A stretch of 53,037 nucleotides of DNA from an uncultured Rhodobiaceae bacterium (GTDB lineage Bacteria; Pseudomonadota; Alphaproteobacteria; Parvibaculales; Parvibaculaceae), in NCBI GenBank assembly GCA_913057645.1, contig CAJXOU010000014.1, positions 1-53,037 on the forward strand. The letters are read 5' to 3'. Below the pieces are notes generated by a model, which saw only the letters and a list, made by a program, of their open reading frames with translations, was not told where the DNA came from and did no database searches. Shown here piece after piece: positions 1-53,037 of the stretch. Made by a program: the position numbers and the translations under genes. The first letter of the stretch is position 1, and each line of letters starts with the position of its first letter.

Positions 1-1
1 G

Positions 2-829
2 TCCATCGCCGCGTCTGCCCCGATTGCCCTCCCCGAACCCTCGCTCGAGACCCTCCCCGGCCTCTGGCGCCGCTCGCTGCTGGCCTGGCCGGATGGGCGC
101 GAGGACCGGACGAGCTTCGTCAACTGGATGCAGGGGCCAGGCCTTTATCTTGACCTGCGCCAGCCGGACGGCGCGCCCGACTTCTCCGGCGTCGCCTCGC
201 TCTCCGATCTCCGGCACGAGGAGATCGTCTGGCTCGCGCGGCAGGAAGGCTTCGCCGGCGAACTCGTCCATGAGGACGGCTGGTTCGAATGGCGGCGCGA
301 CATCGATTTCCAGCCGCAGGCGATTTACTCGGATCGCGGCCGGCTCTGGATCGAGGGCGGCACCATGGTCGAGGAGGGAAAGGACATTCCCTATATCGAG
401 CACTGGCACCGTGAGCCGGTCGCCGGAAGTCCGGAATGGGCGGCCCGGCTCGAAGATCGCGAGACCGGACAAAAGGGAGCGATCGCACGGCTCGGCAGCC
501 TTTTCATGATCGCGCGCGAACGCTACTGCGAGACGCCGGCAGGCCTCACCCTTTCCGAATGCGTCGAGGGGGCGGCCGATATCGCCCGCGCCCGCGACTT
601 CATCGACTGCGAAATCTCGCAAGGCGCGGTGACGAGCGCGGGCTGGATCGTGCAGCGCTCGAGCCTGCCCTTCCGCGAAGGCAAGGCGGTGATGCCTTGC
701 CTCGCCGCCGGGATTCTCGAAACGGCGGACATGGATGCGAAGGGGCGGCCCTTTGCACGGCGCTGGGAAATCACGGATCTCCGCGGCGAACCTCTGCTCG
801 ATGTGACGGAGAACGGAGTAACACGATGA
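2..829 (+). CDS. Conserved hypothetical protein, 5' end outside the window
   Basis: The frame is open from the left edge, and the first in-frame ATG (128) falls inside what looks like conserved sequence, so the true start lies just before the window. About 275 residues are visible. There is no signal peptide or membrane segment. The N-terminal part is rich in Trp and Arg, with a WRRSLL-x-WPDG stretch and a VNWMQGPGLYLDLR stretch, suggesting a soluble beta-rich domain. I dimly recall uncharacterised bacterial proteins with this pattern but know no function for them. The stop overlaps the start of the downstream dioxygenase (ATGA), so the two genes are translationally coupled and may work together. 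A yeast HRI1-like fold is only a guess. Confidence 0.7.
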   Translation, partial: SIAASAPIALPEPSLETLPGLWRRSLLAWPDGREDRTSFVNWMQGPGLYLDLRQPDGAPDFSGVASLSDLRHEEIVWLARQEGFAGELVHEDGWFEWRRDIDFQPQAIYSDRGRLWIEGGTMVEEGKDIPYIEHWHREPVAGSPEWAARLEDRETGQKGAIARLGSLFMIARERYCETPAGLTLSECVEGAADIARARDFIDCEISQGAVTSAGWIVQRSSLPFREGKAVMPCLAAGILETADMDAKGRPFARRWEITDLRGEPLLDVTENGVTR

Positions 830-1887
830 GTGAGATCGAAGCGAAGGGCACGGCCTTCACCAGCATCCCGATTATCGACATCGCGCCGCTCTTCTCCGAC
901 GACGAAGCGGGAAAACGCAAGGTCGCCGCCGAAATGGCGGAAGCGGCGGCCAATGTCGGCTTTCTTTATGTGAAGGGTCACAACATTCCGCGCGAGATGA
1001 TCGACAGGCTCGAAGCGCGCGCGGCGGAGTTCTTTGCGCTGCCGGAAGAGCGGAAGATGGCGCACTATATCGGCAAGTCGCGCGCCCATCGCGGCTATGT
1101 GCCGACAGGCGAGGAAGGCTTCTACGACGGCACGAACCCGGCGAAGATGGACAAGAAGGAAGCCTTCGACCTGTCCGTCGAACTGCCCGAAGACGATCCG
1201 GACCACGTGACCGGTTATCGCATGCTGGGGCCGAACCAGTGGCCGGACGAACTCCCCGAAATGCGCCGCGACGTCTACGCCTATTACGAGGCGGCGATGG
1301 CGCTCGGCCGCACGCTCTTCGGCGGCTTCGCCCGCGCGCTCGGCCTTCCGGAAAACCATTTCGAACGCTGGCTGACGAAACCGCCCTCGCAGCTCCGCCT
1401 CGTGCACTATCCATCGGACCCCGCGCGCGCGGTCGCCGAATGGGGGATCAGCGCGCATACCGATTATGAGTGCTTCACGATCCTGCATGTGACGGCGCCG
1501 GGGTTGCAGGTGATGAACGCGAAGGGCGACTGGATCGAGGCGCCGCCCGTCGAGGGCGCTTTCGTCATCAATATCGGCGACATGCTGGAGGCGCTGACCA
1601 ATGGCCGCTTCATCGCGACGCCGCACCGCGTGCGCAACGTGCCGGACGAACGCTTCTCCTTCCCGCTCTTCTGCGCGCTCGACTACGACACGCTGATCGA
1701 ACCGCTGCCGCAATTCGTCGACGGCGAGAAGCGCTATCCGCCTTACGTCGCGGGCGGCCATCTCGTCACCCAGACCATGCGCACGTTCAGATATCTCAAG
1801 GAACTCGTCGCCGACGGCAAACTGGAACTGCCGGAAAGCGAAGACCACGCGACGGCCTTCGGCCGCCGCGAGAGCGAGCCGGCCTAG
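826..1887 (+). CDS. Isopenicillin N synthase-family Fe(II)/2-oxoglutarate dioxygenase
   Basis: The 353-residue protein has the DIOX_N plus 2OG-FeII_Oxy layout. The N-terminal half begins with IPIIDIAPLF and carries the NVGFLYVKGHNIP stretch. The C-terminal double-stranded beta helix holds the iron ligands H211 and D213 (in AHTDYECF) and H267 (in ATPHRVRN), with R276-F-S278 as the usual 2-oxoglutarate-binding RxS. All catalytic positions are therefore present. Family members oxidise small molecules, plant hormones or amino-acid derivatives in the cytoplasm; the substrate cannot be read from sequence. The start ATG overlaps the upstream stop by four bases. The downstream neighbour is a binding protein of the urea/guanidine-linked type, so a nitrogen-rich substrate is possible but is inference. 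Confidence 0.9.
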   Translation: MSEIEAKGTAFTSIPIIDIAPLFSDDEAGKRKVAAEMAEAAANVGFLYVKGHNIPREMIDRLEARAAEFFALPEERKMAHYIGKSRAHRGYVPTGEEGFYDGTNPAKMDKKEAFDLSVELPEDDPDHVTGYRMLGPNQWPDELPEMRRDVYAYYEAAMALGRTLFGGFARALGLPENHFERWLTKPPSQLRLVHYPSDPARAVAEWGISAHTDYECFTILHVTAPGLQVMNAKGDWIEAPPVEGAFVINIGDMLEALTNGRFIATPHRVRNVPDERFSFPLFCALDYDTLIEPLPQFVDGEKRYPPYVAGGHLVTQTMRTFRYLKELVADGKLELPESEDHATAFGRRESEPA

Positions 1888-1991
1888 ACCGGTAAAGGGA
1901 CGCGGGGAAACGCCTGGAAGAATGAATGCCTGCCGTGCGGGAAAAGCCTTTCCGCGCGACCGGGGAACTGTAACCAGTGAAAGGACAACCC

Positions 1992-3071
1992 ATGCCGCGA
2001 TCATCCTTCTTCCGGAGAACCGCTCTCGCCCTTTTCGTTTCGCTTCTGACCGGCCTGTCCTTCGCGGGCAGCGCGGCGGCGGCGGACAAGACCTTCAAGC
2101 TCGCCTGGGCGCTTTACCCGGGCTACATGCCCTGGGCCTATGCCGAGCATTCCGGCATCATGGACAAATGGGCCGACAAATACGGCATCGATGTCGAGAT
2201 CGTGCAGATCAACGACTACATCGAGTCGATAAATCAATACACGGCAGGCGAGTACGACGCGGTGGCCAACACCGTGATGGACACGCTCACCATTCCCGCC
2301 GCTGGCGGCGTCGATTCCACGTCGATCATTCTCGGCGACTACACCAACGGCAATGACGCGATCTTCGTGAAGGGCGAAGGCAGGACGATGGCCGACCTGA
2401 AGGGCAAGAAGGTCCATCTCGTCCAGTATTCCGTCTCGCATTACATGCTCGCGCTGGCGCTCGAAAAGGCCGGCATGAGCCTCGACGATGTCGAGACCGC
2501 GAACATTGCCGATGCCGATTTCGTCGCCGCGCTGCAGACCTCCGACGTCGAGGCCGTGGTCACCTGGAATCCGGCAACGGTGCAGCTCTATGACGACCCC
2601 TCCGTCACCTCCGTGTTCGATTCCTCCGAAACGCCCGGCGAGATCCAGGACATCCTGATCGTGAAGACGGACGTGCTGAAGGAGAACCCCGAACTCGGCA
2701 AGGCGCTCACCGGCGCCTGGTACGAAGTGCTCGCCATCATGAAGAAGGATGACGAGGAAGGGATCGAGGCGCGCACCTTCATGGCCGAAGTCTCCGGCAC
2801 CGATCTCGCCGATTTCGACCGCCAGGTCGCGACGACCTATTTCTACGGCCCCGCCGAAGGCGCGGAAGCCTATGGCGGCGCGGCCATGCCGGGCATCGTC
2901 GCCAGCACGACCGGCTTCGCCTTCTCGCAAGGCCTGCTCGGACCGGAAGCGAAGGATGAAGGTTATGTCGGCGTCGAACTCGCGGACGGCACCATCATCG
3001 GCGACGAGGACAATGTGAAGTTCCGCATCGACACGAGCTACATGGAGATGGCGTCGAAAGGCGAAATCTGA
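1992..3071 (+). CDS. ABC transporter substrate-binding protein, urea-carboxylase-region type
   Basis: This is a periplasmic binding protein of the NrtA/SsuA/TauA superfamily. A Sec signal peptide (MPRSSFFRRTALALF..., cleavage around AAA|ADKTF) precedes a mature domain beginning with FKLAWALYPGYMPWAYAEHSG. Stretches such as INDYIESINQYTAGEYD, NTVMDTLTIPAAGGVDST and VVTWNP closely match what I know of the family found beside urea carboxylase genes, now linked to urea and guanidine compounds. No permease or ATPase gene follows: the next gene is on the other strand. Any partners must lie upstream of the window or elsewhere. An in-frame ATG at 1977 is possible, but 1992 gives the cleaner signal peptide. 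The ligand is not known. Confidence 0.87.
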   Translation: MPRSSFFRRTALALFVSLLTGLSFAGSAAAADKTFKLAWALYPGYMPWAYAEHSGIMDKWADKYGIDVEIVQINDYIESINQYTAGEYDAVANTVMDTLTIPAAGGVDSTSIILGDYTNGNDAIFVKGEGRTMADLKGKKVHLVQYSVSHYMLALALEKAGMSLDDVETANIADADFVAALQTSDVEAVVTWNPATVQLYDDPSVTSVFDSSETPGEIQDILIVKTDVLKENPELGKALTGAWYEVLAIMKKDDEEGIEARTFMAEVSGTDLADFDRQVATTYFYGPAEGAEAYGGAAMPGIVASTTGFAFSQGLLGPEAKDEGYVGVELADGTIIGDEDNVKFRIDTSYMEMASKGEI

Positions 3072-3086
3072 CGCGGGAAAATCCGG

Positions 3087-3118
3087 CGCGGGCTTCTCTC
3101 AGAGGAGCCCGCGTTTTT
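3087..3118 (+). terminator. Rho-independent terminator after the binding-protein gene
   Basis: A GCGGGCTTCT / AGGAGCCCGC stem (one T-G pair) with a short loop is followed by five Ts at 3114-3118. It sits 16 bases past the binding-protein stop. The stop codon of the convergent TPR gene (3099-3101) falls inside the hairpin, so the element is packed into the end of the opposing gene. Confidence 0.85.
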
Positions 3119-3827
3119 CGAGCGCGCGGCGGACTTCCCATTCCTTCGGGCCATAGGCCCGCGCCTTCAGGAAATCCGTCTTTGCCTTCGCCGTTTCGCC
3201 CCGCGCTTCCAGCACATAGGCGCGGTAGAGCCAGCTCTGCCAGAAACCGGGCGCGAGATCGGCCGCCCTGTCCGCATCGGCCAATGCCTCGTCGAGACGC
3301 CCCGCTTTCAGGAGAGCGTAGCTCCGGCTCGCGATCGCGATGGCGTCGCGCGGGCGAAGACGGAGCGCTTCGTCGCAATCCGCAAGCGCTTCCTCGGCCC
3401 GGCCCATCTCCGCGTAAAGCCAGCAGCGATTGTTGAAGCTGATGCTGTCTTGCGGGTCGAGGTCGATGGCCGCTTCGAGATCGGCGAGCGCCGCCTCGTG
3501 GTCGCCGTTCCAGCCAAGGGCAATGGCGCGGTTGTTGAGCGTGCCGACATCGGGCCCGCCGGCGTCGAGTGCGGCGGTAAAATCGCGCGCCGCCTCGTCG
3601 AATTGCCCGAGCGAGGTATGGGTGACGCCGCGATTGTTGAGGATCGCCGCGCGGTCGGCGTCCGGCAGACCTGGCTCCTCGAGCGCCCGGTTGCAATAGC
3701 CGAGCGCAAGCGGCGCATCGTAGGAGACGGCGAAGCACCGCTCCGCGTCGTCGCTCCACGCGAATGCCGGAAGCGGCGCCAGAAGCGCTGCCAGAAAAAT
3801 CAGGATTGCCGGGCCGGTTCGGATCAT
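3099..3827 (-). CDS. Secreted tetratricopeptide-repeat protein
   Basis: The 242-residue protein has an N-terminal signal peptide (MIRTGPAILIFLAALLAPLPAFA) and then about five TPR units. Typical TPR spacing is visible in AILNNRGVTHTSLGQFDEAARDF, TLNNRAIALGWNGDHEAALADLEAAI, SFNNRCWLYAEMGRAEEALADCDEAL and the two repeats after it. TPR domains scaffold protein contacts, here probably in the periplasm; the partner is unknown. I chose the ATG at 3827 because a longer in-frame start at 3875 would place 16 non-conserved residues before the signal peptide. It converges on the dioxygenase/binding-protein operon and lies downstream of hslU, separated by about 55 bases, so it may be co-transcribed with hslVU. 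Confidence 0.85.
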   Translation of the reverse strand: MIRTGPAILIFLAALLAPLPAFAWSDDAERCFAVSYDAPLALGYCNRALEEPGLPDADRAAILNNRGVTHTSLGQFDEAARDFTAALDAGGPDVGTLNNRAIALGWNGDHEAALADLEAAIDLDPQDSISFNNRCWLYAEMGRAEEALADCDEALRLRPRDAIAIASRSYALLKAGRLDEALADADRAADLAPGFWQSWLYRAYVLEARGETAKAKTDFLKARAYGPKEWEVRRALEKRGLL

Positions 3828-3881
3828 GCCCGGATTATGCTGAATGCCGCGGAACTTGGCGAGTCCCGCCGGCACGAGCCC

Positions 3882-5189
3882 CTAGAGGATGAACTTGGTG
3901 AGGTCGGCGTTCTTCGTGAGGTCGCCGATATGCTCTTTCACGTAAGCCGCGTCGATCTTCACCGTTTCGCCAGCCTTGTCGGAGGCGGCGAAGCTCACCT
4001 CGTCCAGAACCCGCTCCATCACCGTGTGGAGCCGCCGCGCACCGATATTCTCGACCGTCGAATTGACCGACGTCGCAATGTCGGCGATGGCGTCGATGCC
4101 GTCATCGGTGAAATCGAGCGCGACCTCTTCGGTCTTCATCAACGCCACATATTGTTTTATGAGGCTCGCTTCGGGTTCGGTCAGGACGCGGCGCATGTCG
4201 TCTTTCGAGAGCGCCTGAAGCTCGACGCGGATCGGCAGGCGGCCCTGCAGTTCCGGCAGAAGGTCGGATGGCTTCGCGATGTGGAAGGCGCCCGACGCGA
4301 TGAAGAGAATGTGGTCGGTCTTGACCGCGCCATGCTTCGTCGCGACCGTCGTTCCCTCGATCAGCGGCAGCAGGTCGCGCTGCACGCCTTCGCGGCTGAC
4401 GTCCCCGCCCTGCTTTTCGGTGCGCGCGCAGATCTTGTCGACCTCGTCGAGGAAGACGATGCCGTTCTGCTCGACCGCATGGATCGCGTCCTGCGTCACC
4501 TGCTCCTGGTCGAGCAGCTTGTCGCTCTCCTCCGCGATCAGGGTTTCGTAGCTGTCACGCACCCGCATCCGGCGTGGCTTGGTGCGGTTTCCGAATGCCT
4601 TGCCCATGATGTCGGAGAGATTGATCATGCCGACCTGGCTTCCCGGCATCCCCGGAATGTCGAGCGTCGGCATGCCGCCGGTCGCATCCTGCACCTCGAC
4701 CTCGATTTCCTTCTCGTCGAGTTCGCCGGAACGCAGCTTCCTGCGGAAGCTTTCGCGTGTCGCCTCGCTGGCATTCTGGCCGACCAACGCTTCAAGCACG
4801 CGGTTTTCGGCGGCGAGATGCGCCTTTGCCTGCACGTCCTTGCGTTTGCGTTCCCGCGTCATCGACAGCGAAATCTCGACAAGGTCCCGGATGATCTGCT
4901 CGACGTCGCGGCCGACATAGCCGACTTCGGTGAACTTGGTGGCTTCCACTTTCAGGAAAGGCGCTTCCGCGAGCTTCGCCAGGCGGCGCGAGATTTCCGT
5001 CTTGCCGACACCGGTCGGCCCGATCATCAGGATGTTCTTCGGCAGCACTTCCTCGCGCAGATCCTCCGGCAGTTGCTGCCGCCGCCAGCGGTTGCGCAGC
5101 GCGATCGCGACCGCGCGCTTGGCATCGCGCTGGCCGACGATATAGCGGTCGAGTTCGGAAACGATCTCACGCGGCGAAAAACTGGTCAT
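3882..5189 (-). CDS. hslU: ATP-dependent protease ATPase subunit HslU
   Basis: The 435-residue Clp/Hsp100 ATPase is the unfoldase of the HslUV (ClpYQ) protease, feeding unfolded proteins into the HslV chamber in the cytoplasm. Visible hallmarks are [16 protein letters not shown] at the N terminus, Walker A GPTGVGKT at residues 57-64, the GYVGRDVE pore motif, Walker [11 protein letters not shown], a sensor region around LFIASGAFH, and the C-terminal tail ending KFIL that docks into HslV. The length matches the family. The start at 5189 is preceded by GGAGG on the coding strand; an upstream in-frame ATG (5231) would add 14 residues unlike HslU. It follows the DUF2585 gene by a few bases, in one operon with hslV. 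Confidence 0.98.
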
Positions 5190-5193
5190 CGAA

Positions 5194-5781
5194 TTACATT
5201 CCTCCTGCCGCCTGCCATTCGCGGACGGCATCGACGGGGTAGATCAACATCAGGACATTGAGGGCGAGGTTGTCGCGGATCATGTAGCCGACACCTGCTT
5301 CCATTAAAAGGCCCGCCGCCACCACGATCCATATGGGGAGCCGCGCCGCCAGCACAAAGCCGAGCACCATGGCGAGGCTGTCGGCGAGGGAGTTCACGAT
5401 GCTGTCGCCGTAATAATCGAGGGATACCGTTTCCGCCCGGTAGCGCTCGATCACCATGGGGGTGTTTTCCAGCACTTCCCATGCGCCCTCGACGAAAAGC
5501 GCGGCGACGAGCCACCAGCCCACCGGATAGCGCCGCAGCAACAGGAAGGCGGCACCGTAAAAGAGGAAACCATGGATGATGTGGGAGGGTGTGTACCAGT
5601 CGCTGAGATGCTGCGAGTTCTCCGAACTCATCACCACGCCATGCCAGAGCTTCACCGTGCCGCAGTCGCAGATCGGCACCCGGCCCATCGCATAGAGCAC
5701 CACCGCCTGCAGGACGAGAAGTCCGGCCGCGGCGGCAAGCCAGAGCGGCGGCTTCCACCGCGCGAGGCCGGGTTTCGTCAC
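5194..5781 (-). CDS. DUF2585 (UPF0314) integral membrane protein
   Basis: The 195-residue protein has about five predicted membrane helices and the strongly conserved UPF0314 core [33 protein letters not shown] and [16 protein letters not shown]. No function is established for the family. It lies between hslV and hslU. The GTG start at 5781 overlaps the hslV stop (GTGA on the coding strand), so expression is coupled to hslV. The acidic and histidine residues in the core are suggestive of a metal- or lipid-active membrane enzyme, but that is speculation. Confidence 0.93.
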
Positions 5782-6332
5782 GCGTCGAGGCTTTCGACGG
5801 TGAGATTGTTGTTCGTGTAGACGCAGATTTCGGCGGCGATCTTCATCGCCTTGCGGGCAATCTCTTCCGCGGTGAGGTCCATGTCGGCCAGCGCGCGGGC
5901 GGCCGCGAGCGCGTAGTTGCCGCCGGAGCCGATGCCGGTGACGCCGCCTTCGGGTTCCAGCACGTCGCCATTGCCGGTGAGGACAAGGGTCACTTCCCGG
6001 TCGGCGACGATCATCAGCGCTTCGAGACGGCGCAGATACCGGTCGGTGCGCCAGTCCTTGGCGAGCTCGACACAGGCGCGCATGAGCTGGCCCGGATACT
6101 GCTCGATCTTGGCTTCGAGCCGCTCGAACAGGGTCATCGCGTCCGCCGTCGCGCCCGCGAAGCCCGCGATCACGTCGCCCTTGCCGAGCGGGCGCACCTT
6201 CCGGGCATTGCCCTTCATGATCGTGTCGCCCATCGAAACCTGGCCGTCGCCCGCGACCACGACCTTGCCCCCCTTGCGAACGGTCAGGATGGTTGTGCCG
6301 TGCCAGTTGATCGGGTCGTGCGAAGACGTCAT
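5778..6332 (-). CDS. hslV: ATP-dependent protease proteolytic subunit HslV
   Basis: The 184-residue N-terminal-nucleophile peptidase is the proteolytic chamber of HslUV. After a 12-residue propeptide ([12 protein letters not shown]) comes the catalytic Thr13 in [10 protein letters not shown]. The conserved [20 protein letters not shown] and [16 protein letters not shown] segments follow. The length is normal. The start at 6332 is chosen because the propeptide fits alphaproteobacterial HslV; an in-frame ATG at 6422 would add 30 unlike residues. It is the first gene of hslV-DUF2585-hslU. A PPOX-family gene diverges from it. I could not identify a clear RpoH promoter in the 155-base divergent gap. 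Confidence 0.98.
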
Positions 6333-6487
6333 TTCGTTCCTGTCGGGTTGTGTCAGGAGGCGGGTGGTTGCGGCTACCATGTGGCCGCTTCCCGCCATAG
6401 GGTCAAGTGCACGGGGCACCACTTGCCTTGAATGGCCCTATCTGCAAATGATAGTCTTTCGCAAAAGATGATGATCTGGAGGGGCCG

Positions 6488-7102
6488 ATGTCCGGCGAAC
6501 TGAATTCCGAAGAAGCGCTCCGCACCGTCTATCCGGACCCCGGACAGACCAGGGGCAAGGTTCTGCCGATGCTCGACCCTCATGCGCGCAGTTTCATCGG
6601 CCTCGCGCCCTTTCTCTGCATCGGCACGGCGCGCCCGGACGGTCTCGGCGACGTCTCGCCCCGCGGCGGCGAGCCGGGCTTCGTCCATGTGCTGGACGAC
6701 ACCCATCTCGCCATGCCGGACCGGCCCGGCAACAACCTGATCGATACGCTCTCGAACATCGCCCTGTCCCCCTCCGTCGGGCTCCTCTTCTTTGTGCCGG
6801 GCTTTGAGGAAATGCTGCGCGTGAACGGCGTCGCGAAAACGGTCACCGACCCGGAAATGATGGAGCGCTTCACCGTGGACGGGAAAAAGCCCCGCTCCGT
6901 CATGCTGATCGAGGTGCGGGAGGTCTTTTTCCACTGCACCAAGGCGCTGAAACGTTCCGGTCTCTGGGACGCCTCGAAACACGTCCCGCGCGAGACGATG
7001 CCGAGCTTCGGCCAGATCGTTCGCGACCAGATGAAGCTGCCCGTCGCCGCCGACCTGATCGACACCGCGCTCGAGGACGACGCGAAAAAGAACCTTTACT
7101 GA
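6488..7102 (+). CDS. PPOX-type FMN-dependent flavoprotein
   Basis: This 204-residue protein of the pyridoxamine-5'-phosphate-oxidase-like split-barrel fold resembles the DR2398/MSMEG_1061 group of FMN-binding proteins. Visible family features are LGDVSPRGGEPGFVHVLDDTHLAMPDRPGNN (flavin-site region), IALSPSVGLLFFVPGFEE and the C-terminal FFHCTKALKRSGLWD. Such proteins bind FMN and reduce or oxidise small molecules; the substrate is unknown. The start at 6488 follows a GGAGGGG sequence. It diverges from hslV and converges on another, unrelated-subgroup PPOX protein 10 bases downstream. Confidence 0.88.
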   Translation: MSGELNSEEALRTVYPDPGQTRGKVLPMLDPHARSFIGLAPFLCIGTARPDGLGDVSPRGGEPGFVHVLDDTHLAMPDRPGNNLIDTLSNIALSPSVGLLFFVPGFEEMLRVNGVAKTVTDPEMMERFTVDGKKPRSVMLIEVREVFFHCTKALKRSGLWDASKHVPRETMPSFGQIVRDQMKLPVAADLIDTALEDDAKKNLY

Positions 7103-7112
7103 GGGCTTTTCC

Positions 7113-7643
7113 TCACCCGGCCAGGTCGAACGCGCCGGGATCGCCGCCAAGTTCCCGGACCTGGTCTTCGAGCGCACGGATGCGGGTTTCGAGCCGCGCG
7201 AAGGCGGGCGTAAGGGTGGCGGCGTCCCAGCGCGGCAGGATATGGCTCGGGCAGTTCATGTCCCATTCGTCGATCTCGATGAGGATCGCGCGCTCGACCC
7301 GGCCGCGATAGGCGGGGTCGGCGAGCGAGCGGGCAAGGTCCGGATCGTCGGTGACGGCCCGCGCCCGGCCGCGGATCTTCACCCGCCGCCGCGTCGGATA
7401 GTCGATCAGGAAAAGGAACGCCTGCGGGTTCTCGGCCAGGTGCCCGAGGGTCACATATTGCTGGTTGCCCGCGAAATCGGCAAAGCCGAGCGTTGCCTCA
7501 TCCATGACCTTGAGGAAGCCCCTGGGGCCGCCCCGGTGCTGGATATAGGGCCGGCCCGCCGCATTGGCGGTCCCCAGGTAGAAATGGTCGCGCTCGGCGA
7601 TGAACTGCGCGAGGTCGGGGGTAAGGCGGGTCTGCCAGGCCAT
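7113..7643 (-). CDS. Pyridoxamine 5'-phosphate oxidase-family protein
   Basis: The 176-residue split-barrel protein carries DHFYLGTANAAGRPYIQHRGG, followed by GFLKVMDEATLGFADFAGNQQYVTLGHLAENPQAFLFLIDY and RRRVKIRGRARAV, the classic order of a PNPOx-like FMN-binding barrel. A C-terminal helix (LETRIRALEDQVRELG) may be a short coiled coil. The family is broad and mostly uncharacterised; true PdxH activity is unlikely because the PdxH C-terminal signature is absent. It converges on the neighbouring PPOX gene. Confidence 0.87.
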   Translation of the reverse strand: MAWQTRLTPDLAQFIAERDHFYLGTANAAGRPYIQHRGGPRGFLKVMDEATLGFADFAGNQQYVTLGHLAENPQAFLFLIDYPTRRRVKIRGRARAVTDDPDLARSLADPAYRGRVERAILIEIDEWDMNCPSHILPRWDAATLTPAFARLETRIRALEDQVRELGGDPGAFDLAG

Positions 7644-8010
7644 GCGGGCGCTCCATCGTCGGCATTGAGGGTTCCATATATGGAGCCGGGAGACCGCGGG
7701 CGCCAGCCCATGGAAGATTCTACATCTGGTGGTACAGATGACTCCGAATACCAGAAGAGACAGACGCTTTTCATTTGAATCAATAGTTTAGGACTTGTCC
7801 CGCAAGAGGATTCGGAGCAACTTAAAGTATTGGATGAGAAGCGCTCCAGAATATTGGTTAACGTACTGTAAGTAATTGTGATTCAATCTGAATCACCACT
7901 TGAAGGAGAACGGGCGCCGGGGCGTCGGCTTTGCGCTGGTCCACCGCCCGCCCGCCTGATAAAAGCGGCCCGCCAACCGGCCGTTTTGAGCCCGAACCGG
8001 AAACCGAACA
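7644..8010. other. AT-rich intergenic region with clustered GANTC sites
   Basis: This 367-base stretch lies between the divergent PPOX gene and hisB, and its middle part (about 7700-7900) is clearly richer in A+T than its surroundings. It contains six GANTC sites (7716, 7740, 7777, 7809, 7880, 7890), the target of the cell-cycle methyltransferase CcrM. It also holds a CATCTG-N6-CAGATG dyad at 7723-7740 and a perfect 8-3-8 palindrome at 7878-7896. No convincing gene is seen. It probably carries the promoters for both flanking genes. Confidence 0.6.
7878..7896. promoter_or_regulatory. Perfect 8-3-8 palindrome upstream of hisB, containing two GANTC sites
   Basis: The sequence GTGATTCA-ATC-TGAATCAC is a perfect inverted repeat. 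Each arm includes one GANTC (GATTC at 7880, GAATC at 7890). It lies 115 bases before the hisB start, in promoter position. It could be a repressor or activator operator whose binding is affected by CcrM methylation. I do not recognise the regulator. Confidence 0.5.
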
Positions 8011-8622
8011 ATGAAGACCGAGAGCGAAAGCCGCACCGCGACCGTCGAACGCAAGACGAAGGAGACCAGTGTTTCCGTCTCGCTCGATCTCGACGGCAAT
8101 GGCGACTATGACGTCGATACCGGGATCGGCTTTCTCGACCACATGCTGGAGCAGCTTTCCCGCCACTCGCTGATGGACCTGAAGGTTCGCGCAAAGGGCG
8201 ATCTGCATATCGATTTCCACCACACGACGGAAGACACCGGCATCGTGATCGGCGAGGCCGTGCGCCAGGCGCTGGGCGATTTCAAGGGTATCCGCCGCTA
8301 CGCGACCTCGGTGATCCCGATGGACGAAACCTGCACCCGCGTCTCGATCGACGTGTCGCAGCGCCCCTATCTCGTCTGGAAGGTGAACTTCACGAAGCCG
8401 AAGCTCGGCGACATGGACACCGAACTCTTCAAGGAGTGGTTCCAGGCCTTCGCGCAGAATGCGGGCATCACGTTGCACATCGAGAACATGTACGGCGAGA
8501 ACAATCACCATATCGTCGAAAGCTGCTTCAAGGGCCTTGCCCGCGCGCTTCGCGAGGCGGTGGAGATCGACCCGCGAACCTCCGGCCGCGTTCCCTCGAC
8601 CAAGGGCGTCCTCGGCACCTGA
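8011..8622 (+). CDS. hisB: Imidazoleglycerol-phosphate dehydratase
   Basis: HisB (203 residues, monofunctional form without the phosphatase domain) removes water from imidazoleglycerol phosphate, the sixth step of histidine synthesis. The manganese-site motifs are all visible: [48 protein letters not shown], and [26 protein letters not shown]. It is the first gene of the his cluster and sits downstream of an AT-rich regulatory gap. The ATG at 8011 matches the family N terminus. Confidence 0.98.
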
Positions 8623-8709
8623 ATTCCCTTCTGCCGTCTGGCCTTTTGGCCGCGTCTGTCATAGACAGGAGCCGCAAGACCGGGCCCCTTTCGGGCGGAA
8701 CGATATCCT

Positions 8710-9201
8710 ATGCGCATCTATACGGTTCACGAGCTTCCCGGCGCGCCGCTCGACGGCGCGGGGATCGTGCTGGTGAAGGAGGGTTTCTCCTTTCCGGCCT
8801 TCGCCTTCTCATGGGCGTGGCTTCTCTGGCACCGGCTCTGGATTGCGTTCTGTGTCTGGCTCGGCCTCACCGCCGCGCTCTCGTTCCTGATGCAAATGGC
8901 GTTCGGCGCGGGCGCGGCGATGGCCTGTTCTCTGGCGCTGCAATTCCTGCTTGGCACGGAAGCGAACGACATCCGCCGCTGGACGCTCGCCCGCAAGGGC
9001 TATCGCGAGCTGGGTGTCACCGGTGGCGGCAGCCTCGAGGAAGCGGAACGCAACTTCTTCGCGAAGTGGGATCGTCCGCTCGATGTCGAAAAGGTGCGGC
9101 CGGTGACGGCACCGGTCTGGCCGCGCCCCGCGCCCGCGCGGACCGCCGGCGACAGCGAGGTCTTCGGCCTCTTCCCGCAAGGTCCGAAGACGGAGAGCTG
9201 A
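8710..9201 (+). CDS. DUF2628 membrane protein
   Basis: The 163-residue protein has an N-terminal [11 protein letters not shown] start, two to three hydrophobic segments (roughly residues 25-90, including [23 protein letters not shown] and a following hydrophobic stretch), and a soluble tail. DUF2628 proteins in this position between hisB and hisH are common in alphaproteobacteria; their function is unknown. [16 protein letters not shown] is the family's conserved C-terminal stretch. It ends six bases before hisH and is probably in the his operon. Confidence 0.85.
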
Positions 9202-9206
9202 CGGCG

Positions 9207-9845
9207 ATGAAGGTTGCGATCATTGATTACGGCTCCGGCAATCTCCGCTCCGCCGCCAAGGCCTTCGAGCGCGCGGGCCGCGACGCCGGCCTTGCGGCCG
9301 ATGTCATGGTGACGGCGGATCCGGAAGCGGTGCGCGATGCCGACCGCATCGTGCTGCCGGGCGTCGGCGCCTTTGGCGACTGCGCGGCGGGCCTTCGCGC
9401 CATTCCCGGCATGGAGGAGACGCTGAACGAGACCGTGCGCGAAAAGGCGCGGCCCTTTCTCGGCATCTGCGTCGGCATGCAGCTCATGGCGGCGCGCGGT
9501 CTCGAGCATGGCACGCATCGGGGTCTCGGCTGGCTCGAGGGCGATGTCGTGAAGATCGAACCCGCCGATCCCTCGCTGAAGATTCCGCATATGGGCTGGA
9601 ACGAATTGGAGATCGTGCACGAGCATCCCCTGCTCGACGGCATCTCGGCGACGCACGCCTACTTCGTCCACTCCTATGCCTTCGCGGTCGGGGAGCCGGA
9701 TGCGCTCGTCGCGAACGTCGACTATGCAGGCCCGGTGACGGCGATGGTCGCGAAGGACAACATGGCGGGCACACAGTTCCACCCCGAAAAGAGCCAGGAG
9801 CTCGGCCTTGCGCTCATCGGAAACTTTTTGACTTGGCGTCCCTAG
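9207..9845 (+). CDS. hisH: Imidazole glycerol phosphate synthase, glutaminase subunit
   Basis: HisH (212 residues) is a class I glutamine amidotransferase supplying ammonia to HisF. The nucleophile Cys88 lies in [10 protein letters not shown]; the His192 and Glu194 of the triad are in [19 protein letters not shown] at the N terminus and HMGWNELE are family-typical. The stop codon TAG runs directly into a palindromic repeat (9845-9893), and hisA follows it. Confidence 0.98.
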
Positions 9846-9894
9846 AGCATGATCCCGAAAAGTGGCAACCGGTTTTCGGAAAAGATCATGCTCC
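9844..9894. repeat. Rhizobiales-type palindromic repeat between hisH and hisA
   Basis: A long inverted repeat has perfect 10-base outer arms, GAGCATGATC (9845-9854) and GATCATGCTC (9884-9893). The inner part contains CCGAAAAGTGG and AACCGGTTTTCGG. It starts in the last base of the hisH stop codon. Elements of this sequence are scattered in many copies through Rhizobiales genomes, normally right after stop codons; I recognise it from memory and could not search. In RNA it would fold into a stable hairpin within the his operon. Confidence 0.85.
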
Positions 9895-9910
9895 AACAAG
9901 AAACAAATCG

Positions 9911-10642
9911 ATGATCCTGTTTCCCGCGATCGACCTGAAGGATGGTGAGTGCGTCCGCCTCGTCCACGGCCTCATGGACCAGGCGACCGTCTTCAACGAC
10001 GACCCCGCCGCGCAGGCGCGCGCCTTCGAGGAGGCGGGCTTCGAATATATTCACCTCGTCGACCTGAACGGCGCCTTCGAAGGCCGCCCGGTCAACGCCG
10101 ATGCGGTCGAGAGCATTCTCGGCGCGATCTCGATCCCGGCGCAGCTCGGTGGCGGCATTCGCGACATCGCAACCATCGAGACCTGGCTCGCGAAAGGCAT
10201 CCGCCGCGTCATCATCGGCACGGCGGCAGTGAAGAACCCCGATCTCGTGATCGAGGCCTGCCGGAAATTTCCGGGCCGCATCGCCGTCGGCCTCGATGCG
10301 AAAGGCGGGCGCGTCGCCACCGAAGGCTGGGCGGATGTCTCCGACCTTACCGTGCTCGACATGGCGCGCCGCTTCGAGGATGCGGGCGTCGCCGCGATCA
10401 TCTACACCGACATCGACCGCGACGGCGCGCTCGGCGGATTGAACATCGACGCGACAGTGACGTTGGCCGATCAGATTTCCATTCCGGTGATCGCGTCCGG
10501 CGGCCTCTCTTCCATCGACGACCTGAGGAAACTGATTGCGGCGAACTGCTCCGGTATCGAAGGCGCGATCTCGGGCCGCGCGCTCTACGACGGCCGCCTC
10601 GATCCGAAGGAAGCGCTGAACCTTCTGCGTGGGGCCGCCTGA
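9911..10642 (+). CDS. hisA: ProFAR isomerase (5'-ProFAR to PRFAR)
   Basis: HisA (243 residues), a half-barrel-derived TIM barrel, isomerises ProFAR to PRFAR in histidine synthesis. [17 protein letters not shown] contains the first catalytic Asp; QLGGGIRD and the phosphate-binding VIASGGLSS loop are present, with [12 protein letters not shown] holding the second catalytic Asp. The ATG at 9911 is used; an upstream in-frame start would translate the palindromic repeat. The stop overlaps the hisF start by one base (TGATG). Confidence 0.97.
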
Positions 10643-11400
10643 TGCTGAAGGCGCGCATCATTCCCTGTCTCGACGTGAAGGACGGCCGCGTCGTGAAAGG
10701 CGTGAACTTCGTCGACCTGCGCGACGCCGGCGATCCGGTCGAGGCCGCGCGGGCCTACGATGCCGCCGGCGCGGACGAACTCTGCTTCCTCGACATAACG
10801 GCGAGCCATGAAGAGCGCGCGATCATTTTCGACGTCGTGCGCCGCACCGCCGAGCAATGCTTCATGCCGCTCACCGTCGGCGGCGGCGTGCGGAAGGTGG
10901 AAGATGTCCGTCAGCTTCTGCTCGCGGGCGCGGACAAGGTCTCGATCAACACGGCCGCGGTTTTCGATCCGGACTTCGTGCGCATCGCTTCCGAGAAGTT
11001 CGGCAATCAGTGCATCGTCGTCGCCATCGACGCGAAACAGGTCGCACCCGGCAAATGGGAAATCTTCACCCATGGCGGTCGGAAGCCCACCGGCATCGAT
11101 GCGGTCGAATATGCGGTGAAGGTGTCGGCACTTGGCGCGGGCGAAATCCTGCTGACTTCCATGGACCGCGACGGCGCAAAATCGGGTTTCGACATCGCGC
11201 TGACACGCGCCGTTTCCGACGCGGTGCCGGTGCCGGTCATCGCGTCGGGCGGCGTCGGCAATCTCGACCATCTGGTCGAAGGCGTGCGTGACGGTCATGC
11301 AAGCGCGGTGCTGGCCGCCTCTATCTTCCATTTCGGCGATTACACCATTGGTGAAGCCAAGGCACATATGGCGGAGGCAGGCCTCCCGATCCGCCTCTAG
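10642..11400 (+). CDS. hisF: Imidazole glycerol phosphate synthase, cyclase subunit
   Basis: HisF (252 residues) forms the imidazole ring with ammonia from HisH, making IGP and AICAR. The N terminus [20 protein letters not shown] includes catalytic Asp11; [14 protein letters not shown] contains the second catalytic Asp. LTVGGGVR and VIASGGVGN bind phosphate. It overlaps hisA by one base. The next his gene, hisE, lies 3 kb further on, after two unrelated genes. Confidence 0.98.
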
Positions 11401-11439
11401 ACACTATCTGTTGTGCCAATGCGGGTCTTCGGCACTGCA

Positions 11440-11462
11440 CCCTGCGGAGAAACGCCGCAGGG
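11440..11462. other. Stable hairpin downstream of hisF
   Basis: The sequence CCCTGCGG-N7-CCGCAGGG forms a perfect eight-base stem 40 bases past the hisF stop. The following bases are A-rich rather than T-rich on the plus strand, so it is not a standard intrinsic terminator. It may protect the his mRNA end or assist Rho-dependent termination. Confidence 0.45.
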
Positions 11463-11571
11463 CGGCAAAAAGTGAATGTGACAATTGCGCGTCACCGGAA
11501 CCCCCGGCAGAATGCCCTTGTTCCGGGTGCGCGTAAGCCTTGGTCCTCCTTTCGGGCTTGAACCTGAGAAA

Positions 11572-13107
11572 ATGTCCGACCGCGAAATCGAACTGAAGCT
11601 CGTCTGCGAGCCGGCGGAGCTTGAGCGCATCAAGCGCGCGCCCGCATTGCAGCGCCTGAAGCAGGGGCGCGCGAGCGGCAAGCATCTCCGCTCCGTCTAT
11701 TTCGACACCGAGAACCTGACGCTCGGCGACAACGGACTGGCGCTTCGTCTGCGCCGGACCGGCGGCGCCTGCGTGCAGACGCTGAAAACGGAAACGGGTG
11801 CTTCTGGCGACAGGACGGGAGCGCTTGCGCGCGATACCGGCGAACATGAAACGAGGCTGCCGCGCGGCAGTTCGGTGCCCGATCTGAACCGCCTGCCGGC
11901 GAACCTCAAGAAGCGCATCCAGAAACTTGCGAACGGCCACGCCCTCGGACCTCGCCTCGAAAGCGACATCCGGCGGACGATCCACAATCTCGCAACACCG
12001 CAAGGCGACCGGATCGAGCTCGCGTTCGACAGGGGCGCGCTCCGTGCCGAAGGCCGCGACGCGCCGGTAAGCGAAATCGAACTCGAGTTGAAGGAAGGCA
12101 CGCCTTCAAGTCTTTACCGCGTGGCGCTCGATCTGAACGAAATTGCGGAACTGCATATCGGCTACAAGAGCAAGTCGGAACGGGGGTTTGCACTTCTGCG
12201 CGCCGAGAAGCCGGAAGCCGTCAAGGCGGAGCCCGTTCTGCTCGACCGCGAGATGCCGCTGGCCGATGCCTATGCCGCGGTGCTGCGGCATTGCCTCGTC
12301 CATCTGATGGCGAACGAGGCGGCGACGAGAGAAGCCCGTTTGCCCGAAGCGCTGCACCAGATGCGTGTCGCGCTGCGCCGTGCGCGCTCGGCTTTCGAGA
12401 TTTTCAGGCCCGCCATTGGCGGTGACACCGCGGACCGTCTTGCGGCGGAAGCGAAATGGCTTGCGAACGAGCTCGGTCCCGCGCGCGACTTCGATGTCTT
12501 CCTGAGTGACATTCTCGCACCCGTCACGCCGCAGGATGCTGCGCTCGCCGATCTGCGCATGCGCGCGGAAGCGATGCGGGAGGAGCATTGGGACAGGGCG
12601 ATATCGGTGATCGGTTCGCGCCGTTACACGCGTTTCCTGCTCGAATACGGCCTCTTCCTCGCCGAGCGCGGCTGGACCGTGAAATCGAAGGCACCGGCTC
12701 TGGCCCATGATTTCGCCAGCGCCGCGCTCGACAAGCGTCTCAGGAAGGCGGCGAAAATCGGCCGCGACATCGAAACGCTCGATGGCGAAGACCGCCACGA
12801 GTTGCGCAAGCGGCTGAAGAAGCTGCGCTATGCGCTGCATTTCTTTTCTTCTCTCTACGACGCGCGGGACGTGAAGCCCTATCTCCGGCACCTGTCGCAG
12901 ATGCAGGATGTCTTCGGCGGGCTGAACGACGTTGTGACAGCCCATGCGATCCTTGATGGGCTTGCCGCCGGGACGAGGCAGCGCAGCGTCGCCGCGCGCG
13001 TTGTCGCCTGGCATGAGAAGCGGGCGGAAAAGGACTGGAAGGGCGCGATCCGCCTCTGGAAGCGGTTTCGCGAGACGGAGCCTTTCTGGTCTCTCCGCAA
13101 TGGCTAG
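11572..13107 (+). CDS. CYTH and CHAD domain protein (polyphosphate-related)
   Basis: This 511-residue protein has an N-terminal CYTH (triphosphate tunnel) domain starting with the signature ExExK at residues 5-9 (EIELK) and including YFDTENLTLGDNGLALRLR and ELHIGYKSKSERG. The C-terminal half (from about residue 225) is a CHAD domain with its histidine/arginine-rich helices: LPEALHQMRVALRRARSAFEIF and HELRKRLKKLRYALHFF. CYTH domains hydrolyse or make triphosphates, and CHAD binds polyphosphate, so inorganic triphosphatase activity linked to polyphosphate is likely. ATG at 11572 is used because the CYTH domain begins there. The gene separates hisF from hisE. Confidence 0.93.
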   Translation: MSDREIELKLVCEPAELERIKRAPALQRLKQGRASGKHLRSVYFDTENLTLGDNGLALRLRRTGGACVQTLKTETGASGDRTGALARDTGEHETRLPRGSSVPDLNRLPANLKKRIQKLANGHALGPRLESDIRRTIHNLATPQGDRIELAFDRGALRAEGRDAPVSEIELELKEGTPSSLYRVALDLNEIAELHIGYKSKSERGFALLRAEKPEAVKAEPVLLDREMPLADAYAAVLRHCLVHLMANEAATREARLPEALHQMRVALRRARSAFEIFRPAIGGDTADRLAAEAKWLANELGPARDFDVFLSDILAPVTPQDAALADLRMRAEAMREEHWDRAISVIGSRRYTRFLLEYGLFLAERGWTVKSKAPALAHDFASAALDKRLRKAAKIGRDIETLDGEDRHELRKRLKKLRYALHFFSSLYDARDVKPYLRHLSQMQDVFGGLNDVVTAHAILDGLAAGTRQRSVAARVVAWHEKRAEKDWKGAIRLWKRFRETEPFWSLRNG

Positions 13108-13130
13108 AAGCATGATTTTTCATGCTTCTT
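13105..13130. repeat. Palindromic hairpin starting in the CYTH-CHAD stop codon
   Basis: AGAAGCATGA (13106-13115) and TCATGCTTCT (13120-13129) form a perfect ten-base stem with a TTTT loop, starting in the TAG stop codon. A second small stem (GAAAC-N4-GTTTC) follows at about 13134-13147. The layout resembles the repeat at 9844 (a CATGAT core beginning in a TAG stop), so this may be a divergent relative. It could also terminate or stabilise the transcript. Confidence 0.65.
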
Positions 13131-13236
13131 TCCGAAACTCCGGTTTCCGTTAAACAATTCTGAAGTGGTCGGCCATAGCATCGCCTGGCCGGGGCTTGTC
13201 CGCCCTCGCATATCTTGTGTTGAGGGTTTCCTGCCG

Positions 13237-14328
13237 ATGTCCGACCGTTCTGCCCAAGCTGCCCGCCCCGAGGGCACCGCGGCCTCCGCTTCCAGGAGCA
13301 AGGCGGCGTCCGACGGCAATGCCATTATCGGCCGCCGGATCAGCCAGGAAGCCCTGAACCGCCTCAACGACCTCCATCAGCGGTACCTGAAAGGCGTCCC
13401 GAACGGCTGGTGCGCCGTCATGAAGGAATGCGATCTCACGGGTCTCGATTTCCGCAATCTCAATTTCTCGCATGGCCATTTCATTGGCTGTGATTTCTCC
13501 GGTTCCAATCTCGAAGACGCGCATTTCATGGGCTCGAACCTATTCGGTGCGAACTTCGACGGCTGCAACATGACCCGCACCAATTTCTCCCGCGCGGATC
13601 TGCGCGGCGCGAACTTCGCCGATGCGGAGATGACGGGTGCGCAACTGGACGGCGCGGATCTGCGCCGCGGCGCCGTTATCAAGCGCGGCGCGACGGCGGC
13701 GTCCGGCCGCGAGAACTCGACCTTCCGCGGTGCGAAGATGCACGGCACCAACATGTCGGAATGCAAGCTTCTCGATGCCGATTTCGAAGGTGCGACCATT
13801 TCCGGTGCGAGCCTGCAGGGTGCGGATCTGCGCGGCGCGAGCTTTGCCGGTGCGGAACTCACCGGCGTCGAACTCATGGGCGCGAACCTCTCGGACGCGG
13901 ATTTCCGGCGCGCGGTGATGGATGACGCAACCGCCTCGCGCGGCGACCTGATGCGGGCGACACGTCCCCGCCCGGCGCCGGGCCCCGAACGCATGGCGAA
14001 GATACTCGCTTCCCATCTCGAATGGATCCAGACCGGGCAGCAGCGCGGGGAACGGGCCGACTTCGCCCGCATGGATCTCTCCCGCTGCGACTTCTCCGGG
14101 GCGGTTCTGGCGGGCGCTCATTTTCGCGAAGCGATCCTGGCGGATGCCAATTTCGAGAAGGCGGTCCTCGCCGCGGCCGATTTCTCCGATGCGATCCTCT
14201 TCCGGGCGAACCTGAGGGGAGCGGACCTGCGCGGGGCGGACCTGCGCGGCGCGGACCTGAAGGATGCCGAGCAGGGTAACGCCAAGAAGGGCGAACTCGA
14301 CGGCACCAGCCTCTCCACGCGGCTCTGA
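13237..14328 (+). CDS. Pentapeptide-repeat protein with two repeat blocks
   Basis: The 363-residue protein has a disordered Ala/Ser/Arg-rich N terminus, then a long pentapeptide block (about residues 60-235) with A(D/N)LxG units such as RADLRGANFADAEMTGAQL, forming a right-handed quadrilateral beta helix. A linker near residues 245-275 contains the HLEWIQTGQQRGERADF stretch seen in related bacterial pentapeptide proteins. A second block ends with RANLRGADLRGADLRGADL. No signal peptide is seen, so it is probably cytoplasmic. Some family members mimic DNA and protect gyrase; nothing shows that here. ATG 13237 is preferred to 13165 because the first 24 residues of the longer form look untranslated. 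Confidence 0.88.
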   Translation: MSDRSAQAARPEGTAASASRSKAASDGNAIIGRRISQEALNRLNDLHQRYLKGVPNGWCAVMKECDLTGLDFRNLNFSHGHFIGCDFSGSNLEDAHFMGSNLFGANFDGCNMTRTNFSRADLRGANFADAEMTGAQLDGADLRRGAVIKRGATAASGRENSTFRGAKMHGTNMSECKLLDADFEGATISGASLQGADLRGASFAGAELTGVELMGANLSDADFRRAVMDDATASRGDLMRATRPRPAPGPERMAKILASHLEWIQTGQQRGERADFARMDLSRCDFSGAVLAGAHFREAILADANFEKAVLAAADFSDAILFRANLRGADLRGADLRGADLKDAEQGNAKKGELDGTSLSTRL

Positions 14329-14445
14329 CGCCGCTCAGGCGGCCGTACTGGCCTCAATCCCCCAAATCTGCTACGCAAAGCCGCCGTACGCGGGCCTTTC
14401 CGGGCTCGTGGAATGCGGCCCCGTCAACCGCCTGGAGAGCGCCCG

Positions 14446-14775
14446 ATGGCCGCCGATGCCAGCCAGCTCGACCGCCTGTTCGAAGTGATCGCCGCCCGCA
14501 AGGGGGCCGATCCCGCCTCGTCCTATACGGCGAAGCTCTTCTCGAAGGGTGTACCCGCCTGCGCGCAGAAGCTCGGCGAGGAAGCGGTGGAGACTGTGAT
14601 CGCCGCCGTCTCCGGCGACCGCGAGGCTGCGCTCTCGGAAAGCGCCGATCTCCTCTATCATTGGCTCGTGCTCATCGCCGCGCTCGATCTCGAGCCGGGG
14701 CAGGTCTATGCGGAGCTTGCGCGCCGCGAAGGCCGCTCGGGCCTCGACGAAAAAGCCGCGCGCACCGAGCGCTGA
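14446..14775 (+). CDS. hisE: Phosphoribosyl-ATP pyrophosphohydrolase
   Basis: HisE (109 residues) hydrolyses PR-ATP to PR-AMP, the second step of histidine synthesis. The MazG-like metal-binding core is visible in KLGEEAVETVIAA and SESADLLYHWLVLIAA, with an ASSYTAKLF lead-in. The ATG at 14446 follows a GGAGAG ribosome binding site. It lies 18 bases before coaA, an arrangement I know from other alphaproteobacteria. Confidence 0.96.
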   Translation: MAADASQLDRLFEVIAARKGADPASSYTAKLFSKGVPACAQKLGEEAVETVIAAVSGDREAALSESADLLYHWLVLIAALDLEPGQVYAELARREGRSGLDEKAARTER

Positions 14776-14793
14776 CCGGGGAGCGGAGTTCGT

Positions 14794-15765
14794 ATGGTCG
14801 CCACCGATATCGAGACGATCGAGGAGAAGAAGTCGCTCTCGCCGTTCCGTCATTTCACGGCAGCGGATTGGGGACGCCTCAGGCAGGACACGCCGCTGCC
14901 TCTCTCCGAAAAGGAACTGGAAGAGCTGAAGGGCTTCGGTGAGCGTATCTCGCTCGACGAAGTCTCGGAAATTTTCCTGCCGCTGTCGCGGCTCCTCAAT
15001 CTCTATATCGGCGAGACGCAGGAACTCTACCGCGTGACGTCAGACTTCCTCGGCCGCGAACAGGACAAGGTGCCTTACATTGTCGGCGTCGCCGGTTCGG
15101 TCGCGGTCGGCAAGTCGACCATGGCGCGCATCCTGCGCACCTTGCTCGCCCGCTGGCCGAACCATCCGAAGGTCGATCTCATCACGACCGACGGCTTTCT
15201 CTATCCCAATGCCGTCCTCGAAAAGCGCGGCCTCATGCAGCGCAAGGGTTTCCCCGAGAGCTTCGACATCAAGCGGCTGATCCGCTTTCTTTCCGACGTG
15301 AAGGCAGGATCGCCCCGCGTCGAGGCGCCTGTCTATTCGCACTTCACCTACGACATTCTTCAGGGCGAGACGGTGTCGGTCGATCAGCCGGATATTCTCG
15401 TTGTCGAAGGGCTCAATGTGCTGCAGCCCTGGAAACCCGCCGACGGCGACGAACCGCAGCCCTTCGTGTCGGACTTCTTCGATTTCTCGATCTATCTCGA
15501 TGCCGACGAGGAAGCGATCCGGCGCTGGTATATCGAACGCTTCCTGAGCCTGCGCCGGACCTCGTTCAAGGATCCGGCGGCCTATTTCCACCGCTACTCA
15601 AAACTCACGGAAGACGAAGCGGTGAAGACGGCCGACGCGATCTGGACCTCGATCAACCTCGCCAACCTCCACAAGAACATCCTGCCGACGCGGCAGCGCG
15701 CCGACCTGATCCTGAGAAAAGGCGACGACCACCGCATCCGCGACGTCTATCTGCGAAAGCTCTAG
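14794..15765 (+). CDS. coaA: Type I pantothenate kinase
   Basis: CoaA (323 residues) phosphorylates pantothenate, the first and controlling step of CoA synthesis. The P-loop lies near residues 100-108 ([13 protein letters not shown]). [10 protein letters not shown] and [11 protein letters not shown] are typical of the bacterial PanK-I family, as is the ending [19 protein letters not shown]-like tail (read here as [19 protein letters not shown]). Start ATG 14794 follows a GGGGAG site. The stop overlaps the convergent PfkB kinase stop by four bases. Confidence 0.97.
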
Positions 15766-16757
15766 GCGAGGCCCTTCTGCTTCGCAAGATCGGCAAGCGA
15801 GACCTGCGGGCGCGGGCCGTAATGCGAGATGACTTCCGCCGCCGCGAGCGCGCCGAGACGGCCGCAGGTGACGGGGTCCTTGCCGCGCGTGAGGCCGTAG
15901 AGGAAGCCGGCGGCGAAGAGATCGCCCGCGCCCGTCGTGTCGACCACCCTGGAGACGGGTTCGGCATCGACCACATGCACCTCGCCATCGGCGACGATGA
16001 CGGAGCCCTGTTCGGAGCGTGTCAGCGCCGCGAACTTGCAGTCCTTGCGGACCTGCTGCAGCGCATCGTCGAAGACGTCCGTTTCGTAGAGCGAGAGGAT
16101 TTCCGCCTCGTTTGCGAACAGGAGATCGACTTCGTCCCTGGCAAGGCGCCGGAACTCGTCGCGGAACCGGTCGACGCAGAAACTGTCCGACAGCGTCAGC
16201 GAGACGAGACGGCCCGCCTCATGCGCGATCTTGGCGGCCTTGAGAAAGGCTTCCTTCGCGCCCGGCTCGTCCCAGAGATAGCCTTCCATGTAGGTGACCG
16301 CGGCCGCCTTGATCGTTTCCGGATCGATGTCGTCGGGACCGAGCTTCTGCGCGGCGCCGAGAAAGGTGCTCATGCTGCGCTGCGCGTCCGGCGTCACGAT
16401 GATGAGGCAGCGCCCGGTCGGCGCGCCGTCGCTCGCCTGCGAGGCCGGAAAGGCGACACCGAGCGACTTGATGTCGTGGATGAAGACTTCGCCGAGCTGG
16501 TCGCCCCTCACCTTGCCGAAGAAGGCGCCCTTGCCGCCAAGCGAGGCGAGCCCCGCGATCGTGTTGGCGCAGGAGCCGCCCGACATCTCGATGGAAGCGG
16601 CCATCTTGCCGTAGAGCTCGTCGGCGCGCGCCGCATCGATCAGCGTCATGCCGCCCTTCTCGATGCCGTTCGCCGTCAGGAACTTGTCGTCTGCGTTCGC
16701 AATCACGTCCACCAGCGCATTGCCGATGCCCGCTACGTCGTACTTAAGGTCTGCCAT
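15762..16757 (-). CDS. PfkB-family carbohydrate/nucleoside kinase, adenosine kinase-like
   Basis: The 331-residue ribokinase-fold enzyme is of the adenosine kinase-like group common in alphaproteobacteria. N-terminal [15 protein letters not shown], the [16 protein letters not shown] substrate region, and the catalytic/anion-hole [16 protein letters not shown] near residue 278 are all present. The substrate may be adenosine or a sugar; sequence alone does not settle it. It is transcribed alone, tail-to-tail with coaA. Confidence 0.9.
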
Positions 16758-16966
16758 GATCCTCTGGTATTTTTAGGGAGAATTTCGGGGTGCGGGCCGG
16801 AGTATAGGGATTGAGCCCCATATGTCCAAAATCGTCCGGAATTCCCGGAATCCCGCCGCTTTCAGGGTGCTTGCCCGTCTGGCCCCGGGCATTTGCAGTG
16901 AGCCTGTCCGGGCACTAGGTTAGGCGCGCCGGCCGGGACCTGTCCCGCCGTTTGCGGGAGTCCTCG

Positions 16967-17647
16967 ATGCTGTCCGACGCCATACGCGCCTTCCGGGAAA
17001 CCTTCTCGCCGCCCTTTCGCCGGGTGATGTGGCTGTCACTGGTGGTGACGGCCGTCACGCTCTTCCTGTTCGGCGCGGGGCTGCAATGGGCGCTTGCCGC
17101 CCTGCCGGAATTCGGCCCCGATCTCGCGGGCGGCTGGGTCGATACGATCCTCGAATTCGTGGCGCGCTTCCTCGCGGTCATCGTGCTGATCCCGCTCGTT
17201 CATCCGGTCGTCTCGCTGGTCGCGGGGCTCTTCCTCGAAAACGTCGCGGCGCGCGTCGAGGCGGAGGATTACCCGGCCGATCCGCCCGGCCGCGACCAGC
17301 CTTTCTGGCAATCGCTCCTCGTCGCGGTCCGCTTCACGCTGGTCCTGATCGTGGTCAATCTGCTGGCGTTGCCCTTCTACCTGCTGCCCGTTGTGAACGT
17401 CGTTCTCTTCTGGGTGGTGAACGGTTATCTCCTCGGCCGCGAATATTTCGAGCTTGTCGCGCTCCGCCATTTGCCGGAAGCGGAGGTCCAGGCGCTCAGG
17501 AAACGTCATCGCCCGCGCGTCTTCCTCGCCGGCGTTGCAGTGGCGCTGTTCACCACCGTGCCCATCCTCAATCTTCTCGCGCCGCTTTTCGGTACGGCGC
17601 TGATGGTTCACACCTACAAGAATCTCGCAGCGCGGAGACAGCCATGA
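16967..17647 (+). CDS. EI24-domain membrane protein (CysZ-like)
   Basis: The 226-residue integral membrane protein has about four to six hydrophobic helices, starting with MLSDAIRAFRETFSPPFRRVMW and ending KNLAARRQP. The EI24/CysZ family includes sulfate permeases, and the conserved ALNYFELVALRHLP-like region is seen here as REYFELVALRHLPEAE. I chose ATG 16967 with GGGAG just before it; a TTG at 16952 would overlap the ribosome binding site. The end overlaps the next start (ATGA). Confidence 0.85.
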   Translation: MLSDAIRAFRETFSPPFRRVMWLSLVVTAVTLFLFGAGLQWALAALPEFGPDLAGGWVDTILEFVARFLAVIVLIPLVHPVVSLVAGLFLENVAARVEAEDYPADPPGRDQPFWQSLLVAVRFTLVLIVVNLLALPFYLLPVVNVVLFWVVNGYLLGREYFELVALRHLPEAEVQALRKRHRPRVFLAGVAVALFTTVPILNLLAPLFGTALMVHTYKNLAARRQP

Positions 17648-18021
17648 GAAAACTGCTGATCGTCGCGCTGGCGCTCGGTCTCGCCGCTTGCGAAACGGCG
17701 CCCGGCAAGGGGATCGACGCCCGGGGCGGCGTCATGGCGTCGCTGGGCAAGGGCCCGCTGACGCCCGATGCGCTTGTCGGCGTCGCGCCCTCGGCGATTT
17801 CGGCCCGTCTCGGTGAGCCGGATTTCCGCCGAACCGAACCTCAGGCCGAGATCTGGCAATATGGCGGCGGCGATTGCAGCCTTTTCGTCTATTTCTACGA
17901 GGCGGAGAACGGCGTGCTCGGTTCGCGCCATGTCGACGCGCGAAAGAGCGAAGGCGGCGCGGCGAACAAGGAAGCCTGCCTCGCCGCCGTGCTCGCGCGG
18001 CGCAATGCGCCGATGTCCTGA
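17644..18021 (+). CDS. Small outer-membrane-type lipoprotein
   Basis: The 125-residue protein has a lipoprotein signal (MRKLLIVALALGLAAC, lipidated Cys16), so it is a membrane-anchored periplasmic lipoprotein. The mature part includes LTPDALVGVAPSAISARLGEPDFRR and IWQYGGGDCSLFVYFYE, resembling SmpA/OmlA-type small domains in which a short alpha-beta fold follows the anchor. The function is unknown. It is translationally coupled to the EI24 gene upstream and converges on nth. Confidence 0.83.
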   Translation: MRKLLIVALALGLAACETAPGKGIDARGGVMASLGKGPLTPDALVGVAPSAISARLGEPDFRRTEPQAEIWQYGGGDCSLFVYFYEAENGVLGSRHVDARKSEGGAANKEACLAAVLARRNAPMS

Positions 18022-18023
18022 GA

Positions 18024-18674
18024 TCAGGCGACGACCGTCTTCGCCTTGAACCGGCAGAGATCGCTCACCGGGCAGGCCGGGCAGTCGGGCTTGCGCGCCT
18101 TGCAGACATAGCGGCCATGCAGGATCAGCCAGTGATGCGCGTGGTTCCGGTATTTCGGCGGCACGACCTTTTCGAGCTTCTCTTCTACCGCTAGGACATC
18201 CTTTCCCGGCGCGAGCCCTGTCCGGTTGGAGACGCGAAAGATATGGGTGTCGACCGCGATGGTCGGTTCGCCGAAGGCGACGTTCAGCACCACATTCGCG
18301 GTCTTGCGTCCGACGCCCGGAAGTTCCTGCAGTTCCTCGCGGGTGCGCGGCACCTCGCCGCCATGCTTCTCGATCAGCAGCCGCGACAGCGCGATCACGT
18401 TCTTCGCCTTGTTGCGATAGAGCCCGATCGTCTTGATGTGCTTCGTCAGCCCCGCTTCGCCGAGCTTCACCATCTTCTGAGGGCTATCGACCGTCTTGAA
18501 GAGGTCCTTCGTCGCCCGGTTGACGCCGACATCGGTTGCCTGCGCCGACAGCACCACAGCGACAAGCAGCGTGTAGACGTTGCTGTACTGGAGCTCCGTC
18601 TTCGGCTCCGGAAGCGCTTCCGAGAGGCGGCGGAAAAACTCCTCGATATCGGGTTTTTTCATCGGCGTGGGCAT
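18024..18674 (-). CDS. nth: Endonuclease III (DNA glycosylase/AP lyase)
   Basis: Nth (216 residues) removes oxidised pyrimidines and nicks abasic sites. The helix-hairpin-helix LPGVGRKTANVV contains catalytic Lys124, and catalytic Asp142 is in VDTHIFRV. The C-terminal [4Fe-4S] cluster ligands Cys191, Cys198, Cys201 and Cys207 follow the C-x6-C-x2-C-x5-C pattern. Everything needed for activity is present. It diverges from a DUF2244 gene, a pairing common in alphaproteobacteria. Confidence 0.98.
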   Translation of the reverse strand: MPTPMKKPDIEEFFRRLSEALPEPKTELQYSNVYTLLVAVVLSAQATDVGVNRATKDLFKTVDSPQKMVKLGEAGLTKHIKTIGLYRNKAKNVIALSRLLIEKHGGEVPRTREELQELPGVGRKTANVVLNVAFGEPTIAVDTHIFRVSNRTGLAPGKDVLAVEEKLEKVVPPKYRNHAHHWLILHGRYVCKARKPDCPACPVSDLCRFKAKTVVA

Positions 18675-18757
18675 GGGCGGATGAGACTTTGCGCATAACC
18701 TGCCTGCGTCGCAAGGCCGTATTGCCGCCGCCCTGCCGCCGCCCTAGTCTTTTTGGC

Positions 18758-19270
18758 ATGACCGCGCCCTCTCCGCCATCCGCGCCGCTTGAAGCCCCGC
18801 TGCATTTCAATGCGCTCATCACGCCGCACCGCTCGCTGCCCTTCAAGGGGTTTGCGATCCTGATCGGCGTGGTCGCGGTGGTGAACTTCACGGCGGGCGC
18901 CTATTTCATGGCGAAGGGCGCCTGGCCGGTTTTCGGCTTTTGCGGTCTCGAGGTGCTTGCCGTCTGGTGGGCGTTCCGCGCCAATTACCGCGCGGCCCGC
19001 GCGCATGAAACGGTGCAGCTCTCCGACGACGAGTTGCGCGTGCGCCGGGTCGATGCGAAGGGCCGCGCGGAAGCGGTCAGCCTTCAGCCCTATTGGGTGC
19101 GCGTTGCGCTGCGGGAGGCGCCGGACACCTCGACCCGTCTCCACCTCACCAGCCATGGCCGCGACGTCGAAGTCGCTTCCATGCTGTCGCCGCCGGAGCG
19201 CGCCGACTTCGCCCGCGCCCTCGAAAGCGCGCTGGCGAAACTGAGAACGGCACCCGCTGAAGCGACCTAG
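18758..19270 (+). CDS. DUF2244 membrane protein
   Basis: The 170-residue protein has [16 protein letters not shown] near the start and two membrane helices (about residues 32-75), followed by a soluble beta-rich C terminus with the [16 protein letters not shown] stretch. This layout matches DUF2244, often found beside nth. Its function is unknown. The ATG at 18758 marks the start of the conserved region; the longer open frame upstream is non-coding in appearance. The stop overlaps the gpmA stop by four bases. Confidence 0.87.
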
Positions 19271-19911
19271 TGCGCCTCGCGCTCGATCAGCATCTTCTTT
19301 GAGAGAACCTTGCCGCTGTCGTCGAGCTCATAGACGATCGGCGCGCCGGTGGCGATGTTGAGCGCGATCACCTGCTCCTGATTGAGCTTGTCGAGCTGCA
19401 TCACGAGTGCGCGGAGCGAGTTGCCATGCGCGGCGACGAGCACGCGTTCGCCCTTGAGGACGCGCGGCAGGATTTCCCTTTCGAAATAGGGAAGCACGCG
19501 TTCCGCCGTCATCTTGAGGCTTTCGCCGCCCGGCGGCGGCACGTCGTAGGAACGGCGCCAGATATGAACCTGTTCCTCGCCCCATTTCTGGCGCGCATCG
19601 TCCTTGTTGAGGCCGGAAAGGTCGCCATAGTCGCGCTCGTTCAGCGCCTCGTCCTTCACGATCTCGATGTCCGATTGCCCGAGTTCGGCGAGCATGATGC
19701 GGTTCGTTTCCTGCGCGCGCGACAGGTTGGAGGTATAGGCGACGTCGAACGCAAGCCCCGCCTGCTTCATCGTCTCGCCGGCTTCCTTCGCCTCGGCTTT
19801 CCCCTGCTCGGTCAGACCCGGATCGCGCCAGCCCGTGAAGAGGTTCTTTTCGTTCCATTCGCTCTGTCCGTGACGGACAAGCACAAGCAGGTTAGCCAAG
19901 TTTCGCTCCAT
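19267..19911 (-). CDS. gpmA: 2,3-bisphosphoglycerate-dependent phosphoglycerate mutase
   Basis: GpmA (214 residues) interconverts 2- and 3-phosphoglycerate in glycolysis and gluconeogenesis. The phospho-histidine motif [11 protein letters not shown] includes His14; [15 protein letters not shown] and [15 protein letters not shown] are typical, and the second catalytic His is in [11 protein letters not shown]. It lies 15 bases after dapB and is likely in the same transcript. Confidence 0.97.
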
Positions 19912-19926
19912 TGATCCGCATAAAGA

Positions 19927-20742
19927 TTATTTGATGCCGAGTACGTCGGCCATGCTGAAGAGGCCCGGTCCCTTGCCCTGCCCCCATGTCGCGGCCTTGA
20001 GGGCGCCGCGCGCGAAGATACCGCGATCCTCCGCGACATGGCGCAGCACGATCCGCTCATGCTCCGTGGCGAAGATGACATCGTGTTCGCCGACGACGGA
20101 GCCGCCGCGCAGGCTCGCAAAGCCGATGGCGCCCTTTGCGCGGGCGCCGGTCTGGCCGTCGCGTCCGCGCTCGGAATTTTCTCCGAGCGGGATATCGCGC
20201 CCCTCCGCCACCGCTTCGCCGAGAAGAAGGGCCGTGCCCGATGGCGCATCGACCTTGTGGCGGTGATGCATTTCCACGATCTCGACGTCCCAGTCGGGAC
20301 CGAGCGCCCTGGCCGCCTGCCGTGCGAGTGCGGCGAGGAGGTTGACGCCGAGGCTCATGTTCCCGGCCTTGACGATGGTCGCGTGCCGGGCCGCGGCTTC
20401 GATGCGCGCCTCGTCCTCTTGCGTGAAGCCCGTCGTGCCGATGACGTGAACGATGCGCGCCTGCGCCGTCAGCGCGGCGAATTCGACAGTTGCCGCCGGC
20501 ACGGAAAAGTCGATCAGCGCGTCGGCATCCTTGATGAGCGTGAGCGCATCGGCCGTTGCCTCGATGCCGAGGGGTTCGGCGAGCCCCGCCAGCGTGCCGA
20601 GATCGCTCCCCAGATGCGGCGAACCTTCAGCCTCGAGGCCGCCCGCCAGCGCGAGGCCGTCCGTTTCGGCGATGAGGCGGATGAGTGTCCGGCCCATGCG
20701 GCCGCCCGCTCCCGTCACGGCAATCTTCACGTCCTGGCCCAT
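19927..20742 (-). CDS. dapB: 4-hydroxy-tetrahydrodipicolinate reductase
   Basis: DapB (271 residues) reduces HTPA to tetrahydrodipicolinate in lysine and peptidoglycan-precursor synthesis. The dinucleotide-binding loop is [12 protein letters not shown] near the N terminus; the signature [15 protein letters not shown] holds the catalytic His and Lys. GTTGFTQED and [11 protein letters not shown] are also conserved. I chose the ATG at 20742 ([11 protein letters not shown]); the frame is open further upstream without coding signs. Confidence 0.97.
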
Positions 20743-20883
20743 CTGCGTCCCGTTGCTCTGCCCCTGAAATTGGCGCACCGGGTATAGCAGCCACACCCGG
20801 ACCCGTAAATCTGCCGGGAACCCCTTTGCCCGGAACCATGCTGCAGGTGCTGCGTTGCACTGGAAACCAAGGGAAATGACATC

Positions 20884-21180
20884 ATGAAACGCTTCGAACA
20901 ACGCTTCGAGCCGTGGGATCCCGTGCGCTTTGCTCTGCTGGGCGCTGCCTTCGGCATGGTCTACGGCTTCGCAATGGGCGCCGTTATGGGCATCTACACG
21001 CTCCAGACGGTCGACCTGCTGGTCTGGGGCGTCACGTCGACGGTTCTCTTCGGTGCAGCCGCCGCTGGCGGCATCGCGGTCCTTCGCAACCATCTCGCCG
21101 ATCTTCTCACGAAACCGCGCGAGGAACGGCCCCGCAAGCGAGTTACTTTCGCCGCCGTCCTGCGGCCGCTCGGCCTCTAG
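20884..21180 (+). CDS. Small membrane protein of unknown function
   Basis: This 98-residue protein begins [20 protein letters not shown] and has two hydrophobic segments (about residues 15-38 and 44-68), then a basic tail ([10 protein letters not shown]). I do not recognise a family. A clear AAGGGA ribosome binding site nine bases before ATG 20884 supports translation. It stands alone between dapB and the DUF486 gene, overlapping the latter's stop by four bases. Confidence 0.6.
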
Positions 21181-21515
21181 CCCCGGAACACGAACCAGGC
21201 GCCGGCCGCGATCAGTGCGAAACCGATGGCAGTGTTCCATGTCGGGGTATGGCCGAGATAGACGGCGGAAAAGCCTGCGAAGACGATCAGCGTGATGACT
21301 TCCTGGATCGTTTTCAACTGCGCCGGCGAATAGACCTCGGAGCCGAAGCGGTTGGCCGGCACGGCGAGGCAGTATTCGAAGAAGGCGAGCCCCCAGCTGA
21401 TCAGAATGACGATGAGGAGCGGCGTCGCCTTGTATTTGAGGTGCCAGTACCAGGCTGCCGTCATGAAGACGTTGGAGGCGACGAGCATCGCAACGGGAAA
21501 GACATAGGCGTTCAT
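21177..21515 (-). CDS. DUF486 (DMT-superfamily) four-helix membrane protein
   Basis: The 112-residue protein has four predicted membrane helices and the DUF486 features [32 protein letters not shown] and [10 protein letters not shown]. The family is a half-size relative of drug/metabolite transporters and probably acts as a dimer; no substrate is known. An in-frame ATG at 21524 would add three residues; neither start has a strong ribosome binding site. It lies just beyond the dnaJ terminator, so it needs its own promoter. Confidence 0.87.
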
Positions 21516-21533
21516 GGCGCGCATCCGGACATG

Positions 21534-21568
21534 AAAAAGGCCCCACCGGAATATCCGCGGGGCCTTTT
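21534..21568 (-). terminator. Intrinsic terminator of the dnaKJ transcript
   Basis: AAAAGGCCCC (21535-21544) and GGGGCCTTTT (21559-21568) form a perfect ten-base stem 18 bases beyond the dnaJ stop. Read on the minus strand it ends in a run of Ts. Because the arms are A- and T-tailed it could also act on the plus strand. Confidence 0.88.
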
Positions 21569-21585
21569 CAGCTTATCCCGAAAAC

Positions 21586-22746
21586 TCAGTTCTGGAAGCC
21601 ATCCCAGAACTCCTTCACCTTGGCGAAGAAGCCCGCGCTTTCGGGACTGTTGCTCGAGTTCGACGCCTCCTCGAATTCCTTCAGCAGTTCCTTCTGCTTC
21701 TTGGTGAGGCTCACGGGCGTTTCGACGGTGATCTGGATATAGAGGTCGCCGGTCTCGCGGGAATTCACCACCGGCATGCCCTTGCCGCGCAGGCGGAACT
21801 GGCGACCGGTCTGCGCGCCTTCCGGCACTTTCACTTTCACCTTCTTGCCGCCCAGCGTCGGCACCTCGATCTCGCCGCCCATCGAGGCGGTGACCATCGA
21901 GATCGGCACGCGGCAGAAAAGGTCCGCGCCGTCGCGCTCGAACAACCGGTGCGGTTTTACCGAGAGGAAGATGTAGAGGTCGCCCGCCGGACCGCCGCGC
22001 ATGCCGGCTTCGCCCTCGCCCGCGAGGCGAATACGCGTTCCGTCCTCGACGCCCGCAGGGATGTTGACCGAAAGCGTGCGTTCCTTCTCGACGCGCCCCG
22101 CGCCGTGACAGGCAGTGCACGGCTTGTCGATGGTCTGGCCGCGGCCGTGACAGGTCGGGCAGGTTCGCTCGATGGTGAAGAAGCCCTGCGCCGCGCGCAC
22201 CTTGCCGTCGCCCTGGCAGGTCGGACAGGTGATCGGGCTGGAGCCGGGTGCCGCGCCCGATCCGTTGCACGTGTCGCAGGCAACGGAGCCCGGAACGCGA
22301 ACCTGCGCCTTCTTGCCCTCGAAGGCTTCCTCGAGCGTGATCTCCATGTTGTAGCGCAGGTCGTGGCCGCGCATCTGGCCGCCGGCGCCGCGCCGTCTGC
22401 CGCCGCCGCGCCCGCCCATGAACTCGCCGAACAGGTCGTCGAAAATATCGGACATGGACGCGCCGCCGAAGCCGCCCTGCCCGCCGCGCTGGCCGAAGCC
22501 GCCCATTCCGCCCATGCCGCCATCGAAGGCGGCGTGGCCGAACTGGTCGTAGGCGGCGCGGCTCTGCTCGTCCTTCAGCGCGTCATAGGCTTCGTTGAGC
22601 TCCTTGAAGCGCTGCTCCGCATCCTTGTCGCCGGGATTCTGGTCGGGGTGATACTTCTTCGCGAGCGTGCGGTAGGCCTTTTTCAGCTCGTCCGCATTCG
22701 CGTTGCGGTTCACCCCGAGCACGTCATAGAAATCGCGCTTCGACAT
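21586..22746 (-). CDS. dnaJ: Chaperone DnaJ
   Basis: DnaJ (386 residues) delivers clients to DnaK and stimulates its ATPase. Domains in order: J domain with HPD at 33-35; a Gly/Phe-rich linker ([20 protein letters not shown] region); a zinc-binding domain with four CxxCxGxG-type repeats ([32 protein letters not shown]); and the client-binding C-terminal domain. The length is normal. It lies 101 bases downstream of dnaK, so some post-transcriptional control in the gap is possible. Confidence 0.99.
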
Positions 22747-22847
22747 CGGGGATCACCTTGTACCTGGACGCACGGCAACGGACGCGCTTTCGCGCGCCCG
22801 TCCCGCATGGATGTTTGAACGGAAGGGCATCATGATGAGGCCCCGGA

Positions 22848-24773
22848 TCAGGCGGACTTGTCCTGGTCTTTCTTGTCGTCGTCGACTTCCTCGAAGTCGG
22901 CATCGACGACATCCTCGCCGGACTGGCTGCTGTCCGTGCCGCTCGCGGCTTCGTTTTCGGCTTCCGCCTGGGCTGCCTTGTAGAGCGCCTCGCCCATCTT
23001 CATCGATGTCTGGGTGAGCGCTTCCGACTTCGCCTTGATCTCGGCGGCATCGGTGCCGTTGAGCGCGGTCTTGAGCGCTTCGAGCGCCGCCTCGACATCG
23101 GCCTTCACGGCCGGATCGAGCTTGTCGGCGTTTTCCGCCAGCGTCTTTTCCGTTCCGTTCGCAAGCGCTTCCGCGTGATTCCGCGTCTCGACTTCCTCGC
23201 GGCGTTTCTTGTCTTCTTCCGCGTGCGCTTCCGCGTCCTTCACCATCTTCTCGATGTCGGCTTCGGAGAGACCCCCCGAGGCTTCGATGCGGATGGTCTG
23301 TTCCTTGTTCGTCGCCTTGTCTTTCGCCGACACGTTGACGATGCCGTTCGCGTCGATGTCGAACGCGACTTCGACCTGCGGCACGCCGCGCGGCGCCGGC
23401 GGAATGCCGACAAGGTCGAACTGGCCGAGCAGCTTGTTGTCCGCCGCCATTTCGCGTTCGCCCTGGAAGACGCGGATCGTCACCGCCGACTGGTTGTCCT
23501 CGGCCGTCGAGAATGTCTGCGACTTCTTGGTCGGGATCGTCGTGTTGCGGTCGATGAGGCGCGTGAAGACGCCGCCCAGCGTTTCGATGCCGAGCGACAG
23601 CGGCGTCACGTCGAGCAGCAGCACGTCCTTGACGTCGCCCTGCAGCACGCCCGCCTGAATGGCCGCACCCATCGCGACGACTTCGTCCGGGTTCACGCTC
23701 ATGTTCGGCTCTTTGCCGAAGAACTGCTTCACCGCATCGCGGATTTTCGGCATGCGCGACTGGCCGCCGACGAGCACGATCTCGTTGATCTGCCCGGCGG
23801 TGACGCCCGCATCCTTGAGCGCTGCCTTGCAGGGATCGATCGTCCGCTGAATGAGGTCTTCCACAAGCGCCTCGAGCTTCGAGCGCGTGATCTTCATGGT
23901 GAGATGCTTCGGCCCGGAAGCGTCCGCCGTGATGAAGGGCAGGTTCACTTCCGTCTGCGACGCGGAGGAAAGCTCGATCTTCGCCTTCTCGGCCGCTTCC
24001 TTCAGGCGCTGCAGCGCGAGCTTGTCGCTCCTCAGGTCGATGCCGTTCTCTTTCTTGAATTCGTCGGCCAGATAGCTGACGAGGCGCATGTCGAAGTCTT
24101 CGCCGCCGAGGAACGTGTCGCCGTTCGTCGACTTCACTTCGAAGACGCCGTCGCCGATCTCGAGGATCGAGACGTCGAACGTGCCGCCGCCAAGGTCGTA
24201 GACGGCGATGAGCTCGCCTTCCTTCTTGTCGAGACCATAGGCGAGCGCGGCAGCCGTCGGCTCGTTGATGATGCGGAGCACTTCAAGACCCGCGATCTTG
24301 CCGGCGTCTTTCGTCGCCTGGCGCTGCGCGTCGTTGAAATAGGCCGGAACCGTGATGACGGCCTTCTCGACCTTCTCGCCGAGATAGCTCTCGGCCGTTT
24401 CCTTCATCTTCTGCAGGATGAAGGCGGAAACCTGCGAGGGAGAATATTTCTCGCCCTGCGCTTCCACCCAGGCATCGCCATTGTCGGCGCGGATGATGTT
24501 GTAGGGCACCATCCCCTTGTCCTTCTGGGTGGTCGGATCTTCGTAGGAGCGGCCGATCAGGCGCTTGATCGCGAACAGCGTATTGGTGGGGTTGGTGACG
24601 GCCTGGCGCTTGGCGGACTGGCCGACGAGACGCTCGCCGTCCTGCGTGAAGGCCACCATCGAGGGCGTGGTGCGCATGCCTTCGGAATTCTCGATTACTT
24701 TGGAAGAGTTGCCTTCCATCACCGCGACACACGAATTCGTCGTGCCGAGGTCGATACCGATGACTTTAGCCAT
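22848..24773 (-). CDS. dnaK: Molecular chaperone DnaK (Hsp70)
   Basis: DnaK (641 residues) folds and protects proteins in an ATP cycle with DnaJ and Grp[19 protein letters not shown] starts the ATPase domain; [34 protein letters not shown] and [12 protein letters not shown] are Hsp70 signatures. [14 protein letters not shown] begins the substrate domain, and the C terminus is the usual acidic tail. Start ATG 24773 (MAKVIG) is standard. A well-matched RpoH promoter lies about 155 bases upstream (24928-24956). Confidence 0.99.
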
Positions 24774-24927
24774 AGCTTTTTGGTCCTCTTTCACTTGCGG
24801 CTGGCCGGGCGGGCCTCATGGCACCCGCTGGGACGGCACGCGTTCCGCGCATCCGGCCCGACCGGCCCCCAAAGGGGATCCTTACCGGGATTTTCGCCCC
24901 GGTTCAGGGGTTGAAACGTTGCGCTGT

Positions 24928-24956
24928 ATATAGGTTTGGGTTCTACGGCCCGCAAG
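24928..24956 (-). promoter_or_regulatory. RpoH (sigma-32) heat-shock promoter of dnaK
   Basis: Read on the minus strand, CTTG (24956-24953) and CCTATAT (24934-24928) are separated by 18 bases. This fits the alphaproteobacterial RpoH consensus CTTG-N17-18-CYTATNT. Transcription would start near 24921, giving a leader of about 145 bases before dnaK. Confidence 0.8.
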
Positions 24957-25020
24957 CGTTGATGCGGCAATATGGCCACAGGACCGCGACTTTAAGGACT
25001 CAATCGCGCTCTGAATCGGC

Positions 25021-25053
25021 AAAGCCCGGGTTCCTTTTCGAAACCCGGGCTTG
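25021..25053 (-). terminator. Likely terminator of the SEL1 lipoprotein gene
   Basis: AAGCCCGGGTT (25022-25032) and AACCCGGGCTT (25042-25052) form a perfect eleven-base stem 21 bases beyond the lipoprotein stop. On the minus strand only about three Ts follow, so termination may be partial. It also insulates the dnaK promoter from read-through. Confidence 0.7.
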
Positions 25054-25073
25054 TCCTGGTCCGGCTTGTCGCC

Positions 25074-25637
25074 TCAGAGCGGGTTGTCGGGATAAACCGA
25101 GTTCCATTCGCAGGCCTGCGCCGTCCAGTTTTTCTCCCGGAGACTCGCCTGCAGGATTTCCGGCCCCGTCATGTCCTCGCGCAGATCGGCGGCTTCGTCC
25201 GCCGCGTCGTCATGGCCCGCCCGCGCCGCGAGGTTGAACCACATCAGCGCCAGCGGCTTGTTCTCGCGCTGCTCCGTCAGCAGTGCCGCCGCCTTGGCCG
25301 GCCCGTTGAGGCCGCGCACGAGGTCGCCCGAATAGATGCGCCCGAGTTCGTAGAAAGCGCGCGGCTCGTTCTGCTGCGCCGCCTTGCAGTACCATTCGGT
25401 TGCCTTCTGGTTGTTGAAGACGCCGGCCGACCCGGCGATGGTGCAGCAATGCGCATCGCCCATCTTCATCTGCGCCTCGACGTCGCCGGCCGCCGCCGCG
25501 TCCTCGTTCGCCATGATCTTGGCGTTGTCGCTCGCCCGCGTCACGCCCTGGATGGCGGCCGCCGCGCAGCCCGAAAGGCTTGCCGCGAGCACAAGCATGG
25601 TGAAAGCGGGCGCAAGGCGCCCTATCCTCTTTTTCAT
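25074..25637 (-). CDS. SEL1-repeat-like lipoprotein
   Basis: The 187-residue protein has a lipoprotein signal (LAASLSGC, Cys24) and a helical mature part with SEL1/TPR-like units: AAQQNEPRAFYELGRIYSGD and ENKPLALMWFNLAARAGHDDA. Six or more Cys residues in the mature chain (GDAHCC, EWYCKAA, QACEW) suggest disulfides in the periplasm. The partner is unknown. It is transcribed on its own toward dnaK. Confidence 0.85.
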   Translation of the reverse strand: MKKRIGRLAPAFTMLVLAASLSGCAAAAIQGVTRASDNAKIMANEDAAAAGDVEAQMKMGDAHCCTIAGSAGVFNNQKATEWYCKAAQQNEPRAFYELGRIYSGDLVRGLNGPAKAAALLTEQRENKPLALMWFNLAARAGHDDAADEAADLREDMTGPEILQASLREKNWTAQACEWNSVYPDNPL

Positions 25638-25702
25638 GATCTACCCCCATTTTTGCGCCGCATTCCGGCGCGGTACCGACCCGGTCGTTTTCCGCGATTA
25701 AT

Positions 25703-26389
25703 ATGACATTTTCTGTGCCAAAACACGAGTCCCCGCGTCTCTCTTCCTCGCTCGAAACCGGGTTCGAGGGGATCGTGCTCCATCCGGGATTTCTGGATGA
25801 AGCCGCCCAGTACGCGCTCGTCGCGGAGCTCGAGGCGGCCTTCGCGGCTTCGCCCCCCTACCGGCCGCATATGCCGAAGACCGGTCAACCCTGGTCGATC
25901 CGCCAGACGAATTTCGGCCCGCTCGGCTGGGTCTCGCGGCCGGATGGCTACGGCTATGCAGAGGTTAACGAGGCGACGGGCCGCTCCTGGCCGGCCATAC
26001 CGGCGGCCCTACTTCGCCTTTGGGAGCAGGTTTCGGATTGCGAGGCCCCGCCCGAATGCTGCCTCGTCAATTTCTACGACGCGCCGAAATCCCGCATGGG
26101 CCTCCACCGCGACGAGGACGAAGAGGCGCTCGATGCCCCCGTCGTCTCGCTTTCGCTGGGCGATACCTGCGTCTTCCGCGTCGGCGGATTCGCCCGGCGC
26201 GACAAATCGAAAAGCTTCAGACTCGCCTCCGGCGACGTGCTGGTGATCGGCGGCGCCTCGCGCCTGCGCTATCACGGCGTCGACCGCGTGATCCGCGGCT
26301 CCTCGCAGCTCCTGCAAAGCGCCGGTTTGGGCGGCGGACGCATCAACCTGACGCTCCGCCGCGTCACGAAACCGCTCAGTAGGGACTGA
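25703..26389 (+). CDS. alkB: AlkB-type alkylated DNA repair dioxygenase
   Basis: The 228-residue Fe(II)/2-oxoglutarate dioxygenase directly reverses N1-methyladenine and N3-methylcytosine damage. The iron site is His135 and Asp137 in MGLHRDED, with the distal His in RLRYHGVDRV; the RxNxTxR signature is RINLTLRR. VNFYD before the HxD motif is also typical. The end overlaps nnrU by 14 bases on the other strand. No LexA box is seen in front. Confidence 0.94.
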   Translation: MTFSVPKHESPRLSSSLETGFEGIVLHPGFLDEAAQYALVAELEAAFAASPPYRPHMPKTGQPWSIRQTNFGPLGWVSRPDGYGYAEVNEATGRSWPAIPAALLRLWEQVSDCEAPPECCLVNFYDAPKSRMGLHRDEDEEALDAPVVSLSLGDTCVFRVGGFARRDKSKSFRLASGDVLVIGGASRLRYHGVDRVIRGSSQLLQSAGLGGGRINLTLRRVTKPLSRD

Positions 26390-27080
26390 ACCCCGGCACC
26401 GGCGAGACGCCGAAGAGCCAGAGATGGGCGTAGAACAGCCCGCCGAACACGATGAGCGCGAGCAGGATTCGCCACCAGCCGAGTTCGCCGATCTTCAGTT
26501 GATTGCGGCCGGCGAAGATCGCCGCGAAAGGGAGATTCGAGGTCTTTGCCGCGAACCCCGTCCACGCCTCGCCCATCCGCTTCTTCTTCTTGTCGTCGAT
26601 GGAAAAGGTGCCGAGTATGGCCAGCAGCGCAAACGTGCCGAAGAAGATGATCGAGGCGCGGTCGCCATTCGCCACGATGTGCCAGAGCGCCCAGATCGCC
26701 GCGCCCCAGAGGAAGGGATGCCGCGTGATCCGCAGCATGCCTTTCACGGTATCGGGCTTCTCGGCCAGCGCATCGGCGCCGACCGCGGTCGGGTTAGGCG
26801 TCGTGATGCCGACCACCGCGAAGAAGGTCGCGACGAGCATCACGAGCGGCGCGATGTGCAGCGTCCATATCGGCGGCACCCAGTAGAGATGGTTCGGCCC
26901 CGCCGTCGCTTCGTTGAAGCTCATCGCGAGCCAGCTGATGCCGCCGATCGAGGCGAGCGAAAAAACCACGAGCCAGGCTCGCTCGCCGATCGCGCCGACG
27001 ATCCGGCCCCGAAGGCCCGAACCCGCCACCACCAGATGAATTCCGAGAAAGAATGCGGCCGCAGCCCACAAGCTCAGCAT
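26376..27080 (-). CDS. NnrU-family membrane protein
   Basis: The 234-residue integral membrane protein has about six helices and the NnrU features SFNEATAGPNHLYWVPP, LRITRHPFLWGAAIWALWHIVANGD and a lysine-rich DDKKKKRMGEAW cytoplasmic loop. NnrU is linked to nitric oxide/nitrite metabolism in denitrifiers and resembles isoprenylcysteine methyltransferase-type membrane enzymes; in genomes without denitrification its role is unclear. An AGGGAGGAG ribosome binding site precedes the start. The promoter contains a perfect palindrome (27097-27111). Confidence 0.9.
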   Translation of the reverse strand: MLSLWAAAAFFLGIHLVVAGSGLRGRIVGAIGERAWLVVFSLASIGGISWLAMSFNEATAGPNHLYWVPPIWTLHIAPLVMLVATFFAVVGITTPNPTAVGADALAEKPDTVKGMLRITRHPFLWGAAIWALWHIVANGDRASIIFFGTFALLAILGTFSIDDKKKKRMGEAWTGFAAKTSNLPFAAIFAGRNQLKIGELGWWRILLALIVFGGLFYAHLWLFGVSPVPGFSPY

Positions 27081-27096
27081 GGTCTCCTCCCTGATT

Positions 27097-27134
27097 TATA
27101 ACACTGTTATACAACATGGAGGCACATGCGGCAA
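27097..27134 (-). promoter_or_regulatory. nnrU promoter with overlapping operator-like palindrome
   Basis: On the minus strand TTGCCG (27134-27129) and TATAAC (27111-27106) lie 17 bases apart, a good sigma-70 layout. The -10 element is part of a perfect 7-1-7 palindrome TATAACA-C-TGTTATA (27097-27111). A repressor bound there would block RNA polymerase. The regulator is unknown; it is not an Nnr/FNR-type TTGAT-N4-ATCAA box. Confidence 0.6.
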
Positions 27135-27153
27135 GCCGCAAGGGCAGGCGGAA

Positions 27154-27780
27154 TCAGGCGGTGGTGTCGACCTTGCCGCCGTTCTGCGCCCCGTCCTCGT
27201 TCTTCGCGACGCCGACGCGGGCCGCGCGCAGCAGCCGGTCGCCGATCATGTAGCCTGCTTCCAGCACGTGGACGACGCTGCCGGTGGGGTGCTCGGTTCC
27301 CGGCACCTCGAACATCGCCTCGTGGAGATTGGGATCGAAACGCTCGCCGGGCTTCGGCGTGATTTCCTTGATGCCGTGCCGCTCGAACGTCGCGAGAAGC
27401 TGCCTTTCGGTCATTTCGACGCCTTCGGCCATTGCCTTCACGCCGTCGGCGGCGGCTTCGCGCTCCTCGGGCTTCAGCGTGGCGACGGCGCGGCGCAGAT
27501 TGTCGGAAACTTCCAGCATGTCGCGCGCGAAGGACGAGACGGCATAGCGCGCATCGTCGGCGGCCTTGCGTTCGGCGCGCTTGCGGGTGTTTTCCATTTC
27601 CGCGGCGGCGCGCAGCAGCCGGTCCTTGAGGTCGGCATTCTCCGCTTCGAGCGCGGCAATATCGGGTCCAGCGGCGGCCGCATCCTCGGCCTCGCCCTGC
27701 GAGGCGGGCTCTTCGGCCAGCGATTCCGCGAGATTTTCCGCCGCTTCCGGCGTTTCGGTCGTCTTCTTCTCTTCGGTCAT
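27154..27780 (-). CDS. grpE: Nucleotide exchange factor GrpE
   Basis: GrpE (208 residues) releases ADP from DnaK and acts as a thermosensor. An acidic, disordered N terminus is followed by the long dimerisation helix (ENADLKDRLLRAAAEMENTRKRAERK), then the C-terminal beta domain with FDPNLHEAMFEVPGTEHPTGSVVHVLEAGYMIGDRLLR. It follows hrcA by 119 bases; that gap holds a strong hairpin and a TTGACA element. The tandem hrcA-grpE order is standard. Confidence 0.97.
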   Translation of the reverse strand: MTEEKKTTETPEAAENLAESLAEEPASQGEAEDAAAAGPDIAALEAENADLKDRLLRAAAEMENTRKRAERKAADDARYAVSSFARDMLEVSDNLRRAVATLKPEEREAAADGVKAMAEGVEMTERQLLATFERHGIKEITPKPGERFDPNLHEAMFEVPGTEHPTGSVVHVLEAGYMIGDRLLRAARVGVAKNEDGAQNGGKVDTTA

Positions 27781-27798
27781 CTTCTTTCCGGGTCTTTA

Positions 27799-27860
27799 CC
27801 GGTTGTCGGGAAGCAATATCGGGTTCCGATGTGCGCGCCGGGACCCGATATGTCAACCGG
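27799..27860. promoter_or_regulatory. Nested dyad in the hrcA-grpE gap
   Basis: Outer arms CCGGTTG (27799-27805) and CAACCGG (27854-27860) enclose inner arms ATATCGGGTTCC (27816-27827) and GGGACCCGATAT (27840-27851), which pair over twelve positions with one T-G pair. On the minus strand a TTGACA (27856-27851) could be a -35 element with its spacer inside the dyad. It may act as an operator for grpE, or as an RNA hairpin between the two cistrons. Confidence 0.5.
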
Positions 27861-27899
27861 GCCGGAGGCCGCAGGGCAAAAAGGAAGCGCCCGTGCGGC

Positions 27900-28955
27900 T
27901 CAGTTGATGAGTCGCCCGACCAGCTTCGCCGTGTAGTCCACCATCGGGATGATCCGGGCATAATTGAGCCGCGTCGGGCCGATCACGCCGAGCACGCCGA
28001 CCACGCGCTGCTGCGTGTCCATGTAGGGGCTCACCACCAGCGACGAGCCCGAGAGCGAAAAGAGCTTGTTCTCCGACCCGATGAAGATGCGCACCCCGTC
28101 GGCTTCTTCCGCCAGCCCGAGCAGCTGCACCAGGTCGCGCTTGTTCTCGAGATCGTCGAAGAGAAGCCGGATGCGTTCGAGGTCCTCGACCGCATGCACG
28201 TCCTCGAGGAGACGCGACCGGCCGCGCACGATCAGCGACTTCGCCAGCGGATCGTTCGAGGCCGCGCCTCCCGACCAGGTCGCGAGCCCCGCCTCGATCA
28301 CCTTCGCGCTCAGCACGTTGAGCTCCGCCTTCTGCGATTCGAGTTCGCGCGCGATATAGGCTTTTGCCTCCTCGAGCGTGCGGCCGCGCAGCTGCGCGTT
28401 GAGATAGTTGGTGGCTTCGGCCAGCGCCGAAGGCGTCAGTCCTTTCGGCACGTCGATCACGCGGTTCTCGACCGCGCCGCCTTCCGTCACGATCACGACC
28501 AGGGCGCGGTTGGCGTCGATCGGCACGAACTCGACATGCTTCAGCGCCGCGTCATAGGTCGGCGCAACGACGAACCCTGCCGCGTGGCTGAGGCCAGAGA
28601 GCAATTTCGAGGCTTCGTCGAGCACGTCTTCGACGCTCTTGTGCGAGCCTGCCACCTGCCGCTCGATGGAGATGCGCTCCTCGTCGGTCAGGTCGCCGAT
28701 TTCGAGAAGCCCGTCCACGAACATGCGAAGCCCGGCTTCCGTCGGCATGCGGCCCGCGCTCGTATGCGGCGAGAAGATGAGGCCAAGCGCCTCCAGATCC
28801 GACATCACGTTGCGGATCGAGGCGGCGGAAAGCGAGACGGGCATCTGGCGCGACAGGAAGCGCGATCCCACCGGTTCCCCGGTTTCAAGGTAGGTCTCGA
28901 CAACGCGGCGCAGGATCTCGCGCGAGCGCTCGTTGAGATCCATCACGCCGACCAT
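27900..28955 (-). CDS. hrcA: Heat-inducible transcription repressor HrcA
   Basis: HrcA (351 residues) is a repressor that binds CIRCE elements, typically before groESL, and is inactivated during heat shock. The N-terminal winged helix (ILRRVVETYLETGEPVGSRFLSR, SAASIRNVMSDLEALGLI) precedes the GAF-like and dimerisation domains ending YARIIPMVDYTAKLVGRL. I start at ATG 28955 (MVGVMDLNERS), with GGAGG 12 bases upstream; ATG 28943 is also possible. No CIRCE is seen in this window, so its targets lie elsewhere. Confidence 0.96.
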   Translation of the reverse strand: MVGVMDLNERSREILRRVVETYLETGEPVGSRFLSRQMPVSLSAASIRNVMSDLEALGLIFSPHTSAGRMPTEAGLRMFVDGLLEIGDLTDEERISIERQVAGSHKSVEDVLDEASKLLSGLSHAAGFVVAPTYDAALKHVEFVPIDANRALVVIVTEGGAVENRVIDVPKGLTPSALAEATNYLNAQLRGRTLEEAKAYIARELESQKAELNVLSAKVIEAGLATWSGGAASNDPLAKSLIVRGRSRLLEDVHAVEDLERIRLLFDDLENKRDLVQLLGLAEEADGVRIFIGSENKLFSLSGSSLVVSPYMDTQQRVVGVLGVIGPTRLNYARIIPMVDYTAKLVGRLIN

Positions 28956-29118
28956 GCTTCGCTCTTGCCTCCGTCTATCGGTTAAGTACCTGAAACTGGG
29001 TAATAATTTAGTGCGCTTCCCGGCGGCTGCAAACCTGTTATCGGCGAAAAACGCCGGGCCCCGCAAACAGCCTACGCGAAACCGGGCTTCAGCGCGCCCT
29101 CCGTCCGCCCTCGCCTTT

Positions 29119-29140
29119 ACCTTGCCCCCCCGGCAAGGGT
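29119..29140. repeat. 22-bp dyad in the rph leader, copy 1
   Basis: ACCTTGCC-CCCCC-GGCAAGGGT is a near-perfect inverted repeat 53 bases before the rph start. The same 22-base pattern (two spacer bases changed) recurs at 52261-52282 inside mutS. It may be a member of a small dispersed repeat family or a leader hairpin. Confidence 0.4.
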
Positions 29141-29192
29141 ACAAGGCCTCCGCACCAACGAGAAACGTTCAAGCCAGCACTGGATACAGGAT

Positions 29193-29909
29193 ATGCGCCC
29201 TTCCGGCCGTCAGCCGCACGAGATGCGGGCCGTCAGCTTCGAGCCCGGCATCGCCAAACACGCCGAAGGCTCCTGCCTCGTCCGCTTCGGCGATACCCAT
29301 GTGCTCTGCACGGCGAGCCTCGAAGAGCGCGTGCCGCCGTGGCTGAAGGGCGGCGGGCAGGGCTGGGTCACCGCCGAATACGGCATGCTGCCGCGCTCGA
29401 CCCATGACCGCATGCGCCGCGAGGCCTCGCAGGGCAAGCAGTCCGGCCGCACGCAGGAAATCCAGCGTCTTGTCGGCCGTTCGCTGCGCGCGGTGGTCGA
29501 TCTGCGCGCGCTCGGCGAGCGCCAGATCAGCGTCGACTGCGACGTGTTGCAGGCCGATGGCGGCACGCGCACGGCCTCGATCACCGGCGGCTGGATCGCG
29601 CTTCACCAGTGCATCGAATGGATGCGCGCGCGGTCGATGATTTCCGCACCCGTTCTCAAGGATCATGTCGCGGCGATCTCCTGCGGCATCTACAAGGGCA
29701 CGCCGGTTTCCGACCTCGACTATGTGGAGGATTCCGACGCCGACACGGATGCGAATTTCGTCATAACGGGGCAGGGCGGTATCTGCGAAATCCAGGGCAC
29801 GGCCGAGCGCGATCCCTTTTCGGAAGAAGAGTTCCTCTCGCTCCTCAAGCTCGCCAAGGCGAGCGTCGCCGATCTCGTGAAGCTGCAGAAGGAAACCATC
29901 GCGAAATGA
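29193..29909 (+). CDS. rph: Ribonuclease PH
   Basis: RNase PH (238 residues) trims tRNA 3' ends using phosphate. [28 protein letters not shown]-type N terminus (shortened here to [14 protein letters not shown]), [23 protein letters not shown] and [15 protein letters not shown] are family signatures. The length is standard. It diverges from hrcA and overlaps rdgB by four bases (ATGA), making an rph-rdgB-hemW operon. Confidence 0.98.
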
Positions 29910-30511
29910 CGCGGCCCTTCGAAGGTGGAAAACTTGTCGTCGCAAGCCACAATCCCGGCAAGGTCCGCGAGATTGCCGATCTGCTTGCGCCCTTCGGCAT
30001 CGAGACGGTGTCGGCCGGCGATCTCGGCCTCGACGAGCCGGAGGAAACCGGCGAGACCTTCCGCGCGAACGCGGAACTGAAGGCGCTTGCCGCGGCGAAG
30101 GCCGCGAACCTCCCCGCGCTCGCCGACGACAGCGGCCTTTGCGTCACGGCACTCGGCGGGGCGCCCGGCATCTATTCGGCGCGCTGGGCGGGGCCGAACA
30201 AGGATTTCGCCTTCGCGATGGAAAAGCTCCGCCGCGGCATGCTCGAAGCCGGCCTCATCGATACGAGCGCCTGGTTCGTCTGCGGCCTCGCGCTCGCCTG
30301 GCCGGATGGCCATGTCGAATATTTCGAGGGCAGGGTGGATGGCGAACTCACCTGGCCGCCGCGTGGCGACAAGGGTTTCGGCTACGATCCCGTGTTCATT
30401 CCGCAAGGTTTCGAAACGACCTTCGGCGAAATGGAGCCGCAGGCGAAACACGACATGTCGCACCGCGCCCATGCCTTCCGGCAGCTGGTCGATGCCTGTT
30501 TCGCCAGATAG
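29906..30511 (+). CDS. rdgB: RdgB/HAM1-family non-canonical purine NTP pyrophosphatase
   Basis: The 201-residue enzyme hydrolyses dITP, XTP and similar nucleotides to keep them out of DNA and [13 protein letters not shown] at the N terminus, [26 protein letters not shown] in the middle and [14 protein letters not shown] near the end are all family hallmarks. It overlaps rph by four bases and hemW by 20 bases. Confidence 0.97.
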
Positions 30512-31676
30512 CGCAGCCATCGCCACGTCGCCGCAGACGGAAGGCGGCTTCGCCGTCTATGTCCACTGGCCGTTCTGCCAGTCGAAATGCCCTTACTGCG
30601 ATTTCAATTCCCACGTCGCGGCGAATGTCGATCAGGCGCAATGGACGCGCGCGCTCCTTCGCGAACTCGATCACATGCGCGATCTTTCAGGTCCGCGCTC
30701 GGTGCGCTCCGTCTTCTTCGGCGGCGGCACCCCTTCGCTGATGCTGCCGGAAACGGTTGAAGCCGTGCTTTCGAAAATCGCCGCGCTGTGGGCGATGGAG
30801 GAGGGCGCCGAGATCACGCTCGAAGCGAATCCCACCAGCGTCGAGGCCGGGCGCTTTCGCGGATATCGCGCGGCGGGCGTCAACCGTCTCTCGCTCGGCG
30901 TGCAGTCGCTCGATGACGCGGAGTTGAAATTCCTCGGTCGCCTGCACACGGCGGAAGAGGCGCTCGCCGCCATCGCCCTCGCGCGCGACACTTTCCCGCG
31001 TCTCTCTTTCGATCTCATCTATGCGCGCCCCGGCCAGACGCGCGAGAAATGGGAGGCCGAGCTGCGCGCCGCGCTCGCCCACGCCGCCGATCATCTCTCG
31101 CTCTACCAGCTCACCATCGAGCCGGACACGGCCTTCGCGAAACTTTACGAGAAGGGCGCGTTCGCGCTGCCGGACGACGAAGACGCCGCCGAACTCTACG
31201 CGCTCACCGCCGGCATCTGCGCAGAAAAGGGATTATCCGCCTACGAAGTATCGAACTACGCCGCGCCCGGTGCGCAGTCCCGCCACAATCTCGTCTACTG
31301 GCGCTACGACGACTATGTGGGCGTCGGTCCGGGCGCGCATGGCCGCATCGGAACCGGCGCTTCGCGTCTTGCGACCCGCGCGCGCAGGACGCCGGGCGAA
31401 TGGATTGCGGCGGTTGGGCGCGACGGCCATGGTCTCGAAGCGGTGGAGGAAATTTCACCGGCCGAGCAGGGCGACGAGATGATGCTGATGGGATTGCGCC
31501 TCGAGGAAGGCGTTTCTCTCGCGCGCCACGCGCGGCTCTCCGGAAACGATATCGCGCCCGCGCGCATCGAGGCGCTTGTTGCCGACGGTCTTCTCGTCCG
31601 CGAGGGCGACATCGTCCGGGCGAGTGCGGAGGGCCGCATGGTGCTCGACGCCGTGCTCGCACGGCTTCTCGCCTAG
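30492..31676 (+). CDS. hemW: Radical SAM heme chaperone HemW
   Basis: HemW (394 residues) resembles oxygen-independent coproporphyrinogen oxidase but acts as a heme chaperone. The radical-SAM cluster ligands are Cys29, Cys33 and Cys36 in [33 protein letters not shown] and [11 protein letters not shown] follow, with the C-terminal HemN_C domain at the end. The four-Cys N-terminal pattern of true HemN is absent, supporting HemW. The ATG at 30492 lies inside rdgB, a 20-base overlap typical of coupled genes. Confidence 0.95.
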
Positions 31677-31685
31677 AAACGTCTC

Positions 31686-32339
31686 CTAGAACCCTTCGAC
31701 ATGGTCGGGCTGTGCTTCCGGTGCGGCCGCCTGGAAGGGCGGCAGCGCCTCGCAACGCGAGACGATGCGGTTGATCCGCGCATAGGGCGCAAGATCGATC
31801 TTGAAGCGCCGGTAGTTGAGATGCTGCGGCACGAGGAAGATGTCGGCGACGGTCGGCCGGTCGCCGAAACAGAACGGTGTCTCCGGCCGCGCCGCGAGGA
31901 GTTGCTCAAGCGCGCCGAACCCCTTTGCCGCCCAGTGCGCATACCATTGCGCGCGCTTCTTCTCGTCGATTTCCATCTCGCTTGCGAGATAACGATGCAC
32001 GCCGGAATTGTTGAGCGCGTGCATTTCGGACGCGATGGCGGCGGCGAAGGCGCGCGCCTGCGCACGTGCTACCGGATCGGACGGGAAAAGCGAGGGATCG
32101 GGAAACACCTCTTCGAGATATTCGATGATCGCGGTCGATTGCGTGATCACCGCGCCGTCATGCTCGAGCGCGGGCACAAGGCCCTGCGGGTTGAGCTTGA
32201 GATAGGCTTCCGATTTCTGCTCGCCCGCCGGTCCGATATTCACCGACACATATTCGTAATCGAGATCCTTCAGCGCCAGCGCGATCCGCACCCGGTGCCC
32301 GGCCGAGTTGCGGAAGAAGTTGTGCAGACGCAGGACCAT
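31686..32339 (-). CDS. Zeta-class GST: maleylacetoacetate/maleylpyruvate isomerase family
   Basis: The 217-residue protein has a thioredoxin-like N-terminal domain and a helical C-terminal domain. LVPALEHDGAVITQSTAIIEYLEE and DRPTVADIFLVPQHLNYRRF are typical of MaiA and related isomerases. The usual MaiA SSCxWR active-site motif is replaced by NSAGHRVRIAL, closer to the SGTSHR pattern of maleylpyruvate isomerases. So the substrate may be maleylpyruvate or something else; no aromatic-degradation genes lie nearby. The protein is cytoplasmic and uses glutathione. Confidence 0.85.
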   Translation of the reverse strand: MVLRLHNFFRNSAGHRVRIALALKDLDYEYVSVNIGPAGEQKSEAYLKLNPQGLVPALEHDGAVITQSTAIIEYLEEVFPDPSLFPSDPVARAQARAFAAAIASEMHALNNSGVHRYLASEMEIDEKKRAQWYAHWAAKGFGALEQLLAARPETPFCFGDRPTVADIFLVPQHLNYRRFKIDLAPYARINRIVSRCEALPPFQAAAPEAQPDHVEGF

Positions 32340-32348
32340 GCCGCGGCC

Positions 32349-33656
32349 TCAGAAAACGGGAGGCTGGAAGCTCGATGGCGCAGGATCGATCACGACGGCG
32401 CCGGTCGGCCGGATCTCGAGAATGGCAAGCCCCCGGTCCGTGCTGCCATCCGGGTTGAAGCGGAAAATGCCGTCGACGCCTGCAAACCCGTCTGCATTGG
32501 TCAGCGCTTCCTGCGTGAAGCGTTCGCCTTCCGGCAGTGTCGAGAGCGCGATGGCAAGGCTCACCGCGTCATAGCCGAGGCTTGCGATCCGCGGCGGCGT
32601 CTCGCCATAGGCGCGGCGGTAGCGAATGAGGAACTGGTCATGGCCTTCGGGCGGAGGCGCCGGAAACCACGCGCCATTGAGCGGCGGTTCGCGCGCGAGA
32701 GAAGGATCGTCCCAGAGCCCGGTGCCGAGGAACTTCACCTCGCGCGGATCGACGTCGTAATAGGGCAGCAGCGGCGCCAGCGACTTGAGCTCGCTCCCGC
32801 CTTCGGGCAGCAGCACCGCGTGGTAGTTGCCGTCGCCATAGGCGGCGGCGAGGCGCTGCGCGGGATCGTACATGCCTTCCGGGCTTGAAGGATAACCCGC
32901 GCTCGCGACCACTTCGCCCGCCCTCGCCGATACCGCCTGCTGGAAGGCGGCGCGCACGCGGTCGCCATAGGTGCCGTGAGGATAGAGAGCGGCGAAGCGC
33001 GTCATGCCCTGCAGCGTCGCATAGTCGACGATCCGCTCCACATCCTCATCGAGCGGGAAGGAAAGGAGATGCACGCCCTCGCCGCCGACCGAACTGTCGG
33101 ACGAAAAGGCGACGACCGGCACGTTCACCTGCCGTGCGAGCGGTGCGACCGCCGACACTTCTTCGGCGAACAGGGGCCCGAGAATGAGATCCGCGCCGGC
33201 ATCGAGCGCTTCCTTCGCGGCCGCGCGCGCGCCCGTCGCCGTGCCGCCCGTCGGCTCCGGCATCAGCAGGATGGTCGGCGTGTCGAACTCGAACAGCGCG
33301 AGCTGCGCCGCATTGTAGAGCGCATTCGAAAGCGTCCGCACATTGTCGCGCGGCGAATTGAACGGCAGCAGCAGCGCCACCCGGATGGGCCGCTCGCCGG
33401 CCATGTAGGCCGGCGTATAGAAGCGCGACGGGTCGCGCGTATAGCCGGTCGGCTGCGTCGCGGGCGGCGGCGTCACCTCCACTTTCGGTGGCGGTGTCAC
33501 CTGCGGCGCCGGCGTCTTCTTGCCGCCCAGCGTATCGCAGGCCGAAAGCGTGAAGATCGCCGCGATGAGCAGGACCGTTTTCAGGGCCAGTGTCGGGCCG
33601 GAACGGGCGGAGAGAACGGTCTTGGTCACTGGATTTTCCCGAACAGATAACGCCAA
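32349..33656 (-). CDS. LpoA-like lipoprotein (penicillin-binding-protein activator family)
   Basis: The 435-residue lipoprotein has its lipid-bearing Cys40 in IFTLSAC, a Pro-rich spacer (TPAPQVTPPPKVEVTPPP), then a periplasmic-binding-protein type I fold with VALLLPFNSPRDNVRTL, DLILGPLFAEEVSAV and SLGYDAVSLAIAL. The fold matches LpoA C-terminal domain and Leu/Ile/Val-binding proteins. It is divergent from rsmI-yraN-BON genes, the same neighbourhood as E. coli lpoA, so a role in peptidoglycan synthesis is likely. A GTG start at 33629 would give a neater signal peptide (MTKTVLSARSG...). Lacks the LpoA N-terminal TPR domain. Confidence 0.83.
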   Translation of the reverse strand: MALSVRENPVTKTVLSARSGPTLALKTVLLIAAIFTLSACDTLGGKKTPAPQVTPPPKVEVTPPPATQPTGYTRDPSRFYTPAYMAGERPIRVALLLPFNSPRDNVRTLSNALYNAAQLALFEFDTPTILLMPEPTGGTATGARAAAKEALDAGADLILGPLFAEEVSAVAPLARQVNVPVVAFSSDSSVGGEGVHLLSFPLDEDVERIVDYATLQGMTRFAALYPHGTYGDRVRAAFQQAVSARAGEVVASAGYPSSPEGMYDPAQRLAAAYGDGNYHAVLLPEGGSELKSLAPLLPYYDVDPREVKFLGTGLWDDPSLAREPPLNGAWFPAPPPEGHDQFLIRYRRAYGETPPRIASLGYDAVSLAIALSTLPEGERFTQEALTNADGFAGVDGIFRFNPDGSTDRGLAILEIRPTGAVVIDPAPSSFQPPVF

Positions 33657-33751
33657 GGCCTGCGCAAGCAGGGAGACGGCGAAGGTACTGTCCGGTATGC
33701 GCCAAGTAAACCGGCGTTGCCAAACGCGCCTGCCGGGGCCAAGGTCCGGGC

Positions 33752-34612
33752 ATGAAAAAGGACCTTCCTTCGGCGCGGCTCGCCCCCGGCCTCTATGTCA
33801 CGGCGACGCCGATCGGCAATGCCGCCGACATCACGGCCCGCGCGCTCGACGTGCTCGCCCGCGCCGATCTCGTCCTTTGCGAGGATACGCGGGTGACCTC
33901 GAAGCTCTTCGCCATTCACAATATTTCGGCGAAAACCGCGCCCTATCACGACCATAACGCGAGTGAAATGCGCCCCCGCATCCTGAAGCGGCTGGAAGCG
34001 GGCGAGGCCATCGCGCTCGTCTCCGATGCGGGCACGCCGCTCGTCTCCGATCCCGGGCTGAAACTGGTGCAGGAGGCGGTCGCCGCCGGCCATAACGTGA
34101 CGGCGCTGCCTGGCGCCTCCTCCGTCCTCGCCGCGCTCACGCTGGCGGGCCTGCCGACGGACCGCTTCTTCTTTGCCGGTTTCCTGTCCTCGAAGCAGGA
34201 GGCGCGCCGCAAGGAACTCGCCGAACTCGCCGCCATCCCCTCGACCCTCGTCTTCCTCGAAAGCGCGAACCGGCTCGCCGCCGTCCTCGCCGACATGGCG
34301 GCCGCTCTGGGCGGGCGTCCGGCGGCGGTCGCGCGCGAACTCACCAAGAAATTCGAGGAAGTACGCCGGGGCCCCCTTGGTGACCTTGCCGCTCACTATG
34401 CGGAAGCGGGCGCTCCGAAAGGCGAAATCGTGATCGTTGCCGGTCCGCCGGAAAAGCGCGCCGCGCTTTGCGCCCACGAGGTCGATGCGATGATCGAGAA
34501 CGCGCTTCAGCGCGCTTCGCTGAAGGACGCCGTCGCCGAAGTCGTGTCGATGACGGGCCTGCCCCGCCGCGACATCTATGCCCGCGCGCTCGAACTGTCG
34601 GGCGCGAAGTGA
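33752..34612 (+). CDS. rsmI: 16S rRNA (cytidine(1402)-2'-O)-methyltransferase
   Basis: RsmI (286 residues) methylates the ribose of C1402 in 16S rRNA at the decoding centre. YVTATPIGNAADITARAL, LCEDTRVTSKL, ALVSDAGTPLVSDPG and TALPGASSVLAALTLAGLP are the SAM-dependent tetrapyrrole-methylase-fold signatures of this family. The ATG at 33752 sits 95 bases from the divergent LpoA-like start. It is first in an operon with yraN. Confidence 0.97.
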   Translation: MKKDLPSARLAPGLYVTATPIGNAADITARALDVLARADLVLCEDTRVTSKLFAIHNISAKTAPYHDHNASEMRPRILKRLEAGEAIALVSDAGTPLVSDPGLKLVQEAVAAGHNVTALPGASSVLAALTLAGLPTDRFFFAGFLSSKQEARRKELAELAAIPSTLVFLESANRLAAVLADMAAALGGRPAAVARELTKKFEEVRRGPLGDLAAHYAEAGAPKGEIVIVAGPPEKRAALCAHEVDAMIENALQRASLKDAVAEVVSMTGLPRRDIYARALELSGAK

Positions 34613-34627
34613 GAGGCGCGCACTAGC

Positions 34628-34996
34628 ATGGGGCGCAGGGGCGACGCCGCAACGGGCCGCGCCGCCCATCGCCTCGGGCTCCGTGCCGAAACCCTCGCCG
34701 CACTTTTCCTCATTCTCAAGGGCTATCGCATTCTTGCCCGCCGCCTGAAGACGCCGGCCGGCGAGATCGACATGGTGGTGCGCCGCGGCCGTGCGCTCGC
34801 GATCGTCGAGGTCAAGGCGCGCGCCGCCGGCGCGGAAGAGGCGCTCCAGCCCCGCCAGCAGAAACGGCTGGAACGCGCGGCCGCGCATTTTCTCGGCCGC
34901 AACCCGGCATTGGCCGACCTCGATCTGCGCTTCGATGTCGTTCTCGTCGCGCCGCGCCGTCTGCCCCGGCACATGGCGGATGCCTGGCGGCCATAA
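34628..34996 (+). CDS. yraN: YraN-family (UPF0102) endonuclease-like protein
   Basis: The 122-residue protein has a PD-(D/E)xK nuclease-like core: GRAAHRLGLRAETLAALFL (helix), GEIDMVVRRGRALAIVEVKAR (the D and E-x-K residues) and QQKRLERAAAHFL. The family's biochemical role remains unclear. It follows rsmI by 15 bases, the conserved rsmI-yraN order. Confidence 0.94.
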   Translation: MGRRGDAATGRAAHRLGLRAETLAALFLILKGYRILARRLKTPAGEIDMVVRRGRALAIVEVKARAAGAEEALQPRQQKRLERAAAHFLGRNPALADLDLRFDVVLVAPRRLPRHMADAWRP

Positions 34997-35057
34997 TCCT
35001 GCCGCATCGTCCCGGTCATTCTCCGCCCGGATGATTTCGCGGGCGAGGTATCGAGAC

Positions 35058-35636
35058 ATGAACAGGATTGCAGGTGTGGCCATCGTGGCGGCGCTCACGC
35101 TGGGCGGCTGCGTGCCGCTCGTTCTCGGCGCGGGCGGCGCGGCCGCCGTCGGCGCGTCGCAGGACAGGGGGCTCGAACAGGCGGTCGACGACAATGAAAT
35201 CGCCTTCGAGATAAACCGCAAGCTCCTCGCGAAGAACCCGGACCTCTATTCCGGCGTTTCGACGCAGGTGCGAAAAGGCCGCGTGCTGCTGACGGGCTCC
35301 GTGCCGAAGCCGGAAGACCGCGTCACGCTCACGCGTCTCGTCTGGACCATCGGCGGCGTCAGGGAAGTCATCAACGAATTGAAGGTCGGCGGGAAGGGCG
35401 GCTTCTCGCAATCTGTGAGCGACACCACGATCTCGACCAAGCTGCGCACGCGCCTCACCGCCGACGGCGATGTCAGCGGCCGCAACTATTCGATCGAAAC
35501 CGTAGAGGGCACCATCTATCTGATGGGCACCGCGCGCGACAAGGCGGAGCTCGACCGCGTCGTTGCCCATGCCCGCGACATCTCGGGTGTGCGCAATGTC
35601 GTCTCCTACGTCGAAGTGAAGAGCCCGGCGCAGTAG
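35058..35636 (+). CDS. BON-domain lipoprotein (DolP/YraP-like)
   Basis: The 192-residue lipoprotein has lipidated Cys18 in LTLGGC and two BON domains (about residues 45-110 and 120-190), each with the glycine-rich GRVLLTGSVP / GTIYLMGTA turn. BON domains bind phospholipid; E. coli DolP supports outer-membrane integrity. It sits downstream of yraN just as dolP sits in the same cluster in E. coli, strengthening the assignment by context. Confidence 0.9.
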   Translation: MNRIAGVAIVAALTLGGCVPLVLGAGGAAAVGASQDRGLEQAVDDNEIAFEINRKLLAKNPDLYSGVSTQVRKGRVLLTGSVPKPEDRVTLTRLVWTIGGVREVINELKVGGKGGFSQSVSDTTISTKLRTRLTADGDVSGRNYSIETVEGTIYLMGTARDKAELDRVVAHARDISGVRNVVSYVEVKSPAQ

Positions 35637-35695
35637 CCGGATTCGTCTCACATCGGCGCTTGCCGCGGCCGTCTTTTCCGCGCCAAGATGGCGGC

Positions 35696-36547
35696 ATGGC
35701 CACAGGCGGAAATGAAATCGAGCGCGAGTTGCGCGCGGCGGGCGAAATGTCCGACGCCGATCTCGACATCGCGCATCTCGCCCTGATGCTCGCCGCCAGC
35801 GACCGCCTGGAAATCTCTCTCGCGCCCTATCGGACACATCTCGCTGACCTCGTCGAGGCCGCGCGCGAGACGACGTCGGACGACCTCCCGGCGCTTTCCT
35901 GCGGCGTCGCGGCCGGCATGCTGGCGGGCGTCATGGCGGGCCGCTTCCGCTATCTCGGCGACGCCGAAACCTACGACGATCCGAGAAACGCGAACCTCGC
36001 CCATGTCATCGACCGCCGCAAGGGATTGCCGGTGACGCTCGGCATTCTCTATCTCCATGTCGGCACGAAACTCGGGCTCGACATCACGGGGCTCAACTTC
36101 CCCGGCCATTTCGTGCTGCGCCTGCGCGGTCCCGACGAGGCGCTGGTGATCGATCCCTTCAATGGCGGCCAGCCGCTCACGCCCGCCGACCTCCTCGCGC
36201 TGCTGCGCGGTGTCGAGGGGCCGGATGCGCGCCTCACGCCCGAAGCCTGCGAGGCCGTCGGCACGCGCGACATCCTGCTCCGTCTCGAAAACAACATCCT
36301 GAGCCGCGCCATCCGGGGCGGCGAGTTCGCCCGCGCCCGCGAGGTGGTGACGCGCATGATCTGGATCGCGCCGCATCGCGCCGGGCTCCGCTTCGAGCTC
36401 GGCCGCCTCGAGGTCCATGCGGGGCACATGGGCGCGGCGGCGGATGCCTTCGCCACCTGCATGGACATCGCCTCCGATATCGGCGAAACGCGGATCGCCG
36501 GCATGGCGGAAGAGGCGCTGCGCCGCCTCAAGCCGAAGCTCAACTGA
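35696..36547 (+). CDS. SirB1-family transglutaminase-like protein with TPR tail
   Basis: The 283-residue protein has a transglutaminase-like domain of the SirB1 type: DRRKGLPVTLGILYLHVGTKLGL and LNFPGHFVLRLRGPDEALVIDPFNGG are the core. The C terminus (from about 200) has TPR-like repeats (FARAREVVTRMIWIAPHRAGLRFELGRLEVHAG). No catalytic Cys-His-Asp triad is obvious in the core, so an enzyme role is doubtful. Start ATG 35696 is chosen over a TTG at 35660. Function unknown. Confidence 0.85.
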   Translation: MATGGNEIERELRAAGEMSDADLDIAHLALMLAASDRLEISLAPYRTHLADLVEAARETTSDDLPALSCGVAAGMLAGVMAGRFRYLGDAETYDDPRNANLAHVIDRRKGLPVTLGILYLHVGTKLGLDITGLNFPGHFVLRLRGPDEALVIDPFNGGQPLTPADLLALLRGVEGPDARLTPEACEAVGTRDILLRLENNILSRAIRGGEFARAREVVTRMIWIAPHRAGLRFELGRLEVHAGHMGAAADAFATCMDIASDIGETRIAGMAEEALRRLKPKLN

Positions 36548-36676
36548 GCCGGCGTTTTCGGGCGCGCGATTTTTCGCTCGCAAAGCACGGCCTCTCCCCC
36601 CATCTTTGCCCGGAAACCGAGGGAAGAAACGGCCCGGCGCGGTCTCGCGCATTGCCGCCAGCACGAGAAGAAAAGC

Positions 36677-37615
36677 ATGAGCCTTTCCGTCGCCATCCAG
36701 ATGGACCCGATCCATCAGATCAACATCAACGCGGATTCGACCTTCGCGCTCGGCCTCGAGGCGCAGTCGCGCGGCCACAGGCTGTTCTACTACGAGCCGC
36801 ATGACCTCTCGATGCGCGATGGCCGCGTCTACGCGCAGATGAGGTCGCTCACGCTCCGCCGCGAGACCGGCAATCATTCGACGCTTGGCAGCCGCGAGAA
36901 GGTCTTTCTGGAGGACGTCGACGTGGTGCTGATGCGCCAGGATCCGCCCTTCGACATGAGCTACATCACGGCGACGCATCTTCTCGAGACCGTGCACCCG
37001 AAGACGCTGGTCGTGAACGATCCCTCGGAGGTCCGCAACGCGCCGGAAAAGCTCTTCGCCGTGCGCTTCAAGGGCCTGCTGCCGCCGACGCTCATCAGCC
37101 GCGACCCGCAGGAGATACGCAATTTCCGCAAGGAATTCGGCGACATCATCGTGAAGCCGTTGTTCGGCAATGGCGGCGCGGGCGTCTTCCGCATCCGCGA
37201 CGGCGACGAGAATCTCGGTTCGCTTCTCGAAATCTTCGGCCAGATGAACCGCGAGCCGGTGATCGTGCAGAAATACCTGCCCGAAGTCCGCCAGGGCGAC
37301 AAGCGCATCATTCGGGTGGATGGAAAGCCCGTCGGCGCGATCAACCGCGTCCCCGCCGAAGGCGAGTCGCGCTCCAACATGCATGTCGGCGGCCGTCCGG
37401 AAAAATGGATGCTGACGAAGCGCGAAAGCGAGATCTGCGAGATCATCGGCCCGGAGCTCAAGGCGCGCGGGCTGATCTTCGTCGGCATCGACGTGATCGG
37501 CGACTATCTCACCGAGATCAACGTGACCTCGCCCACCGGCATCCAGGAGATCGACCGCTTCGACAACGTCAATCTCGCAGGCCAGGTCTGGGACGCGATC
37601 GAGGCGCGGCGGTAG
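36677..37615 (+). CDS. gshB: Glutathione synthase
   Basis: GshB (312 residues) joins gamma-glutamylcysteine and glycine in an ATP-dependent step. [64 protein letters not shown] and [14 protein letters not shown] are prokaryotic GshB signatures; the ATP-grasp residues are intact. No gshA is nearby. Start ATG 36677 gives the standard N terminus. Confidence 0.98.
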
Positions 37616-37659
37616 CGCGCCTCGCGCCGCCGCTCACGCCGTCGATGATGCGGAAAGGA

Positions 37660-37827
37660 TCAGTCTTCCTCGACCGTCCGCGTCGTGGTCTTCGTCTGCA
37701 CGGTCTGCGGCTGTTCCTGGATGACGGTGCGTTCCGTCACCGTCTCCGTATCGCTGCCGCAGGCGGCGACGGCGGAAAGCATGCCGATGGCGGCGACAGG
37801 TGCGAGAACGCGGGCAATGCGGGTCAT
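37660..37827 (-). CDS. Very small Thr/Glu-rich lipoprotein
   Basis: This 55-residue predicted lipoprotein has a signal peptide ending SAVAAC (Cys23), followed by a mature chain of only about 33 residues rich in Thr, Glu, Val and Gln (repeated TVT/RTV steps). I know no family. It could be an outer-membrane small lipoprotein. It converges on gshB and diverges from the M19 dipeptidase gene. Confidence 0.55.
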   Translation of the reverse strand: MTRIARVLAPVAAIGMLSAVAACGSDTETVTERTVIQEQPQTVQTKTTTRTVEED

Positions 37828-38015
37828 GTGATGGTCCCTCTCTTTTGTCCATGCCCAGCCCGCGGAGAGAACGAACGCTCCCGCACCCCGTTCCGGCAGC
37901 CGCAAACAAACCTCCTTGCGGCCGCATTTGCCGCAATTCTTTTCCCGTGCCGCTTGCCGCCACCCGAATTCCCGTTAGGCTTTTCCCGTAATCGCTGGTG
38001 GGGAGGAGAACGTCC

Positions 38016-39302
38016 ATGCGCATGAACGCGACGAGATACGGCATCGCTGCCGTGGCGGTGCTGGTCGTCCTTGCGGCCCTGTGGACGCTTCGCCCCGCGA
38101 GCGAGCCGGAGCCGCCCGCGCCGACGCCCGAGGAAGTCGCCGCGCGCATCCATGAGAGCGTCATCACCATCGACACGCATGTCGACATTCCGAGCTTCTT
38201 CGGTTCGGAGAAATACGACCCGGCGCTCCGCAACACCTGGCCCGTGCAGGTCGACCTGCCGCGGATGCGCGACGGCGGTCTCGATGCCGTCTTCTTCATC
38301 GTCTATGTCTCGCAGACCGAGCGGAGCGCCTTCGGCTATGCGGAAGCGGCATCCGAAGCGCTCGCCAAATTCGCCGCCATCCGCCGCATGACGGATATTC
38401 AGTACAAGGATCAGATCGGCCTCGCGCTCACCGCCGCCGATGTCCGCCGCCTCCACGAGGAGAAGAAACGCATCGCGCTGATCGGCATCGAGAACGGCTA
38501 TTCGATTGCGCGCGAACCCGCCCTGCTCGATTTCTACTACAATCTCGGCGCGCGCTATTTCGGCCTCGTTCACAATGGCCACAACGATCTCGCCGACAGC
38601 GCGCAGCCGCAGGAAAAGTTTGCCGACAAGGCGAATGACGAAGGCGGCGAGCATGAGGGTCTGAGTGCGCTCGGCCGCGCCGCCATCGCCCGCGCGAACG
38701 ATCTCGGGATGATGGTCGACGTCTCGCATGCCTCCCGCGCGGCGACGCTCGCCGCCATCGAGGCGTCGCGCGCGCCCGTCATCGCCTCGCATTCGGCGGT
38801 CCTCGCGCTCCGCGACCACCCGCGCAACATTTCAGACGAGGAGATGAAGGCGCTGGCCGCGAAGGGCGGCACCGTCCAGATCGTCGCCTTCGACGAATAT
38901 CTCCACGAGGTGCCGGACGAGAAAAAGAAGGCCCGCGCCGACCTCGCGGGCTCCCTCGGACTCACGAGCCTCGATGCCGTCTTCTCGGCCGACGAGGAAA
39001 CGAAGAAGGAATATCTCGAAGGTGTCGCCCGCCTCGACGCGCAATGGCCCCGCGCTACCGTCGCGACGCTCGCCGACCATATCGACCATGCGGTGAAGCT
39101 CATCGGCATCGACCATGTCGGTATCGCCTCCGACTTCCAGGGCGGCGGCGGCATCGACGGCTGGAGCCATGCCGGCGAGACGCAGAACGCCACCATGGAG
39201 CTTCTCGATCGCGGTTATTCGGAAGAGGAGATCGCGAAGCTCTGGGGCGGCAACCTGCTCCGCGTCATGGAAGCGGCGGAAAAGGCGCGCGCGCCGCAAT
39301 AG
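38016..39302 (+). CDS. Membrane dipeptidase, peptidase family M19
   Basis: The 428-residue zinc dipeptidase has an N-terminal membrane anchor (ATRYGIAAVAVLVVLAALWTL). The binuclear zinc site is visible as ITIDTHVDIP (HxD), IGIENGYS (bridging Glu), FGLVHNGHNDLAD, MMVDVSHAS and IASHSAV, with the DHVGIASDF Asp near the C terminus. It would cleave dipeptides on the periplasmic side. I chose ATG 38016 with GGGAGGAG seven bases upstream; a GTG at 37998 would overlap that site. Confidence 0.92.
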   Translation: MRMNATRYGIAAVAVLVVLAALWTLRPASEPEPPAPTPEEVAARIHESVITIDTHVDIPSFFGSEKYDPALRNTWPVQVDLPRMRDGGLDAVFFIVYVSQTERSAFGYAEAASEALAKFAAIRRMTDIQYKDQIGLALTAADVRRLHEEKKRIALIGIENGYSIAREPALLDFYYNLGARYFGLVHNGHNDLADSAQPQEKFADKANDEGGEHEGLSALGRAAIARANDLGMMVDVSHASRAATLAAIEASRAPVIASHSAVLALRDHPRNISDEEMKALAAKGGTVQIVAFDEYLHEVPDEKKKARADLAGSLGLTSLDAVFSADEETKKEYLEGVARLDAQWPRATVATLADHIDHAVKLIGIDHVGIASDFQGGGGIDGWSHAGETQNATMELLDRGYSEEEIAKLWGGNLLRVMEAAEKARAPQ

Positions 39303-39350
39303 GCCGTACCCGTCTTCGATTGCGTCCCGTCCCGCCCTCGTGTATCCCTC

Positions 39351-39367
39351 TTGATAATCATTCGCAA
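39351..39367. promoter_or_regulatory. Fur-like box upstream of the HugZ-type gene
   Basis: TTGATAAT-C-ATTCGCAA is an 8-1-8 inverted repeat with two mismatches, close to the classical Fur/Mur GATAAT-type site. It lies 16 bases before the HugZ-type start, so a bound repressor would block transcription when iron is plentiful. Whether Fur, Mur or another iron regulator binds it cannot be told from sequence. Confidence 0.6.
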
Positions 39368-39382
39368 TAAGAGGCGGGCGTC

Positions 39383-40150
39383 ATGGCCGAACCGGAAAAT
39401 CTCAGGCTCGAAACCAACGGCGAAGCGCGCGGCCTCGCCGAAACGCTGCTGCGGACCTGCCGTTATGGCGCGCTGGCGTATCTCGAGCCGGGCACCGGCC
39501 AGCCCGTCGCTTCCCGCGTCGGCTGCGTGCCGGATATCGACGGCACGATCTGCTTTCCGGCCTCCGGCCTTTCCGCGCATACGAAGGCGCTGGCCGGGGA
39601 CCCGCGCTGCTCGCTTCTCATCGGCGAGCCCGGCAAGGGCGATCCGCTCGCCCATCCCCGTCTCTCGCTCGTCGCCCGTGCCGTCCGCATCGAGACGGAC
39701 GGCGCCACCGGTGCAGGGCTCCGCGGCCGCTATCTCGCGCGCCATCCGAAGTCCGGGATCTATCTCGATCTGCCGGACTTCTCCTTCTACCGGCTGGACT
39801 GCGAACGCGCCTTCCTGAACGGCGGCTTCGGCAAGGCTTTCGACCTCACCGCCGCCGACATGTTCCTCCCCCATGACGAACTGCTCGACGAACTCGCAAA
39901 GGTCGAGGAGGGTGTCGTCTCTCACATGAACGAGGATCACGGCGACGCCGTCGGTCTTTACGCGACGGTGCTCGCGAAGGCCGAGCCCGGTCCGTGGCGC
40001 ATCGCCTCCATTGATCCGCGCGGCCTCGACCTGGCGGCCGGCGAGAAAGTCATCCGCGTGAACTTCGCCGCGCCGCTCACATCGGCCGCCGAAATCCGCC
40101 CCGTGCTGGTGCAGATGGCGAAAGAGGCCCGCGAGAAACTCGCGGGCTGA
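39383..40150 (+). CDS. HugZ-family heme-utilisation protein (PPOX domain plus DUF2470)
   Basis: The 255-residue protein has an N-terminal PNPOx-like split barrel (LETNGEARGLAETLLRTCRYGALAYLEPGTGQPVASRVGCV, CSLLIGEPGKGDPLAHPRLSLVARA) and a C-terminal DUF2470 domain with VVSHMNEDHGDAVGLYA and IDPRGLDLAAG. This matches HugZ, a heme-degrading or heme-storing protein. A Fur-like box 16 bases upstream fits iron regulation. A nine-base hairpin (40127-40147) spans the stop. Confidence 0.88.
   Translation: MAEPENLRLETNGEARGLAETLLRTCRYGALAYLEPGTGQPVASRVGCVPDIDGTICFPASGLSAHTKALAGDPRCSLLIGEPGKGDPLAHPRLSLVARAVRIETDGATGAGLRGRYLARHPKSGIYLDLPDFSFYRLDCERAFLNGGFGKAFDLTAADMFLPHDELLDELAKVEEGVVSHMNEDHGDAVGLYATVLAKAEPGPWRIASIDPRGLDLAAGEKVIRVNFAAPLTSAAEIRPVLVQMAKEAREKLAG
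40127..40147. other. Perfect hairpin over the HugZ-type gene 3' end
   Basis: GCCCGCGAG-AAA-CTCGCGGGC is a perfect nine-base stem with a three-base loop, ending at the stop codon. No T-run follows, so it is probably not an intrinsic terminator. It encodes part of the C-terminal ARE-KLAG residues. Confidence 0.4.
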
Positions 40151-40194
40151 GGCGGCATCGGTTAGCCTTTCCGGATTCGTATCTGGAGAAGTTC

Positions 40195-41169
40195 ATGAGA
40201 TCTCGCATCCTGCTTGCGGCCGCTCTGGCGTCGCTCTGCCTGTCCGCACCGGCGCGGGCGGCAAGCTTCGATTGCGCAAAGGCATCCTCTCCGCGCGAGA
40301 ACGCCGTCTGTTCGGACGAAAACCTCTCGAAGGCGGATGAGGAAATTGCGGTGCATTACACCTCTGCCCTGAAGCGCCTCTCTGTCGAAGGGGCGGACAG
40401 GTTGCGTGCGGGTCAGCGGTCATGGCTCGCCTTTCTCGACAAGGCCTGTCCTGCGGGCGGCACCGGGTGTCTCGTGCCCTGGTACGAAGAACGTGTCTCC
40501 TTTCTTCGCGATGCCGTGAAGGAGGGAGGCGGAAACACCTTTCTTGTATCGGACGCGTGGCGCTTCATCTCGCCCGCGAAACAGGGCGAGGAAGAAATTA
40601 CCGGCACCAATGACATGCAGTACCGCCAGCAGCTGCATTTCGCCATCGATGCGCCGGAGAGCGAAGGCGAGCGCGCCTTCAACGCGGCAATCGAAGAGTG
40701 GGACGACGACCTCTGGACGGGTTTTGACGGTAAGACGCGCATGGATACGCGCATAGCGCTGAACGGCGCCACGGAGGAGCTGGTGAGCGCCGATCTGTTC
40801 GTCTGGCAGTTTCCGCTCGGCGCCGCGCATGGCTTTGGCGCGGCGGCCCATGTGAACTTCCGGCTCGATGAAGCGCGGCCGCTTCGTGCGAGCGATCTCT
40901 TCGCGCGCGAGGGCTGGAACGAAGCGCTTGCGAATGCGGTTCTGGCCGAACTGCGGGCGAACGAGGACCTGGTCTTCTTCGACGGCCTCGACGAAACCGT
41001 GCGCGAGATGGCCGCCAGACCCGAAAACTGGGTCCTCGCGGAACAGGGACTTGGCGTCAATTTCCCGGTCTACTCGATCGGCCCCTACGCCATGGGGGAC
41101 CACACGATCGCGGTTCCCTGGGAGAAACTCGAGGCGTGGCTTGCAGGGCCCGTTCCGTTTGCCCGATAG
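40195..41169 (+). CDS. Secreted LprI-like plus DUF3298-like protein
   Basis: The 324-residue protein has a signal peptide (LLAAALASLCLSAPARAASF), a Cys-rich DUF1311/LprI-like segment (SFDCAKASSPRENAVCSDENLSKAD, ACPAGGTGCLVPWYEERVSFLR) and a C-terminal DUF3298-type domain ending VNFPVYSIGPYAMGDHTIAVPWEKLEAWL. LprI proteins inhibit lysozyme; the DUF3298 fold occurs in RsiV anti-sigma and peptidoglycan-linked proteins. A periplasmic peptidoglycan or lysozyme-binding role is reasonable. Confidence 0.83.
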   Translation: MRSRILLAAALASLCLSAPARAASFDCAKASSPRENAVCSDENLSKADEEIAVHYTSALKRLSVEGADRLRAGQRSWLAFLDKACPAGGTGCLVPWYEERVSFLRDAVKEGGGNTFLVSDAWRFISPAKQGEEEITGTNDMQYRQQLHFAIDAPESEGERAFNAAIEEWDDDLWTGFDGKTRMDTRIALNGATEELVSADLFVWQFPLGAAHGFGAAAHVNFRLDEARPLRASDLFAREGWNEALANAVLAELRANEDLVFFDGLDETVREMAARPENWVLAEQGLGVNFPVYSIGPYAMGDHTIAVPWEKLEAWLAGPVPFAR

Positions 41170-41329
41170 GATGCGGGAGAAGAAAGGCGGCGCTGAGCCG
41201 CCCGCCCGCAACTGCCTTATTCCGGCCGGATCGATTTTTTGGCGGCATTTGATCGGGCACAACACTGCCGCCGCTAATCCCTGTTAGTCTGGCCAGGTAG
41301 CCGAAGTCTCGAACAGGAAAGGAATGACG

Positions 41330-41911
41330 ATGAAACGGAGCAGCGTGATTTCTGCCGCCCTTCTCGGCATCGCTCTCATGGGCGGGTCTGCCGCCGCGCA
41401 GACAGGCGATACCGGCGGCATGATGATGGGTCGCGGCGGCATGATGGGCCCGGGAATGATGGGAGAAGGTTGGGGCTCCGGCATGATGGGCCCCGGGATG
41501 ATGGGTGCGGGCTGGGGTTCCGGCATGATGGGTGGCGGCTGTGGCATGATGATGGGCGGCTGGGCCGGCGACGGCGAGGGCGATGTCGAGACCTATGCCG
41601 ACGGGCGTGTCGCTTTTCTTGCCGCGGAACTTGACATCACGGAGGCGCAGCAGGGCGTGTGGAGCGACTACGCCGAAGCGCTGCGGTCCAATACGGGCGT
41701 CATGGCGTCGATGCACCGGACGATGCGTGAGGCCTTCGGACAGCGGGACGGAACGCCCGTCCGCCAGCTCGATCTCCACATCGAGATGATGAAATCCCGC
41801 CTCGCCGCGCTCGAAACCCTGAAGCCGGCGACGGAAGCGCTTTACGGCGCCTTGTCCGCGGAGCAGAAGCAGAAGGCAGATCGTCTCCTGCCGGTCATGG
41901 GCTGTATGTAG
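41330..41911 (+). CDS. Met-rich Spy/CpxP-like periplasmic protein
   Basis: The 193-residue secreted protein has a signal peptide (SAALLGIALMGGSAAAQ), then a striking Met/Gly repeat region (about residues 28-78: GMMGPGMMGEGWGSGMM repeated) and a helical domain with the LTxxQ-like LDITEAQQGVWSDYAEAL motif of Spy/CpxP chaperones. Met-rich segments bind copper(I), so copper handling or envelope protection is likely. I chose ATG 41330 because GGAAAGG is spaced correctly for it; ATG 41324 is also possible. It lies just upstream of a DUF302 protein. Confidence 0.8.
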   Translation: MKRSSVISAALLGIALMGGSAAAQTGDTGGMMMGRGGMMGPGMMGEGWGSGMMGPGMMGAGWGSGMMGGGCGMMMGGWAGDGEGDVETYADGRVAFLAAELDITEAQQGVWSDYAEALRSNTGVMASMHRTMREAFGQRDGTPVRQLDLHIEMMKSRLAALETLKPATEALYGALSAEQKQKADRLLPVMGCM

Positions 41912-41944
41912 GCCCGCGGTTTCTTCGGGCGAGGAGAGCAGACG

Positions 41945-42331
41945 ATGACCTACTATCATGCGCGAACCATCGAATGTGCGTTCGACGATGCCGTCGAGCG
42001 CGTGACCGCGGCCCTGGCCACACAGGGCTTTGGCATCCTCACGGATATCGACGTGGCCGCGACGATGAAGAAGAAGCTCGGCAAGGACATGGCTCCCTAC
42101 CGCATTCTCGGAGCCTGCAATCCCGCCATGGCGGCCCGGGCGCTCGCGCTCGAGAGCAGGATCGGAACCATGCTCCCCTGCAACGTGATCCTGCGCGAGG
42201 TTGGCCCCTCCCGCGTCGAAGTTGCGGCGATCGACCCCGTTGCGTCGATGGGTGCGATCGGCAATCCGCAGCTCGCCGACGTCGCGCGAAGCGTGGCGGA
42301 CATGCTGACCAAGGCCGTCGACGCGGTCTAG
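41945..42331 (+). CDS. DUF302 protein
   Basis: The 128-residue DUF302 protein has a YYHARTIECAFDDAVERVTAALATQGFGILTDIDV N-terminal half and GACNPAMAARALALESRIGTMLPCNVILRE in the middle, the family's core. No signal peptide is visible. Function unknown; DUF302 proteins often sit near metal and envelope-stress genes. It begins 33 bases after the Met-rich protein and is probably co-transcribed. Confidence 0.88.
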   Translation: MTYYHARTIECAFDDAVERVTAALATQGFGILTDIDVAATMKKKLGKDMAPYRILGACNPAMAARALALESRIGTMLPCNVILREVGPSRVEVAAIDPVASMGAIGNPQLADVARSVADMLTKAVDAV

Positions 42332-42456
42332 GCTCGCATGGGCCGCGTTTCCGTCGGGCTGCGTCCCTGCCCGCCTTCGAATAGCTTCGGTATCCCGGCA
42401 ACGTTCTGGCGCTTGTTTGCCGGGAAGGGGACGCTCTTCGCTACCGGAGCCGGCGG

Positions 42457-42648
42457 TTATTCCGGCCGGCTGATCGGCGTGGACTGGGAGTTCTTCGCCG
42501 GCAGGTCCGCGGTCGATTCCGTGTCGGTCGAGCCCATCGGGCCGGGCGCTTCCTGCGACGGGCCGATGTCGTCGCCACTGCTGCAGCCGGCAAGAAGCGC
42601 ACCGGCCATGATCAGCGACGCGGCGAGAGCGGGCATGTTCCGTTTCAT
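42457..42648 (-). CDS. Small lipoprotein
   Basis: This 63-residue predicted lipoprotein has Cys22 in AGALLAGCSS and a short disordered mature tail rich in Ser, Thr, Pro and Asp. The family is unknown. It diverges from comM and is the second small lipoprotein of this kind in the window (compare 37660). Confidence 0.55.
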   Translation of the reverse strand: MKRNMPALAASLIMAGALLAGCSSGDDIGPSQEAPGPMGSTDTESTADLPAKNSQSTPISRPE

Positions 42649-42718
42649 GTTGTCTTGTCCTTCCTTGCGCCCCGGTTATGGAACGCAGACCTCCCCCGCA
42701 GGTTCCTCCCGGGCATTT

Positions 42719-42733
42719 GTTCTCACAATGTTC
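42719..42733. promoter_or_regulatory. LexA (SOS) box upstream of comM
   Basis: GTTC-TCACAAT-GTTC matches the alphaproteobacterial LexA consensus GTTC-N7-GTTC exactly. It lies 53 bases before comM, a position that would block transcription until DNA damage removes LexA. comM is, from memory, a member of LexA regulons in this group. Confidence 0.75.
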
Positions 42734-42786
42734 TTGTCCGCAGGAAAGAGCCGCGTTAACCTCTCTCCATAACAGAGGGGCTCCTC

Positions 42787-44337
42787 ATGGTCGCGCATGT
42801 CGAGACACTGGCCTTTCAGGGCGTCGAGGCGCGTCCCGTCGATGTGCAGGTGCATATCGCGGGCGGGGTCGTCGGTTTCGCCGTGGTGGGTCTCGGCGAC
42901 AAGGCGGTCGCCGAAAGCCGCGAGCGGGTCCGCGCCGCCCTGCAGGCGATAGGCCTCGGCCTCCCCGCCAAGCGCATCACGGTCAATCTCGCCCCCGCCG
43001 ATCTCCCCAAGGAAGGCAGTCATTACGACCTGCCCATCGCGCTCGGACTGCTCGTTGCCATGGGCGTCCTGCCGCCGCAGGAGGTCGAGCGTTTCGTCGT
43101 CATCGGCGAGCTCTCGCTCGACGGCGCGATCAATCCGGTCGCGGGCGCGCTCCCGGCGGCGATTGCCGCCAATGCGCGGGGCAAGGGGCTCATCTGCCCG
43201 CATGAATGCGGGCCGGAGGCCGCCTGGGCCGGCATGGGCGCGGACAATCCGGGCGGCGTCCTCGCGCCGCGCTCCATCATTGCGCTGGTCAATCATTTCC
43301 GGGGCACCCAGGTCCTCTCCGAACCCGCCCCGATGAAGGCGGCGGAGGCAGGCCCGGTGCCGGATCTGCGCGACATCAAGGGCCAGGAAACCGCGAAGCG
43401 CGCGCTGGAAGTCGCCGCCGCCGGCGGCCACAACATGTTGATGGTCGGACCGCCGGGCTCCGGCAAGTCGATGCTCGCCGCCCGCCTCCCCGGCATCCTG
43501 CCGCCGCTTTCCCCGCGCGAGATGCTTGAAACCTCGATGGTCGCCTCGCTCGCGGGCGAACTCCTGAAGACCGGTGTCGGCCGCCGCCGTCCCTACCGCG
43601 CGCCGCATCATTCGGCCTCCATGCCCGCCCTTGTCGGCGGCGGCTTGCGCGTGAAGCCGGGCGAGGTCTCGCTCGCGCATCGCGGCGTTCTGTTCCTCGA
43701 TGAATTGCCGGAGTTTCCCCGTCAGGTGCTGGACAGTCTGCGTCAGCCATTGGAAACCGGCGAAGCCGTCGTCGCCCGCGCCAATGCGCATGTCACCTTC
43801 CCCGCCCGCTTCCAGCTCGTCGCCGCCATGAACCCCTGCCGCTGCGGCCATGCGGGCGACGCCGCGCGCGCCTGTCCGCGCGTGCCGCGCTGTGTCTCCG
43901 ACTATCAGGCGAAACTCTCCGGGCCGATGCTCGACCGCATCGACATCCATATCGAGGTGCCGCCCGTCGCCCATGCCGACCTCGCCCTGCCGCCGCCCGC
44001 CGAGGGCTCGGCGGAAGTCGCCGGCCGTGTCGCCGCCGCGAGGCTCATCCAGCAGGCCCGCTTCGACGAGCTTGCCGGTCCGGGCTCCATGCTTCTCAAT
44101 GCCCATGTCGAGGGCGAACTGCTCGACCGCGTCGCCGCGCCGGACGATCCGGGCCGCCGCCTCCTCGCCGAAGCCGCCGAACGCATGGGCCTCACGGCGC
44201 GGGGCTATCACCGCGTGCTCCGCGTCGCCCGCACGCTGGCCGACCTCGAAGGCGGGGAGGGCGTCGGACGCATCCACATTGCCGAAGCGCTCGCCTACCG
44301 CGAGACCGTCGCTGGCCGCCTCGGCGCCGCGGCATGA
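42787..44337 (+). CDS. comM: YifB/ComM-family AAA+ Mg-chelatase-like helicase
   Basis: ComM (516 residues) is a hexameric branch-migration helicase used in natural transformation and recombination. The Lon-protease-like N-terminal domain (LAFQGVEARPVDVQVHIAGG, HYDLPIALGLL) precedes the Mg-chelatase AAA+ domain with Walker A GPPGSGKSMLA, FRAPHHSAS-type APHHSASMPALVGGG and Walker B VLFLDELPEFPRQVLDSLRQ. Arg finger and sensor segments follow, and the C-terminal helical domain is complete. A LexA box lies 53 bases upstream. Confidence 0.96.
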   Translation: MVAHVETLAFQGVEARPVDVQVHIAGGVVGFAVVGLGDKAVAESRERVRAALQAIGLGLPAKRITVNLAPADLPKEGSHYDLPIALGLLVAMGVLPPQEVERFVVIGELSLDGAINPVAGALPAAIAANARGKGLICPHECGPEAAWAGMGADNPGGVLAPRSIIALVNHFRGTQVLSEPAPMKAAEAGPVPDLRDIKGQETAKRALEVAAAGGHNMLMVGPPGSGKSMLAARLPGILPPLSPREMLETSMVASLAGELLKTGVGRRRPYRAPHHSASMPALVGGGLRVKPGEVSLAHRGVLFLDELPEFPRQVLDSLRQPLETGEAVVARANAHVTFPARFQLVAAMNPCRCGHAGDAARACPRVPRCVSDYQAKLSGPMLDRIDIHIEVPPVAHADLALPPPAEGSAEVAGRVAAARLIQQARFDELAGPGSMLLNAHVEGELLDRVAAPDDPGRRLLAEAAERMGLTARGYHRVLRVARTLADLEGGEGVGRIHIAEALAYRETVAGRLGAAA

Positions 44338-44462
44338 AACCTTCCCGCCGCAACGGCGCGGATTCTCTCGCCATTATCGGCTGTTAACCATCCCTCCTAA
44401 CCCTTTCTCAAGCACAAACCGGGCAGATTGTCGGGCGTCACCGTTCCCAGCCGAGAGCCCGC

Positions 44463-46676
44463 ATGTCCCCGATTCCCGTCGAGCAGATGCCCCTGTTTCT
44501 CCTGGGCCTTGCCGCCGTGCTGCTGCTCGGGATCGAGGCCTGGCGCCGCGCCGCCGCGCGCGCCCGCGCGCACCGCGCCGAAATCGAAATCCTCGAAGCC
44601 CGCATCGAAACGCTCCGCGACGAGAAATGGCAACTCGCCGAGCGCGAGGAGCGCTACCGCGATCTCGTCCGCGCGCAGGGCGACCTCATCCTGCGCAAGG
44701 ACCTGCAGGGCCGCCTCACCTATGTGAACGACGTCTTCTGCGACACGTTCGGCCGCGACCGCCCCGAGGTCATCGGCCATCCCTTCGTCCCCGAGCTTCC
44801 CGAAGGCCAGCGCCCGCGCATGCTGGCGAGCTTCGCCGGTCTCGCGATGCCGCCTTACCGTATCCGCTACGACGAGCGCACGCTGACCGCGCGGGGCGCC
44901 CGCTGGATCGCCTGGGAAGAATTCGCGATCCGCGACGACGACGGCAAGCTGATCGAGATCCAGGCCGTCGGCCGCGACGTCACCGACCGCAAGGAAACTG
45001 AAGAGCGCCTCGCCGAGGCGCTGCAGCAGGCGAAGGATGCGAACCGCGCCAAGTCGCTCTTCCTCGCCACCATGAGCCATGAAATCCGTACACCGATGAA
45101 CGGCGTCATCGGCATGACGAAACTTCTCCTCGACACGAAGCTCAACCCGTCGCAGCGATCCTACGCGGAAGCCGTGCGCGCTTCCGGCGAAGCGCTGCTC
45201 AACATCATCAACGACATTCTCGACTATTCGAAGATCGAGGCCGGCAAGGTCACGCTCGACGAGGTTTCCTTCGATCCGCGTGCCGTGATCGAAAGCGTCG
45301 CCGAACTGCTCGCGCCGCGCGCCTTCGACAAGAACCTTGACGTCGTGACCGAGATTTCGCCTTCCGTCCCGCGCATGATCGTCGGCGACGAAGCGCGCAT
45401 TCGCCAGATCCTGCTCAACCTTGCGGGCAACGCGATCAAGTTCACGGTCGAGGGCGGCGTCGCGCTGCGCCTCCTGCGGGCAGATGACGGGCCGGGCGGC
45501 CGCGCCGAACTCGTGCTCGAAGTCGAGGACACCGGCATCGGCATGGACGAACATGCGCGCGAGCACATCTTCGACGAATTCGCGCAGGCCGATCAGTCGC
45601 ATGCGCGCCGCTACGAAGGCACCGGCCTCGGTCTCGCCATCACGAAGCGTCTCGCCATCGCGATGGGTGGCCGCGTCGAGGTCGAGAGCGAGCAGGGCAG
45701 GGGCTCCGTCTTCCGCGTCTCGATGCCGCTTCGCCGCGCCATCGGCGAAAGCGATGCGCCCTTCCCCGCGCCGCTCTCCGGTCTGCGCGCGATCATTCTG
45801 AACGACCGTCCGCTGGTCGGCCGGGCGCTCGCCCGCGCGGCGGAAGCCGCCGGCGCCGAAACGCATCTCGTCTCGGGCCGCGAGGCACTCACCGCCGCGC
45901 TCCGCGCCGCGCCCGCGGACATCTTCATTTGCCCGCTCGACGGCGCGGAAGGCGAGGGCGCCGCGCTCGCCGCGCATGCCCGCGCGCTTTCTCCCGGTAT
46001 CGGCACGCTGCTTCTCCTCCGTCCGCAGGACCGCGCCCGTCTCGACGAATTGACCGGCGGCGAGAACGCGCCCTTCGACGGCTATCTCGTCCGTCCCGTT
46101 CGCGCCGCCTCTCTCGTCGCACGCATGACGGCGTTGCGCGTGCGCGGCTGGATGCCGGGAGCGGGCGCGCCCGGAACGCGCGACTACGACGACGTGATGA
46201 CCGAAACGGAGCCATCGCCGCCGCCCCTCGTCGCGATTTCCCCGCTCACGGTTCTCGTCGCCGAGGACAACGAGATCAACGCGCTCCTGACGCGCACGCT
46301 TCTCGAACATACCGGCCACGAAGTCCGCCTCGCGCGGAACGGCCTCGAAGCCGTTGCCGCCCTCGAGGCCGACACGGGGGGCGAGATCGACCTCGTGCTC
46401 ATGGACCTCCACATGCCGGGCATGGACGGTTTCGAGGCGACCGCTCGCATTCGCGGCTTCGAAACGCCGCACGCGCATGTCCCCGTGATCGCGCTCACCG
46501 CCAACGCGATGGCCGATGACCGCCAGGCCTGCCTCGACGCCGGCATGGATGACTATCTCTCGAAACCCGTCGCCGCCGAGGCGCTTTCCGAAACGCTGGC
46601 CCGCTGGGCCGGCCGCCGCTCTCCCCGTGGCGCTGCTCCCGCGGGCGCATCTGGCGAAAAGGCGAATCACGCTTAA
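44463..46676 (+). CDS. Hybrid sensor histidine kinase with a degenerate and an active receiver
   Basis: The 737-residue protein has one N-terminal membrane helix (MPLFLLGLAAVLLLGIEAW), a coiled linker, a PAS domain (about 65-175), a HisKA domain with phospho-His206 in MSHEIRTPMNG and a HATPase domain with DTGIGM (G1) and GTGLGLAITKRL (G2). Then come two receiver domains. The first (about 435-555) has Pro491 where the phospho-Asp should be (ADIFICPLDG), so it is a pseudo-receiver. The second (about 595-715) is intact: AEDNEIN, Asp648 in LMDLHMPGMDG and YLSKPV. The single membrane anchor with little periplasmic sequence suggests cytoplasmic sensing via PAS. No partner gene is adjacent. Confidence 0.92.
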   Translation: MSPIPVEQMPLFLLGLAAVLLLGIEAWRRAAARARAHRAEIEILEARIETLRDEKWQLAEREERYRDLVRAQGDLILRKDLQGRLTYVNDVFCDTFGRDRPEVIGHPFVPELPEGQRPRMLASFAGLAMPPYRIRYDERTLTARGARWIAWEEFAIRDDDGKLIEIQAVGRDVTDRKETEERLAEALQQAKDANRAKSLFLATMSHEIRTPMNGVIGMTKLLLDTKLNPSQRSYAEAVRASGEALLNIINDILDYSKIEAGKVTLDEVSFDPRAVIESVAELLAPRAFDKNLDVVTEISPSVPRMIVGDEARIRQILLNLAGNAIKFTVEGGVALRLLRADDGPGGRAELVLEVEDTGIGMDEHAREHIFDEFAQADQSHARRYEGTGLGLAITKRLAIAMGGRVEVESEQGRGSVFRVSMPLRRAIGESDAPFPAPLSGLRAIILNDRPLVGRALARAAEAAGAETHLVSGREALTAALRAAPADIFICPLDGAEGEGAALAAHARALSPGIGTLLLLRPQDRARLDELTGGENAPFDGYLVRPVRAASLVARMTALRVRGWMPGAGAPGTRDYDDVMTETEPSPPPLVAISPLTVLVAEDNEINALLTRTLLEHTGHEVRLARNGLEAVAALEADTGGEIDLVLMDLHMPGMDGFEATARIRGFETPHAHVPVIALTANAMADDRQACLDAGMDDYLSKPVAAEALSETLARWAGRRSPRGAAPAGASGEKANHA

Positions 46677-46718
46677 AGTGGGCCGTCCCGATTGCCGGGA
46701 TCAGGGGAGAAGCATCCA

Positions 46719-48149
46719 ATGACGATCATGACGCGCGCCCGCGGCTGGGCGTCGAGCCTTGCGGTCTATCTCGAATACCGCACGATCATCATGCTGCTGC
46801 TCGGCTTTGCGGCGGGCCTGCCTTTCCTTCTCGTCTTCTCGACGCTGTCGGCATGGCTGCGCGACGCGGGCATCTCCCGCACCGATATCGGCCTCATGTC
46901 CTATGTCGGCCTCGCCTACACGATCAAGTTTCTCTGGGCGCCGGTGATCGATCATATCCGTGTGCCCCTGCTCGACCGGCTGCTCGGCAAGCGCCGCGCC
47001 TGGATGGTGCTGGCGCAGCTCGTTGCCGCCAGCGCGCTTGTCGGTCTCTCGCTTCAGGACCCCGTGCAATCCCTTATGCCGATCGTCATCTTCGCGCTCA
47101 TCCTCGCCTTCGCTTCCGCCACGCAGGATATCGCCGTCGACGCCTGGCGCATCGAGGCCGCGCCCGATGATAAACAGGGCGCGATGGCGGCGAACTATCA
47201 ACTCGGCTATCGCGTGGCGCTGATTGCGTCGGGCGCAGGCGCCCTTTTCATTGCCGAAGACGTCTCCTGGTCGGCTGCCTATTTCACGATGGCGTTGTTG
47301 ATGGGTGTCGGCCTTGGCGCCGCGCTTCTCGCGCCCCGCGTCGCAGAAGCCGAAGCCCCCGCCATCGGCGAGGAAACGGTGGAGCGCTTCGTGCATCGCA
47401 TGCATGCCGATGGGCGCATGGCGCGCATCACAGGGTGGGTCTACCGCGCCGTCGTCGCGCCCTTCATCGATTTCTTCGGTCGCTATGGCTGGTGGTCGCT
47501 TGCGCTCCTCGCGCTGATCGGGCTTTACCGCGTGCCCGACTTCGTGATGGGCGTCATGGCGAACCCGCTCTATATCGATCTCGGCTTCGAGCTTTCGACC
47601 ATCGCCACTATCGTAAAGCTCTACGGCATCTGGATGACGATTGCGGGCGCTTTTGTCGGCGGCATCGTGGTGCTGCGGCTTGGCGTTCGTACCCCGCTGC
47701 TGCTCGGCGCCATCGCCGCCACCGGCACCAATCTGATTTTCGTCTGGCTGGTTTTCCGCGGCGCCGACCCCGCCGCGCTCGCCGTCACCATCTCCATCGA
47801 GAATTTTTCCGGCGGCTTCGCGGGCACCTGCCTCATCGCCTACATGTCGAGCCTCGTGAACCGCAATTTCGCGGCCACCCAATATGCGCTGTTCAGTTCG
47901 GCCTTCGCCCTGCCCGGCAAGCTGATCGGCGGCCAGTCCGGCGTCATTGTGGACGGCTTCTCGGCCTCTCCCGGCATCGTCGGCCCGATCATGGAAATGG
48001 CCCCCCACCTGACCGCGCAGACGGCGGGCTACGTCCCCTTCTTCATCTCGACGGCGCTGATGGGCGTTCCGGCGCTTGTGCTGATTCTGGTGGTGATCTT
48101 CTTCCAGCCGAAACCGGAGCCGATTCCCGCCCCCGCTCCGGCGGCCTGA
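46719..48149 (+). CDS. AmpG-family MFS muropeptide-type permease
   Basis: The 476-residue protein has about twelve to fourteen helices. LLGFAAGLPFLLVFSTLSAWLRDAGISRTDIGLMSYVGLAYTIKFLWAPVID, LGKRRAWMVLAQ and FASATQDIAVDAWRIE are hallmarks of AmpG, which brings GlcNAc-anhydroMurNAc peptides into the cell for peptidoglycan recycling. Other substrates are possible. The start ATG 46719 follows GGGGAGA; a TTG 27 bases upstream is less likely. The C terminus is Pro/Ala-rich. Confidence 0.88.
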   Translation: MTIMTRARGWASSLAVYLEYRTIIMLLLGFAAGLPFLLVFSTLSAWLRDAGISRTDIGLMSYVGLAYTIKFLWAPVIDHIRVPLLDRLLGKRRAWMVLAQLVAASALVGLSLQDPVQSLMPIVIFALILAFASATQDIAVDAWRIEAAPDDKQGAMAANYQLGYRVALIASGAGALFIAEDVSWSAAYFTMALLMGVGLGAALLAPRVAEAEAPAIGEETVERFVHRMHADGRMARITGWVYRAVVAPFIDFFGRYGWWSLALLALIGLYRVPDFVMGVMANPLYIDLGFELSTIATIVKLYGIWMTIAGAFVGGIVVLRLGVRTPLLLGAIAATGTNLIFVWLVFRGADPAALAVTISIENFSGGFAGTCLIAYMSSLVNRNFAATQYALFSSAFALPGKLIGGQSGVIVDGFSASPGIVGPIMEMAPHLTAQTAGYVPFFISTALMGVPALVLILVVIFFQPKPEPIPAPAPAA

Positions 48150-48296
48150 CCGCGCCGGAAAATATCTTTTTGAAATCAATATCTTGCGGACGACATTTTT
48201 CTGTCGCCATCTGCTGCGACAAGCTGTCCGGACCCATGCGTTTTCGCCGGGCCCCGCGTCTTGGCATTGCGCAGCGATAGTGAAAGGATAGGCAAA

Positions 48297-49307
48297 ATGG
48301 CCGTTCGGAGCCTTGTCGGCAAAGAGGCAGGGGCGGCTCGGGGGGAGGGTGCGGTGCTGCTTGAGCAGCCGCCCCGGTTCCGGCGCGCCGAGTGTGGTGC
48401 AGAAACAGGTTCGGGTTCCGGCGTAATGACATCTGAAAAGACGGATCGGGACGGCAACGCGCTGGCTGCCGGAGTGGCGCGGCCTGTCAGCTATGGCCGC
48501 AAGGGGGCGCTCGAAGTGCGCCTTGCATGTTCCGCGAAGGAGATCGACGCCGCGCAGGCCGTCCGCTACCGCGTCTTCTACGAGGAAATGTCGGCGACGC
48601 CCGACGCCGAGACGCGCGCCCGCAAGCGCGACTTCGACCGCTTCGACGAGATCTGCGATCACCTGCTTGTGGTCGACCATTCCCTCGCGCCCGATGGCGA
48701 TGAGGGCGAGGTGCCGCCGGAAGCCGTCGTCGGCTGCTACCGCCTGCTCCGCCAGGAAGTCGCCGAGCGCAATGGCGGCTTCTACACGGCAAGCGAATAC
48801 GACATCGCGCCTCTTCTCGCGCGCCATGCCGATCTGAACTTTCTGGAGCTTGGCCGTTCCTGCGTGCTGAAGCCCTACCGCACCAAGCCGACGGTCGAGC
48901 TTCTGTGGCACGGCATCATGCATTACGTGACCGAACACGATCTCGACGTCATGTTCGGCTGCGCGAGCTTCGAGGGCACGGAGCCGGACCAGCTCGCCGC
49001 GCCGCTCTCCTATCTCCATCATCATCACGCCGCCCCCGAAGACTGGAAGGTCCGCGCGCTGCCCGAGCTCTATGTCGAGATGAACCGGATGGCCGAAGAC
49101 GCGCTCGACCCGCGCGAGGCGCTCCGCGCACTGCCGCCCATGATCAAGGGCTATCTCCGCGCCGGCTGCTACATCGGCGAGGGCGCCGTCATCGACCGCC
49201 AGTTCGGCACCACCGACGTGCTGATCCTCTTCCCCGTCGCGCAGATTTCGGACCGCTACCTGTCGAAATTCGGCGCCAAGTTCGGCACGCCGGGCGGCAA
49301 GGGCTGA
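48297..49307 (+). CDS. OlsB-like GNAT acyltransferase
   Basis: This protein of the GNAT/hemolysin-like N-acyltransferase family most resembles OlsB, which makes lyso-ornithine lipid from ornithine and acyl-ACP. Typical segments are AQAVRYRVFYEEMSA, LELGRSCVLKPYRTKPTVELLWHGIMHYV, MFGCASFEGT and PPMIKGYLRAGCYIGEGAVIDRQFGTTDVLILFP. The start is uncertain: ATG 48297 has AAAGGA nine bases upstream and gives 336 residues, but the first 43 look non-conserved; ATG 48426 gives 293 residues, the usual OlsB length, with a poor ribosome binding site. OlsA is not in the window. Confidence 0.85.
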   Translation: MAVRSLVGKEAGAARGEGAVLLEQPPRFRRAECGAETGSGSGVMTSEKTDRDGNALAAGVARPVSYGRKGALEVRLACSAKEIDAAQAVRYRVFYEEMSATPDAETRARKRDFDRFDEICDHLLVVDHSLAPDGDEGEVPPEAVVGCYRLLRQEVAERNGGFYTASEYDIAPLLARHADLNFLELGRSCVLKPYRTKPTVELLWHGIMHYVTEHDLDVMFGCASFEGTEPDQLAAPLSYLHHHHAAPEDWKVRALPELYVEMNRMAEDALDPREALRALPPMIKGYLRAGCYIGEGAVIDRQFGTTDVLILFPVAQISDRYLSKFGAKFGTPGGKG

Positions 49308-49313
49308 ACGGCC

Positions 49314-51578
49314 TCAGCGATAGAGGTTGTAGGCCGCCAGCGCCGCCATGTTGACGAGGTCGGACACCGTCGCCGTCATCGGCACGATCTGCACCGGATG
49401 CTTGAGCCCGACGAGCAGCGGCCCGATCAGCGTCGAGCCGCCGAGCACGCGCAGCAGCTTCGTCGAGATCGACGCCGCATGGATCGCCGGCATCACCAGC
49501 ACATTCGCCGTGTCGGTCAGGCGGCAGAACGGATAGAGCGCCATCGTCTCGCGGTTGAGCGCGACGTCGGCCGCCATCTCGCCCTCATATTCGAAGTCGA
49601 CCTGCCGCGCGTCGAGGATGTTCACGGCATCGCGCACCGTCGAGGGGCGTTCATGCGTATGCGTGCCGAAGCTCGAATTGGCGAGCATCGCCACGCGCGG
49701 TTCGTAGCCGAGGCGCCGCGCGACTTCCGCCGCCTGCGTCGCGATGTCGGCAAGCTCTTCCGGCGTCGGCATTTCGTGCACGTTCGTGTCGGCGACGAGC
49801 ACCGTGCGCCCGCCCGCGACGACAAGCGTCACGCCGATCGGCCTGCGATCGTCCACCGCGTCGATCACGCGCCTGACTTCCTCGAGCGCCACGGAATAGG
49901 TGCGCGTCACACCCGTCACCATCGCGTCCGCGTCGCCGCGTTCCACCATCACGGCGGAGAAGATGTTGCGGTCGTTGCTCACGAGCCGGTGGCAGTCGCG
50001 GTAGAGATAGCCGTTGCGCTGCTGCTTCTCGTACAGGAAGTCCGTGTATTCCGGCACCTTCTCCGAGCTGCGCGCATTGCGGATGTCGAGCCCGGTATTG
50101 GCGTCGAGACCGATCTGCGTCAGCGTCTCGCGGATCTGTTCTTCGCGGCCGACAAGGATCGGATGGCCGAGGCCCGCATCGCGGAACGCGAGCGCCGCGC
50201 GGATCACGCGTTCTTCCTCGCCCTCGGCGAAGACGACGCGCTTCGGGTCGCGCCGCACCTTGTCCATGATCACCTGCAGCGTGCCGGCGGTCGGGTTCAG
50301 CCGCGCCTGCAGCCGGTTCTTGTAGGCTTCCATGTCGACGATGGGCGAGCGCGCGACGCCCGTATCCATCGCCGCCTTCGCGACGGCGGGCGGGATCTCG
50401 CGGATCAGCCTCGGGTCGAACGGCACCGGGATGATGTATTGCGGGCCGAAGCGCGGCCGCTCGCCCTGGTACGCCGCGGCGACTTCGTCCGGCACGTCTT
50501 CGCGCGCGAGCCGCGCCAGCGCTTCCGCGCAGGCGATCTTCATCTCTTCGTTGATCGCGCTCGCGCGCACGTCGAGCGCGCCGCGGAAGATGTAGGGGAA
50601 GCCGAGAACATTGTTTACCTGGTTCGCATAGTCGCTGCGCCCCGTCGCCATGATGGCGTCGTCGCGCACCTGCGCCACCTCTTCCGGCGTGATCTCGGGG
50701 TCCGGGTTCGCCATCGCGAAGATGATCGGCTTCGGCGCCATCGAGGCGATCATCTTCGGCGTCAGCGCGCCCTTGACCGAAAGGCCGAGAACGACGTCGC
50801 AGCCCTCCATCGCCTCTTCCAGCGTCCGCCGGTCGGTCGTCACCGCATGGGCCGATTTCCACTGGTTCATGCCCTCGGTGCGGCCCTTGTAGATCACGCC
50901 CTTGGTGTCGCACAGGATCGCGTTCTCGTGCGGCAGGCCCATCGCCTTAACGAGTTCGAGGCAGGCGATGCCGGCCGAGCCCGCACCGTTCACCACCATC
51001 TTCACATCCTTGATGTCGCGGCCGGTGAGGTAGAACGCGTTGATGAGCCCCGCCGCGGTGATGATCGCGGTGCCGTGCTGGTCGTCGTGAAAGACCGGAA
51101 TGTCCATCAGCTCGCGCAGCCGGCTTTCGATCACGAAGCAGTCGGGCGCGGAAATGTCTTCGAGATTGATGCCGCCGAAGGAGGGCCCCAGATAGCGCAC
51201 CGAATTGACGAAGGCGTCGACATCCTTGGTGTCGATCTCGAGATCGATGGAATCGACATCGGCGAAGCGCTTGAACAGCACCGCCTTGCCTTCCATCACC
51301 GGCTTCGAGGCCAGCGCGCCGAGATCGCCGAGCCCGAGGATCGCCGTGCCGTTCGAGATCACGGCGACGAAATTGCCCTTGCTCGTATATTCATAGGCCG
51401 CGTCCGGGTTCTCCGCGATCGCGCGCACCGGCACCGCGACGCCCGGGCTGTAGGCGAGCGACAGGTCGTGCTGCGTCGCCATCGGCTTCGTCGCGTTGAT
51501 TTCGAGCTTCCCGGGCTTGCCCTGGGAATGGAAGAGGAGCGCTTCCTCGTCGGTGAACTGGCGGCGCTTTTTGCTCAT
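49314..51578 (-). CDS. maeB: NADP-dependent malic enzyme, PTA-fused MaeB type
   Basis: The 754-residue enzyme decarboxylates malate to pyruvate with NADP. The N-terminal malic domain begins LEINATKPMATQHDLSLAYSPGVA and has the catalytic-site region VFHDDQHGTAI and the NAD(P) loop VVNGAGSAGIACLELV. The C-terminal third (from about 430) is a phosphotransacetylase-like domain (VFAEGEEERVIRAAL, MVTGVTRTYSVALEEV) that in MaeB proteins is regulatory (acetyl-CoA), not catalytic. It diverges from mutS across 228 bases containing a perfect palindrome. Confidence 0.96.
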   Translation of the reverse strand: MSKKRRQFTDEEALLFHSQGKPGKLEINATKPMATQHDLSLAYSPGVAVPVRAIAENPDAAYEYTSKGNFVAVISNGTAILGLGDLGALASKPVMEGKAVLFKRFADVDSIDLEIDTKDVDAFVNSVRYLGPSFGGINLEDISAPDCFVIESRLRELMDIPVFHDDQHGTAIITAAGLINAFYLTGRDIKDVKMVVNGAGSAGIACLELVKAMGLPHENAILCDTKGVIYKGRTEGMNQWKSAHAVTTDRRTLEEAMEGCDVVLGLSVKGALTPKMIASMAPKPIIFAMANPDPEITPEEVAQVRDDAIMATGRSDYANQVNNVLGFPYIFRGALDVRASAINEEMKIACAEALARLAREDVPDEVAAAYQGERPRFGPQYIIPVPFDPRLIREIPPAVAKAAMDTGVARSPIVDMEAYKNRLQARLNPTAGTLQVIMDKVRRDPKRVVFAEGEEERVIRAALAFRDAGLGHPILVGREEQIRETLTQIGLDANTGLDIRNARSSEKVPEYTDFLYEKQQRNGYLYRDCHRLVSNDRNIFSAVMVERGDADAMVTGVTRTYSVALEEVRRVIDAVDDRRPIGVTLVVAGGRTVLVADTNVHEMPTPEELADIATQAAEVARRLGYEPRVAMLANSSFGTHTHERPSTVRDAVNILDARQVDFEYEGEMAADVALNRETMALYPFCRLTDTANVLVMPAIHAASISTKLLRVLGGSTLIGPLLVGLKHPVQIVPMTATVSDLVNMAALAAYNLYR

Positions 51579-51618
51579 GTCTTTCTGGTCCGGCTTGGGT
51601 CGGCGGGCGAGGGCGGGT

Positions 51619-51632
51619 CAGACCGCGGTCTG
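51619..51632. promoter_or_regulatory. Perfect 14-bp palindrome between maeB and mutS
   Basis: CAGACCGCGGTCTG is a perfect palindrome 41 bases upstream of maeB, in a position to act as an operator for maeB or both divergent genes. No regulator is recognised. Confidence 0.35.
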
Positions 51633-51806
51633 GAGCCTTCCCCGGAGCCCGCTTTTTAGGCTGGCGTTCCGCCAATAACAAGCGAACTCCGTTGATTTTG
51701 CGTGAGTATGGCGAGCTTTCCGCCCGCCGCCCCCTTCCTGCGGACGGGATGCAGATGGGCCTTTGCCGCTTTCCGGCGGCCCCGGTTCTGATTAATCTCC
51801 CGCCCC

Positions 51807-53037
51807 ATGTCCGAAAGCGCCGCCTCCACCTTCCAGCACGAGAATGCGCCCGCCGCCGCCCCTGCGGTCCCGGCGGAAGCGACCCCCATGATGGCGCAGT
51901 ATCTGGAGATCAAGCGCCAGTGGCCGGAGGCGCTTCTCTTCTACCGGATGGGCGACTTCTACGAGCTCTTCTTCGAGGACGCGGTTCATGCCGCCGAAGC
52001 CCTCGACATCGCGCTGACGAAGCGCGGCAAGCATCTGGGTGAGGACATCCCGATGTGCGGCGTCCCCGTCCATTCCCACGAGGCCTATCTCGAGCGCCTG
52101 ATCCGCAAGGGCTTCAAGGTCGCCGTCTGCGAACAGGTGGAAGACCCGGCGGAGGCGAAGAAGCGGGGGAGCAAATCCGTCGTCGCCCGCGCCGTGCAGC
52201 GGCTCGTCACGCCGGGCACCTTGACCGAGGACACGCTCCTCGACGCCCGCGCCCATAATTACCTTGCCTCCCTGGCAAGGGTTGGCGCGGAAGCCGAACT
52301 CGGCCTCGCCTGGGCCGATGTCTCGACCGGCGAGCTCGCCGTGACGAGCCTCTCCCCCGCCGCGCTCGGCGCGGAGCTCGCGCGACTCTCGCCCGGCGAA
52401 CTTCTGGTCTCGGAAGGATTCGCGCCCAACGAACACAGCGACGAAGCCATGGCGCAGGCCGGCGCGACGCTGACCGCGCTGCCCCCCGCCCGTTTCGACA
52501 GCGGCAATGCCGAGCGCCGTCTCAAGTCCCATTTTGCCGTCTCGGCACTGGATGGTTTCGGCGCCTTCTCCCGCGCCGAACTCGGCGCCATGGGCGCGCT
52601 GCTCGACTATATCGAGCTGACCCAGGTCGGCCGCATGCCGGCCCTCATGGCGCCGCGCCGCGTCGCCAGCGCCGACACGATGGCGATCGACGCCGCCACC
52701 CGCGCGAACCTCGAACTCGTGAAGACGCTTCAGGGCGAGACGCAAGGCTCGCTGCTCGCGGTGATCGACCGCACCGTCACGGGCGCCGGCGCGCGCGAAC
52801 TGGGCAGCCGCCTCGCCGCGCCATTGACCGATCCCGCCGCGATCAACCGCCGCCTCGACGCCGTCGAATGGTTTCACGACGCGCGCGATGTCCGGGCCGC
52901 TCTCCGCGCGGGGCTCAAGTCGGCGCCCGACATCGCCCGCGCCCTGTCGCGCCTCTCGCCCGGCCTTGGCGGCCCTCGCGCCCTCGCCGCCATCCCCGGC
53001 CGCCCCGCCCCCACGCATCGTCGCTGCGCGCTCCTCG
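51807..53037 (+). CDS. mutS: DNA mismatch repair protein MutS, 3' end outside the window
   Basis: About 410 residues of MutS are visible, running off the right edge; the frame is open to the last base. The mismatch-recognition N terminus shows [33 protein letters not shown] with the Phe-x-Glu DNA-contact motif (FYEL), followed by [36 protein letters not shown] and [21 protein letters not shown]. The connector and start of the lever domains follow. The ATPase domain is not in view. The final dozen residues (after ALAAI) do not match what I expect for MutS, possibly a sequence error or frame loss near the edge. A 22-bp dyad (52261-52282) lies inside the coding region. Confidence 0.96.
52261..52282. 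repeat. 22-bp dyad inside mutS, copy 2
   Basis: ACCTTGCC-TCCCT-GGCAAGGGT matches the rph leader dyad at 29119-29140 in 20 of 22 positions; only spacer bases differ. Here it encodes part of the connector domain (YLASLARVG). Confidence 0.4.

Follow-up and report, generated by a model that had tools for sequence, protein, structure and literature searches.

The window analysed here is a stretch of 53,037 bp in which the gap at 7644–8010 separates a PNPOx-domain gene (7113–7643, minus strand) from a gene at 8011–8622 that was confirmed as hisB, with HisB identities to Parvibaculum records of 94% (L082), 92% (L083) and 87% (L084). No second copy of the gap was found in the genome, and no tRNA was found in the region. 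The features of the gap and of the gene that follows it are listed below.

7716–7744, no strand: two GANTC sites (7716 and 7740), upstream of the conserved block and apparently recent
7766–7901, no strand: conserved block, mean column identity 0.711 with two single-base gaps across 22 Parvibaculum loci
7775–7783, no strand: TTGAATCAA palindrome, surrounding the best conserved GANTC (7777; 19 of 22 loci)
7809–7813, no strand: GANTC site, present in 6 of 22 loci
7835–7838, plus strand: TGAG, 17 bp before GGTTAACG; over 22 loci, three of its four columns do not vary
7856–7872, no strand: GGTTAACG-N5-TAAG, a degenerate CtrA-type site, with GGTTAACG in 22 of 22 aligned loci
7878–7896, no strand: palindrome GTGATTCA-ATC-TGAATCAC, carrying the GANTC at 7880 (11 of 22 loci) and 7890 (8 of 22)
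7929–7964, plus strand: hisB-proximal stretch GCTGG ... CTGATAAAA, identity 0.746, promoter-like by reading
8011–8622, plus strand: hisB, imidazoleglycerol-phosphate dehydratase

The preliminary description of this DNA had reported GANTC at 7716, 7740, 7777, 7809, 7880 and 7890, and all six starts proved exact. Six GANTC in 179 bp exceed chance: the segment that carries them (40% GC) averages 1.19 GANTC when shuffled, and a single one of 10,000 dinucleotide shuffles gets to six, while for the whole gap the shuffle mean is 1.57 and 24 of 10,000 reach that number. The window as a whole contains 47 GANTC (0.89/kb) versus 319 expected from shuffles, and avoidance of the motif is known in CcrM-bearing Alphaproteobacteria (PMC3973325). 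We counted 2,293 GANTC (1.56/kb) in a non-random own-genome sample of 1,474,083 of 3,752,067 bases, which includes the window and consists mostly of the longest contigs. The hisB gap is the densest 179-bp GANTC span of this sample; no second span holds six, and a single other one reaches five. The latter lies at L207 5326–5489 (own contig C18), within a long minus-strand frame that is TonB-dependent receptor-like by eye. AT-rich windows were compared within the first 453-kb sample of the own genome, with the hisB gap excluded: 60 overlapping 179-bp windows with a GC content below 0.45 average 1.07 GANTC (maximum 3), and 254 windows of 179 bp with a GC content of 0.45–0.50 average 0.63 (maximum 4). 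Thus, the cluster stands above AT-rich DNA of the same genome by shuffles, windows and genome ranking alike. The earlier expectation of about one site per several hundred bases is right for the local composition and generous for the genome overall.

For the comparison within the genus, 27 genomes including the own one yielded 23 loci that have 400 bp or more upstream of hisB, after removal of G020 and G022 (no hisB), G021 (no locus) and L017 (no upstream sequence). One of the 23, L020, lacks the block; it was excluded by eye from the 22-row alignment and retained in the counts over 23 loci, and all figures given as 22 of 22 refer to loci picked because they align. In the 300 bp before hisB, the 23 Parvibaculum loci contain 8.12 GANTC/kb versus 0.52/kb in their remaining sequence, a 15.5-fold ratio that partly reflects the usual difference between gap and gene because that remainder is largely coding; two loci have no GANTC in these 300 bp. 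The sister genera, counted apart (L018, L019 and L029–L032; n = 6), have 6.11/kb before hisB versus 1.33/kb elsewhere (4.6-fold), and the other Alphaproteobacteria (n = 70) have 1.81/kb versus 1.60/kb (1.1-fold), with none in 42 of the 70. This outgroup was drawn from 74 loci (L088–L161, within the best 80) by excluding L103 and three loci with less than 400 bp upstream, and its 1.1-fold ratio at the same place is a fairer control than Parvibaculum's own ratio. Rather than being lost in relatives, GANTC enrichment thus holds across the genus, weakens in the family and is not found in the other Alphaproteobacteria.

Four of the six sites fall inside the conserved block and two outside it. Over 22 rows of 141 bp, the block contains 50 GANTC, compared with 12.4 (s.d. 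3.4, maximum 23) in 500 shuffles, and seven other motifs of equal base content occur 3–22 times in the same rows. At least one GANTC lies within the block in 20 of the 22 aligned loci, the other two rows being without any. The two sites outside the block, 7716 and 7740, are both missing in the nearest relative (L004); by our reading of the alignment, 7716 reappears in L007, and 7740 in none among the rows listed. The non-conservation of these two sites and the general over-representation of intergenic GANTC in Alphaproteobacteria (PMC3973325) are what chance clustering in an AT-rich gap would have in its favor, but the shuffles, the AT-rich windows, the genome ranking, the conservation among species and the outgroup control all speak against it. 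We hold chance to be a highly improbable explanation of the cluster as a whole; for the four block sites it is very unlikely, whereas 7716 and 7740 may be due to it.

Column identity is 0.56 in the upstream flank of the block (7721–7765) and 0.426 in the downstream flank (7902–7928). The third codon positions of hisB, however, reach 0.776, a value that the block average does not exceed, so that its mean identity alone is no sign of constraint. What does show constraint is the invariance of its cores and the near-absence of gaps. Invariant across the 22 rows are GGTTAACG (7856–7863), AAG (7870–7872), TG (7877–7878) and scattered single columns, and the cores inside the block keep a fixed spacing in these loci. 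Across the 22 aligned loci, GGTTAACG sits about 130–170 bases upstream of hisB and, by our own reading of the loci, stays put while the upstream neighbor gene varies between species. The hisB-proximal stretch at 7929–7964 is kept also in loci without the block (rows L018–L020). A scan of 7600–8100 for the sigma-70 consensus, which says little in this bacterial group, returned no match. A small conserved open reading frame in the block was rejected, as every frame is interrupted in at least 19 of the 22 rows.

The maintained length of the block would also suit a small RNA of the cell cycle encoded near the origin, whose promoter or body the block would form. Such an RNA would be unrelated to hisB expression and comparable to CcnA, which at the Caulobacter origin is flanked by CtrA boxes (PMC8959179). 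However, RNAalifold gives 0 pairs on either strand of the 22 rows, and there is no Rfam match at the gathering score, with chance-level matches below it; on these two results a structured RNA in the block was rejected. Moreover, no plus-strand terminator was predicted, and one weak minus-strand terminator lies at 7966–7983. We consider such an RNA quite improbable.

The best conserved part of the block, absent from the preliminary description, is GGTTAACG-N5-TAAG. The full CtrA motif is TTAA-N7-TTAA (PMC4287350), and, as in CtrA-controlled promoters, perfect sites of this kind are present before hisB, at a corresponding place matched by eye, in G028 and L103 (TTAAGCCCTTGTTAA) and in G036 (TTAACCTCTTGTTAA). 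Unlike those promoters, Parvibaculum keeps an intact half-site with a degenerate second half, and the own gap contains GGTTAA and no TTAA-N6..8-TTAA. Within 300 bp before hisB, TTAACC is found on one strand in 22 of the 23 Parvibaculum loci; TTAA reaches 9.42/kb before hisB versus 0.16/kb elsewhere in the 23 loci, and its density in the own-genome sample is 0.29/kb. The g2 loci L018 and L019 have no TTAA at the site. We found one match each to GTTAACG-N5-TAAG in 11 of 14 genomes, located before hisB in seven (G000, G001, G013, G016, G019, G024 and G028) and elsewhere in four (G006, G007, G032 and G035); the reversed control gives 0–6 matches per genome. P. lavamentivorans has been placed in a Caulobacter-like CtrA group (PMC2877005), and that paper makes no mention of hisB. 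In one open-access paper found for CtrA together with hisB in Alphaproteobacteria, the passages concern a plasmid name.

The preliminary description had further pointed to a perfect palindrome with two GANTC in its arms. GTGATTCA-ATC-TGAATCAC is indeed present at 7878–7896 and occurs a single time in the genome. As a conserved operator it is unsupported, since conservation of the dyad is no higher than in shuffled controls. For the palindrome TTGANTCAA at 7777, symmetry is kept above all 500 shuffles (87.5% versus 81.5% of cells), with four cells altered on both sides; one slid control scores higher on covariation but with fewer paired cells. Among the 19 loci that have the GANTC at 7777, the center base is A in 13, T in five and G in one.

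All nine genomes examined encode a RAMA-domain (CcrM-type) protein and GcrA, both scoring above the cut-off. The motif for activation by GcrA is YGAKTCK, and in Brevundimonas subvibrioides no extended preference was found (PMC7987155). This Caulobacter motif is matched by none of the six own sites and by 1 of the 50 block sites; among the 41 GANTC elsewhere in the window, eight match it. The proposal of the preliminary description that clustered CcrM sites mark a GcrA/CcrM promoter is partly supported: the conserved GANTC, the encoded methylase and GcrA, and a make-up like that of the ccrM region agree with it, whereas the lack of YGAKTCK among the six sites, the position of 7716 and 7740 outside the block and the non-conserved dyad of the palindrome do not. 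Caulobacter CcrM/GcrA promoters (ctrA P1, mipZ and podJ; PMC3667746) likewise have promoter GANTC conserved among relatives, together with an encoded CcrM-type protein and GcrA, and differ from the hisB region in the absence of YGAKTCK from its six sites. Caulobacter genes with conserved promoter GANTC are more often misregulated without CcrM (PMC3973325). Several GANTC per promoter are also a feature of MucR-shielded clusters, an example being the CCNA_00169 promoter, which has four (PMC5172544). No paper that treats GANTC and hisB together, and no expression, methylation or binding measurements for this region, turned up in the open-access papers searched.

Most of the block sites (31 of 50) read TGA(A/T)TCA, and therefore another protein may read them. 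The block could then be the operator of a different hisB regulator that recognizes TGA(A/T)TCA and GGTTAACG, with GANTC merely contained in its site. This would fit the location of all three TGANTCA of the window in the hisB gap, the lack of YGAKTCK among the six sites and the fixed spacing between the invariant cores. Against it, TTGAWTCAA is also found at ccrM, a cell-cycle gene, and the GANTC of the sister genera differ in place and flank (for example, ATGAGTCCA in G028, L029–L032 and L103), a shift that is expected if GANTC itself matters. We regard a different regulator as unlikely, though deserving of serious attention.

As an internal comparison we used the region before ccrM, a gene assigned by its RAMA domain and DPPY motif. 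Six to seven GANTC lie within 179 bp before ccrM in 6 of 6 genomes (own, G024, G013, G001, G028 and G033). The own ccrM region (L228 1238–1400, contig C112, outside the 1.47-Mb sample) has seven within 179 bp, together with TTAACCTCTTGATTCAA, and is denser than the hisB gap; by our own reading, six of its sites precede the gene and one lies in the first codons. TTAACCTCTTGATTCAA is found before ccrM in four Parvibaculum genomes. TTGAWTCAA, of which each genome has 4–7 copies, lies directly before ccrM in 4 of 4 genomes and before hisB in 3 of 4, G001 (row L016) having TCGATTCAA there instead. In G028, ccrM is preceded by TTAAGCCCTTGATTC, part of which, TTAAGCCCTTG, recurs before hisB, so that the two regions of this genome share it. 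Within the same genome, the ccrM and hisB regions are thus alike in their six to seven GANTC per 179 bp, their TTAAC-type site and, in four Parvibaculum genomes, TTGATTCAA. They differ in that the TTAA site before ccrM is directly joined to GATTCAA (TTAACCTCTTGATTCAA) and in that the ccrM sites extend into the first codons (start placed by eye), whereas the hisB block stops about 110 bp before the start. In Brucella, the ccrM promoter is bound by CtrA (PMC2877005); in Caulobacter, methylation probably controls the ccrM gene itself (PMC3973325). In its make-up, the hisB region therefore resembles a region that in other bacteria is part of the CtrA/CcrM circuit. Of the explanations weighed here we favor, at even odds, a CtrA/CcrM-type control region upstream of hisB that is peculiar to the family of Parvibaculum. 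An old conserved stretch built like the ccrM control region suggests that this family may tie hisB to the cell cycle.

The chromosomal position of hisB was read in relatives that have both genes on one contig, hisB and hemE being on different contigs in the own genome. The distance is 14–18 kb in seven genomes (G001, G013, G024, G028, G032, G033 and G035). dnaA lies 109–121 kb from hisB in six (G001, G024, G028, G032, G033 and G035) and 1.37 Mb away on contig 1 of G013, a difference that suggests rearrangement. G024, G028 and G013 were scanned (240, 140 and 480 kb, respectively) with DnaA-box and parS patterns. The densest DnaA-box window adjoins hemE in all three, with four boxes in G024 (from 532297), five in G028 (from 3605291) and five in G013 (from 1388310), each upstream of the gene, and is likely to be the replication origin of the family. 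A pair of parS-like sites is located further out from these windows. Within 600 bp upstream of hisB, the only DnaA box found is a weak one in G013, with none in G024 or G028. In GC skew, hisB lies inside a flat minimum of G028; the minimum of G013 is near 1.28–1.31 Mb, 60–90 kb from hisB, with a four-box DnaA window there, and G024 has no minimum at hemE or hisB. Skew agrees with hemE in G028 only and cannot settle the origin.

The proximity to hemE in seven genomes and the skew minimum of G028 would accord with a role of the block itself as the replication origin, or as some other element of that region that serves chromosome maintenance, as would its CtrA-type sites in AT-rich DNA, which are found also at the Caulobacter origin (PMC8959179). 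The DnaA-box clusters, however, adjoin hemE in three of three genomes and are lacking before hisB. By DnaA-box position an origin at the block is unlikely, with GC skew indecisive, and we rate an origin or maintenance element as highly improbable. The Caulobacter origin with CcnA (PMC8959179) resembles the hisB region in having CtrA-type sites not far from hemE and differs from it in that the hisB block has no DnaA-box cluster or predicted RNA structure.

Under the CtrA/CcrM reading of the gap, CtrA would bind GGTTAACG-N5-TAAG at 7856–7872 and CcrM would methylate the GANTC sites that flank it. The region would be replicated early, because in those relatives whose contigs allow a reading, hemE, which marks the likely origin side, is 14–18 kb away. 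Passage of the replication fork would leave the GANTC hemimethylated and might thereby change the activity of a promoter feeding hisB and the genes behind it. What the sequences show is the sites, how they are conserved and spaced, and how they resemble those before ccrM; action of CtrA and CcrM here, transcription into hisB and the timing are inferred from this. The broader version, in which the origin-near histidine operon of the whole family would be under CtrA and CcrM with ccrM-like control and timed by replication of its own locus, is possible, if doubtful. hisB would most likely be a new target rather than represent a new kind of system. The sequence test with ccrM as internal control could lead to further targets of the circuit in unstudied Alphaproteobacteria. 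If the proposal is true, one alphaproteobacterial family, unlike the others sampled, has coupled a core biosynthetic operon to its cell cycle, and this would be a clear case of regulatory rewiring in which the sites can be mutated one by one.

Additionally, two converging PNPOx-domain genes occupy 6488–7643 of the window, between hslV and hisB, and a DUF2628 gene (8710–9201) separates hisB from the his genes that follow. In G028, seven GANTC and four TTAA are found within 250 bp (L189, about 2500–2750) between two plus-strand frames that by eye resemble mutS and glnD.
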